NCBI GenBank assembly: GCA_009646425.1
Contig: WJBW01000001.1
Span: 144,547 to 208,546 of the forward strand
Reading direction: 5' to 3'
From: Burkholderiales bacterium LSUCC0115
Lineage (GTDB): Bacteria; Pseudomonadota; Gammaproteobacteria; Burkholderiales; Burkholderiaceae_A
DNA: 64,000 nt
This document shows, piece by piece, positions 1-64,000 of the stretch; within the stretch, counting starts at the first letter, position 1; every line of letters starts with the position of its first letter. The notes under the pieces were generated by a model. It was given only the letters and a program-made list of their open reading frames with translations. It was not told the origin of the DNA and searched no databases. A program made the translations under genes and the position numbers.

Positions 1-210
1 CACATCCTGGACCGACCGCTCTTCGGTGCAGACTGCCTGAATGATTCGCAGGCGAGCCGGTTCGGACAACAGGGCAAAGTACTGGGCAGCTCGGTCGAAA
101 ATGAAGCCTAGTTCATCTTGATTCTGCGTCAACCCATCCACAATACCCTTGCTCTCACGACGCAGGCTGTTGGCCGAAAGTGATGTTGATTGATCAAGTT
201 TGCTTGCCAT
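1..210 (-). CDS. ArsR-family transcriptional regulator (N-terminal part, runs off the window)
   Basis: The minus strand from an ATG at 210 is open to the window edge (70 codons). After a hydrophilic stretch of about 40 residues it reads AAQYFALLSEPARLRIIQAV, the start of a winged-helix ArsR domain (helix 1 and the SEPARLRII signature). A Cys follows at once (AVCTEERS), a place where several thiol- or metal-sensing ArsR proteins carry a ligand. The recognition helix lies outside the window, so the inducer cannot be judged. A dyad just upstream (222-241) fits autoregulation. The thioredoxin-like gene at 321 is divergent and could share the control region. Confidence 0.8.
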   Translation of the reverse strand, partial: MASKLDQSTSLSANSLRRESKGIVDGLTQNQDELGFIFDRAAQYFALLSEPARLRIIQAVCTEERSVQDV

Positions 211-221
211 GGGTGTCGACA

Positions 222-241
222 ATATTCTTATAGAAGCATAT
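222..241. promoter_or_regulatory. AT-rich imperfect palindrome, probable ArsR operator
   Basis: The 20-base stretch ATATTCTTATAGAAGCATAT matches its own reverse complement at 16 of 20 positions. It lies 12 bases upstream of the ArsR start on the minus strand and about 80 bases before the divergent thioredoxin-like gene. ArsR proteins commonly bind such AT-rich dyads over their own promoter. The assignment is inferred from position and symmetry. Confidence 0.45.
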
Positions 242-320
242 AGTCAACTACGAGATGTGACGCGGCGCACAAGGTCCTGCAGCCCCCCCAAAGTACACCT
301 TCCAAAACACCCCAAAAGCC

Positions 321-761
321 ATGCGCCAGACCCACCGCCTCCAAGACGCAAAACAGTTCAAAGTCGTTTTAGAGCAAGCCAAGCAAGCCCGTGGCGAGCT
401 CATCCCTGCCGTCATGGTGGGGTCGACCCGCTGCCCTTGGTGCGAACTCGTTCTCAAAGAGCAACTGAGGCCCCGAATGATCAGCGAAGATCACCCACAG
501 TTGGTGGTCTTGGACTTCGACCTGGCCGACCGAAAGCCGGTGGAAGGCCTGAACCTGATCAAACCACCCTCCGCTCGGTCGCTGTCCCCCGCAGAGTGGG
601 CCAAAGCCCACCGTTATGCCTTGGCCCCAACCGTGGTCTTCATCGACCAACTGGGCCAACCCATCACCGAGCCCTTGATCGGCTATGCCTCTCGTGATTT
701 CTATGGGGCTTACCTGGAGGACCGAATCCTCCAAGCCCAGGCATACTGGCGCAAGATCTAG
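321..761 (+). CDS. Small thioredoxin-fold protein with CPWC motif
   Basis: The 146-residue protein has TRCPWCELV at about residues 36-44, a CxxC redox motif in a thioredoxin-like setting. Further on, LAPTVVFID (about 100-108) contains the cis-Pro that packs against the active site. The C-terminal part, PLIGYASRDFYGAYL, resembles SoxW or thioredoxin-like periplasmic reductases. No signal peptide follows the ATG at 321, and an in-frame stop at 258-260 with no other start between excludes an N-terminal extension, so it appears cytoplasmic. It sits 11 bases before the DUF3422 gene and probably shares its transcript. The substrate is unknown. Confidence 0.7.
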   Translation: MRQTHRLQDAKQFKVVLEQAKQARGELIPAVMVGSTRCPWCELVLKEQLRPRMISEDHPQLVVLDFDLADRKPVEGLNLIKPPSARSLSPAEWAKAHRYALAPTVVFIDQLGQPITEPLIGYASRDFYGAYLEDRILQAQAYWRKI

Positions 762-772
762 AGCCCTGCACC

Positions 773-2149
773 ATGCAAAGCATCGTCGAATTCAATCAAA
801 GAGAAAGCCTGCACCAGGAGGTGCATGCCCGGCCCCCGATCGCCTTGTGGCCCCAGGAACGGGTCGTTCACCAGGCTTTTCTCATCACCAGACCAGAACA
901 GCGGGAGATGCAGCGGGAGTGGGTCGATGCCCTGTCGCGGGTGCTGCAGCAGCCTGGACACCCGGTGCATGGCCGCAGTGTCCGTGTTTTAGAGCTCAAC
1001 CCGGCCCCCTCTCGACTGCTGTTGAAATGGGAAATGCATGGCGAGTTCTGTGCGGTCACCCTCTACCTTCAGGGCGAGCCCTCAGAACGCCCCTTTCATG
1101 AGACCCGTACCGACATCCGGCAGCGATTTCACACCAGACTGGCCGAACTGGGCGTCAAAACCTTAGGACCTGAGTCCGGGGAACGCATCAGTGCGGTCGA
1201 CATCACGATTGCTCAGGAACAGCTCAGTGAAGACGCCGCCGACGTGGCCCCGCGCTTTCAGGGCAACACCGTCATCGGTGGGACGATTCTGGGCACCCGT
1301 CGTGCCCAGGTCTGGACGGATTTCCAGATCGATGCCGGCGGTTACATCAATTTCCTGGTGAACCACCAAGGCATGGGTTCGCGTCAGGCCGGCCGAGTGG
1401 TCCAGCGACTCATCGACATCGACACCTACCGCATGATGGCCCTCCTGGCCTTGCCGAGAGCCAAGTCTCTCTCCGAGCCGCTCAGCAAGGCGGAGTCGGA
1501 CCTGTCCACGCTGTCGACCCGGCTCACGGACACCCAAACAGGCGACAGCGATCAGACCATCCAGACCGATGGCCAGCTGCTCAATGGCGTATCGGCATTG
1601 GCTGCACGAGTAGAAGGCTGGGTCTCTGAACACGGGCTGCGATTTACCGCAAGCGAGGCCTACAGCGACCTCGTTCGGCGCGCGCTCAGCGAACTGAAAG
1701 AAACCGCCCTTCCGGGTGTGCAGACCCTGGGTGAGTTCATGGAGCGGCGTTTTGAGCCAGCCATGCGCACCTGTCGCTGGACCCAGCGACGGCTTCGGGA
1801 GCTGTCGGACCGTATCTCGCGCACCACGCAAATCTTGCGAACCCGGATTGAATTTGTGAATGAGCGTCAGACCCAGGCCCTGCTCTCCAGCATGGACCGT
1901 CGGGCCAAGCTGCAACTCAAGCTGCAGCAGACCGTTGAGGGACTGTCTCTGGTGGTGCTCAGCTATTACGCGGTCGGCTTGATTGGGTACCTGGTCAAGG
2001 GACTCAAGTCAGCCGGGCTCCATGTCGATGCCGAACTGGTCACCGGACTGGCCGTGCCCGTCGTGGCGGGACTGCTCTACTGGGGCATCAGGCGGGCGCG
2101 CAAACGCGCACCTGGCTATGAGAGTCCAACACCTGACAAGCCCCAGTAA
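773..2149 (+). CDS. DUF3422 family membrane-anchored protein
   Basis: The 458-residue protein begins with the family signature around HQEVHARPP (residues 14-22). A long soluble region follows, rich in Arg, Glu and Leu and probably partly coiled coil (about 230-390). Two hydrophobic helices near residues 390-440 and a basic C-terminus (RRARKRAPGY) complete it. This matches DUF3422, a proteobacterial family of unknown function usually about 420-460 residues long. Its 3' end overlaps the convergent cbbY-like gene by 62 bases. The two transcripts therefore run into each other, and no terminator is visible between them. Confidence 0.75.
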   Translation: MQSIVEFNQRESLHQEVHARPPIALWPQERVVHQAFLITRPEQREMQREWVDALSRVLQQPGHPVHGRSVRVLELNPAPSRLLLKWEMHGEFCAVTLYLQGEPSERPFHETRTDIRQRFHTRLAELGVKTLGPESGERISAVDITIAQEQLSEDAADVAPRFQGNTVIGGTILGTRRAQVWTDFQIDAGGYINFLVNHQGMGSRQAGRVVQRLIDIDTYRMMALLALPRAKSLSEPLSKAESDLSTLSTRLTDTQTGDSDQTIQTDGQLLNGVSALAARVEGWVSEHGLRFTASEAYSDLVRRALSELKETALPGVQTLGEFMERRFEPAMRTCRWTQRRLRELSDRISRTTQILRTRIEFVNERQTQALLSSMDRRAKLQLKLQQTVEGLSLVVLSYYAVGLIGYLVKGLKSAGLHVDAELVTGLAVPVVAGLLYWGIRRARKRAPGYESPTPDKPQ

Positions 2150-2807
2150 AGTCGGCCTGCTCAAAGTAAAAAGACTTCACCACCAGGCAGGGCATGCCGA
2201 TGGCCTGAGCGGCCTTCAGGCCATTGGGAGAGTCCTCGACCGCCAGACAGTCTGAGGGTTGAATCCCCAATCGATCCGCCGCGAGCTGATAGGCCTCCGG
2301 ATCTGGTTTTTTGTGAGCCACGTCCTCACCGCAGACGATCACCGCCGGATCACGCAGCCCACTATCCCTGAAGCTGTTGACCCAGAGCACATCCCAATTG
2401 CCCCGGCTGGTCGTGGTCACCACGCCCCACGGACAGCCGGCCTTTTCTAGATCAGCCATCCAGGCCAGAAGTCCTTGTCGAAGGGGCAACTCCCCCGTCT
2501 GCACAATCTGGGCATAGAGTCGGTTCTTGAGCTGATGGGCCTGACGCAGCCGATCCAGGCCGTCGGTGGACAGCGCCTGCTCGTCGCCGATATGACGCGC
2601 CCAGACCTGCATGCGCTCATAACCGCCAGTGGTCTTGAGCAGCCAGGCATAGTCCTGAGGCGTCCAGTGCCAGCCCAGGCCAGTCTGCTCAAAGGCCTGG
2701 TTAAAGGCGGGCAGGTGTCCATCACGCTCGGTCTCAGCCAGCGTGCCGTCGACATCAAAGAGAACCGCCCGACAGCGGCTCAGGTCTAGAGACCAGGTGA
2801 TGGACAT
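2088..2807 (-). CDS. cbbY: CbbY-like HAD-family sugar bisphosphate phosphatase
   Basis: The HAD motifs are all visible: I FDVDGTLAETE with the nucleophile and acid/base Asp, II VTTTSR, III with the Lys in HKKPDPEAY, and IV VEDSPNGLKAA. The cap region and the ETERDGH stretch after motif I match CbbY. Related CbbY proteins remove xylulose-1,5-bisphosphate, a misfire product that inhibits RuBisCO. The ATG at 2807 (AAGG upstream) is preferred over the in-frame GTG at 2822. It is the last gene of the cbb operon, 15 bases after the aldolase. A general beta-phosphoglucomutase-like role cannot be excluded from sequence alone. Confidence 0.75.
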   Translation of the reverse strand: MSITWSLDLSRCRAVLFDVDGTLAETERDGHLPAFNQAFEQTGLGWHWTPQDYAWLLKTTGGYERMQVWARHIGDEQALSTDGLDRLRQAHQLKNRLYAQIVQTGELPLRQGLLAWMADLEKAGCPWGVVTTTSRGNWDVLWVNSFRDSGLRDPAVIVCGEDVAHKKPDPEAYQLAADRLGIQPSDCLAVEDSPNGLKAAQAIGMPCLVVKSFYFEQADFTGACQVLDSHSQVRVCAPA

Positions 2808-2822
2808 CGTGCCTTGACCCAC

Positions 2823-3887
2823 TTACTTCACAACAGCGCGAAGCTCACCCTTGGCGTATTTAGTCGCCATGGTGTCCATGGGGATCACGCGAATCTTGGA
2901 GGCACGACCTGCGCAGCCAAAGGCTTCGAAGCGGGCCTTACAAATCCCCTTGGCCGCCGCAGTCGCCACTTTAAAGAAAGCGCGTGGGTCGAATTCGCTG
3001 GGCTTCTCTGCCATGAGCTTTCGCATGGCGCCGGTCATCGCCAGCCGAATGTCGGTGTCGATGTTGACCTTGCGAACGCCATTCTTGATGCCCTCGACGA
3101 TCTCTTCCACTGGCACACCGTAGGTCTCTTTGATGTCACCACCGTAGGCGCGGATGATCTCCAACCACTCCTGTGGCACGCTCGAGGAGCCATGCATGAC
3201 CAGATGGGTATTGGGGATTCGGGCGTGGATCTCTTTGATGCGACCGATGGCCAGCGTGTCGCCCGTGGGGGGGCGCGTGAATTTATAGGCGCCGTGGCTG
3301 GTGCCAATGGCAATGGCCAGGGCATCCACACCGGTGTCTTTGACGAACTCGGCCGCCTCCGCGGGATCGGTCAGCAACTGGGAGTGATCCAAGACACCCT
3401 CGGCACCAACCCCATCCTCTTCGCCGGCCATGCCGGTTTCGAGAGACCCCAAACAGCCGAGCTCACCCTCGACAGACACGCCGACGGCATGAGCCATCTC
3501 CACCACACGACGTGTCACTTCGACGTTATAGGCGTAGTCAGACGGCGTCTTCATGTCCTCTTTGAGCGATCCGTCCATCATGACGCTGGAAAATCCGCTG
3601 CGAATCGAAGCCTGGCAGACGGCGGGCGATGAGCCATGGTCTTGGTGCATACAGACCGGAATGTCCGGGTACTGCTCGATGGCGGCGTCCACCAGCTTGC
3701 GCAGAAAAGGCTCACCTGCATACTTACGAGCACCCGCTGAGGCCTGAAGAATCACAGGGCTGTCGACCTCGGCTGCGGCCTGCATGATCGCGTGGATCTG
3801 CTCCATGTTGTTCACGTTGAAAGCCGGCAGGCCATAGCCATGTTCTGCTGCATGGTCGAGTAGTTGTCTAAGTGAAATCAAAGCCAT
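2823..3887 (-). CDS. cbbA: Class II fructose-1,6-bisphosphate aldolase (CBB cycle)
   Basis: The protein has 354 residues, as usual for the CbbA/Fba class II subgroup. It contains MHQDHGSS (about residues 80-87), with the zinc-binding His and catalytic Asp. [19 protein letters not shown] and KVNIDTDIR (substrate phosphate binding) follow. In the Calvin cycle this enzyme condenses triose phosphates to fructose-1,6-bisphosphate and also makes sedoheptulose-1,7-bisphosphate. The gene lies between cbbZ (39 bases upstream) and cbbY. It may be the only aldolase and so serve glycolysis and gluconeogenesis too. Confidence 0.93.
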
Positions 3888-3926
3888 CTTGTTGGTCTCC
3901 CTGTGTAAAAGTCTTGTTATGTTTGT

Positions 3927-4589
3927 TTACTGAAGCCCGGTAAAAAAGCTCACTACCGGGCTGATGTCATCGACGATGCGATCGGGCTCGGCCATGGCAA
4001 TCGGACGACCATGGTTGTAGCCATAAGGCACCGCCCACACCGGGACATCAGCCGCTCGCGCAGTCTGAACATCGATCTCGCTGTCACCCACAAAGAGGGT
4101 CGATCCAGTGGATTCGCCGAAATGGGTCATGCAGTGCTGAATGCCACCGGGATGAGGCTTCTTGGTGGGCAGGGTGTCACCCGAGATCACCAGATCAATC
4201 AGGTGCTGCAGGCCGTGGGCCTCGACGACCCGCTCGGTGAACCGGTTTTCTTTGTTGGTGACGATCGCGCGACGAATACCCCGCTCGCCAAGCGTCTTGA
4301 GGGTCTCCTCCACCCGGGGGTAGAGATGAGACTGGGTGCCAGCGGTGTCGAAGTAGTGCCCGATGAAGCGGTCCATGACCCCCTGCCAGTCCGTCTGCTC
4401 GGGATCACCGACGCTATCCGCCCAGGCCTGCTTCATGAGCCAACCGGTGCCATGCCCAATCCAACGCCGAACATCGGCGTCGGACGCCGGTCTGGCATTG
4501 AAGTCCTTCAAGGTTCTGTTCACCGCCATGGCGATTTCATCGGCTGTTTCAATCAGCGTGCCATCCAAGTCAAAGATCACCAGGGCCAT
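3927..4589 (-). CDS. cbbZ: Phosphoglycolate phosphatase
   Basis: This 220-residue HAD hydrolase carries FDLDGTLIETADEIA (motif I), IVTNKENRF (II), KKPHPGG (III Lys) and FVGDSEIDVQTA (IV). The length, cap and motif II match Gph/CbbZ, which dephosphorylates the 2-phosphoglycolate made by RuBisCO oxygenation. It lies 22 bases after the phosphoribulokinase gene in the same operon, as in many autotrophic betaproteobacteria. The ATG at 4589 has the ribosome-binding site AAGGAG on the minus strand. Confidence 0.88.
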   Translation of the reverse strand: MALVIFDLDGTLIETADEIAMAVNRTLKDFNARPASDADVRRWIGHGTGWLMKQAWADSVGDPEQTDWQGVMDRFIGHYFDTAGTQSHLYPRVEETLKTLGERGIRRAIVTNKENRFTERVVEAHGLQHLIDLVISGDTLPTKKPHPGGIQHCMTHFGESTGSTLFVGDSEIDVQTARAADVPVWAVPYGYNHGRPIAMAEPDRIVDDISPVVSFFTGLQ

Positions 4590-4611
4590 GTCAACAATCT
4601 CCTTTAAGGAT

Positions 4612-5484
4612 TTAAGCGCGGCGTTTCATGTCCATGAGCCGCAGAATCATGGGGGTAAAGATCAACTGCATGGCCAGGCCCATCTTCCCGCCCGGAATCA
4701 CAATGGTGTTGGGGCGGGTCATCATCGCGCCGTGCAGCATGGAGAGCAGATAAGGGAAATCAATGCCCTTGGGATTGGCGAACCGAATCACCACCATCGA
4801 CTCGTCTGCCGAGGGAATGTCTTTGGCGATAACGGGATTCGAAGTGTCAACGGTTGGCACCCGCTGGAAGTTCACATGGGTGCGAGAGAACTGCGGCATG
4901 ATGTGGTTGATGTAGTCCGGCATGCGACGCAGAATGGTGTCCACCACGGCTTCGGCCGAGTAGCCGCGCATCTTCTGGTCACGGTGCAACTTCTGAATCC
5001 ACTCCAGGTTCACAATCGGCACCACGCCCACCAGCAGGTCGACGTGTTTGGCCACATTGATCTGGTCATCGGCGTAACCACCATGCAGGCCCTCGTAGAA
5101 CATCATGTCAGTGTCGCCAGGAATGGGCTGCCAATCGATAAAAGTACCCGGATCCTGTTTGTAAGGTGCTGCCTCTTCCGCGTCGTGCAGATAGCGACGA
5201 ACCCGACCTGATCCATTCTCGCTGTAGGACTTGAACAGGTTCTCGAGCTCGCCGAGCAGATTGGCCTCGGGACCAAAATGACTGAAGTGTCGATTGCCAG
5301 CAGCCTCGGCTTCCTTCATGGCCGCGCGCATCTCCATGCGGTTGTACCGATGGAAGGAATCGCCTTCAACGATCTGGGCATTGATGCCCTCTCGGCGAAA
5401 GATGTGCTTAAAGCTGCTCATCACCGTGGTGGTGCCGGCTCCCGACGACCCTGTGATGGCAACGACTGGATGTTTCACTGACAT
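4612..5484 (-). CDS. cbbP: Phosphoribulokinase
   Basis: The 290-residue protein starts with a P-loop, GSSGAGTTT, near residue 12. VEGDSFHRYNR follows, then the Asp and Arg-rich lid region and FYEGLHGGY. This is the short, octameric bacterial type of phosphoribulokinase, which makes ribulose-1,5-bisphosphate from ribulose-5-phosphate and ATP. Together with RuBisCO it defines the Calvin cycle. The gene is 67 bases after cbbF. A GGGAGAGCG stretch upstream serves as the ribosome-binding site for the ATG at 5484. Confidence 0.95.
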   Translation of the reverse strand: MSVKHPVVAITGSSGAGTTTVMSSFKHIFRREGINAQIVEGDSFHRYNRMEMRAAMKEAEAAGNRHFSHFGPEANLLGELENLFKSYSENGSGRVRRYLHDAEEAAPYKQDPGTFIDWQPIPGDTDMMFYEGLHGGYADDQINVAKHVDLLVGVVPIVNLEWIQKLHRDQKMRGYSAEAVVDTILRRMPDYINHIMPQFSRTHVNFQRVPTVDTSNPVIAKDIPSADESMVVIRFANPKGIDFPYLLSMLHGAMMTRPNTIVIPGGKMGLAMQLIFTPMILRLMDMKRRA

Positions 5485-5551
5485 GACGCTCTCCCTAGTG
5501 ACCTGTTATCGGCCTTTTATCGTTGATCTGTTGTCTTTATGGTTTGGACAC

Positions 5552-6622
5552 TTAGTTTTGGAACAGCGACCGCTCTTTGAACAGGGGCGAGCTGTAGGCC
5601 TTGTCCTCGCCCTTGTCGTATTCGTCGTGGTACTTGGCCACTCGCTCGACCTCTTCACGTGACCCGACGATCACTGGAATGCGTTGGTGGATCTGCTCGG
5701 GCTTGACCTCTAGAATGCGGCCGCGTCCAGTAGACGCAGCCCCACCAGCCTGCTCGATCACCATGGACATGGGATTGGCCTCGTACATCAAACGCAGACG
5801 ACCTGGTTTGCTGGGATCTTTGGTGTCTTTGGGGTACATGAACACACCACCGCGCATCAGGATGCGGTGGACATCGGCCACCATCGACGCGATCCAACGC
5901 ATGTTGAAGTCGCGACCCCGAACGCCGGTCTTGCCGGCCTTGCACTCCTCCACATAGCGCTGAACCGGCGGCTCCCAGAAGCGCTCGTTGCTGGTGTTGA
6001 TGGCGAACTCACTGGTCGATGCTGGAATCTGAATGTTCGGGTGAGTCAGAATAAAGTTACCCACCTCGCGGTCCAGGGTGAAGCCATGGGTGCCCTGGCC
6101 CACCGTCAGCACCAGCATGGTCGAGGGCCCATAGATGGCATAACCGGCCGCCAGTTGTTGGTCACCCGGGACCAGATAGTCCTGAAGGCTGGGTTTGCCC
6201 TTGGGCGCCCGAACCACTGAAAAAATCGAACCCACCGACACATTGACGTCGATGTTGCTCGAGCCGTCCAGGGGGTCAAACAGGGTCAGGAAATTGGCAC
6301 AAGCCGGCCTGGGTTCTACGGCGATGGGATCGTCGTTTTCTTCGGAGGCCAGACCCGCCACCAACCCACCCAGCTGAAAGGTGTTAATGAAAGCCTGATC
6401 AGACAAAACATCGAGCTTTTTCTGGGTCTCGCCTTGGACGTTCTGCGACTCTAAGCTGCCCAGAATGCCAGCCAGGGCACCCTTGGCGGTCATGGCTGAA
6501 ATTGCCTTCACGGCCGCAGCGATGTCGACCAGCAGAGCGGCCAGACCGGCCCCCTCCTCCGCATGGTGCTCACGAACCTGCTGAATCAAAAACTTCGATA
6601 GCGTTGTACGCCCTAAATGCAT
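5552..6622 (-). CDS. cbbF: Class I fructose-1,6-bisphosphatase
   Basis: The 356-residue protein contains [16 protein letters not shown], the metal-binding motif of type I fructose bisphosphatases. [19 protein letters not shown] and [15 protein letters not shown] near the C-terminus form the substrate site. In the cycle it dephosphorylates fructose-1,6-bisphosphate and often sedoheptulose-1,7-bisphosphate. The order cbbX-cbbF-cbbP matches other red-type operons. The end of the gene lies 67 bases before cbbP. The sequence shows no redox-regulatory Cys loop like that of the plastid enzyme. Confidence 0.95.
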
Positions 6623-6692
6623 GACAGCCTCCCTTTAACTGCTTTTGTAGTTGGTCGACCCTTGTTTGGAGCCGATCTCTTTTTTCAACATC

Positions 6693-7631
6693 TTAATTGG
6701 CGTCCAAGCCCCCCGAGAAGACTCTCGATGCGCGAATGTCTTCCTCAGAAATGACCGACAGATCTTCTGGCCCAACTGTGCTCTGCGAGGACATGGCCAG
6801 CTTGAAGACTCGATTGGCCTGACGCAGTCGCGCCCGGTCCAATGCATTTCGAACCGATCGGGCGTTGGCAAAGTGTGGCTGCTGTTTGCGCAAGCCGATG
6901 TATTCGGACATGGCCTCCTCGGCCTTGTCATCGAGTGCGTAATGCATCTGACCGACCATGGTCTTGGCAATAGCCAGCAGCTCTTCGTCTTGATAGTCTG
7001 GAAAATCGATGTGGTGGGCAATGCGAGAACTCATGCCAGGGTTCGACTTAAAGAAGGTGTCCATGCGGTCCTTGTAGCCCGCCAGAATCACCACCAGGTC
7101 GTCTCGGTTGTTCTCCATGACCTGCAGCATGATCTCGATGGCTTCTTGGCCATAGTCACGCTCGTTTTCCGGGCGATACAGGTAATAGGCCTCGTCAATG
7201 AACAAGACGCCACCCATGGCTTTTTTCAGAATTTCTTTGGTTTTGGGTGCCGTGTGGCCGATGTACTGACCCACCAGGTCATCTCGGGTCACGCTGACGA
7301 CATGGCCTTTTCGCACATAACCCAGGCGATGCAGAATAGTGGCCATCTTCATGGCCACCGTGGTCTTGCCCGTACCGGGATTGCCGGTAAAACACATGTG
7401 AAGCGATGGTGTAGCGGCCTCCAGGCCCATCTGAGCCCGCGCCCGCGAGACCACCAGAAAGGCGGCGATCTCGCGAATGCGTTGCTTAACAGGCTTGAGG
7501 CCGATTAGCTCACGGTCCAGCTCATCGAGCACCTCCATGACCTGCGCTTCTTCCAGAATCGACTTCAGATCGACCTGGCTTGGCGCCGGGGTTGATGCTG
7601 ACGTGGTCTTTTGGTCATCTGCTGGGGTCAT
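6693..7631 (-). CDS. cbbX: RuBisCO activase CbbX (AAA+)
   Basis: The 312-residue AAA+ protein has Walker [12 protein letters not shown] (near residue 87), Walker [12 protein letters not shown], and a pore-loop stretch [12 protein letters not shown]. Arg-finger and sensor regions follow. CbbX hexamers remodel inhibited red-type RuBisCO by pulling on the C-terminal tail of CbbL. This agrees with the form IC large subunit encoded 2 genes upstream. The 43 bases between cbbS and cbbX hold a ribosome-binding site but no terminator. The N-terminal 30 residues are Thr/Ser/Ala-rich and probably disordered. Confidence 0.96.
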
Positions 7632-7674
7632 GGTGGTTCTCCTGGCTTTTGGTGAACTGGTGAGCTGCCTCTAC

Positions 7675-8091
7675 TTAATAACGCTGACCAGCGGGCTTGT
7701 CAGTCGCATACGAGTGAGTCGTGTAGCGGATCTGACGGCCGTCTGCCTCCTGACGAACCAGACCGAAGCCGGGCTCATTGGCGGGACGGTTCACCATGAA
7801 ACCCATGGTGATGGACTCAACGCCACGGGTGTTGTCAAAGGCAATGACCCGAATGTAGCTGTTGCCCTGCGCCTTGCGACAGGCGTTGACTTCGTAGAGG
7901 ACAGCCGCGCCATCCTTGATCTCGAACATGGGGATGCCCCACATGTTCCAGTAGGTGTTGCGGGGGTGGGGATCGTCGGTCCACTCGACACCCAGGGCCC
8001 AGCCCTTGCTGATCGCGTAGTCCACCTGCAGACGAATCTCGTCGTCGGTCAGGTCGGGCAGAAATGAAAATTGGCCTTGTGTAATTCGCAT
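7675..8091 (-). CDS. cbbS: RuBisCO small subunit, red-type (form IC)
   Basis: The 138-residue protein begins [32 protein letters not shown] and [11 protein letters not shown] follow, characteristic of red-type small subunits. The C-terminal extension past about residue 105 ([15 protein letters not shown], then [13 protein letters not shown]) forms the beta-hairpin of form IC/ID small subunits. It forms the L8S8 holoenzyme with cbbL, 15 bases upstream. The ATG at 8091 has AAGGAGATC before it. Confidence 0.97.
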
Positions 8092-8106
8092 TTGTGATCT
8101 CCTTGA

Positions 8107-9722
<1,616 letters not shown>

Positions 9723-9737
9723 TTGGAGGGAGAACGC

Positions 9738-10685
9738 ATGAAGAACCTGTCACTCAGACAGCTCAAGATTTTTGTATCGGCAGCTCGCCTATCGAGTTTT
9801 GCAAAGGCGGCCGAAGAGATGCACCTGACAGCTCCGGCCATCTCCATGCAGATGCGCGACCTAGAGGAAGACTTGGGCATTCCGCTCTTTGCCAAAAAGG
9901 GTCGTGGCATTGCGCTCACGAGTGCTGGCGAGTACTTCCTGGTTTATGCCCGAAGGGTGTTGCAAAGCCTTCGCGAGGCCGAGGACATGATGGCCAAGCT
10001 CAAGGGCATCGAGACAGGTAGCCTGACCATCGGCCTGGTGAGCACGGCCAAATATTTCGTGCCCCAGTTACTCGCTGAATTTCGAAAAGACCATCCCGGC
10101 ATTCAGGTGGTGATTCAGGTTCGAAACCGCGACCAGCTCATCAAGCTGCTGCGTGAAGGAGAAATCGACATTGCCGTCATGGGCAAGCCACCGCGTGATC
10201 TAGACGTTCGGGCAGAGCCCTTTGCCAACCATCCTCACGCGTTTATCGCCGCGCCCAACCATCCTCTGACCAAGCAAAAACGAATCCCGGTCGGCACCCT
10301 GGACCAGGAGGAGGTCCTGGTTCGTGAGGCCGGCTCCGGCACGCGCGCCGTGATGGAGAACTTCTTTGAGGAGCATCGCTTTCGGCCCATGTCGACCATC
10401 GAGATGTCGAGCAACGAGACGATCAAACAAGCCGTGATGGCCGGGCTGGGGATCTCGTTTACCTCCCTGCATACCGTCGGCCTGGAAATGGAACACGACA
10501 AGCTGGCCGTCTTGGATGTCGAGCAGACGCCGGTGACTCGAATCTGGCATGTGGTCAACCTGACGGGCAAGAACCTGTCCCTGCCCGCCGAGGCTTTCCG
10601 CTACTTTGTTTTAGAACAGGGCAACGAATTGATGGCCGCCATGTTCCCGCTGCTTACGAATCTCATGAAGTCTTACAAGCCTTAG
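9738..10685 (+). CDS. cbbR: LysR-type regulator CbbR
   Basis: The protein is about 315 residues from the ATG at 9738, which has GGAGGGAGA before it; an in-frame TTG at 9723 is less likely. The N-terminus, LRQLKIFVSAARLSSFAKAA, is the LysR winged helix-turn-helix, followed by a linker helix and two effector lobes. VLVREAGSGTRAVME is typical of CbbR/CysB-like effector sites. It is divergent from cbbL, the classical place for CbbR, which activates the operon. The BigR-like gene follows closely on the same strand with no clear terminator between. Confidence 0.93.
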   Translation: MKNLSLRQLKIFVSAARLSSFAKAAEEMHLTAPAISMQMRDLEEDLGIPLFAKKGRGIALTSAGEYFLVYARRVLQSLREAEDMMAKLKGIETGSLTIGLVSTAKYFVPQLLAEFRKDHPGIQVVIQVRNRDQLIKLLREGEIDIAVMGKPPRDLDVRAEPFANHPHAFIAAPNHPLTKQKRIPVGTLDQEEVLVREAGSGTRAVMENFFEEHRFRPMSTIEMSSNETIKQAVMAGLGISFTSLHTVGLEMEHDKLAVLDVEQTPVTRIWHVVNLTGKNLSLPAEAFRYFVLEQGNELMAAMFPLLTNLMKSYKP

Positions 10686-10718
10686 TTTATTGATTTATAA
10701 ACTATACGGTTGTATAGT
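10684..10718. promoter_or_regulatory. Two abutting palindromes before the BigR-like gene (operator)
   Basis: AGTTTAT at 10684-10690 pairs with ATAAACT at 10697-10703. Starting inside that arm, ACTATAC at 10701-10707 pairs with GTATAGT at 10712-10718. Both are perfect 7-base arms, and the whole stretch is AT-rich and lies directly before the GTG at 10725. BigR and SqrR repress their own promoters by binding AT-rich dyads. The overlap with possible -10 sequences (TATAAAC or TATAC) fits autorepression. Confidence 0.6.
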
Positions 10719-10724
10719 AATCAG

Positions 10725-11048
10725 GTGGCTACTTTAAGCATCGACATTCCCCAGCTTCGCCAGGCTGCAGGCACCGCCTGCGCTGCCCTTCGGCTCCTCG
10801 CCAACGAGGATCGACTGATGCTGCTCTGTCAAATTGGTCAAGGCGAAAAAAACGTCAGCACCCTCGAGTCCCTCACCGGCATCCGACAACCGACCCTGTC
10901 GCAGCAACTGGGTGTCTTGCGTACCGAGGGAGCCGTCAGCACGCGTCGCGAGGGCAAGCAAATTTTTTACAGCCTAGCCGACCCTCAGATCGAGAGTCTT
11001 CTTCAAACCCTCTACAAACTTTTCTGCTGCGAGACATGCATCAAATGA
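10725..11048 (+). CDS. BigR/SqrR-like ArsR-family persulfide-sensing repressor
   Basis: Counted from the GTG at 10725, the protein has 107 residues with a winged helix (VSTLESLTGIRQPTLSQQLG, then the wing REGKQIFYSL). Cys35 (LMLLCQIG) and Cys101 (KLFCCETC) are 66 residues apart. That equals the spacing of the sulfide-sensing pair in BigR (42/108) and SqrR (41/107), in the same helices. Such proteins form a tetrasulfide or disulfide and release DNA. Two further Cys (102 and 105) are extra. A TTG at 10710 also gives an ORF but lies within the operator, so GTG is preferred. It overlaps the DUF442 gene by ATGA. Confidence 0.85.
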   Translation: MATLSIDIPQLRQAAGTACAALRLLANEDRLMLLCQIGQGEKNVSTLESLTGIRQPTLSQQLGVLRTEGAVSTRREGKQIFYSLADPQIESLLQTLYKLFCCETCIK

Positions 11049-11404
11049 ATTTTCCGCACCGGTGGCTCACCGAGAAGCTCGCGATAGCCGGTCAAATCAC
11101 CCCCAATGAACTCGCCGAGATCGAGCAAGCCGGGATCAAATCTGTGATTTGTAACCGACCCGACGGTGAGGGAGGACATCAGCAACCAACGGCGGAAGAG
11201 CTGAGAGCAGCGGCGGCAGCCCTAAATATTCAATTCGCCTATCTGCCTATCAGCCCGTTTGGTGGGACGCCAGCACAGGCCATTCAGCTTGGCAACCTCA
11301 TGGAATCTATGCCCGCTCCCATGCTGGTGTTCTGTGCCAGCGGGGGCCGGTCCATGGGACTCATCGGCTTAGCCTCGCAACTAGGGCACAAGCTTCCGAC
11401 CTAG
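11045..11404 (+). CDS. DUF442 (Blh-like) phosphatase-fold sulfurtransferase domain protein
   Basis: This protein of about 119 residues has the DUF442 fold. It reads EQAGIKSVICNRPDGE near residue 30, then the P-loop FCASGGRS with the C-x5-R signature of tyrosine-phosphatase-like enzymes near residue 98. In the bigR operons of Xylella and Agrobacterium a DUF442 domain is fused to an ETHE1-type persulfide dioxygenase (Blh), where it is thought to act as a sulfurtransferase; here it is free-standing. The ATG at 11045 forms ATGA with the stop of the repressor, indicating coupled translation. An ATG at 11036 is the alternative start. Confidence 0.8.
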   Translation: MNFPHRWLTEKLAIAGQITPNELAEIEQAGIKSVICNRPDGEGGHQQPTAEELRAAAAALNIQFAYLPISPFGGTPAQAIQLGNLMESMPAPMLVFCASGGRSMGLIGLASQLGHKLPT

Positions 11405-11479
11405 TCACGTACAGGGATAACCCGAAACCGCCGTCTAGAGACCTTGACCAAACGGGGCCTGAGAAACAAGACTGCGGCT

Positions 11480-12229
11480 ATGACAGTTCTCGGCCCTAAC
11501 CCCACCGAGTCGACCCAGACCGACGATCAAAGACGCTCCCTTCTGCACAGTGTAGGCTGCCTGGCCGCCACGGCGGTAGCCGGTGGCATCGCACCCAGCG
11601 CCATGGGCAAGGTCTCTTTTAAACCCTACGACCCCAGCCTACTGATCAATGAGTTCGGTGACCCTATCAAGGCTTCTGATTTGGTAGTTGCCGAGCCCTA
11701 TGTCTTTAACTACCCCTTTCAGGGCACACCGTCGTTTCTCATCCGCTTGAGCAAGCCGGTCAAAACCAGTCGACTCAAGACCGAGTCAGGCCAGACCTAT
11801 GAGTCGCTCTCCGGAGTTGGACGCGAGCAGACCATCGTGGCGTTCTCGGCCATCTGTGCCCACAAGATGATGTACCCCACCCCCAACATCAGTTTTATTG
11901 GTCTTCGCAAGGGCGTGGGGCGCGAGCCGCAGACTGTCATTCATTGCTGTGGTGACGATTCTCGATACGATCCAACACAGGGTGCGCAGGTCATTGGTGG
12001 TCCTGCACCACAACCACTGGCCTGCATTGTCCTGCGACACGACACCAAGACAGACCATCTGCGAGCCGTGGGCACTTTGGGCGGTGAAATGTTCAAGGCC
12101 TTCTTTGAAAAATACGAGTTCAAACTCAGCATCGACAACGGCCCCAAATCCAAGCAGCTCTGCACCAGCACCACCGTCTGCAAGGAGCTCAAACGCTACA
12201 GCCGCCAACTTCAGGGCTGCCCCGCCTGA
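11480..12229 (+). CDS. Tat-exported Rieske-like protein with altered second cluster motif
   Basis: The 249-residue protein has a twin-arginine start, DDQRRSLLHS, followed by an Ala/Gly-rich hydrophobic stretch, so it is probably exported folded. CAHKM (about residue 127) matches the first Rieske motif CxH. The second region reads IHCCGDDSRYDP and then GGPAPQPLA, in the place of the usual CxCHGSxFDP. The fold is thus Rieske-like, but Asp stands where the second His ligand is expected. Cys residues near the C-terminus (CTSTTVCKE, GCPA) may form a disulfide. The start is uncertain: a TTG at 11444 is in frame, but the Tat motif fits 11480. The multicopper oxidase gene follows by 31 bases, a likely electron partner. 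Confidence 0.65.
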   Translation: MTVLGPNPTESTQTDDQRRSLLHSVGCLAATAVAGGIAPSAMGKVSFKPYDPSLLINEFGDPIKASDLVVAEPYVFNYPFQGTPSFLIRLSKPVKTSRLKTESGQTYESLSGVGREQTIVAFSAICAHKMMYPTPNISFIGLRKGVGREPQTVIHCCGDDSRYDPTQGAQVIGGPAPQPLACIVLRHDTKTDHLRAVGTLGGEMFKAFFEKYEFKLSIDNGPKSKQLCTSTTVCKELKRYSRQLQGCPA

Positions 12230-12260
12230 AACCTTTGGCCCCGCGAGGGGTCAGATTGCC

Positions 12261-13670
12261 ATGACAACAAGACGCGACTTTATGGGCCAATGGGCGGGTA
12301 TTGCGCTTGCCAGCCTCAGCAGCCTTACTCCCACGACGCTACTGGCCATCACCCAAACCCCTGATGTTCAAACGCTGACACTGACCGCCAGACCGGCTGC
12401 CATTCAAGTAGGCCCAGACGGCACCCAACCCACTCAACTCTGGTGTTTCAACGGTCAATTCCCCGGGCCCGAGATTCGAGTCAGACAAGGGGATCGGCTG
12501 CGCGTGCGCTTCGTCAACCAGCTGCCGCAACCCAGCAGCATTCACTGGCATGGCATTCGACTGCCCAACAACATGGACGGCGTTCCGGGGCTCACCCAAG
12601 ACCCGGTTCCACCAGGCGGTGAATTCGTCTACGAGTTCGACTGTCCGGACGCTGGTACCTTTTGGTACCACCCACACTTCAACAGTGCAGAGCAACTCGG
12701 GCGAGGGCTCATCGGTGCACTGGTCGTCGAAGAGAAGGCTCCGCTGGCTGTCGACCATGACCTGACCTGGGTGCTCAGTGACCTGCGGGTCGACACCCAA
12801 GGTCGGCTCAACGAGTCTTTTACCAACCGGCACGATCAAGCCCACGCCGGACGCATTGGCAACGTGGTGCTCATCAACGGCAGCATCACCGACCGCTTTA
12901 TGCTGCCAGGTCCCAGCCGCATCCGATTGCGACTCATCGCGGCGACAAACGCAAGGCTTTTTGAGCTAAGGCTCAAAGACGTCAAGAATGCCTCAGCCCA
13001 TCTCATCGCCATTGACGGCCATCCGATTGCCCCCCAAGCAGTCAGCGAGGCGATTGACCTGGCGCCAGGTCAACGCGTTGACCTGCTCATTGACCTAGAC
13101 GCCAACGGCTCATTTGGCATCGAGGACCACGCCTATCCTCGCAACGCCTACAAGCTGGCAGAGATCAGAGGCGTCGGCACACAGCAGTCCGTGTCCAAGG
13201 CCTACAAGACCAAGATCACCCGATTGCCGAACAACCCAGTTCCGCCCGTCGCCTCTACTGCCCTTCAGACAGCCCGCTCCGTGCCGCTGGTGATCACTGG
13301 TGGGGCCATGAGCCGAGCCATGCGCGCTGACGGCATTTGGCAAATCAACGGTCACGCCATGACCGACCACCGCAAAGAAGACCTGCATCACATGAAGCCC
13401 AACTTCAAGCTCAGGCTTGGGGAAGTGGTTCAACTGCAGCTAGAGAATCAGACCGCCTGGTTTCATCCCATGCATCTGCACGGGGTGGTCTTTCAGCAGG
13501 TCATGGCCGATCAGACGCTTGGCCCCTATCGCGACACCATCCTGCTCTCGCCAGGACAGAAAATGACGGTGGCCATGCGCGCAGATATTCCCGGTTTATG
13601 GATGATCCACTGCCACGTTCTGGAGCATCAACACAGTGGTCTGATGGGATATTTCAGCGTAGAGTCGTAG
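12261..13670 (+). CDS. Tat-exported multicopper oxidase
   Basis: Counted from the ATG at 12261 the protein has 469 residues. TTRRDFMGQW is a Tat signal. All four copper motifs are present: HWHG, WYHPH, HPMHLHG and HCHVLEHQHSGLM, the last with Cys for type 1 copper and Met as axial ligand. This is a three-domain oxidase like SufI/CopA/CueO. It couples one-electron oxidation of a substrate (Cu+, Mn, Fe, phenols or a redox protein) to O2 reduction in the periplasm. No Met-rich copper-binding insert is visible, which argues against a cuprous oxidase. Its place in an operon with a Rieske-like protein and a persulfide sensor points to sulfur-related chemistry. ORF start sites upstream of 12261 overlap the previous gene and are unlikely. 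Confidence 0.88.
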   Translation: MTTRRDFMGQWAGIALASLSSLTPTTLLAITQTPDVQTLTLTARPAAIQVGPDGTQPTQLWCFNGQFPGPEIRVRQGDRLRVRFVNQLPQPSSIHWHGIRLPNNMDGVPGLTQDPVPPGGEFVYEFDCPDAGTFWYHPHFNSAEQLGRGLIGALVVEEKAPLAVDHDLTWVLSDLRVDTQGRLNESFTNRHDQAHAGRIGNVVLINGSITDRFMLPGPSRIRLRLIAATNARLFELRLKDVKNASAHLIAIDGHPIAPQAVSEAIDLAPGQRVDLLIDLDANGSFGIEDHAYPRNAYKLAEIRGVGTQQSVSKAYKTKITRLPNNPVPPVASTALQTARSVPLVITGGAMSRAMRADGIWQINGHAMTDHRKEDLHHMKPNFKLRLGEVVQLQLENQTAWFHPMHLHGVVFQQVMADQTLGPYRDTILLSPGQKMTVAMRADIPGLWMIHCHVLEHQHSGLMGYFSVES

Positions 13671-13710
13671 GCGTTTTCACCCCACACCATCCATCATCAG
13701 GAGCTTCCAG

Positions 13711-13947
13711 ATGTCTTCTATCGCTAAAGTGTTAGTGGCAGGTGCACTCTCTCTTGGTCTGACCGCCTGCGCCACGCCAGACTATGTCTTCAAAAAGCTG
13801 GACGCCTCTCAGATGGACTTTCAAAACGACTTAAACAAATGCGAAGACCAGGCCATGACCTTTGGCAATGTGATTCGCGCTGACTACATCAAGGCCCGCA
13901 ATGACTGCATGATCAAAAAGGGCTGGACTCTCACCAATCCCCGCTAA
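13711..13947 (+). CDS. Small lipoprotein of unknown function
   Basis: The 78-residue protein has a type II signal peptide ending in LGLTACA (lipobox, Cys20). The mature chain of about 58 residues contains two further Cys in NKCEDQAM and RNDCMIKKGW, which could bridge. The sequence LNKCEDQA...YIKARNDCMIKKGW resembles small lipoproteins found widely in proteobacteria with no assigned role. It lies 40 bases after the multicopper oxidase with a good ribosome-binding site (AGGAGC) and ends 25 bases before the DUF1330 gene, so it is part of the same operon. Confidence 0.75.
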   Translation: MSSIAKVLVAGALSLGLTACATPDYVFKKLDASQMDFQNDLNKCEDQAMTFGNVIRADYIKARNDCMIKKGWTLTNPR

Positions 13948-13972
13948 ACCCAACCTATCAACGGAGAAGACC

Positions 13973-14266
13973 ATGGCCAAAGCCTTTTGGGTTACGACCT
14001 ACCGCGAAATTTTTGATGCCAACAAACTGGCCCAATACGCCAAGCTGGCCTTGCCTGCCATCGAGGCCGGCGGCGGTAAATTTATCGTGCGTGGTATGCC
14101 AGAAAAGGTCTATGAAAACGGCCTCATGCAACGGACCGTGGTGATTGAGTTTCCCGACATGGCCACCGCGATTGCCACGCACGACAGTGCGGCCTACCAA
14201 CAGGCCTTAAACGCCTTGGGAGACGGCGCAGACCGAGACATGCGACTGATTGAGGGCGTCAACTAA
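13973..14266 (+). CDS. DUF1330 family protein
   Basis: The 97-residue protein has the DUF1330 pattern: FWVTTYREIFDANKLAQYA, then PAIEAGGGKFIVRG, and a C-terminal DRDMRLIEGV. The family adopts a ferredoxin-like alpha/beta barrel and has no settled function. Strong ribosome-binding site GGAGAAGA at 13961-13968. It closes the operon that begins at 10725; its stop is 11 bases from the stop of the convergent CsoR-like gene. A remnant of a second DUF1330 gene lies at 18768-18809, past the flavoprotein gene. Confidence 0.85.
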   Translation: MAKAFWVTTYREIFDANKLAQYAKLALPAIEAGGGKFIVRGMPEKVYENGLMQRTVVIEFPDMATAIATHDSAAYQQALNALGDGADRDMRLIEGVN

Positions 14267-14277
14267 AGGGGGCGCTC

Positions 14278-14586
14278 CTAGGCGTATTTCTGAAGCAAGT
14301 CCAGCACCCGCTGGACATCCTGCTTGATCTCACCCTCGGGGGTGTAGCCGTCGGCCACCTCCATCAGCGTGCAAGTCATCATGTGCATGTAGGCGCGCTC
14401 CAGCGCCCGTCTCACCGCCGCCATCTGTTGGGCGACATCTTCGCAGGGACGTCCGCTGGCCACCATCTCTGACAAGCCACGGATCTGACCCTCGATCCGA
14501 CGCAGTCGATTAACCATACGGGCGCGCTCTTCCGCCTCTCGCTCCGAGATGCAGCGCGCCAATTCCGGCCTCGTTTTCATCACCAT
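14278..14586 (-). CDS. CsoR/RcnR/CstR-family repressor with atypical ligand positions
   Basis: The 102-residue all-helical protein has the DUF156 signature RLRRIEGQIRGLSEMVASGRPCEDV and AAVRRALERAY. The first conserved Cys (GRPC) is present. Counting from it, CsoR has His at +25 and Cys at +29, and CstR has Cys at +29. Here +25 is Thr and +29 is Val, while Cys is at +24 and His at +20 (YMHMMTC). It is therefore not a standard copper, nickel or formaldehyde sensor; Cys/Cys persulfide sensing like CstR remains possible. The ATG at 14586 has AAAGGAG before it. It is divergent from the DUF302-FadL genes, whose leader carries a fitting operator. Confidence 0.8.
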   Translation of the reverse strand: MVMKTRPELARCISEREAEERARMVNRLRRIEGQIRGLSEMVASGRPCEDVAQQMAAVRRALERAYMHMMTCTLMEVADGYTPEGEIKQDVQRVLDLLQKYA

Positions 14587-14708
14587 CAGGCACTCCTTTC
14601 CCTGTTCCTATCATCAGGCCATTTGTACTCTGGCACAACAAGAGCCTCCAGGCTGCGAGTGACGTGACCTTTGTCAGGAGTTGCTGCAATGCAATTTGTC
14701 TTAAATCA

Positions 14709-14724
14709 AATTTGCTGGCAAATT
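14709..14724. promoter_or_regulatory. Palindrome AATTTGC-N2-GCAAATT in the CsoR-like/DUF302 intergenic region
   Basis: Perfect 7-base arms with a 2-base centre lie 13 bases upstream of the CsoR-type operator. The composition is unlike that operator, so a second regulator may bind. A possible -35 (TTGCTG) lies inside it. Whether it acts on the DUF302 or on the repressor promoter cannot be told. Confidence 0.35.
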
Positions 14725-14736
14725 GCTCAAAATACT

Positions 14737-14754
14737 AATACCCCCACGGGTATT
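14737..14754. promoter_or_regulatory. CsoR/CstR-type operator AATACCC-CCAC-GGGTATT
   Basis: Perfect 7-base arms around a 4-base centre give the ATACCC...GGGTAT architecture with C/G tracts that CsoR-family repressors recognise. It lies 32 bases before the DUF302 start and about 150 bases before the CsoR-like gene. The cognate repressor is most simply the adjacent gene at 14278-14586. Confidence 0.7.
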
Positions 14755-14785
14755 GATTCAAATACAAAACCAAGGGAGAAGAAGC

Positions 14786-15364
14786 ATGACCAAGCTGAAA
14801 CAAAACCTCATCCGCACACTGGCAGTGATTGCTGTCGCCACCGGCTTAACCGGCTGCGGCACCATCAGCACACTCGGAAAACTCGAGGACGGTGCAGGCG
14901 CCGAGGCGATGAAACTCTGGGATCGTTGGATCGAAGGCAATGGCGACATTGCTGTAGCCACAACCTGGGAGCGGAAGGTCAAACCCGGACTGACGAGACG
15001 GGATGTGGAGGAAATTCTGTCACTCGTGGCGACAGAGAGAAACATGCGTGAGGTGGGTGTGCTGCCCCTGTCTGAGGAGATTGCCAAGCGCACCGGCAAA
15101 AAGGAAAAGCTGCTGATCATCTACAACTACTGTAGCCCCATGATCGCCCGTGAGATGGCTGACTTTAGCCCTCACATGGCCGCCTACATGCCCTGCCGAA
15201 TCACCCTGGTCGAGAAGGAAGACGGCCTGTGGCTCTACACACTCAACATGGACATGATGGTCAAGATGGGCCGCAAGCTGCCCTCTCCGTTGAAAGAGAA
15301 CGCTTGGAGCGTACGTCAGACCATGTGGGAAATGATGGAGCGGGCCTCAAAGGGTCAGTTCTAA
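14786..15364 (+). CDS. DUF302-domain lipoprotein
   Basis: From the ATG at 14786 (GGGAGAAGAAGC before it) the protein has 192 residues. A signal peptide ends in TGLTGCG, a lipobox. The mature part contains YNYCSP and MPCRITLVEKEDGLWL, the core of DUF302, which has an alpha/beta fold and two conserved Cys regions. DUF302 proteins often occur near sulfur-oxidation genes, but no activity is established. The gene is followed after 65 bases by the FadL channel and is probably repressed by the CsoR-like protein through the operator upstream. The C-terminus is helical and Met-rich. Confidence 0.75.
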   Translation: MTKLKQNLIRTLAVIAVATGLTGCGTISTLGKLEDGAGAEAMKLWDRWIEGNGDIAVATTWERKVKPGLTRRDVEEILSLVATERNMREVGVLPLSEEIAKRTGKKEKLLIIYNYCSPMIAREMADFSPHMAAYMPCRITLVEKEDGLWLYTLNMDMMVKMGRKLPSPLKENAWSVRQTMWEMMERASKGQF

Positions 15365-15429
15365 ACCGAGCACCACTGCAGCATCCAGACCGACGTTAAA
15401 AACAAAATCACTCAGGGGAAGACAACAAC

Positions 15430-16731
15430 ATGAAAAAGACGAATCATTTGAGCAAGCTCAGCGTAGCTGTAGCGGCCACGCTGGTGGCGAGTTCAGCCTT
15501 TGCAACCAATGGCTATTTTCCGCATGGCTTGGGCATGAAGATGAAGGGCATGGGTGGTGCAGGCGTGGCACTCGCCCAAGATGGATTCTCCGTAGCTCAC
15601 AACCCGGCCCTTGGCGTCGATGTGGGTAACAGCCTGGCCATGGGGGTTGATTTTTTTAGTCCAGACCGAAGCACGTCTCGCACCATGAGCGGCATGTCCA
15701 TGGGTAGCGTAAAAAGCAGCGAACGTGTGTTCCCAATCCCTGAATTTGCCTACAACACCAAGGTATCGGACAAGATGGCCGTGGGTCTGGCTGTCTATGC
15801 AAACGGTGGCATGAACACCACATATAAGGGCATGACACACGGATGCCAAGACATGTCCGGGAATGCCTACTATGGAAACGCCGTCTGCGGCACTTCTAAC
15901 CTGGGTGTCGACCTGGCTCAGTTGACGATTTCACCGACCATCTCATACAAGCCCAATGACCGGGTCTCGGTTGGTGTAGCGCCCATGTTCGTATACCAAC
16001 GGTTTGAGGCAGTTGGCCTTCAAGCCTTTCAAGGGATGCCCGGGGCCTCTAGCAACCCCGATGCTCTCACCAATACTGGGTATGACTCGAGCCAAGGACT
16101 TGGAATCCGCTTCGGATTTGCGGCAACCCTCAACGACAAGGTCAACGTAGGCGCCAGCTTTACGCCCAAGATCAACATGTCGAAGTTCAAGAGTTACGCC
16201 GGTCTTTTTGCCGGTGAGGGTGATTTTGACATCCCCTCGTCCAGCAACCTGGGCGCTGCATTCAAGGCCTCTGACAAACTGACCCTTGCCGCCGACTACA
16301 GCCGAATCGGTTATTCGAAGGTTCCGTCTATTGGCAACCCAATGAGCAACTTCTTTACCAGCCAGATGGGTACCGCCACCGGTGCAGGATTCGGATGGAA
16401 AGACATCAACGTCATCAAGATCGGCGCAGAGTGGAAGCATTCCGCTACCACAACCCTTCGCGCCGGCTTTAACAAAGGCCAAAACCCGATTTCTGGCGCG
16501 AACGTCACCATCAACATTCTCGCTCCAGGGGTGATGACCAAGCACTACACATTTGGTGCAACACACACCATGGCTGACAAGAGCGAGTGGACCTGGGCCT
16601 TCATGTATGCCCCCTCGGTGTCGGTGACCGATACTTCGTTCTTTGGGGCAATGACAGGCACCACCGCAATATCAGATCAAATCCAAATGAAGCAGTACTC
16701 TCTTGGTGTTCAGTACAGCAAAAAGTTCTAA
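15430..16731 (+). CDS. FadL/OmpP1/TodX-family outer-membrane channel
   Basis: The 433-residue protein has a signal peptide cleaved after SSAFA. The mature N-terminus TNGYFPHGLGMKMKGMGGAG is the family hatch segment, followed by AQDGFSVAHNPA. A 14-strand barrel of alternating residues ends in the aromatic YSLGVQYSKKF, the outer-membrane assembly signal. FadL proteins let hydrophobic molecules pass into the outer membrane by lateral diffusion. In a module with sulfur sensors the cargo might be zero-valent sulfur or an organosulfur compound rather than fatty acid; that is inference. A hairpin terminator follows. Confidence 0.88.
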   Translation: MKKTNHLSKLSVAVAATLVASSAFATNGYFPHGLGMKMKGMGGAGVALAQDGFSVAHNPALGVDVGNSLAMGVDFFSPDRSTSRTMSGMSMGSVKSSERVFPIPEFAYNTKVSDKMAVGLAVYANGGMNTTYKGMTHGCQDMSGNAYYGNAVCGTSNLGVDLAQLTISPTISYKPNDRVSVGVAPMFVYQRFEAVGLQAFQGMPGASSNPDALTNTGYDSSQGLGIRFGFAATLNDKVNVGASFTPKINMSKFKSYAGLFAGEGDFDIPSSSNLGAAFKASDKLTLAADYSRIGYSKVPSIGNPMSNFFTSQMGTATGAGFGWKDINVIKIGAEWKHSATTTLRAGFNKGQNPISGANVTINILAPGVMTKHYTFGATHTMADKSEWTWAFMYAPSVSVTDTSFFGAMTGTTAISDQIQMKQYSLGVQYSKKF

Positions 16732-16745
16732 GTCTTAAAAACTAG

Positions 16746-16769
16746 CGAGAGCCCCTGACGGGGCTCTCG
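16746..16769 (+). terminator. Stem-loop after the FadL gene
   Basis: CGAGAGCCCC and GGGGCTCTCG form a perfect 10-base stem with a TGAC loop, 15 bases after the FadL stop. A long U tract is missing (GTGCATTTG follows), so termination may be partial. DUF4395 at 16837 could be reached by read-through. Confidence 0.75.
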
Positions 16770-16836
16770 TGCATTTGAGGGTAGCAGTATCATCGAAATT
16801 CATCTGTCACAAAGCACAACTCTCCAGGGAGATGGC

Positions 16837-17547
16837 ATGAACACACTCGTCAGCCCCGTTAACTCGCCGAGTCGGCTCCCGCTGCTGTGGTTTCGGTCTC
16901 ATGACGATGTGACCCCCTGGATGAACGAGACCGCCGTTCGCATCCGCGCCGGCATCATGCTGGCCATTCCGATTTACATGGCTTTCACGCTGTTTAGCAT
17001 CATCTTTGGTAGCAAATGGATTGTGACGGGCAACGTGATCAAAGACACCATGGACATGGACTTTGACGGCCACATCCTTTACATGGTCGAGGCCATACGC
17101 CGCACCTACGACTACACGCCTCAGACCTATGTCTTGTTCTATGCCCTTTTTGAAATGATCGTGGGCATGTTCAAACGCACTGCGTTTTTGTCTCCCACGA
17201 TCTGGATCGCCACCTATCTGGCTAGAAACCGCACCCCTTACTGGAAGCCTCTGGCACCCAAGCGGTTTGCCTGGACCATTGGCGCTGCGATGATCAGTGT
17301 CTGCTTAATCTTCTTCCACCCGGAGAAGTTCGCGGCCGGAGTAAATTTCATTACCCAGCATCAACTGCTGCCAACCACCGAGCAATACCTACCGCGCACA
17401 CTGCCGCTCTACATGGTCTGGATCTGCCTGGGCTTTATGTGGCTTGAAGCCATTCTGGGCTACTGCGTCGGCTGCCAGATCCATGCCCTCCTAGCTAAGG
17501 TCGGCATCGTCAAGGATGAGTGCGAGGCCTGTAACAACCTGGGTTGA
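16837..17547 (+). CDS. DUF4395 family integral membrane protein
   Basis: The 236-residue protein has about five hydrophobic segments (near 35-60, 95-115, 145-165, 185-210). It contains LGYCVGCQIHALLAK near the C-terminus, the CxxC signature of DUF4395, and ends KDECEACNNLG with a second CxxC. DUF4395 proteins often neighbour or are fused to thioredoxin, rhodanese or DsrE domains and may handle thiols across the membrane. It is preceded by GGGAGATGGC. The next gene, the SQR-like flavoprotein, is convergent with only 21 bases between the stops. Confidence 0.75.
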   Translation: MNTLVSPVNSPSRLPLLWFRSHDDVTPWMNETAVRIRAGIMLAIPIYMAFTLFSIIFGSKWIVTGNVIKDTMDMDFDGHILYMVEAIRRTYDYTPQTYVLFYALFEMIVGMFKRTAFLSPTIWIATYLARNRTPYWKPLAPKRFAWTIGAAMISVCLIFFHPEKFAAGVNFITQHQLLPTTEQYLPRTLPLYMVWICLGFMWLEAILGYCVGCQIHALLAKVGIVKDECEACNNLG

Positions 17548-17568
17548 AACACCTTCAAAACCCGCTGG

Positions 17569-18699
17569 TCAGCGATACTGAGTCAGATATCGCCTCTCAA
17601 ATAGTCTTTTCAGCCAGTGCATTGGGCGATTCGGGGGAACAATCAGATTGCGGGTCGGTGTTCGCCAGACGAATGTTCCGGTGTCCAAGGCGTCAACAAT
17701 ACAGATCAACTCGACCTTAAACCGGTGATCAGAGGGCTGCCCGTTTAGGTCTGCCAAGAGGTTCACAGCAGCCGACTCGGCCTGAAGATCAGCCATGTGA
17801 GCCTGCTTGGGCATCCAGTCCGGGCCAGGAAAGCTTCCAGAGTCTCCGGCCACCATCACCCGCTCAAATCCCGGCACACGGCAATCCGCTCCGGCCTGAA
17901 CCAACCCCCCGGGCGAACGTGGCAGCGTGGTCTGCTCAAACCAGGCATTTCCAGTCATACCAGGCATAAAGAGAATCAGGTCAGCAGGAAATTCACCGCC
18001 TTCGGTGACCACCTTGTCCGATTCGAAGCGCACCATCTTGTGGCCTAGATGGGTCTCGATGCCCCGCTTGGCCATCTCCTTCAACAGATGACGAACCGCC
18101 TTGGGGCCAAGCCGATTACCCGGCTCCTCAGATGGGTTAAAGAAGACCAATTTGAATTGGTCACGACGACCCTCGCGCCGAAGTTGGGCATCTATCCCAA
18201 ACAAGAACTCGAACATGGGCCCACCTCGAACCGCGGTCTGCTCGTTGGGGTTCCCCGCGAATCCGACAGCAATGCTGCCGCCACTCATCTGCTGGAGCCG
18301 GTCCCGGATCCGCTCTGCAGCGGCGATGCCCTCGCAAGGCGTAATCGCGTGTTCAATGCCGGGCAGTTTCTTGATAAAACGTCCCCCAGTGGCAATGATC
18401 AAACCATCATTTGAGTAATCCCCTGCTGTGGTGTGCACCGTGCGGCCATCAACAGACAGGCCCGAGACATCCGCCTGCACATAGCGGACTCGATTTTTCT
18501 TGAAAAAATTACCAAGGGGAACCAGCAAGTCACCCCGGGATCGAAGACCACTTGGAATCCAGATGATGCCCGGCAGGTACTGAAGTTCAGGACGCGACGC
18601 AATCAGGGTGATTTCGACATGAGGATCTCGGCGTCGAATGCATCGAACCGACGACAGGGCCGCAAAGCCAGAGCCGAGCACGGTAATGTTTTTGGCCAC
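17569..18699 (-). CDS. SQR/FCSD-like FAD-dependent oxidoreductase with a replaced catalytic Cys
   Basis: The protein of about 376 residues has an N-terminal FAD fold (LGSGFAALSSV), a second dinucleotide region and VMVAGDSGSF binding the flavin. Cys near 122 (TPCEGI) and 333 (ELICIV) suit two of the three Cys of sulfide:quinone oxidoreductases. The motif normally GxxCxGPxYEF reads TAVRGGPMFEF, with Arg at the Cys. A basic amphipathic tail (HWLKRLFERRYL) suits membrane attachment. No signal peptide is seen. The GTG at 18699 is preferred over the TTG at 18702 because GGGAGA sits 5 bases upstream. It probably passes electrons from a reduced sulfur compound to quinone; FCSD-like or unrelated substrates are possible. 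Confidence 0.7.
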   Translation of the reverse strand: MAKNITVLGSGFAALSSVRCIRRRDPHVEITLIASRPELQYLPGIIWIPSGLRSRGDLLVPLGNFFKKNRVRYVQADVSGLSVDGRTVHTTAGDYSNDGLIIATGGRFIKKLPGIEHAITPCEGIAAAERIRDRLQQMSGGSIAVGFAGNPNEQTAVRGGPMFEFLFGIDAQLRREGRRDQFKLVFFNPSEEPGNRLGPKAVRHLLKEMAKRGIETHLGHKMVRFESDKVVTEGGEFPADLILFMPGMTGNAWFEQTTLPRSPGGLVQAGADCRVPGFERVMVAGDSGSFPGPDWMPKQAHMADLQAESAAVNLLADLNGQPSDHRFKVELICIVDALDTGTFVWRTPTRNLIVPPNRPMHWLKRLFERRYLTQYR

Positions 18700-18767
18700 C
18701 AAGGTCTCCCATTCCCAAAGGAGCTAGTTTAAGTGCTCCTCAGTCGTTTGAGCGCACCGAAAGCAGA

Positions 18768-18809
18768 GCAGGCCCAGACCGCGACATGCGGCTCATCGAG
18801 GGCGTCTAA
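18768..18809 (+). pseudogene. Remnant of a DUF1330 gene (C-terminal end only)
   Basis: On the plus strand the codons before the stop at 18807-18809 read GPDRDMRLIEGV, nearly identical to the C-terminus of the intact DUF1330 protein (GADRDMRLIEGVN). No start or upstream domain is present: the 5' part runs straight into the promoter region of the flavoprotein gene. It is the leftover of a second, older copy. An AGGAGC/GCTCCT dyad lies just upstream at 18719-18740. Confidence 0.7.
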
Positions 18810-18821
18810 CGCCAAAGAGTT

Positions 18822-18906
18822 TGGTGCCCGGAGCGGGAATCGAACCCGCACGCCTTGCGGCCCGGGATTTTAAGTCCCGTACGTCTACCTATTTCGTCAT
18901 CCGGGC
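18822..18906 (-). tRNA. tRNA-Leu (anticodon UAA)
   Basis: The minus strand folds as an 85-base class II tRNA. The acceptor stem is GCCCGGA/TCCGGGC. The anticodon loop is CTTAAAA with TAA, followed by a long variable arm (GGGCCGCAAGGC), the T loop TTCGATT and an encoded CCA at 18822-18824. It separates the sulfur module from the metallophosphoesterase gene. Confidence 0.95.
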
Positions 18907-18921
18907 TGGATGAAACCAGTA

Positions 18922-19731
18922 TTAAACCTCAACCACCTTTTGAGGATCGAAGGCAGGATTCTCCCAGGCCAGGTCATCCGGCGTCTTCGCCTTCATGAGA
19001 CCGCCTGCATAGCCCCCGGGATTGGCCACCACACGGCACTTGCCCACCCGGTAGTCAAAGCTGTCGTGTACATGGCCGTGAATCCAGACATCGGCCTTTT
19101 CCACCAAGGGTGTTAAGTCGGATAAGAAACCAGGGTTGCAAGGGTTGCCAATGAACCGTTCATGGGTGCTGCCGGGATGCGGGCCGTGGTGGGTGATGAC
19201 CACCGTCTTGCCGTCGAATGGCTCATCGAGCTTTTGGGTCAGCCAAGCCCGGTGCTTTTCATGAATGGTCAGAGCACGCTCCGGCGTAAAGCGCTCACCC
19301 ATCTTGTGCACACCCTTGATCTTTCGGTGGTCGGCCAGTTGTGCATCGCAGGCCATCATGGCCCTGGTCTTGCCCGCCCGTGAACCCATCAACTCATAGT
19401 CGGTCCACAGGGTGCAGCCCAGAAAGCGCACGCCGTTGTAGATCAGCTGATCGCAGTCCAAGACGATCACAGCCGTCTGATGGGCGACGGCCTTGAGCGC
19501 TGCCACCGCTGGTTCCACTGCTGAATCAAAGAATTCGTGATTACCAGGCACATACAAGACCGGGTGAGGCCATTGGCCAAACACCCGGACCGCATCGGTG
19601 CCATTGTGAATATCGCCTGCCAGCACCATGACATCGGCCCACGGCGTGAAGAGTCGATTCACCCTCAAAAGATCGGGAAAACGCTTATGAAGGAACTCTA
19701 AGTGCAGATCCGATGCCACATGAAGGTTCAT
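18922..19731 (-). CDS. Calcineurin-like metallophosphoesterase
   Basis: The 269-residue protein has the full set of family motifs: SDLHLE near residue 8, GDIHNG, GNHEF, THHGPHPGS and GHVHDSFDY. These bind two metal ions and hydrolyse a phosphoester. There is no signal peptide, so it is cytoplasmic. The substrate (cyclic nucleotide, nucleic acid or phosphoprotein) cannot be told. It is transcribed away from the antiporter at 19781, leaving about 50 bases for two divergent promoters. It lies 16 bases after the tRNA-Leu on the opposite side of its 5' end. Confidence 0.85.
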   Translation of the reverse strand: MNLHVASDLHLEFLHKRFPDLLRVNRLFTPWADVMVLAGDIHNGTDAVRVFGQWPHPVLYVPGNHEFFDSAVEPAVAALKAVAHQTAVIVLDCDQLIYNGVRFLGCTLWTDYELMGSRAGKTRAMMACDAQLADHRKIKGVHKMGERFTPERALTIHEKHRAWLTQKLDEPFDGKTVVITHHGPHPGSTHERFIGNPCNPGFLSDLTPLVEKADVWIHGHVHDSFDYRVGKCRVVANPGGYAGGLMKAKTPDDLAWENPAFDPQKVVEV

Positions 19732-19780
19732 GCGAGCAGTTTACAATCGCCCCAATAAATATTCTTAGAGGCAAATCAAT

Positions 19781-21088
19781 ATGGCAACAACCCCAACTGA
19801 CGTGGTTATGAGCCACACCACCGAAGTCGTCGCGGCGGTCATCTTCGCCATTGCCGTTCTGCACACCTTCTCCACCAAGATCTTTGAGCGACTGGCCCAC
19901 CGCTACCCCACCCATCACGGGGTCTTTCATTTGTTGGGTGAGGTCGAGGCCGTCTTTGGCTTCTGGTCCATCATTTTGTTCGGCTGGCTGATCTATCGCG
20001 AGGGCCTAACCTCTGCGGTCAACTACGCGGACACCCGAAACTACACCGAGCCCCTCTTTGTCTTTGCCATCATGGTGGTGGCGGCCAGCCGACCCATCAT
20101 GGTCTTCGCCCGAAACCTCGTAGAGGGCATCAGCCGGGTCATTCCCTTTGATCGGGCGATTGCCACCTACTTCGTGCTGCTATCGATTGTTCCACTGTTG
20201 GGCTCCTTCATCACCGAGCCCGCAGCCATGACCCTGGCGGCCATGCTGCTGGCCCAGAAGTTCTTCCGCTCCGAGGCGCCCAATGCCTTTAAATACGCCA
20301 CGATTGGGGTGCTCTTTGTAAACATCTCAATCGGCGGCACCCTGACGCACTTTGCAGCTCCTCCAGTTCTGATGGTCGCGGCCAAGTGGGGCTGGGATAC
20401 GCCCTTTATGTTCTTCCACTTTGGCTTTAAGGCCTCCGTGGCGGTCTTCATCAACGCGATTGGCGTGACTTATCTCTTCAGGAACTACCTCAAAGAGGTC
20501 AACCGTAAGATGATCAGTGGCGAGATGAAGACCGAGAAGGCCCCCAAGGTGCCAGCCCCTCTCATACTCCTGCACCTGGCCATGATCGGCGGCATTGTGC
20601 TCTTCGCTCACCACCCTCCGGTGTTCTTGGGTATCTTCCTGGTCTTCATGGGCCTGGCTACCGCCTATAACGAGCACCACGATCGCCTGATCCTTCGTGA
20701 AGGCCTGCTGGTGGCCTTCTTCCTAGCAGGCCTGGTCGTGCTGGGTGGCATGCAGGCCTGGTGGCTGCAGCCCCTGCTGGCGCAGATGAGCCCCACCGCG
20801 GTCTACTACGGTGCGACGGCCCTGACGGCCGTGACCGACAACGCAGCGCTGACCTACCTGGCCTCCTTGGTTGATGGGCTGAGTGATGAGTTCAAGTACG
20901 CCGTGGTGTCCGGTGCCGTCACGGGCGGTGGTCTGACCTTGATCGCCAACGCGCCCAACCCAGCTGGTGCATCTATCCTGCGTCGTTACTTCGAGGACGA
21001 GACCATCAACCCACTGGGCCTGTTGTTGGCTGCTCTGATTCCCACGGCCGTCACGATTGCCTCGTTCCAGCTGCTCGGGGACCTCTAG
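19781..21088 (+). CDS. Putative Na+/H+ antiporter (PF07399-like)
   Basis: The 435-residue protein has about 11-12 hydrophobic helices. It contains VPLLGSFITEPAAMT, HFAAPPVLMVA and ALTAVTDNAALTYLASLV. The repeated polar T/D/N/P patches in mid-membrane are typical of ion transporters of the NhaD/ArsB superfamily. It most resembles the conserved 'putative Na+/H+ antiporter' family of proteobacteria. Ion and direction are unproven. A short upstream region of about 50 bases is shared with the divergent metallophosphoesterase; the CBS/DUF294 gene is convergent, 4 bases away. Confidence 0.8.
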   Translation: MATTPTDVVMSHTTEVVAAVIFAIAVLHTFSTKIFERLAHRYPTHHGVFHLLGEVEAVFGFWSIILFGWLIYREGLTSAVNYADTRNYTEPLFVFAIMVVAASRPIMVFARNLVEGISRVIPFDRAIATYFVLLSIVPLLGSFITEPAAMTLAAMLLAQKFFRSEAPNAFKYATIGVLFVNISIGGTLTHFAAPPVLMVAAKWGWDTPFMFFHFGFKASVAVFINAIGVTYLFRNYLKEVNRKMISGEMKTEKAPKVPAPLILLHLAMIGGIVLFAHHPPVFLGIFLVFMGLATAYNEHHDRLILREGLLVAFFLAGLVVLGGMQAWWLQPLLAQMSPTAVYYGATALTAVTDNAALTYLASLVDGLSDEFKYAVVSGAVTGGGLTLIANAPNPAGASILRRYFEDETINPLGLLLAALIPTAVTIASFQLLGDL

Positions 21089-21092
21089 AGCG

Positions 21093-22562
21093 TCAGATCC
21101 TGAAGGACAGACCCACCGACTGGCGGAGGTGGGTCAGGGTCGCCAGGGCATCGGTCAGTTTTTGGACATCGTGCAGGCTGAGGGCATCCAGGTTTAGCAC
21201 GTTGTCCTGCCCAACCGAGGTGAGCTGAGCCCTCAAACGGAATCGCTGGACCAGGTCAAAGGCTTCTCGATAGCGCTGCACCTCGCTGCGCTGTAACTTT
21301 CCGGCCTCAAACAAGGCCACAATCCTCCCATCCGTCGACAAGGCCTTGGTCCCAATAGCCTGACCCAGGGCACGGGCCCAGGCCACAACGGGGGCTGTGC
21401 CCCACTTCTTAATGTCAATCTCTTTGGGCGACATCCATTCCACCTTCAGGCCTTTTCTTCTTAGCCATCGGGCAATGCCGGTCAGCCAGAAGAGCTTGGG
21501 CAGCTGGTTCACACTATTGCGAAGGGAGTCCTCGGCCACTGCCCGCATGAAGCGCGGGTGTTTGGGCATCTCGGCCAAGACCCACTTGCGCAAGTCATCG
21601 GCCAGCCCCACATCGCCAGCCAGGGGACGGAAGTCCAAGAAGGTGTGGGAATCCAAGACCGCCTCGGGTGTGGGCTTTTCAAACCAGTTGGTGATCTCTT
21701 CGCGCCACTCGACCCGATTGCGGCACCACTTGGGGTTCATGGCCATCACCCCACCCTTACAGAGCGGAAAGCCGATCTCGGCCAGGCCCTTGTTGATCCG
21801 TTCGGCAAAGGCCATGAACCGGTCTCTGTATAGGTCGCCGTCACCAGCGAAGATGATAGCGTTGTCCTGGTCGGTGGCCACGGTCTGTTCCTCGCGCCCT
21901 TCTGACCCCAGGGCCAGCCAGACCCAAGGTGGCAGGGGCTCCGCATGGTTGCCTTCGTGCTTCTCTTCAATGATCTCGATGACCCGGCGTGTCATGGCGT
22001 CGTTCAGGTGACTGACCATGCGAGCGAGGCTGGTCGCCCCCAGGCCCTGACTGAGCATACGCTGGGCCATGTCGATCACCCGCTTGGAAGCCTGCTTTAG
22101 GTCCTCTAGGCGCTTGGCGCGGGCGATGGTCACGGACAACCCCCGCAGACTGGTGCGCTGATAGGCCACTAGATCTCGCTCGGAGACCATACCGATCATC
22201 TGGCCATCCCGAAGGACTGGCAGGTGGCGAATGCCCAGCCGGGCCATGGTCAACGTGGCGTCTATGACCAATGTGTCGGCCTGTACGTAATGCACGCCAC
22301 GGCTCATGACCTCTGAAATCGGAGTGGACTGATCTACCTTCGGCACGAGGATGCGCCGGATCAGGTCATACCGGGTCAGGATCCCCTCGAGCCGGCCATC
22401 CTTCACCACCACAATGGACCCCGCACTGGTCTGGTCCATCAATTTGAAGACTTTTTCGAGCGTCGTCTCGGGGACACAGGTGACCGCACTGCGGCGCACA
22501 AGTTCACTGACCCTCGTGTTCAGGTCAAGCTCTGCGAAATCTTGTTGCGATGCAATATTCAT
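21093..22562 (-). CDS. CBS-domain DUF294 nucleotidyltransferase-like protein
   Basis: Counted from the ATG at 22562 (MNIASQQD) the protein has 489 residues. Two CBS motifs (about 25-145) end in IGMVSERDLVAY. A nucleotidyltransferase domain with GSEGREEQTVATDQDNAI (about 215-232) follows, then the all-helical DUF294 C-terminus. The family is linked to acetate/symporter loci and is thought to sense adenylates and transfer a nucleotide to a partner, perhaps controlling the neighbouring transporter. It is divergent from the DUF4212-symporter pair by 97 bases, so the genes likely act together. Confidence 0.88.
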   Translation of the reverse strand: MNIASQQDFAELDLNTRVSELVRRSAVTCVPETTLEKVFKLMDQTSAGSIVVVKDGRLEGILTRYDLIRRILVPKVDQSTPISEVMSRGVHYVQADTLVIDATLTMARLGIRHLPVLRDGQMIGMVSERDLVAYQRTSLRGLSVTIARAKRLEDLKQASKRVIDMAQRMLSQGLGATSLARMVSHLNDAMTRRVIEIIEEKHEGNHAEPLPPWVWLALGSEGREEQTVATDQDNAIIFAGDGDLYRDRFMAFAERINKGLAEIGFPLCKGGVMAMNPKWCRNRVEWREEITNWFEKPTPEAVLDSHTFLDFRPLAGDVGLADDLRKWVLAEMPKHPRFMRAVAEDSLRNSVNQLPKLFWLTGIARWLRRKGLKVEWMSPKEIDIKKWGTAPVVAWARALGQAIGTKALSTDGRIVALFEAGKLQRSEVQRYREAFDLVQRFRLRAQLTSVGQDNVLNLDALSLHDVQKLTDALATLTHLRQSVGLSFRI

Positions 22563-22659
22563 GTGGCTGATCCTAGCATGACAACTTTCCAAAACGATGT
22601 TATCAATGCGCCTGTAGTAGAAAATTTGCGGTACATCAATAACAAGGAGAGGAGATCTC

Positions 22660-22917
22660 ATGCAACAGAAAAGTGCAGAGGGTTACTGGAAGGCAACCCT
22701 GGGCCTGCTCACGCAAGTACTGGTGATTTGGTTCCTGTGCTCATTCGGTGCCGGCATTTTGTTCGCCGAAGCACTCAATGGCATCCAGCTGGGCGGCTAT
22801 CCGCTTGGCTTTTGGTTCGCCCAACAGGGTTCTATCTACATTTTCGTCGCCCTTATCTTCTGGTACGCCAAGCGTATGAACCAGATCGACGAAGAATTTG
22901 ACGTACACGAGGACTAA
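22660..22917 (+). CDS. DUF4212 small membrane subunit of the symporter
   Basis: The 85-residue protein has two hydrophobic helices (about 14-38 and 48-70). LGGYPLGFWFAQQGSIYIF, conserved in DUF4212, lies between them, and an acidic C-terminus DEEFDVHED ends it. In this family the small protein is always next to a sodium:solute symporter. The ribosome-binding site is AAGGAGAGGAG. Ten bases separate its stop from the symporter start, so the two are co-translated. It may be an accessory subunit, comparable to YjcH beside ActP. Confidence 0.88.
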   Translation: MQQKSAEGYWKATLGLLTQVLVIWFLCSFGAGILFAEALNGIQLGGYPLGFWFAQQGSIYIFVALIFWYAKRMNQIDEEFDVHED

Positions 22918-22926
22918 GGAGCTGAC

Positions 22927-24732
22927 ATGGATCTTCAAACCACGATCTATCTCGTAGTCGGCGCAACCTTCGCCCTCTACATTGGTATCGCGATCTGGGC
23001 CCGTGCGGGTTCCACGAGCGAGTTCTACGCTGCCGGCGGCCAGGTTGGACCGGTGAAAAACGGTATGGCGACTGCTGCAGACTGGATGTCAGCGGCCTCG
23101 TTCATCTCGATGGCTGGCCTGATCTCGAACATGGGATACGGCGGTGGCCTGTTCTTGATGGGCTGGACCGGTGGCTACGTTCTGCTGGCATGTCTGCTGG
23201 CCCCGTACCTTCGTAAGTTCGGTAAGTTTACGGTCCCCCAGTTCATCGGTGACCGTTTCTACTCACAGGGCGCCTCGACGATTGCGGTTATCTGTCTGCT
23301 GGTCGCTTCGATCACCTACATCATCGGTCAGATGACCGGCGTTGGAATCGCCTTCTCGCGCTTCCTAGGTGTCTCGAAAGAGATGGGTATCTACGTTGGT
23401 ATGGCCATCGTGTTCGCCTATGCAGTGTTCGGCGGCATGAAGGGCATCACCTACACCCAGGTGGCTCAGTACATCGTGCTTATCTTCGCCTACGTGATTC
23501 CCGCCATCTTCATCTCGATCGCCCTGACTGGCGTGCCCCTCCCCCAACTGGGTCTGGGTGCTGACATGACTGGTACCGACAAGTCCCTGCTGCTCACGCT
23601 GAACCAAATCGTGAACGACCTGGGCTTTGGCGCGTACACCACGTCTGTGCCGGGTAGCAAACTCAACATGTTTGTCTACACCTTCTCACTGATGATCGGT
23701 ACCGCTGGTCTGCCCCACGTGATCATGCGCTTCTTCACGGTGCCTTCCGTGAAGGCTGCACGTTCATCCGCTGGCTGGGCCCTGGTCTTCATCGCGATCC
23801 TGTACACCACCGCTCCTGCAGTGGCTGCCATGGCTCGTATGAACCTGCACAGCACCATCGCTCCTGTCGTGAAGACCGGTGGCGACGTGTTTGCTGCTGA
23901 CGCCTCGATCAAGTATGACGATCGTCCGGCCTGGTTCAAGCGTTGGGAGCAGACTGGTCTGCTGAAGTTTGCCGACAAGAACGGCGACGGCCGCATCCAG
24001 TACTACAACGACAAGTCCAAGAACGAAGCCTTCGTCAAGAAAGCTGAAGCTGCTGGCTGGAAGGGCAACGAGCTCACGGTAAACGCTGACATCATCGTGT
24101 TGGCCAACCCCGAGATCGCACTGCTGCCCAACTGGGTGATCGCCCTGGTGGCTGCCGGTGGTCTGGCTGCTGCTCTGTCGACCGCTGCTGGCCTGCTGAT
24201 GGCCATCTCGTCTGCCATCTCCCACGACCTGGTGAAGGGTGTCTTTGCGCCCAACATCAGTGAAAAGGGTGAACTCATGGCCGGTAAGATCGCCATGGCG
24301 GCTTCGATCGTGGTCGCTGGTTACCTGGGTCTGAACCCACCAGGCTTCGCAGCTGGTACGGTGGCCCTGGCCTTCGGTATTGCGGCTTCCACCCTCTTCC
24401 CCGCCATCATGATGGGCATCTTCTCCAAGAAGATGAACAAAGAGGGCGTCATGGCCGGTATGCTGGTTGGTCTTGGTGTCACGCTGTTCTATGTGTTCGC
24501 ACACAAGGGCATCTTCTTCATCAAGGGCACTGAGTATCTGCCCCTCATCGGTGGCGCCAATAGCTTCTTTGGCATCACGCCTGAGGCCTTCGGTGGCATC
24601 GGTGCTCTGGTGAACTTTGCCGTCGCCTTCGCGGTCGACAAGGTCACCCCAGAGCCTCCTGCCCACATCCAGCAGATGGTTGAGAACGTCCGGATCCCCC
24701 GTGGCTCCAGGGCTGTGGACGGCGCTCACTAA
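22927..24732 (+). CDS. Sodium:solute symporter of the VC_2705 type (acetate or other carboxylate)
   Basis: The 601-residue SSS transporter has GGQVGPVKNGMATAADWMSAASF near the N-terminus. About 13 helices follow. A soluble insert at residues 320-385 carries DKNGDGRIQYYN, an EF-hand-like loop whose twelfth residue is Asn instead of Glu. Relatives take up acetate, propionate or pyruvate with Na+. The TM region includes ALSTAAGLLMAISSAISHD, conserved in ActP. AAGGAGCTGAC precedes the ATG. The substrate is inferred from the family. The strong Ala/Ile/Gly codon regularity suggests high expression. Confidence 0.9.
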   Translation: MDLQTTIYLVVGATFALYIGIAIWARAGSTSEFYAAGGQVGPVKNGMATAADWMSAASFISMAGLISNMGYGGGLFLMGWTGGYVLLACLLAPYLRKFGKFTVPQFIGDRFYSQGASTIAVICLLVASITYIIGQMTGVGIAFSRFLGVSKEMGIYVGMAIVFAYAVFGGMKGITYTQVAQYIVLIFAYVIPAIFISIALTGVPLPQLGLGADMTGTDKSLLLTLNQIVNDLGFGAYTTSVPGSKLNMFVYTFSLMIGTAGLPHVIMRFFTVPSVKAARSSAGWALVFIAILYTTAPAVAAMARMNLHSTIAPVVKTGGDVFAADASIKYDDRPAWFKRWEQTGLLKFADKNGDGRIQYYNDKSKNEAFVKKAEAAGWKGNELTVNADIIVLANPEIALLPNWVIALVAAGGLAAALSTAAGLLMAISSAISHDLVKGVFAPNISEKGELMAGKIAMAASIVVAGYLGLNPPGFAAGTVALAFGIAASTLFPAIMMGIFSKKMNKEGVMAGMLVGLGVTLFYVFAHKGIFFIKGTEYLPLIGGANSFFGITPEAFGGIGALVNFAVAFAVDKVTPEPPAHIQQMVENVRIPRGSRAVDGAH

Positions 24733-24750
24733 GTCGCTGATGTAAAGCCC

Positions 24751-24772
24751 GGTGCTGGGTTCGCCCAGCACC
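24751..24772 (+). terminator. Perfect hairpin with TTCG loop after the symporter
   Basis: GGTGCTGGG and CCCAGCACC form a 9-base stem closed by the very stable TTCG tetraloop, 18 bases after the stop at 24732. It has only TC-AAAA after it. It could block 3' exonucleases and protect the mRNA rather than end transcription by itself. Confidence 0.75.
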
Positions 24773-24778
24773 TCAAAA

Positions 24779-24812
24779 GGCCCCGACAGGTTAGACTCTC
24801 GGGGCCTTTTCT
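24779..24812 (+). terminator. Rho-independent terminator after the symporter
   Basis: GGCCCCGA and TCGGGGCC form an 8-base stem with a 12-base loop, followed by TTTTCTTTT. Together with the hairpin at 24751 this gives two tandem stem-loops that separate the symporter from the small membrane-protein gene at 24828. Confidence 0.85.
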
Positions 24813-24827
24813 TTTCTGGAAGACACC

Positions 24828-25223
24828 ATGGAATTCAACGTCAGCATTGCAATGAACTGGATCTTGTTCCTTGCCCTCTTCCCCATTCAGTTCTTCTGGT
24901 ATCGTCGGGCCTACCGTATCTTCATCAAGCGGGACTTCTCTGAGGTGGCCTTAAAGAACGGCGAGTCGCCAGACAACCCAGAGCGCTTGGCGCCGTTTTC
25001 GGGCAGCGTCAACCTCATCGCTGCGGCCCTGATTACCTACACCGTCTTTGGGATCATCGTGCAGGCCATGCCCTTTGACACCTGGTCGGCCATCGCTGGC
25101 TCCACGATCTGGATGAAGATGATCATGGACTTTGTGCTGCGTCGACATGCCCACACCAAGTTCAACAAACCCGAGAAAAAGGCAGAGCCCTCGGCTGAGG
25201 TCAACGCCTCAGACCAGAAATAA
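24828..25223 (+). CDS. Small membrane protein of unknown function
   Basis: The 131-residue protein has a hydrophobic helix at about 8-30 and another at about 60-85. The hydrophilic tail is Lys/Glu/Ala-rich (HTKFNKPEKKAEPSAE). No family was recognised. GAAGACACC precedes the ATG. It lies between two terminators and is therefore probably transcribed alone. Its own promoter would have to overlap the terminator at 24779. Confidence 0.6.
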   Translation: MEFNVSIAMNWILFLALFPIQFFWYRRAYRIFIKRDFSEVALKNGESPDNPERLAPFSGSVNLIAAALITYTVFGIIVQAMPFDTWSAIAGSTIWMKMIMDFVLRRHAHTKFNKPEKKAEPSAEVNASDQK

Positions 25224-25225
25224 AA

Positions 25226-25253
25226 AACCCGGCCTAGAGCCGGGTTTGTTTTT
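25226..25253 (+). terminator. Rho-independent terminator
   Basis: AACCCGGC and GCCGGGTT form an 8-base stem with a CTAGA loop, followed by TGTTTTT. It lies 3 bases after the small membrane-protein stop. It may also stop transcription from the convergent MarR gene, which ends at 25284. Confidence 0.88.
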
Positions 25254-25283
25254 GGTGGGGCGCGCCGCAGCCCAGAGCATTCG

Positions 25284-25763
25284 CTAGAGGTCTGCCAAGG
25301 GCTGAAAGGCACCCGGTGCACCAACGGGCTGACCCATGCGGGCAATGACGTGGTCCAGCTGACCTTCAAGCGCCTGAATCGAGGATGGTGGCATTTCAGC
25401 TAGGGCCTGAACCAGGACACCGATCTTGGGCTCGGGTACCTTGGCCAACAATGTCTTGGCCTTGTCGGTGCTGGTGAGCTCAAAAGCCCGGGCGTCGTCC
25501 AGATTGCGCTCTCGGGTGACATAGCCCTCTGAGACTAGATGCCGAATGATGTTGCTGGCCGTGGACTGGTGGATGGCCAGCGCCTCGGTTAACTCCCCAG
25601 GGCGCACCCCGGGGTTCTCATCGATGATGGCCAACGCCCAGACATGTGATCCCGACAACCCTGTGACTTTTTCGACCTTCCGGTAGTGCTCTTTGACAGC
25701 GCGAAAAATGACTCGAAACTGCTTGAGAACCCGGACAGCATGGTCCGGCACATGGGTTTTCAT
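25284..25763 (-). CDS. MarR-family transcriptional regulator
   Basis: The 159-residue protein has a winged helix: RPGELTEALAIHQSTASNIIRHL is the recognition region and YVTRERNLDDARAFEL the wing. Such dimers usually bind a palindrome near their own promoter and are released by phenolic or other small ligands. No clear palindrome was seen in the 39 bases before the gene. It starts 40 bases after the TonB-receptor stop on the same strand. It may be co-transcribed with it under the TPP riboswitch. Confidence 0.85.
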   Translation of the reverse strand: MKTHVPDHAVRVLKQFRVIFRAVKEHYRKVEKVTGLSGSHVWALAIIDENPGVRPGELTEALAIHQSTASNIIRHLVSEGYVTRERNLDDARAFELTSTDKAKTLLAKVPEPKIGVLVQALAEMPPSSIQALEGQLDHVIARMGQPVGAPGAFQPLADL

Positions 25764-25802
25764 AGGGCCTCCGAGATGGGAATCTGCGAAGGCTACACCT
25801 TT

Positions 25803-28025
25803 TTAAAAGGAAACGGTGGCTGAAGCTTTGACCAGCCTTGGAGCCCCAGGCGTCAGGTAGGCATCCCCCAGAAACTCCGCCACATCCCGCCAGCACCGCT
25901 CGTCTGTGACGTTCTCAATGGCCAGCCGGTAGGTGGCGGCCCCTGCCTTAGTCTTTTGGACATAGGACAAGCCCAGGTCTAGGCGGTGGAAGTCAGGCGC
26001 ATAGACCGAGTTGTCCCGGGAGGCGGGACGCTTACCGGTGTAGAGCCAGTTGGCACTGGCCGACAGGCCCTCGATGCCCGGTACCCGATAGTTAACAAAG
26101 GTGTTCAGGCGGAACTTGGGTGTGTTCAAGGCCTCTTTGCCCTCGAACAAGGGGTTGCCCGTGCCGGAGGTGTCCGAGGTCATCAGCGTGGCCGAGATCT
26201 GAGCGTCTGTGCGCTTGGTGAGCGCACCCGAGAGGCTGAGCTCTAGTCCAGTACGAGATTCGGTACCGCGTTGGATGTAGTCACCAACCGCCTGGCTATC
26301 CGCAAGAGATGCATCGTTTCTAAAGTTAAAGGGGCGCCAGGCATGGAACATGGTGGCCATCATACGAACACCCGGCTGCTCCCACTTGTAAGCCAAGTCC
26401 AATGTCTCAACCTTGCGTGGCTTGAGCAACATTTCAGAGGTTGAGGCGGAATCAAGGTGATTCTGACTGGATTGGGGTGCAAGCGACGCGGCCTCTAAAT
26501 CAGAGGAGTACCCAAACCAATAAGCCGTTTCCGTGCCTAACTTTCTTTGAACTCGTAAGTCAGGCAAGAGGCTCGTCATAGAGCGAGAAAAATCGCCAGT
26601 CCGGTAGAGAAAGTTGACGGTCGCATCATCCTGGTAATTAATGACTCTTCCAGATGCAGTGACCTGCCATTTGCTTGGGAATGTAATCTGATCCGAGAGG
26701 GAAAGCTGTGAAACGTAGATTGTCCGACCGTATGCATCTTTAGCCGGATACTGGTCGGGGTTCTCATCGCCACTCCAGGTGCCGCTTAGAACGTTTCCGT
26801 AAGACGGAAAAGGTGCCGCATCGTTCCACCTGTAATTGGGCATTGAAAAATATCGACGGGTCAGACTAATCGCCGTTCTCAAGGTGTGATCAAAGCCCCC
26901 CGAATTCAGCACACGCTTAAAGTCAGCCTCGAGAAAATCTGTCTCACGCACTTCGTCCAAGCTTCGGTAGTCATACATGGAGAATTTTCCATCGCTTGAG
27001 AAGCGATAGTAAGCTTGGGTACCGTAGTTGGCGTATTCCGCAGTGGAGTAGCCAAACGGAAAACTACTCCGATCATCCGTCTTCACGTGATGTACGGATC
27101 CAGTCGCAGTCATCTTCCAGCCGCTCTGCAACTTCTTCTGCAGGCGGGCCATGGCAAAGATGGAATCAAATGTCACCGGCTGTGACCAGCTGCTCAAGCC
27201 CAGGACCGTCACTGGATTAATCGGTGCAAGTGTTGTGCCACCCAGCAACTGACTACCGGGCTGGGTGATCTGCGACTTGTGGGCGATCTCAACGTCCACC
27301 TGCAAGGAGTCACCACCAGATAAACGCTGGTCCATGGCGAGCGAGACCATGGCACCCTCGCCGTCTGCGCCCTTGGCATAGGGCCTGTATCGATCGGCAC
27401 TGGCATTCAAACGCCAGCCCTGCCCGCTGCCATCCGCCACGCCAATATCTGCCGTCAGGCCCAGACTCTCGCGCTGCTCAACCCGCAGGCCAGCCTCACG
27501 AATATTGTCAGGCCGTTTGGTGAGCAAGTTGATCAAGCCACCACTGCTGCCCATGCCCACCAGTGCCCCAGCAGGTCCGCGCAGGACCTCTACGCGTTGC
27601 TTGTTGTCCATGGAAATCGGCGCCTCGCCCACAAACGGCACACCGTTTACCCGCATGCCCAGCACCGGATCCACCGGAAAGCCCCGAATCTGAAAATTCT
27701 CGTAGTAGCCGATGGGGCTGTAGTTGGGATCCACCGACGAATCCAGCCGCAGCAGGTCGGTCAGCCGACTGCTGCCCGAGTTCTTGATCGCATCCTCATC
27801 AATCGTTGTTGCTGAGACCGGCTGGTCCAGCCAATTTCCCTGAAAGAAGCTGCCCAGCAGGCTCAGCGGCTGGGCCTGGGTGCCCAGCACCGTGGACTCC
27901 ACACGAACCTCTGGCAGCGTAGTCTGGGCCCAGGCTGAGGGCGTCACAGCAACTGTATTGACCAGGGCGAGCGCAATCGCAACGGAGAGGGCGTTCTGAG
28001 AAGGCAGTTGTTTTGTTTTGTTCAC
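25803..28025 (-). CDS. TonB-dependent receptor, probably for thiamine or a precursor
   Basis: The 740-residue protein starts at GTG 28025. A signal peptide is cleaved after PSAWA. A plug domain follows (about 50-180) with FQIRGFPVDPV and VEVLRGPAGALVGMGSSGGLIN. The barrel ends in the aromatic KASATVSF. By sequence it belongs to the siderophore-type class. Its leader is a TPP riboswitch (28108-28218), which argues for uptake of thiamine or a thiamine precursor instead of iron. The plug segment near the N-terminus (TTLPEVRVESTVLG) includes a TonB-box-like region. A PnuC-type inner-membrane transporter is encoded just upstream. Confidence 0.88.
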   Translation of the reverse strand: MNKTKQLPSQNALSVAIALALVNTVAVTPSAWAQTTLPEVRVESTVLGTQAQPLSLLGSFFQGNWLDQPVSATTIDEDAIKNSGSSRLTDLLRLDSSVDPNYSPIGYYENFQIRGFPVDPVLGMRVNGVPFVGEAPISMDNKQRVEVLRGPAGALVGMGSSGGLINLLTKRPDNIREAGLRVEQRESLGLTADIGVADGSGQGWRLNASADRYRPYAKGADGEGAMVSLAMDQRLSGGDSLQVDVEIAHKSQITQPGSQLLGGTTLAPINPVTVLGLSSWSQPVTFDSIFAMARLQKKLQSGWKMTATGSVHHVKTDDRSSFPFGYSTAEYANYGTQAYYRFSSDGKFSMYDYRSLDEVRETDFLEADFKRVLNSGGFDHTLRTAISLTRRYFSMPNYRWNDAAPFPSYGNVLSGTWSGDENPDQYPAKDAYGRTIYVSQLSLSDQITFPSKWQVTASGRVINYQDDATVNFLYRTGDFSRSMTSLLPDLRVQRKLGTETAYWFGYSSDLEAASLAPQSSQNHLDSASTSEMLLKPRKVETLDLAYKWEQPGVRMMATMFHAWRPFNFRNDASLADSQAVGDYIQRGTESRTGLELSLSGALTKRTDAQISATLMTSDTSGTGNPLFEGKEALNTPKFRLNTFVNYRVPGIEGLSASANWLYTGKRPASRDNSVYAPDFHRLDLGLSYVQKTKAGAATYRLAIENVTDERCWRDVAEFLGDAYLTPGAPRLVKASATVSF

Positions 28026-28107
28026 AGCGCAGTCCTATTCAAAGCACAGGAAGGCTGCAAAAAGGCCGCAATGGATGGGCAGACGGCACAGGCCCAACGG
28101 CGGATAC

Positions 28108-28218
28108 TTTCGACGCTTCCCTGCGCAAGTCTTAACTCGATCAGGTTCGAAGGGTCTGTCTCACCCGCCTCTTTCGAGGACTCTGCAAACCAACCACAGA
28201 GCGCTTCGGGACCCCTAG
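28108..28218 (-). promoter_or_regulatory. TPP riboswitch (THI element)
   Basis: On the minus strand the leader contains the pyrimidine-sensing GGGTGAGACAG and, after it, ACCCTTCGAACCTGATCGAG. It closes with TTAAGACTTGCGCAGGGAAG. These are the conserved J2-3/P2 and P4/L5 elements of the thi-box. The 5' part (CTAGGGGTCCC) can pair with the 3' part. It precedes the TonB receptor by about 80 bases. TPP binding should reduce expression, probably by hiding the ribosome-binding site, because no clear terminator is visible. Confidence 0.9.
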
Positions 28219-28225
28219 CAATGAG

Positions 28226-28765
28226 TTAGTGTAAAGCCGCTATGGCTCTAAGCGCAAGCCGAACTCGGCTATCCCCTGCGCCGACAATGGGCACCACAGG
28301 ACCGCTCGAGCCCTGCAACCGCCTAACCAATAGCTCATGAACGGCCGCCTGAATCTCTGGGCCGTCACGCTGACCCGTGTCCGCCACCCAAGGCAGATCC
28401 GGCTGGCAGAACAAGGTCAGAGAGACCTGCTGGTGATAAGTCAGGGCAGGCCCGTAGAGCGCTTCGTCGCCAAAATAAAACTCGCTGTAGACCGCCGTCA
28501 TGATGGCGCTGCTGTCACACAGCACAAAGGGGCGCCCCAGGCTTGCGGCCTGACCCACGGCAGCCTCCTCCGCCCGAATCTGCTCTTGCATCAATGGAGT
28601 CTGCTCAGACTGAGTCGGCACGCGACCGTACTGCTCGACAAACTGACGCAGATGCTCTGGGACCACCACCGCGCTGACCTGCTCGGACAGGGCTTGCACC
28701 AGACTGGTCTTGCCCGTTGATTCGGCCCCAATCACTGCAATGCGTCGTACTAGCTGCGAAGCCAC
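28226..28765 (-). CDS. NadR-like P-loop kinase (nicotinamide riboside or thiamine kinase?)
   Basis: The 179-residue protein has Walker A GAESTGKTSLV near residue 13, VVPEHLRQFVEQYGRVP, and DSSAIMTAVYSEFYFGDE. These resemble the kinase domain of NadR, which phosphorylates nicotinamide riboside after PnuC brings it in. Here the partner transporter lies immediately upstream, and the TPP riboswitch-controlled receptor immediately downstream. A thiamine or hydroxymethylpyrimidine kinase role is therefore possible. The start is GTG 28765, 16 bases inside the end of the PnuC gene, so the two are coupled. Confidence 0.75.
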   Translation of the reverse strand: MASQLVRRIAVIGAESTGKTSLVQALSEQVSAVVVPEHLRQFVEQYGRVPTQSEQTPLMQEQIRAEEAAVGQAASLGRPFVLCDSSAIMTAVYSEFYFGDEALYGPALTYHQQVSLTLFCQPDLPWVADTGQRDGPEIQAAVHELLVRRLQGSSGPVVPIVGAGDSRVRLALRAIAALH

Positions 28766-29289
28766 TGCCGAAGTCCCACAAACGAGAGCACCAATTGCAC
28801 CGCATACAGACCAGCGGTGGCATAGAGCGCCTGCCCGGTGAACAGATAGATCGAGAGTCCATTGGCCAAGGCCCAGGCCAACCAGGCCTGATGCGCTTTG
28901 AGCGACATCAGTCGCATGGCGACAATGCTGATCGCCGTCACCAGGCTGTCCATCACCACCGATGGATTGTCAGAAGACCGCATCAGCATCCAGAGTGCGA
29001 GCCAAATGCCCAGCCCCGCCAGAACATAGAGAAGCGATGACTTGGTCGGCATCCAATGCGGCTCGGTCTGATCCGACTGAGTGGGCTGTGACCAGTCGCG
29101 CAGACCCCAGAGCGACAGGCCAATGAAAACGGTCATAAGCAGGACCTGTCCGTACAGGCCAACCGTCCAATAGAGCCACAGGTAGATCAAGCTAGAGGCG
29201 GCAAAAAACCACCAGGCCCACAGGTGCTGGCGAATGCCCAGCACCACACCCACCAAGCCTAGAGCAGCGCCGACCCACTCCCAGATCAT
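28750..29289 (-). CDS. PnuC-family vitamin transporter (PnuT-like?)
   Basis: Counted from the ATG at 29289 the protein has 179 residues and about six or seven hydrophobic helices. WAWWFFAASSLIYLWLYW carries the Trp-rich motif of PnuC, and LALWMLM and GLYAVQLVLSFVGLRQW are further helices. PnuC proteins move nicotinamide riboside, and relatives (PnuT) move thiamine, trapped by phosphorylation inside. The ATG overlaps the DsbA-like stop as ATGA. The adjacent kinase and TPP-controlled receptor make thiamine the more likely cargo. Confidence 0.85.
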   Translation of the reverse strand: MIWEWVGAALGLVGVVLGIRQHLWAWWFFAASSLIYLWLYWTVGLYGQVLLMTVFIGLSLWGLRDWSQPTQSDQTEPHWMPTKSSLLYVLAGLGIWLALWMLMRSSDNPSVVMDSLVTAISIVAMRLMSLKAHQAWLAWALANGLSIYLFTGQALYATAGLYAVQLVLSFVGLRQWLRS

Positions 29290-29945
29290 GGCTGCATCAT
29301 CTGAAGCAGGGTCTGCCCCAGCACCGAGGGCGCAGCCGCGCCATTGATCAGTCGTTCTGCAGAGCCGCTCTTCAAACGGAAGGTGGGCACACCGTTGACA
29401 CCATGGTCGACCCACTCCTCTGCAATGTGTGACACCCGCTTGACCAGCATGGTGTCAGCCAGGGCAGCCTGTGCGCGCTCTGCGCTGAGACCAGCGCCTT
29501 CGGCACAATCCAGCAACACTGCCTGGTCAGCCAGGTTACGGCCATCCACAAAGAAAGCCTGAAAGAGCTGGTCCACCAGAGTGGTGGCCTCATCGCCCAT
29601 GGCAGCGATCAGCACGTGCGCAGCCAGGGTGTTGGGCTGTACGGGGATGGCATCCAGGTTCATGGGCAGGCCTGCCGCTCGGGCATGATCAGCAATCTGG
29701 GCATATCCAGCCAGACCAGCCTGCCCAAACTTGGCGACCAGGTAGTCTCGGCGGGGCATACCGCTCTCTGGCATGCGGGGGTTGAGCATGTAGGGGCTCC
29801 ACCTCACGCGAAGCCGAGTAGACGACCCAGGCTGCTGGCCCTCCAGCCAGGCAATGGCCTGCCGAAGGTGGGCCAGACCGATATAACACCACGGACAAAC
29901 CACATCCGAGATAATCTCAATCTCTAGTTCTTGGGGTTCAGACAT
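29286..29945 (-). CDS. DsbA-family FrnE-like oxidoreductase
   Basis: Counted from the ATG at 29945 (MSEPQELE) the protein has 219 residues. SDVVCPWCYIG near residue 15 gives the CPWC active site of FrnE/2-hydroxychromene-2-carboxylate isomerase-like proteins. A helical insert and the cis-Pro loop GVNGVPTFRLKSG follow. No signal peptide is present, so it is cytoplasmic. FrnE-type proteins act as thiol oxidoreductases in stress resistance. It is translated together with the PnuC gene (ATGA overlap). The HNH gene diverges 2 bases upstream. Confidence 0.85.
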   Translation of the reverse strand: MSEPQELEIEIISDVVCPWCYIGLAHLRQAIAWLEGQQPGSSTRLRVRWSPYMLNPRMPESGMPRRDYLVAKFGQAGLAGYAQIADHARAAGLPMNLDAIPVQPNTLAAHVLIAAMGDEATTLVDQLFQAFFVDGRNLADQAVLLDCAEGAGLSAERAQAALADTMLVKRVSHIAEEWVDHGVNGVPTFRLKSGSAERLINGAAAPSVLGQTLLQMMQP

Positions 29946-29947
29946 AG

Positions 29948-30274
29948 ATGGTTTCCAAACGCTCGCTTCGTTGGCAAGAAGGTCAGTCCTCAGACGGTCA
30001 GGAGATCGTACCCGAGGAGGATCTGCTGTGCCCTTTGTGTGGGCGTGAATTAATCCGTGGCGACAGCGTCGACGAGCATCATCTGATTCCAAGATCCCAG
30101 GGCGGCCGGGACAAATACCTGATCCACAAGGTCTGCCATCAGAAGATCCACCAGACCATCAAACCACGGGAACTGGCCAAGGCCTTCAACACCTGGCAGG
30201 CCCTTAGGGAACATCCCGAGATCGACAAGTTCATCGAATGGGTCCAGAAGCGCCCGCCCGAGTTTCTGGGGTGA
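29948..30274 (+). CDS. Small HNH endonuclease domain protein
   Basis: The 108-residue protein has CPLCGREL near residue 28, EHHLIPRSQGG near 43, and CHQKIHQ near 63. This is a complete HNH fold with a CxxC plus C zinc knuckle. Stand-alone HNH proteins of this size are common and often not mobile. No phage or restriction genes surround it. The gene follows the FrnE-like start by 2 bases divergently and precedes the MaoC gene by 13 bases, which suggests one transcript with it. Confidence 0.8.
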   Translation: MVSKRSLRWQEGQSSDGQEIVPEEDLLCPLCGRELIRGDSVDEHHLIPRSQGGRDKYLIHKVCHQKIHQTIKPRELAKAFNTWQALREHPEIDKFIEWVQKRPPEFLG

Positions 30275-30287
30275 TATCTTTTCTCCC

Positions 30288-30881
30288 ATGCTCTATCTAG
30301 ATGACTTCACCACTGGCAAAGAGATCTCTCTGGGGTACTACACCGTCTCCGAAAAAGAGATCATCGACTTTGCCGAGGATTACGACTTTCAAGACTTCCA
30401 CACCGATCCAGAGGCGGCCAAGCGCTCGGTCTTCGGCGGCCTGATCGCCAGTGGCTGGCACACGGCTGGCATCTGCATGAAGCTGATCTGCCAGGCCTTC
30501 ATGACCCAGACCGCCTGCAATGGCAGTCCCGGCATCCAAGACCTCAAATGGCTCAAACCCGTCCGCCCCGGCGATACGCTCACAGGCTTTGTTCGCGTGA
30601 CTGGCCAACTGCCCTCCAAATCCAAACCAGATCGTGGGGCCAGCCTTCAGCATTGGGCCTTGCAGAACCAAGACGGCGACACCGTCTTCTGTGCTGACGT
30701 CACGGTCTTGATGATGAGAAAGCCCCAGCCCGTCGAGCAGGCGGCCCCTGCAACGACTGCCGCTGGTCAGGCAGACGCGCAACCCACCAGTCCCGATCGA
30801 GCCGAGCTCGAGAAATGGCGCGCCCAGGCCCAGTCCCTCTGGTTTAACGATGGCTCTTGCACCAGTGGGAAATCCGAATAA
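30288..30881 (+). CDS. MaoC-family hot-dog dehydratase
   Basis: The 197-residue protein has FAEDYDFQDFHTDPEAA near residue 28, the MaoC hydratase motif with catalytic Asp and His. SVFGGLIASGWHTAG and WLKPVRPGDTLTG follow. MaoC proteins hydrate enoyl-CoA or related thioesters. The domain ends near 145; a Pro/Ala/Thr-rich linker and a helix (LEKWRAQAQSLW) form an unusual C-terminal tail of about 50 residues. The stop overlaps the next ATG as TAATG. Confidence 0.85.
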   Translation: MLYLDDFTTGKEISLGYYTVSEKEIIDFAEDYDFQDFHTDPEAAKRSVFGGLIASGWHTAGICMKLICQAFMTQTACNGSPGIQDLKWLKPVRPGDTLTGFVRVTGQLPSKSKPDRGASLQHWALQNQDGDTVFCADVTVLMMRKPQPVEQAAPATTAAGQADAQPTSPDRAELEKWRAQAQSLWFNDGSCTSGKSE

Positions 30882-30955
30882 TGGTCATCGGCTGGATACT
30901 GATCTTCGCCCTGGGTTTTCTGTCCGGCTGGGTTGTGGGGCGAAAGCGTCGATAA
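30881..30955 (+). CDS. 24-residue single-helix membrane protein (small ORF)
   Basis: The ATG overlaps the MaoC stop as TAATG, and 24 codons follow before a TAA. The peptide is one hydrophobic helix (MVIGWILIFALGFLSGWVV) ending in a basic GRKRR, as in small membrane proteins with the C-terminus inside. The TlpA-like gene starts 11 bases later on the same strand. Size and position are typical of overlooked coupled small ORFs. A chance open frame cannot be excluded. Confidence 0.45.
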   Translation: MVIGWILIFALGFLSGWVVGRKRR

Positions 30956-30965
30956 GGGTTCAACC

Positions 30966-31541
30966 ATGAAGCAGGCCAGCACTCTGACTGTGACGCAGAC
31001 CATGAATCAAACGTTGAGCAAACGAGCCTTCTGCCTGAGCCTGATCAGCGCATCTCTACTGGCCACTGCTCCCATCGCGCTTGCACAGTCCCAGTCCGCC
31101 ACCACCGGCACAGTAGCGTCACCGACTTGGGTGATTGGGCAAAAGCCTCAGCTCCCACCCCTGCCCTTGCTCTCGGGCAAGACCCACCGCTTTGACAGCC
31201 ATGCGGGCCGGGTTCTGATCATCGAGTTCTGGCACACCAAATGCCCGTTCTGTAAAAAGCAGAATCCCCTGCTAGATGCCTTCTACCGCAAACACAAGGC
31301 CCGCGGACTCGACGTGGTGACCGTGAGCATCGACAAGAAATTGGCCGATGCGCAGGACTATATGAAGGACCATGGCTACGCCTTTGCAGCGGGCCTGGCC
31401 GACCCGGTCTGGCACGCCATCTACAAGCAGCGCAAAGGCCTGCCCCAATTGTTCGTCATTGACCGCGCTGGTGTGCTTCGCCAGATCGAACTGCGAGAGA
31501 TGTTTCCAGACGACATTCTGGAACTAGAGCGCTATCTGTAA
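30966..31541 (+). CDS. TlpA-like periplasmic thioredoxin-fold protein
   Basis: The protein has 191 residues from the ATG at 30966. The signal peptide lies at about residues 15-40 (FCLSLISASLLATAPIALAQS). The AhpC/TSA-thioredoxin domain has EFWHTKCPFCKKQNP (about 90-104) as active site, and GLPQLFVIDRAGVL holds the cis-Pro. The long N-terminal stretch before the signal suggests the ATG at 31002 (MNQTLSKRAF) as alternative start. It is a thiol reductase or peroxiredoxin-like protein of the periplasm. The partner is unknown. Confidence 0.8.
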   Translation: MKQASTLTVTQTMNQTLSKRAFCLSLISASLLATAPIALAQSQSATTGTVASPTWVIGQKPQLPPLPLLSGKTHRFDSHAGRVLIIEFWHTKCPFCKKQNPLLDAFYRKHKARGLDVVTVSIDKKLADAQDYMKDHGYAFAAGLADPVWHAIYKQRKGLPQLFVIDRAGVLRQIELREMFPDDILELERYL

Positions 31542-31559
31542 GCCGCTCACTGTGCCGGT

Positions 31560-32498
31560 CTAGCGCAGGACGATGGCCAGACCCACCGACAGGGTCACAA
31601 ACGACAAGACAGTGGCCACCAGAGTAGACGCCGCACAGACCTCCTCTAGGCGATGTCGTTGGGCCAAGATGGGGTAGATGCTAAACACCGGTACACAAGC
31701 CGACAGAATCGCCGCCTTGGCCAAGGTGCTGTCGGCAATCGGCAGCAGATAGATCACCACCACGGCCACCACAATGGGATGAAGCAACAGCTTGGCCAGC
31801 ACAGTCTCGGCGATCACCCCTCGCAGGCCCGAGACCTTCATACCCACCAAAGTGCCACCAATGGTAAAGAGGGCGAGAGCCGCTCCCGAGGTGGCGACGA
31901 GTTCAATCGCCTTCATCACCGGCCCAGGTGGTGCGACACCGGAGAGTGAACTGGCAAAACCCAGGGCAATGGCCCAGATCGCTGAGTTGCTGCCCAAGCG
32001 TTTGCCCACGACCAGCCAGATGGGCTCGGCCACCAAAGAGGTCTTCTCCCGGCCCAACTCGGCAAAGACCTGCAGCAGAATGAACATCAGCGTGAGCTCG
32101 ATCAGCAGGTTCATGGCCAACACTACGCCGGCGATCGACCCCAAAGACAGATACAGAATCGGATAGCCAATGTAGACGCTGTTGGACCAGGACATACCGG
32201 CCGCCACGTAGCTCGCCAGCGTCACAGCATGCCCCCGCACCCATCGCGCATAGACAAAACCCAGCGCGAACATCAGGGCTGAGCCAGCCGCATAGGCCGC
32301 GAGGTAGTCCAGTCGAAGCACCTCGGCAAACGACCGCGTGGCCAGACCATAAAACAGCATGGCCGGTAGCGTGATCAACAAGACATAGCGGCCAAAGAAG
32401 CGAATCTCGTCACGACCAAACAGGCCAAAACGAGTCGCCAAAAAACCAAGGCCGATCAGTAAAAAGATCGGCCCGGTAATCGACAGAATGTCGGTCAA
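31560..32498 (-). CDS. AEC-family carboxylate/auxin-efflux-type transporter
   Basis: The 312-residue protein has about ten hydrophobic helices arranged as two repeats with a central gap. GPIFLLIGLGFLATRFGLF opens it; helix 5 carries SNSVYIGYPIL with the Asn/Pro kink of AEC carriers. The start is TTG 32498 and no better start is seen. It lies 25 bases after the malate synthase stop on the same strand, so it might transport a C4 dicarboxylate or malate-type acid. The substrate is inferred only. Confidence 0.8.
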   Translation of the reverse strand: MTDILSITGPIFLLIGLGFLATRFGLFGRDEIRFFGRYVLLITLPAMLFYGLATRSFAEVLRLDYLAAYAAGSALMFALGFVYARWVRGHAVTLASYVAAGMSWSNSVYIGYPILYLSLGSIAGVVLAMNLLIELTLMFILLQVFAELGREKTSLVAEPIWLVVGKRLGSNSAIWAIALGFASSLSGVAPPGPVMKAIELVATSGAALALFTIGGTLVGMKVSGLRGVIAETVLAKLLLHPIVVAVVVIYLLPIADSTLAKAAILSACVPVFSIYPILAQRHRLEEVCAASTLVATVLSFVTLSVGLAIVLR

Positions 32499-32523
32499 GA
32501 GAAGCGCTTTACAGAACTGGCGT

Positions 32524-34740
32524 TTAGGCGGCCTTCACCTTCAGACGCCAGGCATGCAACAGGGGCTCGGTGTAGCCACTGGGCTGCTCTTTGCCCTTGT
32601 AGACCAGGTCGCAGGCAGCCTGATAGGCCATGCTGGTCGAGAAGTTGCCAGACATCTTTTTGTAGAGCGGATCGCCAGCATTCTGGCCGTCGACCACAGC
32701 GGCCATGCGCTCGAAGGTCTGTTTGACCTGCTCTTGGGTCACCACACCATGATGCAGCCAGTTGGCCATGTGCTGCGAGGAGATACGCAGCGTGGCACGG
32801 TCCTCCATGAGGCCCACGTTGTGAATGTCGGGCACCTTGGAACAGCCCACACCCTGGTCAATCCAGCGAACCACATAACCCAGGATGCCCTGGGCATTGT
32901 TGTCGAGTTCTTGCTGCTTCTCGGCATCGGTCCAGTCGGCCTTGGCGACCACAGGCACGGTCAGCAGACCAGTCAGAATGGCCTCGCGCTCAGCGTTAGC
33001 GTCCACCTTTTCCAGCTCCTGCTGAACCGCTGCCACACTGACCTTGTGATAGTGAATGGCGTGCAAGGTGGCGGCCGTTGGACTGGGCACCCAGGCGGTG
33101 TTGGCACCGGCCTTGGGGTGACCGATCTTCTGCTCCATCATGGCGGCCATCAGGTCGGGCATGGCCCACATGCCCTTACCGATCTGGGCACGACCACGCA
33201 GGCCACAAGACAGGCCCACCAGCACGTTGTTGCGCTCGTAGGAGCTGATCCAGGCGCTGGTCTTCATGTCGCCCTTACGCAGCATGGGACCGGCCAGCAT
33301 GGCGGTGTGCATCTCGTCACCGGTGCGATCCAAGAAGCCCGTGTTGATGAAGGCCACGCGGCTGGCCGCGGCAGCAATACAGGCCTTGAGGTTCACGCTG
33401 GTGCGACGCTCTTCGTCCATGATGCCCAGCTTGACGGTGCTATTGGGTAGACCCAGCAGCTTTTCAACATGGTCAAACAACTCAGCCGCAAAACCGACTT
33501 CGGCTGGGCCATGCATCTTGGGTTTTACGATGTAAATGCTTCCGGTACGGCTATTGCGAATCGCCTCGCCGCTGGGCAGCTTGCCGTGGCCCTTGAGGTC
33601 ATGCATCGCGATGGTGGTGGTGACCACCGCATCCAAGATGCCCTCGGGAATCTCGCGCTCGGTGCCGTCAGCAGCCTTGTACAAAATGGCCGGGTTGGTC
33701 ATCAGGTGGCCAACGTTGCGCAGGAACATAAGCGAGCGGCCGTGCATGCGAACCTCACCGCCATTGGGAGCGGAGTACAGGCGGTCGCCGTTGAGGCCGC
33801 GGGTAAAGGTCTTGCCGCCCTTGCTCACCTGCTCCGTCAGGTCCCCTTTAATAATGCCCAGCCAGTTGCGATAGGCGAGGACCTTGTCTTGGGCGTCCAC
33901 TGCGGCCACCGAGTCTTCCAGGTCCAGAATGGTCGAGAGCGCGGCCTCCATGACCACATCCGACACACCAGCAGCGTCGTCTTTGCCAATTGGGGTGCTG
34001 CGGTTGATGGTGATCTCGAAATGAATCCCGTTGTGTTTGATCAACACGGCGGAAGGGGCCGAGGCCTCGCCCTTGTAGCCCATGAATTGGGCCGCATCCT
34101 TCAGGCCAACGCTTTGACCTGACTTCAGGGTCACGGCCAGCGCGCTACCAACCACGGCATAGCCCGTTGCGTCAGCATGCGAGCCTGAGGCCAGTGGTGC
34201 GGCGTCATCCAGGAACTGGCGGGCATAGGCAATGACCTTGGCGCCGCGCTTGGGGTTGTAGCCAGAGCCTTTTTCACAGCCGTCTGTCTCGGGAATCACG
34301 TCCGTGCCATAGAGGGCGTCGTACAGGCTACCCCAGCGAGCGTTGGCAGCGTTCAAGGCATAACGAGCGTTGAGAATAGGCACCACCAGCTGAGGACCTG
34401 CCTGCGTGGCCAGTTCTGCGTCGACGTTGGCTGTTGTCGCCTGAACCTTTTCAGGCACTGGCACCAGGTAGCCGATCTTCTCTAAAAAAGCCCGATAGGC
34501 GGCCATGTTCTGAATGGGGCCTGGGTTGGCCTTGTGCCAGTTGTCGAGCTCCGCCTGCAGGCGATCACGCTCGGCCAGCAGTGCAATGTTCTTGGGCGCC
34601 AGCTCACCCACGATGGCATCAAAGCCCTTCCAGAAGGCTGCCTTGTCAATTCCCGTTCCGGGCAAGACCTCGGACTCGATGAACTGATGAAGGTCGGCAT
34701 CTACTGCAAGACGATGCTCAGAGATTCGTGGGCTGGGCAT
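32524..34740 (-). CDS. glcB: Malate synthase G
   Basis: The 738-residue protein (family about 720-740) has [22 protein letters not shown] and VLKPKMHGP-like [12 protein letters not shown] near the centre. [17 protein letters not shown] contains the metal-binding acidic residues. It condenses glyoxylate with acetyl-CoA to malate. No isocitrate lyase or glycolate oxidase gene is in the window, so the source of glyoxylate (phosphoglycolate salvage after cbbZ?) is open. The ATG at 34740 has AAGGAGCCC before it; the larger frame upstream is not coding. The AEC gene follows in the same direction. Confidence 0.95.
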
Positions 34741-34876
34741 TTCAGGGCTCCTTGTCTGCCACCAAAGGCAATGGTGTTGGGCGAAACCTTTGATTTTACC
34801 CAAGCTATGACCAGATAAAGGCCCGCCGGCTATGGAAATGAGTCCGAAACGGCCTCGGAATAACCCCGAACATGGC

Positions 34877-35401
34877 ATGATCAAAAGCATGAATAAACCG
34901 CTCTTGCCCTTGTTCCTGGGTCTGACGATAGCCCTGGCCACCGGCACCATGGCTGCCGCACCCGAGCAAGGGGCAGCCCTCAAGCCCATGCCCGAAATCG
35001 CCAATGAGCCCAAGACCGAGCGCTTTCCAGGCGACCCGGCCGAGCACAAGGTCGTCTACATGTTCAACCAGGCCGATCTGGCCTACCAGACCTCGGTGCT
35101 CAATAGCATCCAGGCCATGGTCAAGACCTATGGTGACAACGTGAGCATTGCGGTGGTCGCCATTGGCCCTGGCATTCACGTGCTGGCCAACTCACCCAAA
35201 CGAGCGGTGGACAAGGACATCGCCGCCCGGGTGGACAACTTTGCCAAGTCCTACAAGGTGCGTTTCATTGCCTGTGGCAACACCATGGCCACGGTTGGCT
35301 ATGCCCAGGGTGACATGAAGCCCTTTGCCGAGTACGCCCTGGTCGGCGCAGCCGCACTGATGCGACTCCAGGAGACGGGCCACAAGGCCATCTTCTGGTA
35401 G
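34877..35401 (+). CDS. Periplasmic DsrE-like domain protein
   Basis: The protein has about 174 residues. A signal peptide ([20 protein letters not shown]) starts near residue 7. The rest has a DsrE/F-like Rossmann-type fold: [35 protein letters not shown], and [13 protein letters not shown] with a single Cys, where sulfur-relay proteins of this superfamily carry their reactive Cys. A periplasmic location is unusual for classical DsrEFH. The start is uncertain: ATG at 34877 or 34889. It is followed by the two tRNA genes on the other strand. Confidence 0.7.
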
Positions 35402-35420
35402 CAAGGGTTTTTAAAAGGTT

Positions 35421-35494
35421 TGGAGGCGGAACCCGGAATCGAACCGAGGTACACGGCTTTGCAGGCCGCTGCATAACCACTCTGCCATTCCGCC
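35421..35494 (-). tRNA. tRNA-Cys (anticodon GCA)
   Basis: The minus strand folds as a 74-base tRNA: acceptor GGCGGAA/TTCCGCC, anticodon loop CTGCAAA with GCA, T loop TTCGATT, and an encoded CCA at 35421-35423. It lies 57 bases after tRNA-Gly on the same strand. Confidence 0.95.
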
Positions 35495-35502
35495 AGCAGA
35501 TT

Positions 35503-35545
35503 TAAAAAAGACAAAGGGAAGCGTTTAAAAAAGCCGCTTCCCTTT
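35503..35545 (-). terminator. Terminator-like hairpin between tRNA-Gly and tRNA-Cys
   Basis: On the minus strand AAAGGGAAGC and GCTTCCCTTT form a perfect 10-base stem with a 13-base loop, followed by GTCTTTTTT. It sits between the two tRNA genes, so the tRNA-Cys must have its own promoter, or the hairpin must be read through and processed. Confidence 0.75.
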
Positions 35546-35550
35546 TGATT

Positions 35551-35626
35551 TGGAGCGGGAGACGAGTCTCGAACTCGCGACCTCAACCTTGGCAAGGTTG
35601 CGCTCTACCAACTGAGCTACTCCCGC
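35551..35626 (-). tRNA. tRNA-Gly (anticodon GCC)
   Basis: The minus strand folds as a 76-base tRNA: acceptor GCGGGAG/CTCCCGC, D arm TAGCTCAGTTGGTAGAGC, anticodon loop TTGCCAA with GCC, T loop TTCGAGA, and an encoded CCA at 35551-35553. It lies just downstream of pgsA, a usual place in Burkholderiales. Confidence 0.96.
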
Positions 35627-35652
35627 AACGAAGCCTCGCATTATATACGAAA

Positions 35653-36222
35653 TTAAAGTCGCCCTCGCAACTCAGGCCAGGCCTTGGCCAGGTAGTACAC
35701 CATGGAGACAAAAGTGAGGATGGCCGCGAGTCGGATCAGCCAATAACCCCAGGCAGCGGTATCGATCAGGCCCCAGAGCACAGGCGCCTGATAGAGCAAA
35801 AAGGGAATCGCCACCATCTGGGCAATGGTCTTGGCCTTGCCCAGCCAGTTGACCGCCACGCTCTTGTGGGCCCCCACCTGGGCCATCCATTCACGCAGCG
35901 CCGAGATGGTGATCTCTCGCCCAATGATGATCAGTCCCACCAGGGGTCCCACCCGCTGGACATCGATCAGAGCCACCAGGGCCGCGCAGACCATCAACTT
36001 GTCAGCGACGGGGTCCAGAAAAGCCCCAAAGCTGCTGGTCTGGTTCCACTTGCGGGCCAGCCAGCCATCAATCCAGTCGGTCACAGCAGCTGCCACAAAG
36101 ATCAGGGTCACGGCCAAATTGCGCTCCTGCTCGCTCAGACCCATCGGAACGTAGAAGACCAGCATGAAGACAGGGATCGCCACGATGCGCGCCCAGGTCA
36201 GCAGATTTGGCAGGCTGTACAT
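35653..36222 (-). CDS. pgsA: CDP-diacylglycerol-glycerol-3-phosphate 3-phosphatidyltransferase
   Basis: The 189-residue protein has the CDP-alcohol phosphotransferase motif DWIDGWLARKW...FGAFLDPVADK (about 49-75), with both Asp pairs binding the metal. Four or five membrane helices follow. It makes phosphatidylglycerol phosphate, the precursor of phosphatidylglycerol and cardiolipin. The start lies 6 bases after the uvrC stop on the same strand, which suggests a common transcript that continues into the tRNA genes. Confidence 0.95.
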   Translation of the reverse strand: MYSLPNLLTWARIVAIPVFMLVFYVPMGLSEQERNLAVTLIFVAAAVTDWIDGWLARKWNQTSSFGAFLDPVADKLMVCAALVALIDVQRVGPLVGLIIIGREITISALREWMAQVGAHKSVAVNWLGKAKTIAQMVAIPFLLYQAPVLWGLIDTAAWGYWLIRLAAILTFVSMVYYLAKAWPELRGRL

Positions 36223-36228
36223 GGCTGC

Positions 36229-38094
36229 TTATGTTACGCGCAACTGTCGGTAGATCTGCTCGGCTAAGGTCTGAGACACGCCCTCTACCGAGGCCAGCTC
36301 ATCCACCGAGGCAGCCTTGAGACCTGCCAGGCCACCAAAGCGGGCCAGCAACTTGGCCCGCCGTTTGGGACCCACGCCCTCGATCTCATCGAGGATCGAG
36401 CCCGTTCGGGCCTTGGCCCGCTTGGCCCGCATGCCCGTGATGGCAAACCGGTGGGCCTCGTCACGAATCTGGGCAATCAGCAACAAGGCCCCGTGATCGG
36501 GACCCAAAGCCAGCTTGCGCCCATCCGGAAAGACCAGGCGCTCTAGTCCCACCTTGCGTCCCTCCCCCTTGGCCACACCCACCAAGAGCTGCGGGTCATG
36601 CCCCAGCTGTTCAAAGACCGAGACCGCGACCGACATCTGACCCTTTCCGCCATCGACCAACACCAGATCGGGCATCTCTTCGATGTCCTGGTAGCGACGG
36701 GTCAGGACCTGACGCATGGCCGCGTAGTCATCGCCAGGCGCAATATCGGTGATGTTAAAGCGCCGGTAATCGGCCGACTGCATGGCATGGTGGTGATAGA
36801 CCACGCAAGAGGCCTGCGTCGCCTCACCTGCCGTGTGGCTCACATCAAAGCATTCAATCCGCAGTCGATCCAAATCGTCTGCGGGCACGGTGAGTCCAAG
36901 GGTATCGACCAACAGGCGGGTCTTGGCCTGGGCGCCGCCGACCTCCTGGGCTCGACGCGTGAGCGCCAGACGGGCGTTGTCCTCGGCCATGCGCAGCCAG
37001 TCACGGCGCTTGCCCTGCGGTGCCACCAAGACCCTCACGGCCGGCTGGTCAGGCCTTTGAGACAACCAGTTGCCCACCTCTTCGGCCACGCCATCCCGGT
37101 TGATGATCAAGGTACCCACCGGGGTCTGGCTGGCATAGTGCTGCCCCACAAACGAGACCAGGGCATCGTCCAAGGCATCGTCGGTGGCCAAGCCCGTAGA
37201 GGCCGTGGGCAGACAGAAGAAGGGGCGATCGCCCAAATGACGCCCCCCGCGGACCATAGCCAGATTGACCACCAGGCGCTGGCCGTCACTGGCAACCGCC
37301 AGCACATCACAGTCCAGCTGCTCGTCAGCTTCCATGGCGTGCTGGGCCAAGACCTTGCTCAGTGCCGCGATCTGATCCCGATAGACCGCTGCATCCTCGA
37401 ATCGCATCTCATCGGAGGCCGCCTGCATGTCGGCGTTTAAGCCATCGAGCAGATCGGCGTGCCCCCCTCTCAGAAACGACAAGGCGCGCTGGACATCGCG
37501 CTGATAGTCCGGCTGACTGATGTCGGCCACACAAGGTGCACTGCACCGATGAATCTGCGCCAACAGGCAAGGCCGGGATCGATTCGAAAACACATTGTCC
37601 GTGCAGCTGCGCAGCCGAAAGACCTTTTGCAGAATCTGCAGGCTCTCTTTGACGGCCCATCCATTGGGGAACGGCCCAAAGTAATCGGCCTGCCGATCCA
37701 CAGCCCCCCGATAAAAAGAGATGCGCGGGTAATCGTGACGACTGATGCGAACAAAGGGGTAAGACTTGTCGTCTCGGAACAAGATGTTGTACTTGGGCGA
37801 CTGGGTCTTGATGAGGTTGTTTTCCAGCAGCAAGGCCTCGGCCTCACTTCGCACCACCGTAATCTGGGCGTCCGCAATCTGCTCGACCATGCGGGCAATT
37901 CGAGGTCCATGACCAGACTTGTGAAAGTAGCTCGAGACCCGCTTCTTTAAATCACGGGCCTTGCCCACATAGAGCAGGCTCTGGTCCTGGGCGTAGAAGC
38001 GATAGACCCCCGGCAGATTGGGCAGGCTGGCGACAAAGGGCTTGGGGTCAAATGGCCCTAAGCCCTCTTGAGACCTCTGGTCTGATTCAGTCAC
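36229..38094 (-). CDS. uvrC: Excinuclease ABC subunit C
   Basis: Counted from GTG 38094 the protein has 621 residues. The GIY-YIG domain has [20 protein letters not shown] (about 25-45). A UVR domain follows near 210-235 ([18 protein letters not shown]), then the RNase H-like C-terminal nuclease with FDVSHT and VDGGKGQ. The helix-hairpin-helix pair is at the end. UvrC makes both incisions around bulky lesions bound by UvrAB. The GTG has GAGG at proper distance and overlaps the UDG stop; ATG 38106 is an alternative. Confidence 0.93.
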
Positions 38095-38746
38095 TGGCGG
38101 CCTCATCCACCAACTGCCTGGCCCGACCGATGACCTGCTCAAACATGGCCTCGGTGAGTCGGCCCGTGTTCACGTTGTAGCGACTGGGGTGGTAGCTGTC
38201 GAGCACCGTCAACGATCCGACTTTGTGCTCGGCTGCATGGCCAAAAACCAGGTCCTTGGGCTTCTTGCCGACCAAGCCCAAGTCCAGGCTGCGCACCACA
38301 GCCGCATGGGAGACCGAACCCAGGCAGAGAATCACTCTGGGGGCCACCAACTGAATCTCGGCGGCGAGGTAAGGCCTGCAGTTGGCAACCTCACTGCCAA
38401 TCGGCTTGTTGTCGGGTGGCAGGCATTTGACCGCATTGGTGATCCGGCAGTTGCGCATCTGCAACCCATCGTCGGCCGACACTGAGCGCGGACGACTGGC
38501 AAACCCATGGGCATGCAGGCTGCCATAGAGCAAGTCACTGCAGGCGTCTCCAGTAAAGGGGCGGCCTGTGGCGTTGGCGCCATGCAGACCAGGTGCCAGA
38601 CCCACCACCAACAGGCCGGCTTGCTCTGGGCCAAAGGGAGGGACAGGACGACAAAAATACTTGCCGTGTTTGGCCTTGACCTGGTCTAGAAAACTCGCAA
38701 GCCGGGCACACTGCCGGCAGGAGGCGTCATAGACCGGATGGGTCAT
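38087..38746 (-). CDS. Uracil-DNA glycosylase family 5 (UDGb-like)
   Basis: The 219-residue protein has [19 protein letters not shown] near residue 48, the motif of UDGb, in which the usual Asp/Asn of motif I is missing. [13 protein letters not shown] in motif II follows. Cys at 10, 13, 32 and near 115 suit a 4Fe-4S cluster. UDGb enzymes remove uracil, hypoxanthine and other damaged bases. The gene lies between nagZ (ATGA-type overlap) and uvrC. Together with uvrC it forms a small repair pair. Confidence 0.85.
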
Positions 38747-39744
38747 GGCATGAGGCGATCCAGGTTGCGTCGACTGGTCGCCTTTAAAAAGTCTGGCAGC
38801 CGGCGGGGCAACTCATCCAGGGCGCGCTCTGCCAAATCGGGGCGGTTGCAAATCAAGGTGGCATCACAGCCCGCCTCAAACGCCGCCTGCGCCCGATCAG
38901 CGACGTCGTCGTACACCGCTGCACCGGCCATGGCCAGGTCATCACTGATGATCACCCCATCAAAGCCCAGTCGATCACGGAGAATGTCTTGGAGCCAGAC
39001 TCGGGAGAAACCAGCCGGCTGATCGTCCACTTGGGTGTATTGAATGTGGGCTGGCATGACAGCCGTCAGCGGCACCTGTCCATAAGCACCCGAGCCCAGC
39101 CGCAGATAAGGCAGGATGTCTTGAAGCAGGATGGTCTGCAGGTCTCGATCATCCACGGGCAGCGCATGGTGTGAATCGGCGCTGGCCCACCCATGCCCCG
39201 GGAAGTGCTTGCCACAGTTCTTAAAGCCGGCCTGAGCCAGACCAGCCATGGTGGCCTCGGCCAAGGCACTCACCAGGTTCTCATCACGATGAAACGACCG
39301 ATCCGAGATCACCTGACTCTGTCCGTAGTCCAGATCCAAGACTGGTGTGTAGCTAAAGTCCACCCCGACCGCCTTGAGCTCACTGGCCAGGGTAAAGGCC
39401 GCCTGACGCGCCTGATCACAGGCGGCTGTCAACTCGGCGGCTCCACAGCCAGACTGCAGACACTCCCCCAAGCTTCTAAAACTCGGCAGCGCGGTAAAGC
39501 CATCCCGAAACCGCTGAATGCGTCCGCCCTCATGATCGACCGAGATCTTCAGACGCTCATGGTCTGACTGGGCCAGACCCGGACGCACCGCATGAATCTC
39601 GCACGTGAGAGCCATCAACTGAGCGCGATCTGCAAAGTTTCGGCTAAACAGGATCACCCCGCCCACCCAAGGATGGGCGAGCTTCTCAGCCTCTTCGCCC
39701 GTCAGGCTGGTGCCTGCCACATCAATGATCAAGGGACCCAGCAT
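38743..39744 (-). CDS. nagZ: Beta-N-acetylhexosaminidase
   Basis: The 333-residue GH3 enzyme has KHFPGHGWASADSHHALP (about 160-177), with the catalytic His-Asp dyad loop. GVIISDDLAMAGA near residue 246 contains the nucleophile Asp. NagZ removes N-acetylglucosamine from muropeptides in cell-wall recycling in the cytoplasm, and it influences beta-lactamase induction. It follows acpS by 11 bases and overlaps the UDG gene by 4 bases. Confidence 0.94.
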   Translation of the reverse strand: MLGPLIIDVAGTSLTGEEAEKLAHPWVGGVILFSRNFADRAQLMALTCEIHAVRPGLAQSDHERLKISVDHEGGRIQRFRDGFTALPSFRSLGECLQSGCGAAELTAACDQARQAAFTLASELKAVGVDFSYTPVLDLDYGQSQVISDRSFHRDENLVSALAEATMAGLAQAGFKNCGKHFPGHGWASADSHHALPVDDRDLQTILLQDILPYLRLGSGAYGQVPLTAVMPAHIQYTQVDDQPAGFSRVWLQDILRDRLGFDGVIISDDLAMAGAAVYDDVADRAQAAFEAGCDATLICNRPDLAERALDELPRRLPDFLKATSRRNLDRLMP

Positions 39745-39755
39745 GGCGATTGCTC

Positions 39756-40175
39756 CTAATGACTTGAGAGGGGTGGTTGAGACTCAACGATGGCAAAGGC
39801 CTGGGCCAGGTCCTGCTCATCGGAGACCGAAATGTGAACGACCAGGCCACGCTCGGACAGGTAGCTGGCCAGGCCCTTCTGGGCCACTGCCTGAGGGGCG
39901 CCCGCGGCATTGTTCAAGACCTGCAAAGAATGCAGACTCATGGGTGAAGACAGGCCGCAGCCCAGCGCCTTGCCAACGGCCTCTTTGGCCGCAAACCGTT
40001 TGGCCAGATAAGACACTGCTCTGGCGAGCCCCGCCTGTCCTCGGCCCAGACGAGCCTGGAAGACTTGGCGCTCTTGTTCACCGAGAATCCGATTGACCAG
40101 CCGATCACCCCAGCGGTCATAGAGTGCCCGCATGCGCGCAATCACCACCACGTCGGTACCAATCCCCACAATCAC
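39756..40175 (-). CDS. acpS: Holo-[acyl-carrier-protein] synthase
   Basis: The 139-residue protein has GIGTDVVVIARM near the start and KRFAAKEAVGKALG near residue 62, the two motifs binding magnesium and CoA. It transfers 4'-phosphopantetheine onto AcpP, encoded at 51180-51419. The GTG at 40175 overlaps the pdxJ stop as GTGA. The family length is about 125-135 residues. Confidence 0.95.
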   Translation of the reverse strand: MIVGIGTDVVVIARMRALYDRWGDRLVNRILGEQERQVFQARLGRGQAGLARAVSYLAKRFAAKEAVGKALGCGLSSPMSLHSLQVLNNAAGAPQAVAQKGLASYLSERGLVVHISVSDEQDLAQAFAIVESQPPLSSH

Positions 40176-40921
40176 CGACAGCAGGCCTCTCGCATGAGTC
40201 GCTTCATCTCGCGGACCGCCTCTCGCATGCCAACAAAGACAGCGCGCGAGACGATGGCATGACCGATGTGCAGTTCACGGACACCCTGTAGAGCGGCGAT
40301 GGGCTGCACGTTGAAATAGTTCAAGGCATGGCCAGCGTTAAACCGCATACCCAATTCACAAATCCGCTCGCCGGCCTTTGCGATTTTTTGGATCTCCTGC
40401 TGAACCGCAGGACGGTCGGCATCGCGACCCTGCTCGTGAAAGACCTGCGCGTAAGGGCCCGTGTGGATCTCGCAGACCTCGATGCCCAGGTCATGGGCCG
40501 CTTCAATCTGCGGTAGTTGCGCATCGACAAAAGCACTCACGGTGATGCCCGCATCCCGCAGCTTGGCCACCATGGGGCGAAGGGCTGCCGCCTGACCCAG
40601 GACATCCAGCCCACCCTCGGTGGTGATCTCTTGGCGACCCTCGGGCACCAGCATGGCCATCTCAGGGCGAATCTCACAGGCCATGGCCACCATCTCAGCG
40701 GTGGCCGCCATCTCGAAGTTCAGCTTGATCTGGGTGTGGGTGCGCAGTCGACGAACGTCATCGTCTTGGATGTGACGACGATCTTCACGCAGATGAACCG
40801 TGATGCCGTCGGCACCGCCTAAGTGAGCCTCAACCGCGGCCCAGATCGGATCAGGGTCATAGCTTCGACGGGCCTGACGAAGCGTCGCGACGTGATCGAT
40901 GTTGACACCCAGTTCAATCAT
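40172..40921 (-). CDS. pdxJ: Pyridoxine 5'-phosphate synthase
   Basis: The 249-residue TIM-barrel protein has LGVNIDHVATLRQARR at the start, DGITVHLREDRRHI and INAHGLNY-like NAGHALNYFNV near 200. HIGHAIVSRAVFVG follows at about 228. It joins 3-amino-1-hydroxyacetone phosphate and deoxyxylulose phosphate. The recO-pdxJ-acpS order is conserved in proteobacteria. The ATG at 40921 follows the recO stop by 13 bases. Confidence 0.96.
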   Translation of the reverse strand: MIELGVNIDHVATLRQARRSYDPDPIWAAVEAHLGGADGITVHLREDRRHIQDDDVRRLRTHTQIKLNFEMAATAEMVAMACEIRPEMAMLVPEGRQEITTEGGLDVLGQAAALRPMVAKLRDAGITVSAFVDAQLPQIEAAHDLGIEVCEIHTGPYAQVFHEQGRDADRPAVQQEIQKIAKAGERICELGMRFNAGHALNYFNVQPIAALQGVRELHIGHAIVSRAVFVGMREAVREMKRLMREACCR

Positions 40922-40934
40922 GCTGAATTTCCTC

Positions 40935-41687
40935 TCAAACCCCAGATTCTGCCCGCATCTGGGACAGTGTGCGGACCGAATCCCGGGACATCAAATCCAC
41001 CTCACCCAGTTGATGGCGAATCAAGGCTCGCAACAGGCGTTTGGCCTCGCCGGTGACCTGGGGTCGCTCAAAGCCGGCCGCAAAGTCGGACAGCGGCTGA
41101 TCATAGGCTGCCAAGGCCGTAAGGGTGTGCCCGGAGACCGCCATCGGGTTGGCCTCGTCCGGGTCAGCCTGACAGGGATAGACCCCATCGGCTGGCCGCA
41201 TCTCGTAACGGGCGGCCGGCTGGGCCCAGACAGCGGCCGGGGCAAATTCGGGGGCCAGGCCCATCTCCCGCAGCAGACGGCACTCAAACTGACGCAGGAC
41301 CGGCTCGACCAACTGGCTCTGGTCGGTTGCATGAGACAGGGCATGCAGGGCCTGCTCATAAGCCTGAAACAGAAAAGGATGGGCATCCTGCCTGGGCAGC
41401 AGCCGAATCAAGAGTTCATTGAGGTAAAAGCCCGCCATCAGACTGCTGGCGGGCAAGGCGCCAAGGCCTCCACGCCATTCGGCGGACATCAGGGTCCTCA
41501 GGTCACCCTTGGCCGAGTAGCGGACCAAGAGGGGGACAAAAGGCTGCAACAGGCCACGCAAAGCCGACCGGGGCCGGCGTGCGCCACGCGCCACCAGGCC
41601 CATGCGCCCCTCGTCTCTGGTCAGAACCTCGACAATGAGGCTGGTCTCGCGCCAGGGCAGGCTGTGCAAGACATAGGCTTCATTCAT
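40935..41687 (-). CDS. recO: DNA repair protein RecO
   Basis: Counted from the ATG at 41687 the protein has 250 residues. The N-terminal OB fold carries HSLPWRETSLIVEVLTRDEGR, followed by GARRPRSALRGLLQPF. A helical C-terminus with YLNELLIRLLP follows. RecO helps RecR load RecA on SSB-coated gaps. The ORF could be read much further upstream but that part lies inside era. The start overlaps the era stop by 8 bases. Confidence 0.93.
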   Translation of the reverse strand: MNEAYVLHSLPWRETSLIVEVLTRDEGRMGLVARGARRPRSALRGLLQPFVPLLVRYSAKGDLRTLMSAEWRGGLGALPASSLMAGFYLNELLIRLLPRQDAHPFLFQAYEQALHALSHATDQSQLVEPVLRQFECRLLREMGLAPEFAPAAVWAQPAARYEMRPADGVYPCQADPDEANPMAVSGHTLTALAAYDQPLSDFAAGFERPQVTGEAKRLLRALIRHQLGEVDLMSRDSVRTLSQMRAESGV

Positions 41688-42591
41688 AACCAAAGCTGCG
41701 CACGGCCGCCTCGTCATCTGACCAATTGGCCTTGACCTTGACCCAGAGTCGCAGACGCACTGGCTGCTCGAGCAAGCGCATGATGTCCTGCCGGGCCTGG
41801 CTGCCGATGCGCTTGATGCGCTCACCACCGTCGCCAATGACCATGGGCTTTTGCGACGCCTTGGCCACGACAATCGTGGCATCGATCTCGACGGCCGGCT
41901 TGGCCTCGCTGGGATCAGGCTCTGCAAAGCGATCGATGACCACCGTGCAGGCATAGGGCAGTTCGTCGCCCATCAGGCGAAAGAGCTTTTCGCGAATCAA
42001 CTCAGCCGATAAAAACCGAACACTCTTGTCGGTCACCGTCTCTTCGTCGACCAAGGGGTCTTGCTCCGGCAGTTGTTCGGCCAGGGCATCGGCCAGGGCA
42101 TCGAGCTGAAAGCCACGCTTGGCCGAGACCGGCACCAAGGCTGCAAAAGCCCGCTGCCCGGTCAGCCGCTTGGCCAGCTCAAAGGCCTTGGCCTTGTCGG
42201 CATCGGCCTTGAACAAGTCCACCTTGTTCAGGGCCACCACCACGGGCAGGTCGGTTGGCAGCATCTGCAGGACCCGCTCGTCTTCTGGGGTGAGCCGATC
42301 GGATTCGATGACCCACAAAATGGCATCCACATCTCCAAAGACCGAAACCGCCGCCTTGTTGAGCTGACGGTTAAGTGCAGCCTGATGGCTGTGTTGAATG
42401 CCGGGTGTGTCGACAAAGAGAATCTGATGCCGATCTACGGTGCGAACGCCCAGAATCTGGTGGCGGGTGGTCTGAGCCTTTTTAGAGGTGATCGAGATGT
42501 TGGCCCCGATCAAGGCATTGAGCAGACTGGACTTGCCGACGTTGGGCCGACCGACAATGGCCACGGTGCCGCAGCGATGGAGGGCTGTCAC
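41680..42591 (-). CDS. era: GTPase Era
   Basis: The 303-residue protein has GRPNVGKSSLLNALIG (G1), TRHQI (G2 region), DTPG (G3), NKVD (G4) and a C-terminal KH domain with GDGGERIKRIG. Era binds the 3' end of 16S rRNA and checks assembly of the 30S subunit. It starts with GTG directly after the rnc stop (TAAGTG), so rnc-era-recO are tightly coupled, as in many bacteria. Confidence 0.96.
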   Translation of the reverse strand: MTALHRCGTVAIVGRPNVGKSSLLNALIGANISITSKKAQTTRHQILGVRTVDRHQILFVDTPGIQHSHQAALNRQLNKAAVSVFGDVDAILWVIESDRLTPEDERVLQMLPTDLPVVVALNKVDLFKADADKAKAFELAKRLTGQRAFAALVPVSAKRGFQLDALADALAEQLPEQDPLVDEETVTDKSVRFLSAELIREKLFRLMGDELPYACTVVIDRFAEPDPSEAKPAVEIDATIVVAKASQKPMVIGDGGERIKRIGSQARQDIMRLLEQPVRLRLWVKVKANWSDDEAAVRSFGYE

Positions 42592-43401
42592 TTAAGGTTT
42601 CTCTGTGACGGGTTTGCCGGCCGCAGGCGCGCCAGCATCGGACTTCTCGGCCGGGGCGAAGACCAGCTTGGCCTGCGGGGCTGGCTCGGGCGACTTGCGA
42701 GAGCGACGGCGTTTTTTGGGGGCCTCGGACAGCGCCTGCTGGGCAGCATCAAAAGCCTTGGTGGCGGCAGCCTGCTCGGCAGCGCGACGAGAGGCACCAT
42801 TGCCCAGCACGGTGATGTTGAGCTTGAGCAGACTGCACTCGACCTCAAACATCTGATTGTGGGCAGCCCCGCTGGTGGCCACCACCTGGTAAGCCGGCAA
42901 GGGGAGCCCATGGGCCTGCAAGAATTCTTGCAAGAGGGTCTTGGCGTCCTTGCCCAGGGTTCTGGGGTCGACCTGTTTAAGAATGGGGCTATACAGACCA
43001 TCGATCACCTTGGCCGCAGCATCAAAACCGCCGTCCAGAAAGATCGCACCGAACAACGCCTCCAGGGCATCGGCCAGAATCGATGGACGCCGAAGTCCAC
43101 CACTTTTGAGCTCGCCCTCGCCCAGATGAAGATGCTGGTGAAGCGACAGGGTCTGGGCAATGTCATGCAGAGCCTGCTGACGGACCAGACTGGAGCGAAC
43201 CCGGCTCAGGTCCCCTTCGTCAAAATTGGAGAGCTCTCGATAGAGCAGCCCAGCCACAGCCAGGTTCAGAACGCTGTCGCCCAGAAACTCCAGGCGCTCA
43301 TTGTGTTGGGCGCTATGGCTGCGGTGGGTCAGGGCCAGCCGACGCAGGTCAGGGTTCTGAAATCGATACCCAAGCTTGGCCTCTAGATCCGTCACACTCA
43401 C
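42592..43401 (-). CDS. rnc: Ribonuclease III
   Basis: The 269-residue protein has [16 protein letters not shown] (about 34-50), with the catalytic Glu and Asp. [13 protein letters not shown] follows, and a double-stranded RNA-binding domain at about 155-225. The C-terminal 40 residues are a Lys/Ala/Pro-rich tail ([15 protein letters not shown]), longer than in E. coli. It cleaves double-stranded RNA, including rRNA precursors. The GTG start overlaps the lepB stop as GTGA. Confidence 0.95.
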
Positions 43402-44198
43402 TCAAAGAATCCCAGTCGGGAGAACTGACCCGAGAAGATCTCGTCGGCATTGAACCAGATGAGGAAGGCCTTTCCGACCAGGTTGCGCTCGGGGACAAAG
43501 CCCCAGATCCGGCTGTCGGCAGAGTTGTCACGGTTGTCCCCCATGACGAAATAATGCCCTGCCGGGACGGTGCAGCGCATCCCCCCGAAAACCCGCTCGC
43601 AGTTTTCACGATATGGAAAAGCCTCGGCCAGCAGGAAATCCCCTGCCCCGGGGTCGTTCAGACTGGTGTAGGTCTTGCCGCCCAGGCTCTCCTGAAAGGC
43701 CAGCGACGGCACGGTGGCCCCTGGGTTCAGAAAGCCACCAACGGGCTTTTTCTCAATGGGCTGGCCATTGACCGTGATCTGCTTGTTGATAAAGCTCACC
43801 GTGTCGCCGGGCAGGCCAATCACCCGCTTGATGTAGTCCACCGACTCATCCTTGGGATAGCGAAAGACCATGACATCGCCACGTTGGGGCAACCCCGTGT
43901 CGAAGACCTTCTTGTGAACCACCGGCAGACGGACCCCATAGCTGTACTTCTTCACCAGGATCAGATCACCAATGCGCAGGGTGGGGATCATGGAGCCCGA
44001 TGGAATGTTGAAGGGCTCGAACAAAAAGGACCGCACAAAGAACACCAGAAACAACACGGGGAACAGACCCGCCGTATATTCCAGCCAGAGTGGTTGAACG
44101 GCCTCTGGGCCGCGTTGTTTGCGCCAGACCAGACGATCAACAAACCACAAGATGCCGGTAAACAGGCAGGCCATGGCCAGGATCAGAGCGAAGTTCAT
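43398..44198 (-). CDS. lepB: Signal peptidase I
   Basis: The 266-residue protein has two N-terminal membrane helices. [12 protein letters not shown] near residue 68 contains the catalytic Ser, [11 protein letters not shown] near 120 the general base Lys, and [11 protein letters not shown] near 218 is box E. It cuts signal peptides such as those of the FadL and DsrE-like proteins here. The ATG overlaps the lepA stop as TGATG, so lepA-lepB are coupled. Confidence 0.96.
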
Positions 44199-45988
44199 CA
44201 GTCATCCACCTTCAAAATGGCCAAGAAGGCCTCTTGCGGAATTTCAACACTACCCACCTGCTTCATGCGCTTCTTGCCGGCCTTTTGTTTTTCCAGCAGT
44301 TTGCGTTTACGACTGATGTCGCCGCCGTAGCACTTGGCCAGCACGTTCTTGCGAAGGGCCTTGACGTTTTCGCGAGCCAGAATGTTCACGCCAATGGCCG
44401 CCTGAATAGCCACGTCAAACATCTGCCGAGGAATGAGTTCGCGCAACTTGGCGACCAACTCGCGGCCGCGGTGCTGGGCATTGGCCCGGTGCACGATGAC
44501 CGACAAGGTGTCGACCCGCTCGCTGTTGATCAGGATGTCCATCTTGACCACATCCGAGGCCCGGTATTCCTTGAACTCATAGTCCATCGAGGCATAGCCG
44601 CGGGAGATCGACTTCAGCTTGTCAAAGAAATCCAGAACAATCTCGTTCATGGGGATTTCATAGGTCAGGTTCACCTGTCGACCATGGTAGTTCATGTTGG
44701 TCTGAACGCCACGTTTGCCGTTGCACAGGGTCATGACCACACCCACATAGTCCTGGGGCATAAACAAAGTGACGGTCACGATCGGCTCTCGAATCTCTTC
44801 GATGCGAACGGGGTCCGGCATCTTGGAGGGATTGTCGACATCAATCAGACTGCCGTCTTTCATGAGCACCTGATAGACCACCGTTGGTGCGGTGGTGATC
44901 AGGTCGATGTCGTATTCGCGCTCGAGCCGCTCCTGGACGATGTCCATGTGCAGCAGACCCAGAAAGCCACATCGGAATCCAAAGCCCAGGGCTTGAGAGA
45001 CCTCTGGCTCGAATTGCAAAGCGGCATCGTTGAGCTGCAGCTTTTCCAGGGCGTCCCGCATGATGTCGTACTCGCTGGACTCGACTGGGTAGAGACCCGC
45101 AAAGACCTGCGGCTTGACCTCTTTGAAGCCCGGCAGCGGGCTGCTGGCGGCACGCCCTGCCAGCGTCACCGTGTCGCCCACCTTGGCGGCCTTGAGCTCC
45201 TTGATGCCAGTGATGATGAAGCCCACCTCACCTGCGCTTAACTGGTCACGCGCCACCGACTTGGGCGTAAAGACTCCCAGCTGCTCGACCGGGTGGGTGG
45301 TGCCCGTCGCCATGAGCAGCACCTTGTCACGTGTGTTGAGCGTGCCGTTGACCACGCGCACCAGCATCACCACGCCGACATAGTTGTCGAACCAGGAGTC
45401 GATGATGAGTGCCTGCAGGGGGGCCGTGGGGTCGCCCTTGGGAGGTGGCACCTTGGCCACGATCATCTCCAGAATATCGCGAACCCCCTCGCCTGTTTTG
45501 GCGCTGGCGCGAATGGCATCGCTGGCCTCAATACCGATCACATCCTCGATCTCAGCAATGGCCTGCTCGGGATTGGCAGCCGGTAGGTCGATTTTGTTCA
45601 GGACCGGGCAGACCTCGACGCCAAGTTCAATGGCGGTATAGCAGTTGGCGACCGTCTGGGCCTCGACGCCCTGGGAGGCATCGACCACCAGCAAGGCCCC
45701 CTCGCAGGCGGACAGCGAGCGACTGACCTCATAAGAAAAGTCGACGTGTCCTGGGGTGTCGATCAAGTTGAACTGGTAACGCTGCCCGTCCAGCGCGATG
45801 TAGCTCAGGGCTGCGGTCTGGGCCTTGATGGTGATGCCACGCTCACGCTCCAGATCCATGGAGTCCAGCACCTGGGCTTCCATCTCGCGGTCCGACAAGC
45901 CGCCGCAGAGCTGAATGATGCGATCGGCCAGCGTGCTCTTGCCGTGGTCAATGTGGGCGATGATGGAAAAATTTCGAATGTGCTGCAA
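44198..45988 (-). CDS. lepA: Elongation factor 4 (LepA)
   Basis: The 596-residue translational GTPase has [10 protein letters not shown] (G1), [16 protein letters not shown] and NKIDLP. A unique C-terminal domain ([25 protein letters not shown]) marks LepA. It acts on stalled ribosomes or in 30S maturation. The first codon is TTG 45988; no ATG or GTG is nearby. Its transcription unit begins 17 bases after a strong terminator of the degP gene, so a promoter or read-through must lie there. Confidence 0.95.
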
Positions 45989-46005
45989 ACAACCACTCTC
46001 TTCCT

Positions 46006-46037
46006 AAAAAAAGAAGCCTGGGCAAGACCCAGGCTTC
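46006..46037 (-). terminator. Rho-independent terminator after degP
   Basis: On the minus strand GAAGCCTGGG and CCCAGGCTTC form a perfect 10-base stem with a TCTTG loop, followed by seven T. It ends 21 bases after the degP stop and 18 bases before the lepA start. Confidence 0.92.
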
Positions 46038-46057
46038 GATGATTCAGACGGCTGACC

Positions 46058-47563
46058 CTAGGGTTTAACGGGTATGAACAACACCCCATCGCCGCGACGC
46101 ACCAACATGACCACTGTTTTCTTGCGGTCCAGGCGGCCGACCAGGCTCTGGAGCTGTCCAGCCGAGGAGACCTGGGCGTTGTTCACAGACAGAATGATAT
46201 CCCCCTGGCGCAATCCCGCCCGCTCAGCCGGCCCTTTGGCCCCAACAATCCGCACACCAGCCTTGATCTTGAGCTCGCTGCGTTGGGCGTCGGTCAGGTC
46301 CGCTACCGCCAGGCCCAGCCAATCCACGCTGGACGATGGAGCCGACTTTGGCGTTGCAGCAGCCGCCGTGGTGGTGGGCTCGGGCTTGATTTCGTCTACC
46401 GTGACCTTGAGCATCTTCTCGCTGCCGCGCCGCCAGACCTTGAGGTCTGCCTGACTGCCGGGCTTGGTGTTGCCCACCAGTCGGGGCAGATCGGAGACTC
46501 GGTTAACCGGCTTGCCGGCAAAGCCCAGAACAATATCCCCCGGCTCAACGCCGGCCTTGGCAGCTGGACCACCAGCCTCCACATTGCGGACCAAGGCCCC
46601 TTTGGCCGAGGGCAAACCCAGGGCGTCAGCGACGTCCTTATTGACCTCATCGATGGCCACACCGATCCGACCCCGTATCACCCGTCCGCTGGCCCGCAGC
46701 TGGTCAGCCACGCGCTTGGCCTCGTCAATGGGAATCGCAAAGGAAATCCCCATGAAGCCGCCGGTACGACTGTAGATCTGAGAATTGATGCCAATGACTT
46801 CGCCGTTGAGGTTCAGCAGCGGACCACCCGAGTTACCCGGGTTGACGGCCACGTCTGTCTGGATAAAGGGCAGGTAGTCACCCGTGTCCCGGCCCTTGGC
46901 GCTGACAATACCGGCCGTGACGGTGTTCTCCAGGCCAAAGGGTGAGCCAATGGCCAGAACCCATTCGCCCACCTTGAGCTGGTCTGGGTTGCCAAAAGAC
47001 AGGGTGGGCAGGCCGGTGGCCTCGATCTTGAGCAATGCAACGTCCGTGCGCTGGTCTGACCCGATGATCTTGGCCTTGAACTCACGCTTGTCGGTCAGGG
47101 TGACCAAGACCTCGTCAGCACCCTCCACCACATGGTGGTTGGACAGCAGATAACCGTCTGGAGAGATGATGAAGCCCGAGCCCACGCCACGAGGCCGCGG
47201 CTCAGAGGGCTCTTGGTCTTTGGGGCCCTGACGAGGCCCAAAGCCCGGGTGCCCTGGAGGCCCAAAGCGCTTAAAAAACTCGAAAAAAGGATCGTTCTCG
47301 TCAAAGGGCATGCCCTGGCTGCCCTTGTCGGACTCGCGCGACAGGGTGCGAATGTTGACCACCGCCGGACCGGCCTTGTCGATCAGGCCCGTGAAGTCAG
47401 GCAGACCCCGATTGGCGGCTGACTGTGCCGTGGCCGTCATGGGCATGAGGGCCGAGCCGAGGGCAAAGGCCACCGCCAGCAAGGCGGAGAGCCCACCTGC
47501 AAAGACCATTGAGCCAAAACGACGAACCATGCTCTGGTGAGACAGAGCGCTTCGTGTGTTCAT
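46058..47563 (-). CDS. degP: Periplasmic serine protease of the DegP/MucD type
   Basis: Counted from the ATG at 47563 the protein has 501 residues. A signal peptide ends near TATAQS. The trypsin-like domain shows the triad SNHHVVEGAD (His), DVALLKI (Asp) and GNSGGPLLN (Ser). Two PDZ domains follow (about 290-380 and 420-500). It degrades misfolded envelope proteins. It closes the rpoE-rseA-rseB-degP operon. AGGTGG lies 5 bases before the ATG; GTG 47572 is less fitting. Confidence 0.93.
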   Translation of the reverse strand: MNTRSALSHQSMVRRFGSMVFAGGLSALLAVAFALGSALMPMTATAQSAANRGLPDFTGLIDKAGPAVVNIRTLSRESDKGSQGMPFDENDPFFEFFKRFGPPGHPGFGPRQGPKDQEPSEPRPRGVGSGFIISPDGYLLSNHHVVEGADEVLVTLTDKREFKAKIIGSDQRTDVALLKIEATGLPTLSFGNPDQLKVGEWVLAIGSPFGLENTVTAGIVSAKGRDTGDYLPFIQTDVAVNPGNSGGPLLNLNGEVIGINSQIYSRTGGFMGISFAIPIDEAKRVADQLRASGRVIRGRIGVAIDEVNKDVADALGLPSAKGALVRNVEAGGPAAKAGVEPGDIVLGFAGKPVNRVSDLPRLVGNTKPGSQADLKVWRRGSEKMLKVTVDEIKPEPTTTAAAATPKSAPSSSVDWLGLAVADLTDAQRSELKIKAGVRIVGAKGPAERAGLRQGDIILSVNNAQVSSAGQLQSLVGRLDRKKTVVMLVRRGDGVLFIPVKP

Positions 47564-47572
47564 GAGGACCAC

Positions 47573-48631
47573 CTATTGTGTCGTAAGCGTTGAGAGGGGA
47601 AATGCTTTGGCCAGTGTGACCACGGTGGCCGGGGGGAGTTCACCCATGACCGTGACCAGCCAGTCGCCATGTTGTGAGCTGGCCATGCTGAGCGCACCGC
47701 GCTGGCGGGTGTTGAGATCCTCGGCGGAGGCCTTGCGACGCTCGATGAAGACAGAGGCATTGGCCAGGCCATCGGATACCACCACCTGGCGCATGCCATC
47801 TGGCTTGTGGCGCATCTGTGCGATGACTTCAAAGCCGGGGACAGGCAGTGCAACGCCTTTGGGGGGGTCGAGCCGCTCAATCGACGCCACCTGGGTGGTC
47901 CAGCCAGATTCATTGGCATACCGAGAGACCACATTGGGGGCGGCGCGATGGCCAACCCGCAATTCGGAGAAGACCTGCTCCTCCAAGACTTCTCCGGCAT
48001 GGCTCAACTGCTGGAGCTTGAGCATCAGCCGCTCGTGGCGCTGAACCCAGCAGCGTACAGGCCAGCGCTTGTCGTCCAGTGGCTCTAGGGTGACGAGCTC
48101 GGTGTCGTAGCCGGCCACCCGCTTGCCCTGGCTAACAGAGACTCGGTAGTAGCGAGACAACTGCTGAGCTGACTGGAGAGACAGCATGGGGAAATCGGCC
48201 CGAACGGGCGCACCGGGCTGCACCTTGATGACCTTGGCGGCCGGCAAATAAGCCCTGAGTTCCTTGGGCTGCCGGACCACCTCGCGGGGGTCGCCATCAA
48301 GCGACTCGATTCGAATCACGGGCCCAGAGGCCTGGACCTGCTGATGAATCTTGGCCATGTAGACCCCCTGAACGCCAGAGGTCTGCTGATGAATGTAGGT
48401 GCCGGTGTAACTGAGGCGTTGAGCGGCCTGGTTCAGTTGATCAATCAGGGCCAGGCCAGGCTGAGCCGGCTGCTGCGAGGCGGCGCTTGCTGAAGTTGAC
48501 GTGGCAGGCGCAACGGCTGCCGTGCCCGATGTCTGGGATGTCTGGGATGACTGGGCCGACTGGGCCAAGACGAGCGTGGGCGTTGCGACCGCGAAGACCA
48601 GCCCGACCCAACGTCCAGCGACTGCCGTCAT
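47573..48631 (-). CDS. rseB: Sigma-E regulatory protein RseB/MucB
   Basis: The protein has 352 residues from the ATG at 48631. The signal peptide is near 1-27. A Ser/Thr/Ala/Gln-rich linker follows, with SAQSSQTSQTSGT as a low-complexity run. A large MucB domain at about 55-200 (LIDQLNQAAQRLSYTGTYIHQQ) and a small C-terminal domain complete it. It binds the periplasmic part of RseA and shields it from cleavage. The ATG overlaps the rseA stop as TGATG. Confidence 0.9.
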   Translation of the reverse strand: MTAVAGRWVGLVFAVATPTLVLAQSAQSSQTSQTSGTAAVAPATSTSASAASQQPAQPGLALIDQLNQAAQRLSYTGTYIHQQTSGVQGVYMAKIHQQVQASGPVIRIESLDGDPREVVRQPKELRAYLPAAKVIKVQPGAPVRADFPMLSLQSAQQLSRYYRVSVSQGKRVAGYDTELVTLEPLDDKRWPVRCWVQRHERLMLKLQQLSHAGEVLEEQVFSELRVGHRAAPNVVSRYANESGWTTQVASIERLDPPKGVALPVPGFEVIAQMRHKPDGMRQVVVSDGLANASVFIERRKASAEDLNTRQRGALSMASSQHGDWLVTVMGELPPATVVTLAKAFPLSTLTTQ

Positions 48632-49266
48632 CAACGCTCCCCAGCCACGCGAAGACGCACGGCCATGCTGCCGTGGGCGTCGAGCATTTCGCGGGTCTTG
48701 GGGTCTGCCCACGAGGCGACGGGGACAATCGAAGAACCGTTGACGGGGCCGACGGTGCCGGCCGAACTAGCGGCTGTGCTGACAGCGGCAGCCGACGTGG
48801 TGTTGGAGCCGCCCACCGTGGCCAGCAGGTTTTGCTCGGGGCTCACCAGCTGCCACATGGCCATGGAAACAAACCCGACCGCAGCGACCGAGGCAGCCAT
48901 GGCGCCCAGTCGAAAGACCTGACGGCCTTTTTGGAATCGCTCGCTGTGGGTGCTGTTGCTGCTTCTGGCCGAACCCATATAGACCGCCTCTTGTTCGAGC
49001 GCCTTGGCAATTCGGTCCGACAGTCCGACGTCACCCACCCTGGGGGTGAATCCTTTGAGGACATCCGAGATCAGCACATAGTCGTCAAACTGTCGACCCT
49101 GTGCAGAGTCTGGCTGACGGGCCGCCTTGACGACGTGACCGACACGCGAGGCCTCTAGCTCGCCGTCGAAAAAACGCGAGAGCTGCTCGGTCCGCTCTGA
49201 CGCTGTGGCCGTTGTCTGCTGGGCAGCGGAGTTGTGGGGGTCCTGGGGAATCTGGGTGTGTGCCAT
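48631..49266 (-). CDS. rseA: Anti-sigma-E factor RseA
   Basis: Counted from the ATG at 49266 the protein has 211 residues. The N-terminal anti-sigma domain (ERTEQLSRFFDGELEASRVG) binds the sigma factor in the cytoplasm. One membrane helix lies at about 122-140 (LGAMAASVAAVGFVSMAMW), followed by a Ser/Ala-rich periplasmic part. Envelope stress leads to its proteolysis and frees RpoE. The coding region overlaps neither rpoE nor rseB except by one base with the latter. Confidence 0.9.
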   Translation of the reverse strand: MAHTQIPQDPHNSAAQQTTATASERTEQLSRFFDGELEASRVGHVVKAARQPDSAQGRQFDDYVLISDVLKGFTPRVGDVGLSDRIAKALEQEAVYMGSARSSNSTHSERFQKGRQVFRLGAMAASVAAVGFVSMAMWQLVSPEQNLLATVGGSNTTSAAAVSTAASSAGTVGPVNGSSIVPVASWADPKTREMLDAHGSMAVRLRVAGER

Positions 49267-49271
49267 GGGTT

Positions 49272-49877
49272 CTACCAACGTCGATCTTGGGGGGTGTCTA
49301 GAAGGGGACGCAACTCCTGGGCAATGGCCTCACGCGCCCTAAAAATGCGAGACCGAACGGTACCAATGGGGCAATTCATGGCTTCGGCGATCTCTTCATA
49401 ACTCAGTCCTTCCATTTCACGCAGCGTGACGGCCGTGCGCAGGTCTTGTGGCAAAGCCTCGATCGCCCGGTTCACGGTTTCGGCGATCTGACGGCTTAAA
49501 AGTTCCGCTTCTGGCGTCCGGTTGTCTGCTACGACATCCTCTCGTCCAAAAGATTCCCCATCCTCGTCCTCAGACAGGGTGTCCGACAGGGGAATAGGCC
49601 GACGACCCTGGGCCACCAGGTGGTTTTTGGCAGTGTTCACCGCAATGCGATAGAGCCAGGTGTAAAAGGCACTGTCCCCGCGAAACTGCGGCAGCGCTCG
49701 GTAGGCCTTGATGAAAGCCTCTTGGGAGACATCCTCGACCTCGGCTGGGTCTCGCACCAGCCGAGAAATCAATCGAAAGACCTTGCGCTCGTACTTTCGG
49801 ACCAGCAGGTTAAAAGCCTGCTGGTCGCCTGATTTGACCCGATCAACCAGCAGCTGATCAGCATCGCGTTCGGACAA
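49272..49877 (-). CDS. rpoE: ECF sigma factor RpoE
   Basis: The 201-residue protein has region 2 FNLLVRKYERKVFRLISRL and DVSQEAFIKAYRALPQFRG. Region 4 is EMEGLSYEEIAEAMNCPIGTVRSRIFRAREA. It starts at TTG 49877 with GGAAGACGA before it. It directs envelope-stress transcription, together with the three genes downstream. It lies 9 bases after the fabF stop, so some transcription may come from the fatty-acid operon. Confidence 0.95.
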   Translation of the reverse strand: MSERDADQLLVDRVKSGDQQAFNLLVRKYERKVFRLISRLVRDPAEVEDVSQEAFIKAYRALPQFRGDSAFYTWLYRIAVNTAKNHLVAQGRRPIPLSDTLSEDEDGESFGREDVVADNRTPEAELLSRQIAETVNRAIEALPQDLRTAVTLREMEGLSYEEIAEAMNCPIGTVRSRIFRAREAIAQELRPLLDTPQDRRW

Positions 49878-49886
49878 TCGTCTTCC

Positions 49887-51146
49887 TTAGACGCGCTTGA
49901 AGACCAGCGTGCCGTTGGTCCCACCAAAGCCGAAGTTGTTCTTCACAGCCACATCGGTCTTCAGGTCTCTGGCCGTGTTGGCGCAGTAGTCCAAGTCACA
50001 CTCTGGGTCCTGGTTGATCAGGTTGATGGTGGGCGGGCTGACTTGATGGTGCAGGGCCAAGGTGGTGAAGACGGCTTCCAGGCCACCTGCTCCGCCCAAC
50101 AGATGTCCAGTCATGGACTTGGTCGAATTCACGACAACCTTCTTGGCGTGGTCGCCAAGGGCCGCCTTGATCGCCTCGGTCTCGTTCTTGTCACCAAGCG
50201 GTGTCGAGGTGCCATGGGCATTGATGTAGCCCACCTGCTCGACCGACACACCAGCGTCCTTGAGTGCATTGACCATGCAACGACGTGGGCCGTCCATGTT
50301 GGGCGCTGTCATGTGATAGGCATCGCCACTGAAGCCAACGCCAGCCAGTTCCGCGTAGATCTTGGCACCGCGGGCCTTGGCATGCTCGTACTCCTCGAGC
50401 ACCATGACCCCGGCGCCCTCACCCAGCACAAAGCCGTCTCGGTCAATGTCCCAGGGACGGGAGGCCGTCGCGGGATCGTCGTTGCGAGTCGAAAGGGCAC
50501 GGGCGGCGGCAAAGCCACCAACCCCGAGCGGCGAAATGGTGGATTCCGCACCACCAGCCAGCATGACGTCGGCGTCACCGTATTGGATCAGCCGGGCTGC
50601 CAGACCAATGCTGTGCAGACCCGTGGTGCAGGCGGTGACCGCTGCCACGTTGGGTCCTTTGAGGTTGCGCAGGATACTGAGGTGCCCGGAGATCATGTTG
50701 ATGATGGAGCCAGGCACGAAAAAGGGAGAAATACGACGGGCTCCGCGGTTGGTGTACTCACCATGGGTGTCCTCGATCATGGGCAGACCGCCGATGCCCG
50801 AGCCCACCATGACGCCACAACGCTCGGCATTGTCATCGGTGATGGCGAGGCCGCTGTCATCTAGGGCCTGCAGGCCAGCTGCAATCCCGTAATGGATGAA
50901 GACATCCATGTGCCGGGCTTCTTTGGCGGAGATGTATTGGTCGATCTGAAAACTCTTGACCTCACCGGCAAAGTGCACCGGCATGCCCTGGTGATCAAAT
51001 CGAGTAATGGTGGCGATGCCGTTGGTACCAGCTACGAGAGCCGGCCAGGCATCTGCAATGGTGTTGCCCACCGGTGAGACACAGCCCAAGCCGGTGACAA
51101 CCACACGGCGCCGACCAGCGGCGCCCGAAGGGTGAGATCCGCTCAT
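49887..51146 (-). CDS. fabF: 3-oxoacyl-[acyl-carrier-protein] synthase II
   Basis: The 419-residue thiolase-fold protein has the catalytic Cys in VTACTTGLHS (about 175). The two His are in NAHGTSTPLGD (about 312) and GHLLGGAGGLE (about 350). NNFGFGGTNGTLVF ends the site. FabF elongates acyl-ACP, in particular at low temperature. It follows acpP by 33 bases. The N-terminus carries ten extra hydrophilic residues before VVVTGLG, and an alternative start cannot be excluded. Confidence 0.95.
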   Translation of the reverse strand: MSGSHPSGAAGRRRVVVTGLGCVSPVGNTIADAWPALVAGTNGIATITRFDHQGMPVHFAGEVKSFQIDQYISAKEARHMDVFIHYGIAAGLQALDDSGLAITDDNAERCGVMVGSGIGGLPMIEDTHGEYTNRGARRISPFFVPGSIINMISGHLSILRNLKGPNVAAVTACTTGLHSIGLAARLIQYGDADVMLAGGAESTISPLGVGGFAAARALSTRNDDPATASRPWDIDRDGFVLGEGAGVMVLEEYEHAKARGAKIYAELAGVGFSGDAYHMTAPNMDGPRRCMVNALKDAGVSVEQVGYINAHGTSTPLGDKNETEAIKAALGDHAKKVVVNSTKSMTGHLLGGAGGLEAVFTTLALHHQVSPPTINLINQDPECDLDYCANTARDLKTDVAVKNNFGFGGTNGTLVFKRV

Positions 51147-51179
51147 CGGCGCTCCGAAGAACGAAGAAAGCCTAGCGGC

Positions 51180-51419
51180 TTACTTCTTGAGGTTGTTGTT
51201 GATGAAGTCGATGGCCTGCTGAACGGTGGTGATCTTCTCGGCCTCTTCGTCCGGAATCTCGCACTCGAACGCGTCTTCTAGGGCCATCACCAACTCAACG
51301 GTATCCAGTGAGTCAGCACCCAAGTCGTCCACAAACTTCGACTCGGTTTTGATGTCCTCAAGCTTTACGCCAAGTTGCTCAGAGACGATTGCCTTGACGC
51401 GTTTCTCGATGTCTTCCAT
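51180..51419 (-). CDS. acpP: Acyl carrier protein
   Basis: From the ATG at 51419 the acidic protein has 79 residues. [18 protein letters not shown] includes the Ser that receives 4'-phosphopantetheine. [16 protein letters not shown] precedes it. It carries growing acyl chains. GGAAACC precedes the ATG; upstream codons of the same frame are not needed. It lies between fabG and fabF as in most proteobacteria. Confidence 0.97.
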
Positions 51420-51468
51420 GGTTTCCTTCCTGTGTTGAACCAAACAAAAATAGGCGATGGCGATTGTA

Positions 51469-52224
51469 TCAGGACATCACCATGCCGCCGTTGACATTCA
51501 GGGTAATGCCGGTGATGTAGCCGGCACCCTCTGAGGCCAAGAAGACGGCAGATGACGCAATATCGTCAACATTTCCAAGACGTTGGGCGGGGATCGTCGC
51601 CGTCAAGGCAGCGATCTGCTCGGCACTCAGGGCCTTGGTCATGTCGGTGTCGATAAAGCCTGGGGCAATGCTGTTGACAGTAATGCCGCGGCTGGCGACC
51701 TCGCGGGCCAGGGCCCGGGCCATGCCCGCCACACCGGCCTTGGCAGCCGCATAGTTGACCTGACCTGGATTGCCGCTCACCCCCACCACCGAGGTGATGT
51801 TAATGATGCGTCCCCAGCGGGCCTTCATCATGGGTCGCAGGACTGCTCGGCTCAGGCGAAAGACGGCGGTCAGGTTGGTCTCGATAACGGCCTCCCATTC
51901 TTCGTCCTTCATGCGCATAGCCAGGTTGTCTCGTGTGATGCCAGCGTTGTTCACCAGAATATCTAGACTGCCGAAGGTCTTGACCAGCTCATCGACCAGG
52001 GCCTCGCAGGCCCCCGGCTCGGTGACCTGAAGCCGTCGACCCAAGCCGGCCAGGCCTGCCTGGGCGAGACCGGACTCGATGGCCTTGGCACCCTCGTCGG
52101 TTGTTGCTGTTCCAATGACGAAGTGACCAGCCTTGGCCAGGCCGTGTGCGATGGCCGCACCGATGCCCCGGCTGGCCCCAGTGACCAACGCGAGACGCTG
52201 GCCTTCTTGTCGTGTTGCTGTCAT
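51469..52224 (-). CDS. fabG: 3-oxoacyl-[acyl-carrier-protein] reductase
   Basis: Counted from the ATG at 52224 the protein has 251 residues. The short-chain dehydrogenase motifs are [25 protein letters not shown], and [16 protein letters not shown] with the Tyr and Lys. The Ser is in [10 protein letters not shown]. It reduces 3-oxoacyl-ACP with NADPH. The ATG overlaps the fabD stop as ATGA. Confidence 0.96.
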
Positions 52225-53162
52225 GCCAGAGCCTCCAGAGTCGCTTTGAGGGAATCCTGATCTGCAATGTTCAAGACCTGCAGCTCGGGGTTGATACGCT
52301 TGACCAGACCAGCCAGCACCTTGCCGGGTCCACACTCCACCACATGGGTCACCCCATGGGCAGCCAGTTGTTCAATGGTCTCAACCCAACGAACCGGGCG
52401 CATGGCCTGCATGGACAAGGCCTCGCGAATACCGGCCGCCTCGGACGCGACAGAGAGGTCTACGTTGTGAATCACCTTGGCGGTCGGCAGAGCCAGGGCG
52501 ACATCGGCCAGATAGGTCCTGAGCGCACGAGCCGCTGGTGCCAGCAGGCTTGAATGGAAGGGTGCTGAGACCGGCAGCACGATGGCCCGTTTGGCACCCG
52601 CCTCTTTCATGGCCACACAGGCCTGCTCGATGGCGGCCGTATGCCCGGCAATCACAGTCTGGTCGGGAGCATTGAAATTCACCGCCTCAACAACCGCAGT
52701 GGGGGCCGAGATGCGCTCGCAGACCGAGACCACCGCATCGGCGCCCAGGCCCATGACGGCGGCCATGGTGCCCTGACCGACCGGCACCGCCTCTTGCATC
52801 TGCTGGGCACGAAACCGAACCGCCTTGACGGCGTCCACCAGGTCAAACGCCCCAGCCGCGGTGAGCGCCGCATACTCGCCCAGGCTATGGCCGGCCATGT
52901 AAACCGGTGCCTGACCGCCAGCAGCCAGGTAGGCCCGGTAAAACGCCACCGCACTGATCAGCATGACGGGCTGTGTGTTCACCGTCAGGCCCAAGTCCTC
53001 GGCTGGTCCATTCGCAATGAGAGCGGCCAGGTCTTGTCCCAAGGCGTCACTGGCCTGCTGCAGCGTCTGGTCTACCACTGGGTCAGCCGCAAAACCAGCG
53101 AGCATGCCGACCGATTGCGAGCCTTGACCAGGAAATAAGAAGGCAATCTGAGAAGCGTTCAT
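52221..53162 (-). CDS. fabD: Malonyl-CoA:ACP transacylase
   Basis: The 313-residue protein has GQGSQSVGMLAG at the start, the nucleophile in GHSLGEYAAL (about residue 93) and the His in LPVSAPFHSSLL (about 200). It loads malonyl units from CoA onto AcpP. It is 18 bases after fabH and overlaps fabG by 4 bases. Confidence 0.96.
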   Translation of the reverse strand: MNASQIAFLFPGQGSQSVGMLAGFAADPVVDQTLQQASDALGQDLAALIANGPAEDLGLTVNTQPVMLISAVAFYRAYLAAGGQAPVYMAGHSLGEYAALTAAGAFDLVDAVKAVRFRAQQMQEAVPVGQGTMAAVMGLGADAVVSVCERISAPTAVVEAVNFNAPDQTVIAGHTAAIEQACVAMKEAGAKRAIVLPVSAPFHSSLLAPAARALRTYLADVALALPTAKVIHNVDLSVASEAAGIREALSMQAMRPVRWVETIEQLAAHGVTHVVECGPGKVLAGLVKRINPELQVLNIADQDSLKATLEALA

Positions 53163-53180
53163 CTTGTTGAGTCTTAGAAG

Positions 53181-54170
53181 TTAACGGGTCAGGCGTGCCA
53201 AGACAGCACCCCAGGTAAAGCCACCACCAACGCCCTGCATGAGGACGGTCTGTCCGGCCTTGAGTCGCCCATCTTTACGAGCGAGGTCAAAGGCCAAGGG
53301 CACCGAGGCCGCCGAGGTGTTGCCATGCTGATCAACGGTCACCACAACCCGGTCGGGGGAGATGCCCAGTCGCTTGGCCGTGAACTGCAGAATGCGAATG
53401 TTGGCTTGGTGGGGAATCAGCCAGTCGACCTGATCGGTGCTGAGCTGGGCCTGCGCCAAGACCTCTCGCGCAGAAGACTCCAGCACCTCGACCGCCAGCT
53501 TGAAGACGGCCTGGCCGTCCATGGTCAGAAAAGGATTGCCCTGAACCTGACCATGCGCCACCACACCAGGCGTGCGCAGAATGTTCTCGTACTCGCCCCG
53601 GGCATGAAGCACATGGCCCAGGATGCCGGGTTCTTTGGCCGACTGCAGCACCATGGCACCAGCCCCATCACCAAACAACACGCAGGTCCCGCGGTCCTTC
53701 CAGTCCAGAATGCGCGAGAAAACCTCTGCCCCGATCACCAGGGCATTGCGAGCCTTGCCCATGCGAATGAACAAGTCCGCAGTCGAGAGCGCATAGACAA
53801 ATCCACTGCAGACCGCCTGCAGATCAAAGGCCGCCCCCTGGGCGATGCCCAGCTTCTTCTGCACGAAGCAGGCCGTCGAGGGGAAGATCATGTCTGGTGT
53901 GGAGGTCGCGACAATCACCAGGTCGATGTCCTTGGCAGTCAAGCCCGCATCGGCCATGGCGCGTTCGCCTGCCAATGCCGCCAGGTCACTGGTATTGAGG
54001 TCAGCCGCAGCGATGTGTCGCTGGCAGATGCCGGTGCGCTCACGGATCCACGTGTCGGAGGTCTCGATGCCCTGCTGGGCCAGTTGTTTTGCGAGATCCT
54101 CGTTGGAGACAGGATCGCCGGGCAGGTAGCTGCCGCTGCCCGCAATAATGGAATAAGGCAATTCAGACAT
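53181..54170 (-). CDS. fabH: 3-oxoacyl-[acyl-carrier-protein] synthase III
   Basis: The 329-residue protein has the catalytic triad as [12 protein letters not shown] (Cys, about 113), IPHQANIRI (His, about 254) and HGNTSAAS (Asn, about 284). It begins GSGSYLPG. It starts fatty-acid synthesis by joining acetyl-CoA to malonyl-ACP. The gene lies 27 bases after plsX. Confidence 0.97.
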
Positions 54171-54197
54171 AGCCGAGATGATGCACCAGTTTGAACA

Positions 54198-55250
54198 CTA
54201 GCCTGCGACGAGGGCTGCGCGAATTCGCTCGTTCAGACCGTGACTCGCTGCCTCGGCGGCCCGCTCAATGGCATGCCGAAAGGCATAGGCATCTGCGGAG
54301 CCGTGGCTCTTGAAGACAATGCCGCGAAGACCCAACAAGGCCGCGCCGTTGTAGCGACGGTGATCTGCACGACGGGCAAAACGACGCAAGATGGGCTTGG
54401 CCACCATGGCCGCCAGCATGGTCAACCCATTGCGCTTGAACTCGTCTTTGAGAAAACCACCCATCATCTGGGCCAGGCCCTCAGAGGTTTTCAGGGCCAC
54501 GTTGCCAACGAATCCATCGCAGACGATGACCTCTGCGGTGCCTTTGAAAATATCGTTGCCTTCGACGTTGCCCAGAAAGTTAAGGCTACTGGCGCGAAGC
54601 AGCTCACCAGCCTGCTTGACCACCTCGTTGCCTTTGATGACCTCTTCACCCACGTTGAGCAGACCGATGCTGGGACGTGGAGGCCCATCCAGGGCAGCAA
54701 CCAGTGCAGAGCCCATCATGGCGAATTGCAGCAGATGGTCTGCCGAGCAGTCGACGTTCGCACCAAGGTCCAACATCAGGGTGGATCCGCCCGTGCGATT
54801 GGGCAAGGATGTGGCAATAGCTGGGCGATCGATGCCATCGATCATTTTCAGGACGAATCGCGAGATGGCCATCAGAGCGCCGGTGTTACCAGCACTGACC
54901 GCCGCCTGGGCTTGTCCGTCGGCCACGGCGCCAATGGCCAGACGCATGGAGGATTGCCGTTTGTTCTTAAGGGCCACCGCTGGCGGATCATCCATGGCCA
55001 CAACCTCATCGGCCTGTAGCCAAGCCACCCGAGCCCGAAGGCCATCGGCCACAGCACCACTGCACTTGGCTGTCTGTAGCGCCTGCTCGAAGGCGGCTTG
55101 CATAGGCGTGACATGACCCACCAGCAGCACGGTGTGCCGCTCATGGCGTTGCAGAAAATCGATTGCTGCGGGGATGGTGACCGACAACCCATGGTCACCG
55201 CCCATGGCATCTATGGCGACCCGGACGGCAGGACCGTGGGACAGAGACAT
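54198..55250 (-). CDS. plsX: Phosphate acyltransferase PlsX
   Basis: Counted from the ATG at 55250 the protein has 350 residues. [11 protein letters not shown] lies at the N-terminus, [12 protein letters not shown] near 108, and [15 protein letters not shown] near 230. It makes acyl-phosphate from acyl-ACP for phospholipid synthesis. A TTG at 55283 is in frame but has no better support. It follows rpmF by 60 bases. Confidence 0.94.
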
Positions 55251-55310
55251 CTCTAGAGAGACGTTTGCGTTGCCCAGGGCCAAACAGGCCCTGAGGGCAA
55301 GAGTCAGACT

Positions 55311-55496
55311 TTAGACGTCGCTACCCGGGGTCTTGACGACCTTCTTGCCCCGGTAATAGCCCGATGGGCTGATGTGGTGGCGACGATGTACTTCTCCGGT
55401 GGTGGGTTCAACCGCCGTGGGAGGATTGGTCAAAAAGTCGTGTGCGCGGTGCATGCCGCGCTTCGAGGGTGATTTCTTGTTCTGTTGAACAGCCAT
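55311..55496 (-). CDS. rpmF: 50S ribosomal protein L32
   Basis: The 61-residue protein starts [20 protein letters not shown] and has [15 protein letters not shown] near the end, the L32 pattern. No Cys are present, so it is the zinc-free form. It lies between yceD and plsX, the usual arrangement; the upstream spacer of 64 bases may hold a promoter. Confidence 0.97.
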
Positions 55497-55560
55497 GCTG
55501 ATCTCCGTCAGGCCTTCAAAAAGGCGAAAGTATAGCGCAAAACCCCGAAAAATCCGGGAT

Positions 55561-56064
55561 TTATTTCAGTTTCGCCAGAATGGCGAAAGGGTTGTCGGGC
55601 CGAGGCTGCTCCGGCAGGACGATCTGGCAATCCTGGTGCATGGGACGATCGGCAGCCAACAGCATGATCTCATCTTCTAACAGGTGGGCCACGCTCATCT
55701 GGTCCTCGGTCGCCAGGGTCTGGATCTCCTCATCATCCATCTGCAAGGACTCATCGGCCTGGCTGGCCTGATCGAAGAGCCGGTATCGACGCACCGTTGC
55801 CAAGGCCAGGTCCAAGGGCTGCAGACACCGCGCACAGGGCAGGCTGACCCGCGCCTGGGCGCTGACCACCAGCTGATCCTTCTGGTATTGCATCTGCCAG
55901 GCCAGGCCATCCGGCAGCTCAATGCGCTCCGGCGCTAGCCTTGGCAGGTCCTCGGTCAGCAGATGGCCCTCTTCCTGCAAGCCCCCCGGGAAACGGCTGG
56001 ACCAGAGGTGACGGTCAACCGGCCTGTGAGGATCGAAGAGGTCAAAATCATGGGTATCTGACAT
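55561..56064 (-). CDS. yceD: DUF177 (YceD) 23S rRNA accumulation protein
   Basis: The 167-residue acidic protein has [14 protein letters not shown] near residue 75, with the CxxC of DUF177. An acidic stretch, [10 protein letters not shown], and a conserved C-terminus, [18 protein letters not shown], follow. The family is linked to 23S rRNA accumulation and always lies before rpmF. It diverges from the maf gene with 41 bases between. Confidence 0.9.
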
Positions 56065-56105
56065 GCCGCCATGATAGCGGTCAGCAGCGATGAGACAATT
56101 GGGTC

Positions 56106-56705
56106 ATGGTTCAGCTTGTTCTTGCCTCCACCAGCCCATACCGACGCCAACTCCTGGCCCGCCTGGGGCTGCCTTTTGAGCAGGCCAAGCCCAAGGTGGA
56201 CGAGACCCCATTGCCTGGAGAAGCCCCCCTCGCCTTAAGCCTTCGACTGGCTAAAGCCAAAGCGATGGCCTTGGCTGGGCAATATCCCCAGGCCTGGCTC
56301 ATCGGCAGCGACCAGGTCGCCGTCTGCAAGGGCCGGCTGATGGGCAAACCCGGTACACCCCAGGCCGCTCTGGCCCAGCTGCAATGGCAAAGGGGCAGCA
56401 TCACCACTTTTCACACCGCCGTCTGTCTGTTTCGGCCAGATACTGACGAGAGCCAGATTCAAATCGTGAGCACGGACGTGCATTGGCTGGCCGAGCCAGA
56501 CCTCAGTGACAGCCAGTTACAGCGCTACATCGACCTGGAGTCACCATTAGACTGCGCAGGCGCGGCCAAGTCCGAGGGACTCGGCACCGTCTTGATTCAG
56601 AAAATGGACACGCCAGACCCCACCGCCCTGATTGGCCTGCCAATGATCGCCCTCACCAAGATGTTGCGGGCTTGGGGGGTTGATCCTCTGACGGCCGGCG
56701 GCTAG
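56106..56705 (+). CDS. Maf-family nucleotide pyrophosphatase (YceF type)
   Basis: The 199-residue protein begins LASTSPYRRQLLARLGL, followed by KPKVDETPLPGE and SDQVAVCKGRLMGKPG. This is the Maf fold of the YceF (7-methyl-GTP pyrophosphatase) subgroup, which is usually next to yceD-rpmF-plsX. It removes modified nucleotides from the pool. It is one of the few plus-strand genes in this block. The start ATG has no strong ribosome-binding site. Confidence 0.88.
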   Translation: MVQLVLASTSPYRRQLLARLGLPFEQAKPKVDETPLPGEAPLALSLRLAKAKAMALAGQYPQAWLIGSDQVAVCKGRLMGKPGTPQAALAQLQWQRGSITTFHTAVCLFRPDTDESQIQIVSTDVHWLAEPDLSDSQLQRYIDLESPLDCAGAAKSEGLGTVLIQKMDTPDPTALIGLPMIALTKMLRAWGVDPLTAGG

Positions 56706-56716
56706 CCACCAAGCGC

Positions 56717-57679
56717 TTAGTAGCCCAAATGTGGGCTGGCCCCACTGCTGCGCATCAGGCCAAACAAAGTCTGGGCCATCGATGCACCGAATCGCTGGGC
56801 CAGGCGCTCGGCCAAGGTGGGCGAGACACTGTAGTCCACCAAAGTCTCGGCCTTGATCTGGTCACGAGCAACCGACTGCACAGTGCCCAGTCCATCGGCC
56901 AACCCCAGTTGAATGCCTTTGGTGCCCGTGTAGACCATGCCGGAGAAGACCTCAGCCTTGTCGTCCGGCTGACCAGCCACCAGTTTGAGCCGATCGCCCC
57001 TGCCCTGCTTCACGGCCTCGATGAACTGAGCATGAACCTCTGCCATGAGGCTGCGCATGACCTGCTGATGCTCAGGCTTTTGGGGCAAAAAGGGATCCAG
57101 CATGGCCTTGTTTTGGCCGGCCGTGAGCAGGCGACGCTCAATGCCCAGTTTCTTCATGGCCTCGGTAAACCCAAAGCTGTCCATGCGCACACCAATCGAG
57201 CCGATCAGACTGGCCTGGTTCACATAAATCTGATCCGCGGCAGCGGCAATGTAATAGCCACCGGATGCGGCGACGTCCTCCACCACTGCCATGACCGGCT
57301 TGTCGGGGTAGGCTTTTTTCAGGCGGCGGATCTCGTCAAAAATCATGCCGGCCTGCACGGGGCTCCCGCCAGGCGAGTTGATTCGCAGCACTATGCCCTT
57401 GGCCTCCTTGGTCTCAAAGGCATCGGCCAGGGCCTCACTCACCATGAACCCATCTGACTCACCCTCGGCCTCGATCACACCGGAGATGTCGATGACCGCC
57501 GTGTGAGGTCCATTGATGACATCGGACCCCTGGAGGCCGGGGCCACGCGAGAAGACCATCCAAGTGATCCAGAGCAGGACCAACAGACTCAGCAGTCGGC
57601 GCACCATGGTCCACCGGCGAGCACGGCGCTGCTCGGTGACCTGGGCCATCAGGAGTTTTTCAATGAGTGGGTCGGTCAT
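56717..57679 (-). CDS. S49 family signal peptide peptidase (SppA-like)
   Basis: The 320-residue protein has a membrane helix near 28-45 (LLSLLVLLWITWMVF). The ClpP-like domain carries RINSPGGSPVQAG, VAASGGYYIAAAADQIY with the nucleophile Ser, and TAGQNKAMLDPF with the catalytic Lys. It is the short form of SppA, which degrades cleaved signal peptides in the membrane. It precedes nothing on its strand for 11 bases and converges on maf. Confidence 0.92.
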   Translation of the reverse strand: MTDPLIEKLLMAQVTEQRRARRWTMVRRLLSLLVLLWITWMVFSRGPGLQGSDVINGPHTAVIDISGVIEAEGESDGFMVSEALADAFETKEAKGIVLRINSPGGSPVQAGMIFDEIRRLKKAYPDKPVMAVVEDVAASGGYYIAAAADQIYVNQASLIGSIGVRMDSFGFTEAMKKLGIERRLLTAGQNKAMLDPFLPQKPEHQQVMRSLMAEVHAQFIEAVKQGRGDRLKLVAGQPDDKAEVFSGMVYTGTKGIQLGLADGLGTVQSVARDQIKAETLVDYSVSPTLAERLAQRFGASMAQTLFGLMRSSGASPHLGY

Positions 57680-57693
57680 GGTTCTTCCTTTGA

Positions 57694-58347
57694 TTACAAA
57701 ACGTGGTCATCGAGCCAGGCTCGCAGCGCTGGAACCGACGGCAGACAAGCCCTTGGACTGTATTGAAGCAGCAAATGTTCTGGGTGGGCACCATAACTCA
57801 CTGCCAACCCATGGGCCCCAGCCGCCCGAGCCATCTGCAGGTCATGCGTGGTGTCTCCAATCACCAAGGCCGACTCCGGATCGATGGCCAATTCCTCACA
57901 GATCTCCAAGACCATCTCAGGCCCTGGCTTGGGAACCGACTCATCGGCACATCGAGAGGTCACGAAATAGTGACGCGTCTGGGTGGCATCGAATGCACGC
58001 TCCAGGCCCACACGCGACTTGCCCGTGGCCACGGTCAAGGGCAAACCAGCCGAGCGCAAGGTCTCAAACACCTCGGTCATGCCCTCGAATGGTCGGAGAA
58101 ACTGGTCTCTTGACAGGTAGTGAATCCGAAACCTGGCGGTGAGCTCGGGTACGCGCTCGACCGGTAGGTCGGGGGCCACATGGCGCAGGGCATCGTGCAG
58201 CCCCAGCCCGATCACGTAAGCCGCCTGCTCTGGGCTGGGCACTGCAATCTCCAGATCCCGACAGGCCTGACGAATGGCCTCGGCAATCGTCTGGGTGGAG
58301 TCCACCACCGTGCCATCCCAGTCAAAAATAATCAGAGACGGCTTCAT
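57694..58347 (-). CDS. HAD-IA phosphatase (Gph-like)
   Basis: The 217-residue protein has IFDWDGTVVDSTQ (motif I), VATGKSRVG (II), KPGPEM (III) and VIGDTTHDLQMA (IV). The cap resembles Gph/YcjU proteins that act on phosphoglycolate or sugar phosphates. Its place after rluC (ATGA overlap) is common in betaproteobacteria. It is separate from cbbZ and is not tied to the Calvin cycle. Confidence 0.88.
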   Translation of the reverse strand: MKPSLIIFDWDGTVVDSTQTIAEAIRQACRDLEIAVPSPEQAAYVIGLGLHDALRHVAPDLPVERVPELTARFRIHYLSRDQFLRPFEGMTEVFETLRSAGLPLTVATGKSRVGLERAFDATQTRHYFVTSRCADESVPKPGPEMVLEICEELAIDPESALVIGDTTHDLQMARAAGAHGLAVSYGAHPEHLLLQYSPRACLPSVPALRAWLDDHVL

Positions 58348-59393
58348 GTGGAGGCCTTGGCCTTGCCGTTGGCGTTAACTGCGCCAACCTGGGTGAGACC
58401 CATTGCCTCAAAGTCCCGACGAAGCGCGCCTGTGGGCTCGGCTGCCAACTCCAGCCTCTGGCTGTCCCCTTCACCGGTTCCAATGGCCAGTCGCCAAGCA
58501 TGCAGGTACATGCGACTCAGGCCCTGTTGTCGAGCCAGGTCATTCATCTCATCGACGCCGTACTTGGGGTCGCCCAAGATCGGGTGCCCTGCCGACTGCA
58601 AATGAACTCGAATCTGGTGGGTCCTTCCCGTTAGTGGCTCACACTGGAGCAAGCTAATAGGGCCGATCCCCGGCAGCTCACCACGAGCCAAGAGCCTGAC
58701 CCGGGTCATTGAGGGCTGACCTTTGGGGTCCACCCGAACCCAGCGCTCGCCATTGGCCGAGAGGGTCTTGAGCAGGGGGGCCTTGATCAAACGGGTCGGA
58801 TCGGTGCCCATGGGCTTCCAGTCCCCCAACACCACGGCCAGGTAGCGCTTTCGCATCTGGCCGTCACGCAGCTGCTGATGCAGACCCAGAAGCGCCTTGC
58901 GGCTGGTGGCCAGCATCAACAGGCCCGAGGTGTCTCGATCCAGCCGGTGAACCAGCTCGAGCATCGGGTCTTGCCGTTGGGCCCGCAGGGCTTCGACCAC
59001 CCCGAGCCGAATCCCACTGCCGCCGTGGACGGCCACACCGGCAGGCTTGTCGACCACCAGCAGGCCATCGGCCTCGTAGACCACAGGCAGGCCGTCGGCC
59101 ATGCGTTGGGCCAAGACTCGCTGGGAGGGATCGGACAGACCACCCTCTGAGTCAGTCGTGGGAGTGGCCTGTCGGACAGGCGGCAGACGCAGACGCTGGC
59201 CCTCGGCCAATCGGGTCTCTGGTTTCACCCGGCCGCCATCCACCCGGACCTCGCCGTTGCGCAGCATGCTGTAGATGCGGGACTTGGGCACTCCCTTGAG
59301 CTGGCCGAGCAGAAAGTTATCCACACGCTGGCCGTCATGATCCGGGCCGATCTCGATGTGCTGGACCTGCAGGGGCTTATTGGGGAGGCTCAA
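58344..59393 (-). CDS. rluC: 23S rRNA pseudouridine synthase RluC
   Basis: The 349-residue protein starts with TTG 59393. An S4 domain lies at about 20-70 (VDNFLLGQLKGVPKSRIYSML). The synthase motif is HRLDRDTSGLLML with the catalytic Asp; QCEPLTGRTHQIRVHLQ is the second conserved region. It converts three uridines of 23S rRNA. A Thr/Asp-rich linker lies between the domains. It diverges from rne, whose leader begins nearby. Confidence 0.92.
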   Translation of the reverse strand: MSLPNKPLQVQHIEIGPDHDGQRVDNFLLGQLKGVPKSRIYSMLRNGEVRVDGGRVKPETRLAEGQRLRLPPVRQATPTTDSEGGLSDPSQRVLAQRMADGLPVVYEADGLLVVDKPAGVAVHGGSGIRLGVVEALRAQRQDPMLELVHRLDRDTSGLLMLATSRKALLGLHQQLRDGQMRKRYLAVVLGDWKPMGTDPTRLIKAPLLKTLSANGERWVRVDPKGQPSMTRVRLLARGELPGIGPISLLQCEPLTGRTHQIRVHLQSAGHPILGDPKYGVDEMNDLARQQGLSRMYLHAWRLAIGTGEGDSQRLELAAEPTGALRRDFEAMGLTQVGAVNANGKAKAST

Positions 59394-59914
59394 GACGGAT
59401 TCCTAAAAAAATCCGACGCTTAGCGCCGGTTTAAAAACGATTTTCCACACATCAGGAAAAACTGTGGGCTATACTGGTTGGGTTCGTAAAAGAACCTGAG
59501 GTCCCCCGACTTCCGGCCAACCTGCTGTCCAGTTCAGTCTGAGCGCCTTGTTGCCGATGTGTCGGATTCCCCAGATTGTATGTGACCACGGAGCGCCCCT
59601 TGGCGTGGCCTGGCAAAAGTGAGACTCAAAGCAGAATTTATGAATCGCGTGGATGTTCCCGTGAAGAATCCCTCCAGCGGCCCCCAAACCGGCCGCTGCG
59701 TGTCGTTGTTCACCATTCCCTCTTTCATACCCAGCGCCAGCCCCGACCCTAGCGGTCTGCGGCCGGATGTCGCTCGCCTCTCACTCAAGCCACTCCACTC
59801 CCAGACGCTCCCCGGCTGCTGTTAGTCCGCTAACGCAGCGCCGACAGAACTTGGGTCTCCTGCAGCGCCTCATGCGCGCAGCCCCAACGCCTGTCATTTT
59901 TGGAGAAGTCTGAA
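59394..59914 (+). promoter_or_regulatory. Structured leader and promoter region of rne (no gene)
   Basis: These about 520 bases between rluC and rne hold no convincing gene. TATACT at 59470-59475 is a possible -10 for rne; a matching -35 is unclear. Transcripts would then have a leader of about 430 bases. It includes GGTTC/GAACC (about 59480-59496) and a strong stem CAGCGGCC/GGCCGCTG at 59675-59698. E. coli rne has a long leader through which RNase E limits its own mRNA; this is likely the equivalent. Confidence 0.6.
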
Positions 59915-62614
59915 ATGAAACGTATGTTGTTTAACGCAACCCATGCAGAAGAACTGCGGGTTGCCATCGTCGACGGCCAACGCCTGGTCGACCTGGATAT
60001 CGAAACCGCTGGCCGAGAACAACGCAAGAGCAACATCTACAAGGGTGTCGTCACCCGAGTAGAACCCAGCCTAGAGGCCTGCTTCGTCAACTACGGGGAG
60101 GAGCGCCACGGCTTTCTGCCCTTCAAAGAGATCGCCCGAGAGTACTTCCGCCCCGGGGTCGATTCCCGCGCCTCCATCAAAGAGGCCATCGCCGAAGGCA
60201 CCGAACTGCTCGTGCAGGTCGAAAAGGAAGAGCGTGGCAACAAGGGTGCAGCCCTGACCACCTACGTGTCTCTGGCAGGCCGCTACCTGGTCCTCATGCC
60301 CAACAACCCCAAGGGTGGTGGTGTATCCCGCCGCATCGAGGGTGAAGACCGCCAAGAACTCAAAGAGGCCATGGACCAGCTGCAGATGCCATCCGGCATG
60401 AGCATCATTGCTCGCACCGCTGGCATCGGCCGCACCCCCGATGAGCTCCAGTGGGACCTCAACTACCTGCTGCAGCTCTGGAAGGCCATCGACGACGCCC
60501 GCAACCTGCAGTCCGGCGCCTACCTGATCTTCCAAGAGTCCAGCCTGGTCATTCGCGCCATTCGTGACTACTTCCACCCTGACATCGGTGAGATCCTCAT
60601 CGACACCGACGACATCTATGAACAGGCTCGCCAGTTCATGCTGCATGTCATGCCGGACATGGCTGGACGGGTCAAACGGTATCGCGACGATGTGCCCCTG
60701 TTCTCGCGCTTTCAGATCGAGCATCAGATCGAAACCGCCTACTCGCGCCAAGTGGCCCTGCCCTCCGGCGGTGCCCTGGTCATCGACCACACCGAGGCCC
60801 TGGTGGCGGTGGACGTGAACTCCGCCCGCGCCACCAAAGGCTCCGACATCGAAGAAACAGCCCTGCGCACCAACCTGGAGGCGGCCGACGAGGTCGGTCG
60901 CCAGCTGCGTCTGCGCGACCTGGGTGGTCTGATCGTCATTGACTTCATCGACATGGAGTCCGCCAAGGCTCAACGCGAAGTCGAGCAACGACTGCGCGAT
61001 GCCCTGCATCACGACCGGGCCCGTGTCCAGATGGGCAAGATCTCTCGCTTTGGGCTCATGGAGTTGTCCCGCCAGCGACTGAGGCCAGCCCTCAATGAGG
61101 GGTCTCACATGTCTTGCCCGCGCTGTAACGGCACCGGCGTGATTCGTGACACCGACTCCAGCGCCCTGCATATTCTGCGCATCCTGCAAGAAGAGGCCAT
61201 GAAAGAGGGCACAGCCGCCCTTCACGTTCAGGTCCCGGTCGAAGTAGCCAGCTTCCTGCTCAACGAGAAGCGCACCGACATTGCCAAGCTAGAGGCCAGA
61301 CTCAAGGTCACCATCGTGCTCATTCCCAACAAGCACCTGGAGACGCCCAACTACACACTGGAGCGACTGCGCCACGACGACCCACGTCTCGAGGAGGTCA
61401 AGGCCAGCTATGCCATGGCCGATGGCCCCGCAGCCGACTCGCCGTATCTCAAGCAAAAAGAAGAGGTCGCCGCCAAGCCCCGACAAGAGGCTGTGGTCAA
61501 GGGCATCACACCCTCAACCCCAGCGCCAGTGGCTGCACCAAGACCAGCCCGTGGGCAGGTCCAGGAGTCCAAGCCCTCTTTCCTGTCTCGCCTCTTCTCG
61601 CTCTTCATGGGCAGCCCCAAGCCAGAAGATAAGCCCACCAGCCCTTCCGGTGATCGAAACAACGGACGTCAGAATCGACGTGGCAGCGGCAATGCCGGCA
61701 GTGGCCGTGGTGGTGATCGCAACGAGGGCCGCCAAGGCCGGGAACGCGGTCAAGATCGCAACCAGGATCGCGACCGCAGCGAGTCAGACCAGAACCGCCA
61801 AGGCCGTGGCAAGCGCGGTCGTGGCAACGGACGCGGCGACAAGGCTGAGGGTCAGGAGATCCGTCAGGATGCAGCACAAGGCCAGGCCAACAACCCGCAG
61901 ACCGCTCAGGCTGGTCAGCGTGGTGGCCGTCGTGGTGCCAAACCCACCGACCCCTCTCTGACACCAGATGCCGACCAGAATCTGAATGCAGCAGTCAACG
62001 TCGAGGCCGCAGGCCCAGTCGACGGTCAGCCTGGGGGCGAGACCGCCGAGGGCGAAGGCAACGGCCGTCGTCGTCGCCGCCGTCGCGGCAGCCGCGGACG
62101 TGGTCAGGGCGAAGAGGGTCAACAGACCAACATGGATCTCGCAGCCGATGACTCAGCAGACGCAGCACCTGTGTTCTCCGCTGAGCCCATCGTGGTTCCT
62201 GCAGAAGCCATCGCTGTGACGCCCACCATGACGTCCACCATCGCGCCCGCCGTTGCACCAACCGATGCCCCCGTGGCCCCGGTGGTTGTGGCGTCCGAGC
62301 CAGTCGTGGTCGCGGCACCAACGCCAGTGGTCGTTGAACCCGTTGCGGCGCCTGCCCCCACGCCGGTGGCCAGCGCACCTGCGCCCACACCGGTGCCCGT
62401 CGCCGAGCCTGTCGATCCCGCCAAGCTCAACCAGGTCCTGGATGCGGCCGGTCTGCAATGGGTCCAGACGGACCCCACCAAGGCCCCCGTCGAGGCAGTC
62501 GCAGAACCTGCACCCCAGTTGGGTCGTAAGCCCAAGCGCAGCCAGCAAACCGCTGAAGCGGAGCCCCTGGTCATGGTGGAAACCCGCTCGTCGGAGCAGC
62601 CCCCAGCAAGTTAA
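59915..62614 (+). CDS. rne: Ribonuclease E
   Basis: The protein has 899 residues from the ATG at 59915. An S1 domain begins near residue 35 (KGVVTRVEPSLEACFVNYG). The catalytic core contains VALVAVDVNSARATKG-like VAVDVNSARATKG, DLGGLIVIDFIDM, and CPRCNGTG with the zinc-link Cys pair. The C-terminal part from about 530 is disordered, with Arg/Gly/Asp/Gln-rich RNA-binding stretches (GRRRRRRRGSRGRG) and Pro/Ala/Val repeats, where degradosome partners usually dock. It starts mRNA decay and processes rRNA and tRNA. The TTG at 59900 is less likely than the ATG. Confidence 0.95.
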   Translation: MKRMLFNATHAEELRVAIVDGQRLVDLDIETAGREQRKSNIYKGVVTRVEPSLEACFVNYGEERHGFLPFKEIAREYFRPGVDSRASIKEAIAEGTELLVQVEKEERGNKGAALTTYVSLAGRYLVLMPNNPKGGGVSRRIEGEDRQELKEAMDQLQMPSGMSIIARTAGIGRTPDELQWDLNYLLQLWKAIDDARNLQSGAYLIFQESSLVIRAIRDYFHPDIGEILIDTDDIYEQARQFMLHVMPDMAGRVKRYRDDVPLFSRFQIEHQIETAYSRQVALPSGGALVIDHTEALVAVDVNSARATKGSDIEETALRTNLEAADEVGRQLRLRDLGGLIVIDFIDMESAKAQREVEQRLRDALHHDRARVQMGKISRFGLMELSRQRLRPALNEGSHMSCPRCNGTGVIRDTDSSALHILRILQEEAMKEGTAALHVQVPVEVASFLLNEKRTDIAKLEARLKVTIVLIPNKHLETPNYTLERLRHDDPRLEEVKASYAMADGPAADSPYLKQKEEVAAKPRQEAVVKGITPSTPAPVAAPRPARGQVQESKPSFLSRLFSLFMGSPKPEDKPTSPSGDRNNGRQNRRGSGNAGSGRGGDRNEGRQGRERGQDRNQDRDRSESDQNRQGRGKRGRGNGRGDKAEGQEIRQDAAQGQANNPQTAQAGQRGGRRGAKPTDPSLTPDADQNLNAAVNVEAAGPVDGQPGGETAEGEGNGRRRRRRRGSRGRGQGEEGQQTNMDLAADDSADAAPVFSAEPIVVPAEAIAVTPTMTSTIAPAVAPTDAPVAPVVVASEPVVVAAPTPVVVEPVAAPAPTPVASAPAPTPVPVAEPVDPAKLNQVLDAAGLQWVQTDPTKAPVEAVAEPAPQLGRKPKRSQQTAEAEPLVMVETRSSEQPPAS

Positions 62615-62625
62615 CCTACGGGGTT

Positions 62626-63747
62626 ATGACGGAGCGACAACGCATCATTCCGATACAGCCGGGTAAAGAGAGCCCTCTTCGCCCGGCTGTTTTTGATTCC
62701 AAGGCTGCCATTCCAACTGGCCGGGCCACCGACGCCCGTGGCCGCGGCCTGCGCGACCTACGCATCTCCGTCATTGACCAATGCAACCTACGCTGTGGCT
62801 ATTGCATGCCGCGCGAGGTCTTCAACCGGGACTATGTCTTTCTCTCGAGACAAGAGCTCCTGAGTTTTGATGAAATCGATCGACTGGCTCGCAGCTTCGT
62901 CGCGCTTGGGGTTGAGAAAATACGAATCACGGGCGGCGAACCCCTCCTCAGAAAGCAGCTCGAGGACCTCATTCGACGCCTGGCCAGCCTGATCACCCTA
63001 GAAGGCAGACCACTGGAGCTGGCGCTGACCACCAACGGCCTGCTTCTCAAGGACAAGGCCGCTGCCCTGGCCAAGGCCGGCCTCCACCGAGTCACCGTCA
63101 GCCTGGATGCCCTAGACCCAGCCATCTTTCAGGCCATGGGAGACACACCCGAGGCCTCCCCCGAGCAGGTGCTCGAAGGCATTCGAGCAGCCCAGTCGGC
63201 AGGCCTGAAGGTCAAGGCCAACATGGTGGTCCAGCGCGGCGTGAATGACTCGCAGATCCTGCCCATGGCCAGGGCCTTCCGAGAACTCGGAGCGACCCTT
63301 CGGTTTATCGAATTCATGGACGTGGGCAGCTCCAACGGCTGGAACCCAGAACAAGTGGTGGCCTCGACCGAGATCCTGCACACGCTGTCATCCGAGTTCG
63401 ACCTGGAGCCCTATGGACGAGACATTCCCAGCGAGGTCTCCGAGCGCTGGCGCTACGCCGATGGTCGTGGCGAAGTGGGCTTTATTTCCTCAGTCTCCAA
63501 ACCATTCTGTGGCGAGTGTTCTCGGGCCCGCATATCGGCTGAAGGTGGCCTTTATACCTGTCTGTTCGCCAACACGGGGGTCGATCTTCGGGCCTTGGTC
63601 AGGGCTGAGCAAGACGATGAGCAGCTGCTTCGCGCCCTGTCCCAGGTCTGGCAGCACCGCAACGACCGCTACTCCGAATTGCGTGAGGAACTCATGAAAA
63701 AGGGGCCCGCAGGCCCCAAGGTCGAGATGAGTTATATCGGGGGCTAA
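62626..63747 (+). CDS. moaA: GTP 3',8-cyclase MoaA
   Basis: The 373-residue radical SAM protein has VIDQCNLRCGYCMP near residue 50, with the CxxxCxxC motif, GGEPLLRK, and at the C-terminal cluster CGECSRARIS and CLF. It ends in the conserved YIGG. It makes the first step of molybdopterin. The ATG at 62626 lies 11 bases after rne. The first 23 codons contain a terminator-like hairpin (62655-62694), so the true translation start is somewhat uncertain; no later ATG exists before the radical SAM motif. Confidence 0.93.
   Translation: MTERQRIIPIQPGKESPLRPAVFDSKAAIPTGRATDARGRGLRDLRISVIDQCNLRCGYCMPREVFNRDYVFLSRQELLSFDEIDRLARSFVALGVEKIRITGGEPLLRKQLEDLIRRLASLITLEGRPLELALTTNGLLLKDKAAALAKAGLHRVTVSLDALDPAIFQAMGDTPEASPEQVLEGIRAAQSAGLKVKANMVVQRGVNDSQILPMARAFRELGATLRFIEFMDVGSSNGWNPEQVVASTEILHTLSSEFDLEPYGRDIPSEVSERWRYADGRGEVGFISSVSKPFCGECSRARISAEGGLYTCLFANTGVDLRALVRAEQDDEQLLRALSQVWQHRNDRYSELREELMKKGPAGPKVEMSYIGG
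62655..62694 (+). terminator. Rho-independent terminator after rne, inside the moaA 5' end
   Basis: ACAGCCGGG and CCCGGCTGT form a perfect 9-base stem with an 18-base loop, followed by TTTTG. It is 41 bases after the rne stop and overlaps the N-terminal codons of moaA. If active, it stops most rne transcripts. Confidence 0.7.
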
Positions 63748-63754
63748 CCCCCGA
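63737..63754. terminator. Stem-loop at the moaA stop
   Basis: TCGGGGG and CCCCCGA pair around CTAA, so the moaA stop lies in the hairpin. No U tract follows on either strand. It lies between moaA and the convergent cytochrome gene, so it may serve both. Confidence 0.45.
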
Positions 63755-63771
63755 GCACTCGATCGATTGGC

Positions 63772-64000
63772 TTAGCGTCGCTTGCTGGACTTCAGAGGAC
63801 CAGGCAAGGAGGCGTAGTAAGCCGACAAATCAGCGATGTCTTCTTTGGACAAAGCAGCAGCCATACCAGCCATGATGGCGTTCTTACGCTTGCCACTCTT
63901 GTAGTCCGCCAGGGCCCGCTCCAGGTAGTCAGCGTGCTGACCAGCCAGGATGGGATAGGTCTCGTCCAGGCCTTTGACGCCGTCAACACCGTGACAGGCT
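63772..64000 (-). CDS. Class I c-type cytochrome (C-terminal part)
   Basis: The minus-strand frame ending at the stop 63772-63774 reads ACHGVDGVKGLDETYPILAG and so includes the last residues of a CxxCH heme motif. KNAIMAGMAAALSKEDI, with Met as axial ligand, and LSAYYASLPGP follow. These are typical of small periplasmic cytochromes c (c4/c5-like). The N-terminus with signal peptide lies outside the window. It probably carries electrons to a terminal oxidase. Confidence 0.88.
   Translation of the reverse strand, partial: ACHGVDGVKGLDETYPILAGQHADYLERALADYKSGKRKNAIMAGMAAALSKEDIADLSAYYASLPGPLKSSKRR

Follow-up and report, generated by a model that had tools for sequence, protein, structure and literature searches.

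The locus lies in a window of 64 kb of DNA from Burkholderiales bacterium LSUCC0115, the window being the whole stretch that was analysed. On the minus strand a DsbA-like gene is followed by a permease gene, a kinase gene, a TPP riboswitch, the gene of a TonB-dependent receptor and a MarR-type gene (Table 1). The first-pass annotation had the coordinates right, both for the receptor coding sequence and for the start of the permease. Its placement of a PnuC-like transporter and a NadR-like kinase just upstream of the receptor also stands, with the refinement that the riboswitch is situated between kinase and receptor and not ahead of the pair. The DsbA-like gene is probably co-transcribed with the permease, given the overlap of its stop codon with the permease start. 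It adjoins the permease gene in two congeners (G002 and G003) as well, and was not found beside it in three others (G001, G004 and G006) when the flanks were compared by tblastn.

Table 1. Features of the locus and its flanks (positions in the window)
Feature	Position	Strand	Evidence or remark
SSF symporter (ActP-like), marking the left flank of the slot	22927..24732	+	tblastn of flanks
MarR-type regulator adjoining the receptor, on the left side of the swapped slot	25284..25763	-	also beside thiD in prototroph G009
TonB-dependent receptor of the outer membrane, predicted to take up thiamine	25803..28025	-	GTG start, signal peptide-like N-terminus; PF07715 6.8e-16
Predicted Shine-Dalgarno-sequestering hairpin GCAG-ccu-UCCU...AGGA-CUGC	28029..28058	-	SD AGGA 28036-28033; folding of 7 leaders
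TPP riboswitch aptamer (THI element), directly after the kinase stop codon	28101..28226	-	RF00059, 58.1 bits; GCTAGGGG at 28219-28212
P-loop kinase of NadR-like (RNK) type, predicted to convert thiamine to TMP	28226..28765	-	PF13521; nearest structures NadR 8x7f, 6gyf
Promoter-like element TTGCGC-N18-TACACT, within the 3' end of the kinase gene	28228..28257	-	8 nt ahead of GCTAGGGG
PnuC/PnuT-family inner-membrane permease, predicted thiamine facilitator	28750..29289	-	PF04973 4e-36; TIGR01528
DsbA-like protein	29286..29945	-	PF01323; stop overlaps permease start (ATGA)
HNH protein, marking the right flank of the slot	29948..30274	+	beside thiE in prototrophs G007, G008

The permease belongs to the Pnu family, with scores above the cut-offs of both profiles (PF04973: 125.1 versus 27.3; TIGR01528: 72.6 versus 42.45). 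From its genomic context it is predicted to be a PnuT-like thiamine facilitator. The kinase, a protein of 179 amino acids, is a member of the AAA_28 family (PF13521) and, in alignment, corresponds to the kinase half of NadR. Only positions 161-311 of the NadR profile TIGR01526 are matched (67.8 bits versus a cut-off of 341), and the profile search found no NMN-adenylyltransferase domain in the protein, so that it falls short of a full NadR. It does have the NadR-type RNK fold: the structure nearest to its AlphaFold model (pLDDT 92.7) is NadR 8x7f (TM-score 0.83, 22% identity), and the Walker A and B motifs are present as GAESTGKT and CDS. The receptor combines a TonB plug (PF07715) with a C-terminal barrel (PF14905), as expected of a TonB-dependent receptor. 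Its resemblance to siderophore receptors, pointed out earlier, is real, since TIGR01783 is the closest profile, but the score remains under the curated cut-off (204.7 versus 223.5).

The riboswitch and the expression of the receptor

The THI element that had been recognised before the receptor is borne out by Rfam, where the match exceeds the gathering score of 54.3 (E 8e-9). Alignment to the model shows that the core nucleotides UGAGA, ACCUGAU and GCGcAGGGAA are retained. It is the sole riboswitch in the window, and no further TPP riboswitch was found elsewhere in the genome. In G004-G006 the 5' boundary assigned by Rfam is apparently misplaced because of a long P3 insertion; the true GCTAGGGG is likely located at the kinase end.

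A promoter-like element is found inside the kinase gene. The pattern TTGCNN-N18-TANACT, which was chosen after the genus sequences had been seen, occurs at the 3' end of the kinase gene in all seven genus loci, 8-9 bases ahead of GCTAGGGG, and in none of the 20 kinase 3' ends from other Burkholderiales. The encoded amino acids differ among the seven loci, while the spacing is fixed. A stricter consensus scan returned no promoter at its own threshold, the element being a weak consensus match. These observations are suggestive of a separate receptor transcript that starts at the aptamer, with the permease and kinase escaping the riboswitch. No riboswitch was found ahead of the permease-kinase pair, where the permease start overlaps the preceding stop codon. 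With the aptamer behind the kinase and the promoter-like element in the kinase 3' end, the riboswitch thus appears to control the receptor alone.

The Shine-Dalgarno sequence of the receptor is predicted to be paired in seven of seven leaders, its unpaired probability upon folding being 0.00-0.02. In a control with shuffled linkers, the fraction giving a value as low was 0.02, 0.06, 0.24, 0.07 and 0.08 for five leaders, of which G003 was unremarkable. By inspection, the sequestering arm is complementary to the 3' strand of the aptamer in most leaders (GGGAAGCG with CGUUUCCC in G004 and G006). This is likely the layout of a translational OFF switch. Folding with the 3' strand of the aptamer freed made the Shine-Dalgarno sequence more accessible in six leaders (0.19-0.46), but scarcely so in G003. 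A transcription terminator was also considered as expression platform and rejected: the scan detected none, and G002 lacks the T-run that follows the aptamer in the window.

The thiamine pathway in the genome

The genome is 99.96% complete by the tool's estimate, and the search for pathway genes took in thiC, thiE, thiG, thiD, thiamine pyrophosphokinase (TPK) and ThiL. Neither thiC nor thiE was found in the genome, and there is no convincing copy of thiG (one partial match of 19.5 bits, under the cut-off). TPK (PF04263) was found in none of the 11 genomes of the genus, including this one; the control genomes were positive. For thiD (PF08543) the genome gives a single partial match of 27.0 bits, exactly at the cut-off, compared with 259-295 bits for the thiD of the G007 and G009 operons. 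ThiL is present above its cut-off. Thiamine phosphate can therefore be converted to TPP, but it can be formed neither de novo nor from HMP and thiazole, and the organism is apparently a thiamine auxotroph. The use of external thiamine requires a thiamine kinase, which makes the NadR-like kinase of the cassette the obvious and best candidate for the missing step from thiamine to thiamine phosphate.

HMP had been suggested as another possible substrate. The import of such a precursor would agree with the role of TPP riboswitches in other bacteria, where they control HMP and thiazole transporters (PMC3766115), and with the congener G004, which retains thiE and a thiD-family gene at an additional locus under a second TPP riboswitch. 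In the present genome, however, precursors cannot be joined, since it has no thiE and nothing better than a borderline partial match for thiD. HMP was rejected on these grounds, and precursor import by the cassette is considered very improbable.

Exchange with the thi operon and cassettes in other taxa

Within the genus, the permease and kinase alternate with thiamine biosynthesis. Both genes are present in 8 of 11 genomes (G000-G006 and G010), none of which contains thiC. The remaining three (G007-G009) contain thiC and lack both permease and kinase. Fisher's test gives p 0.006 for this alternation, calculated over 11 related genomes, several of them incomplete, with relatedness uncorrected.

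The two states occupy the same place on the chromosome in the loci compared, as could be observed by tblastn of the genes flanking the window's cassette. In the window and in the auxotrophs G001, G003, G004 and G006, the order is SSF symporter, MarR, the block of receptor, riboswitch, kinase and permease, and HNH. Beyond HNH, the window, G002 and G003 continue with MaoC and malate synthase. The thi operon of the relatives reads TPP-thiD-thiC-thiG-thiE, and its slot is filled by the cassette. In the prototroph G009 a DUF294/CBS gene, DUF4212, the symporter and MarR are followed by thiD, thiC, thiG and thiE and then by MaoC and malate synthase. HNH adjoins thiE in the prototrophs G007 and G008, while in a sister genus (G011, G013 and G015) the symporter adjoins thiD. 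The cassette is oriented opposite to the thi operon, and no remnants of thi genes were found in the window. In a tree of the flank proteins and ThiL, the prototroph G009 is placed among the auxotrophs with support of 98/98, which calls for at least two changes of state (both on partial data).

In one alternative, the receptor would be a siderophore receptor and the riboswitch a relic of the lost thi operon, for which the closest profile, TIGR01783, and the position in the thi slot may both be cited. Against this, the profile score lies under its cut-off, and receptors of the same profile family are found behind TPP riboswitches in Burkholderiales and in Bacteroidota. Moreover, the aptamer of the window has CTTGCGCAGGGAAGCG in common with aptamers that precede receptor cassettes elsewhere in the Burkholderiales, whereas the aptamers of the congeners' thi operons do not share it, for which reason the riboswitch probably arrived together with the cassette. 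Together with the opposite orientation, this disfavours inheritance from the lost operon, and a siderophore receptor behind a relic switch is hardly credible.

A wider survey covered 80 loci with a relative of the kinase. Ten Burkholderiales loci (L124, L126-L130, L132-L134 and L137) show a contiguous string of TPP riboswitch, receptor, permease and kinase, and two loci (L125 and L135) show receptor, permease and kinase cut by the contig end. As a single TPP riboswitch heads all three genes in the ten loci, the permease and kinase are tied to thiamine. The order of the window recurs in two Bacteroidota loci (L177 and L186). A third (L195) has one riboswitch ahead of permease and kinase and another ahead of the receptor, and a locus from Planctomycetota (L197) reads permease-kinase-riboswitch. 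In the trees, the window-type cassettes fall into one supported group and the receptor-first cassettes into another. Among the Burkholderiales of this survey, thiE is absent in 11 of 12 genomes with a receptor-linked pair versus 3 of 9 with an unlinked pair (p 0.016, relatedness uncorrected). None of the 44 kinase-bearing genomes tested, whether linked or unlinked, has TPK, which therefore does not discriminate between the two types of pair.

The same permease-kinase family also occurs with neither riboswitch nor receptor in thiE-bearing Roseateles and Variovorax, so that family membership alone leaves the substrate unfixed. It could thus be argued that only the receptor serves thiamine, and that the permease and kinase are an ordinary pair for nicotinamide riboside (NR) salvage, adjacent by chance. 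The profile names (PnuC and NadR), the nearest solved folds (NadR) and the position of the riboswitch behind the pair would all fit, as would the pairs without TPP riboswitch just mentioned. However, the pair closely follows the receptor under one TPP riboswitch in the ten other Burkholderiales loci, and it takes the place of thiamine biosynthesis one-for-one in the genus. NR salvage is also not evidently needed, as nadC is present and NAD can presumably be made de novo. Lastly, no other thiamine-phosphorylating enzyme was found in the genome among the pathway genes searched for (thiC, thiE, thiG, thiD, TPK and ThiL). An NR pair next to the receptor is consequently regarded as unlikely.

Proposed scavenging route and its precedents

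Which parts are present and in what order, which pathway genes the genome has or lacks, and the locus swap can be read directly from the DNA. With considerable confidence, the locus is interpreted as a cassette by which a Burkholderiales bacterium auxotrophic for thiamine (vitamin B1) scavenges this vitamin. It would consist of receptor, permease and trapping kinase, and the TPP riboswitch would shut off the receptor only. The receptor would carry thiamine across the outer membrane and the PnuT-like permease would pass it through the inner membrane. The NadR-like kinase would then convert it to thiamine monophosphate, by which it would be trapped inside, and ThiL, encoded elsewhere, would turn the monophosphate into TPP. 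Upon binding of TPP to the riboswitch, receptor synthesis would be turned off, most likely via the hidden ribosome-binding site. The receptor message would begin at its own promoter within the end of the kinase gene, leaving permease and kinase outside the switch. The substrates, the kinase reaction, the promoter activity and the response to TPP are predicted from sequence in this scheme. Uptake through receptor, permease and kinase with trapping had already been proposed in the first-pass annotation, and that proposal gains support from the riboswitch, the TPP-headed strings in Burkholderiales, the alternation of thiC and cassette, the gap between thiamine and its monophosphate, and the thi-operon slot.

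Thiamine uptake by a TonB receptor and PnuT in connection with TPP riboswitches is already known. In Bacteroides thetaiotaomicron, uptake by OMthi and PnuT was shown genetically; their genes lie beside TPP riboswitches, with tnr3 behind pnuT (BT2390, BT2396-2397; PMC5613172). Common to the two systems are a TonB receptor and a permease of the Pnu type, under TPP riboswitches, in combination with a gene whose product phosphorylates thiamine (predicted here), and the operons may be split. The enzyme of B. thetaiotaomicron, however, is the thiamine pyrophosphokinase Tnr3, whereas in LSUCC0115 a NadR-like kinase would take this role, and ThiL is encoded elsewhere. B. thetaiotaomicron is also able to synthesise thiamine itself, an ability that LSUCC0115 apparently lacks. 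TonB receptors (omr1) that are predicted to carry thiamine and adjoin PnuT or TPP riboswitches have been noted as well (PMC2771747, PMC10881298). They are the same class of riboswitch-linked receptor, readily named siderophore receptor; the present locus differs in its kinase partner, the evidence from the pathway gap and the locus swap.

With the ribosylnicotinamide kinase domain of NadR (6gyf, 8x7f, 1lw7) the kinase shares the fold and the P-loop kinase motifs, but it is a stand-alone protein in a thiamine context, without the adenylyltransferase domain. ThiK is of the aminoglycoside-phosphotransferase type, and the kinase described here differs from it as a NadR-type P-loop kinase. The predicted reaction, from thiamine to thiamine monophosphate with ThiL acting afterwards, is the same as that of ThiK from Escherichia coli (PMC4112796). 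In a survey of gut genomes, the B1 salvage enzymes were ThiK, ThiM and ThiN (PMC6593275). No paper containing both 'thiamine kinase' and 'NadR' was found in the open-access literature searched. Judged against open-access papers only, both a thiamine kinase of the NadR family and the replacement of biosynthesis by scavenging at the same site seem to be new, the novelty of the kinase assignment being provisional.

In a broader reading, which is favoured slightly, a lineage of NadR-type kinases would have turned into thiamine kinases, a third kind beside ThiK and thiamine pyrophosphokinase, that travels with the receptor-permease cassette. Recombination in the flanks common to both states would have put this cassette into the site of the thi operon, perhaps on more than one occasion. 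As a result, a single locus would alternate, from species to species within one genus, between B1 synthesis and scavenging. If true, a missing enzyme of thiamine salvage would be named for many Burkholderiales in which it is now annotated as NAD salvage, and PnuC/NadR annotations would conceal vitamin B1 genes. The genus would also offer a natural experiment, in which congeneric species differ at one locus in making versus capturing B1. As many aquatic bacteria are B1 auxotrophs (PMC10881298), such an experiment would bear on B1 cross-feeding.

One genomic slot for a probable scavenging cassette or for biosynthesis

Different species of one genus carry, in the same slot, either the scavenging cassette or the thi biosynthetic operon (the window compared with L214-L218, L104 and L107). 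In the tree built from the flanks, the prototroph G009 is placed among auxotrophs. The permease start codon overlaps the stop of the upstream DsbA-like gene in the sequence ATGA. This DsbA-like gene adjoins pnu in part of the genus only (G000, G002 and G003).

Loci compared (coordinates local to each locus or contig)
Locus	Feature	Position
Window	Shared slot	25284-30274
Window	ATGA overlap	29286-29289
L105	TPP aptamer, apparent P3 insertion	8230-8500
L106	TPP aptamer, apparent P3 insertion	4230-4520
L107	TPP aptamer, apparent P3 insertion	8850-9115
L102	Kinase stop in aptamer	7680-7691
L104	Kinase stop in aptamer	6870-6881
L195 (Bacteroidota)	Two TPP riboswitches	2372-3758
L197 (Planctomycetota, Phycisphaerales)	Permease, kinase, TPP riboswitch	1830-3729
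L095 (G008)	thiD	C3:7643-8227
L111 (G004)	Locus with second TPP riboswitch	C3:494000-506000

TPP aptamer variants and related loci

In the TPP aptamers of G004-G006 (L105, L106 and L107), P3 seems to be extended by a long insertion, which would explain why their Rfam 5' end is set late and their score falls below the gathering threshold. The kinase gene of G001 and G003 (L102 and L104) ends in a UAG that forms part of GCUAGGGG, a conserved element of the aptamer. Outside the genus, one riboswitch of L195 precedes the permease-kinase pair and the other the receptor; L197 has the riboswitch last, with the contig ending about 1 kb beyond.

thi genes in congeners

In the prototroph G008, the thiD gene beside a TPP riboswitch is apparently broken, having two internal stops and only a partial domain match. 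The second TPP riboswitch of G004 adjoins thiE and a thiD-family gene, which share one long open frame and may encode a fused ThiD-ThiE. A weak PfkB-type match is also found there, and G004 has no thiC. Salvage of HMP and thiazole is a possible role for this G004 locus.
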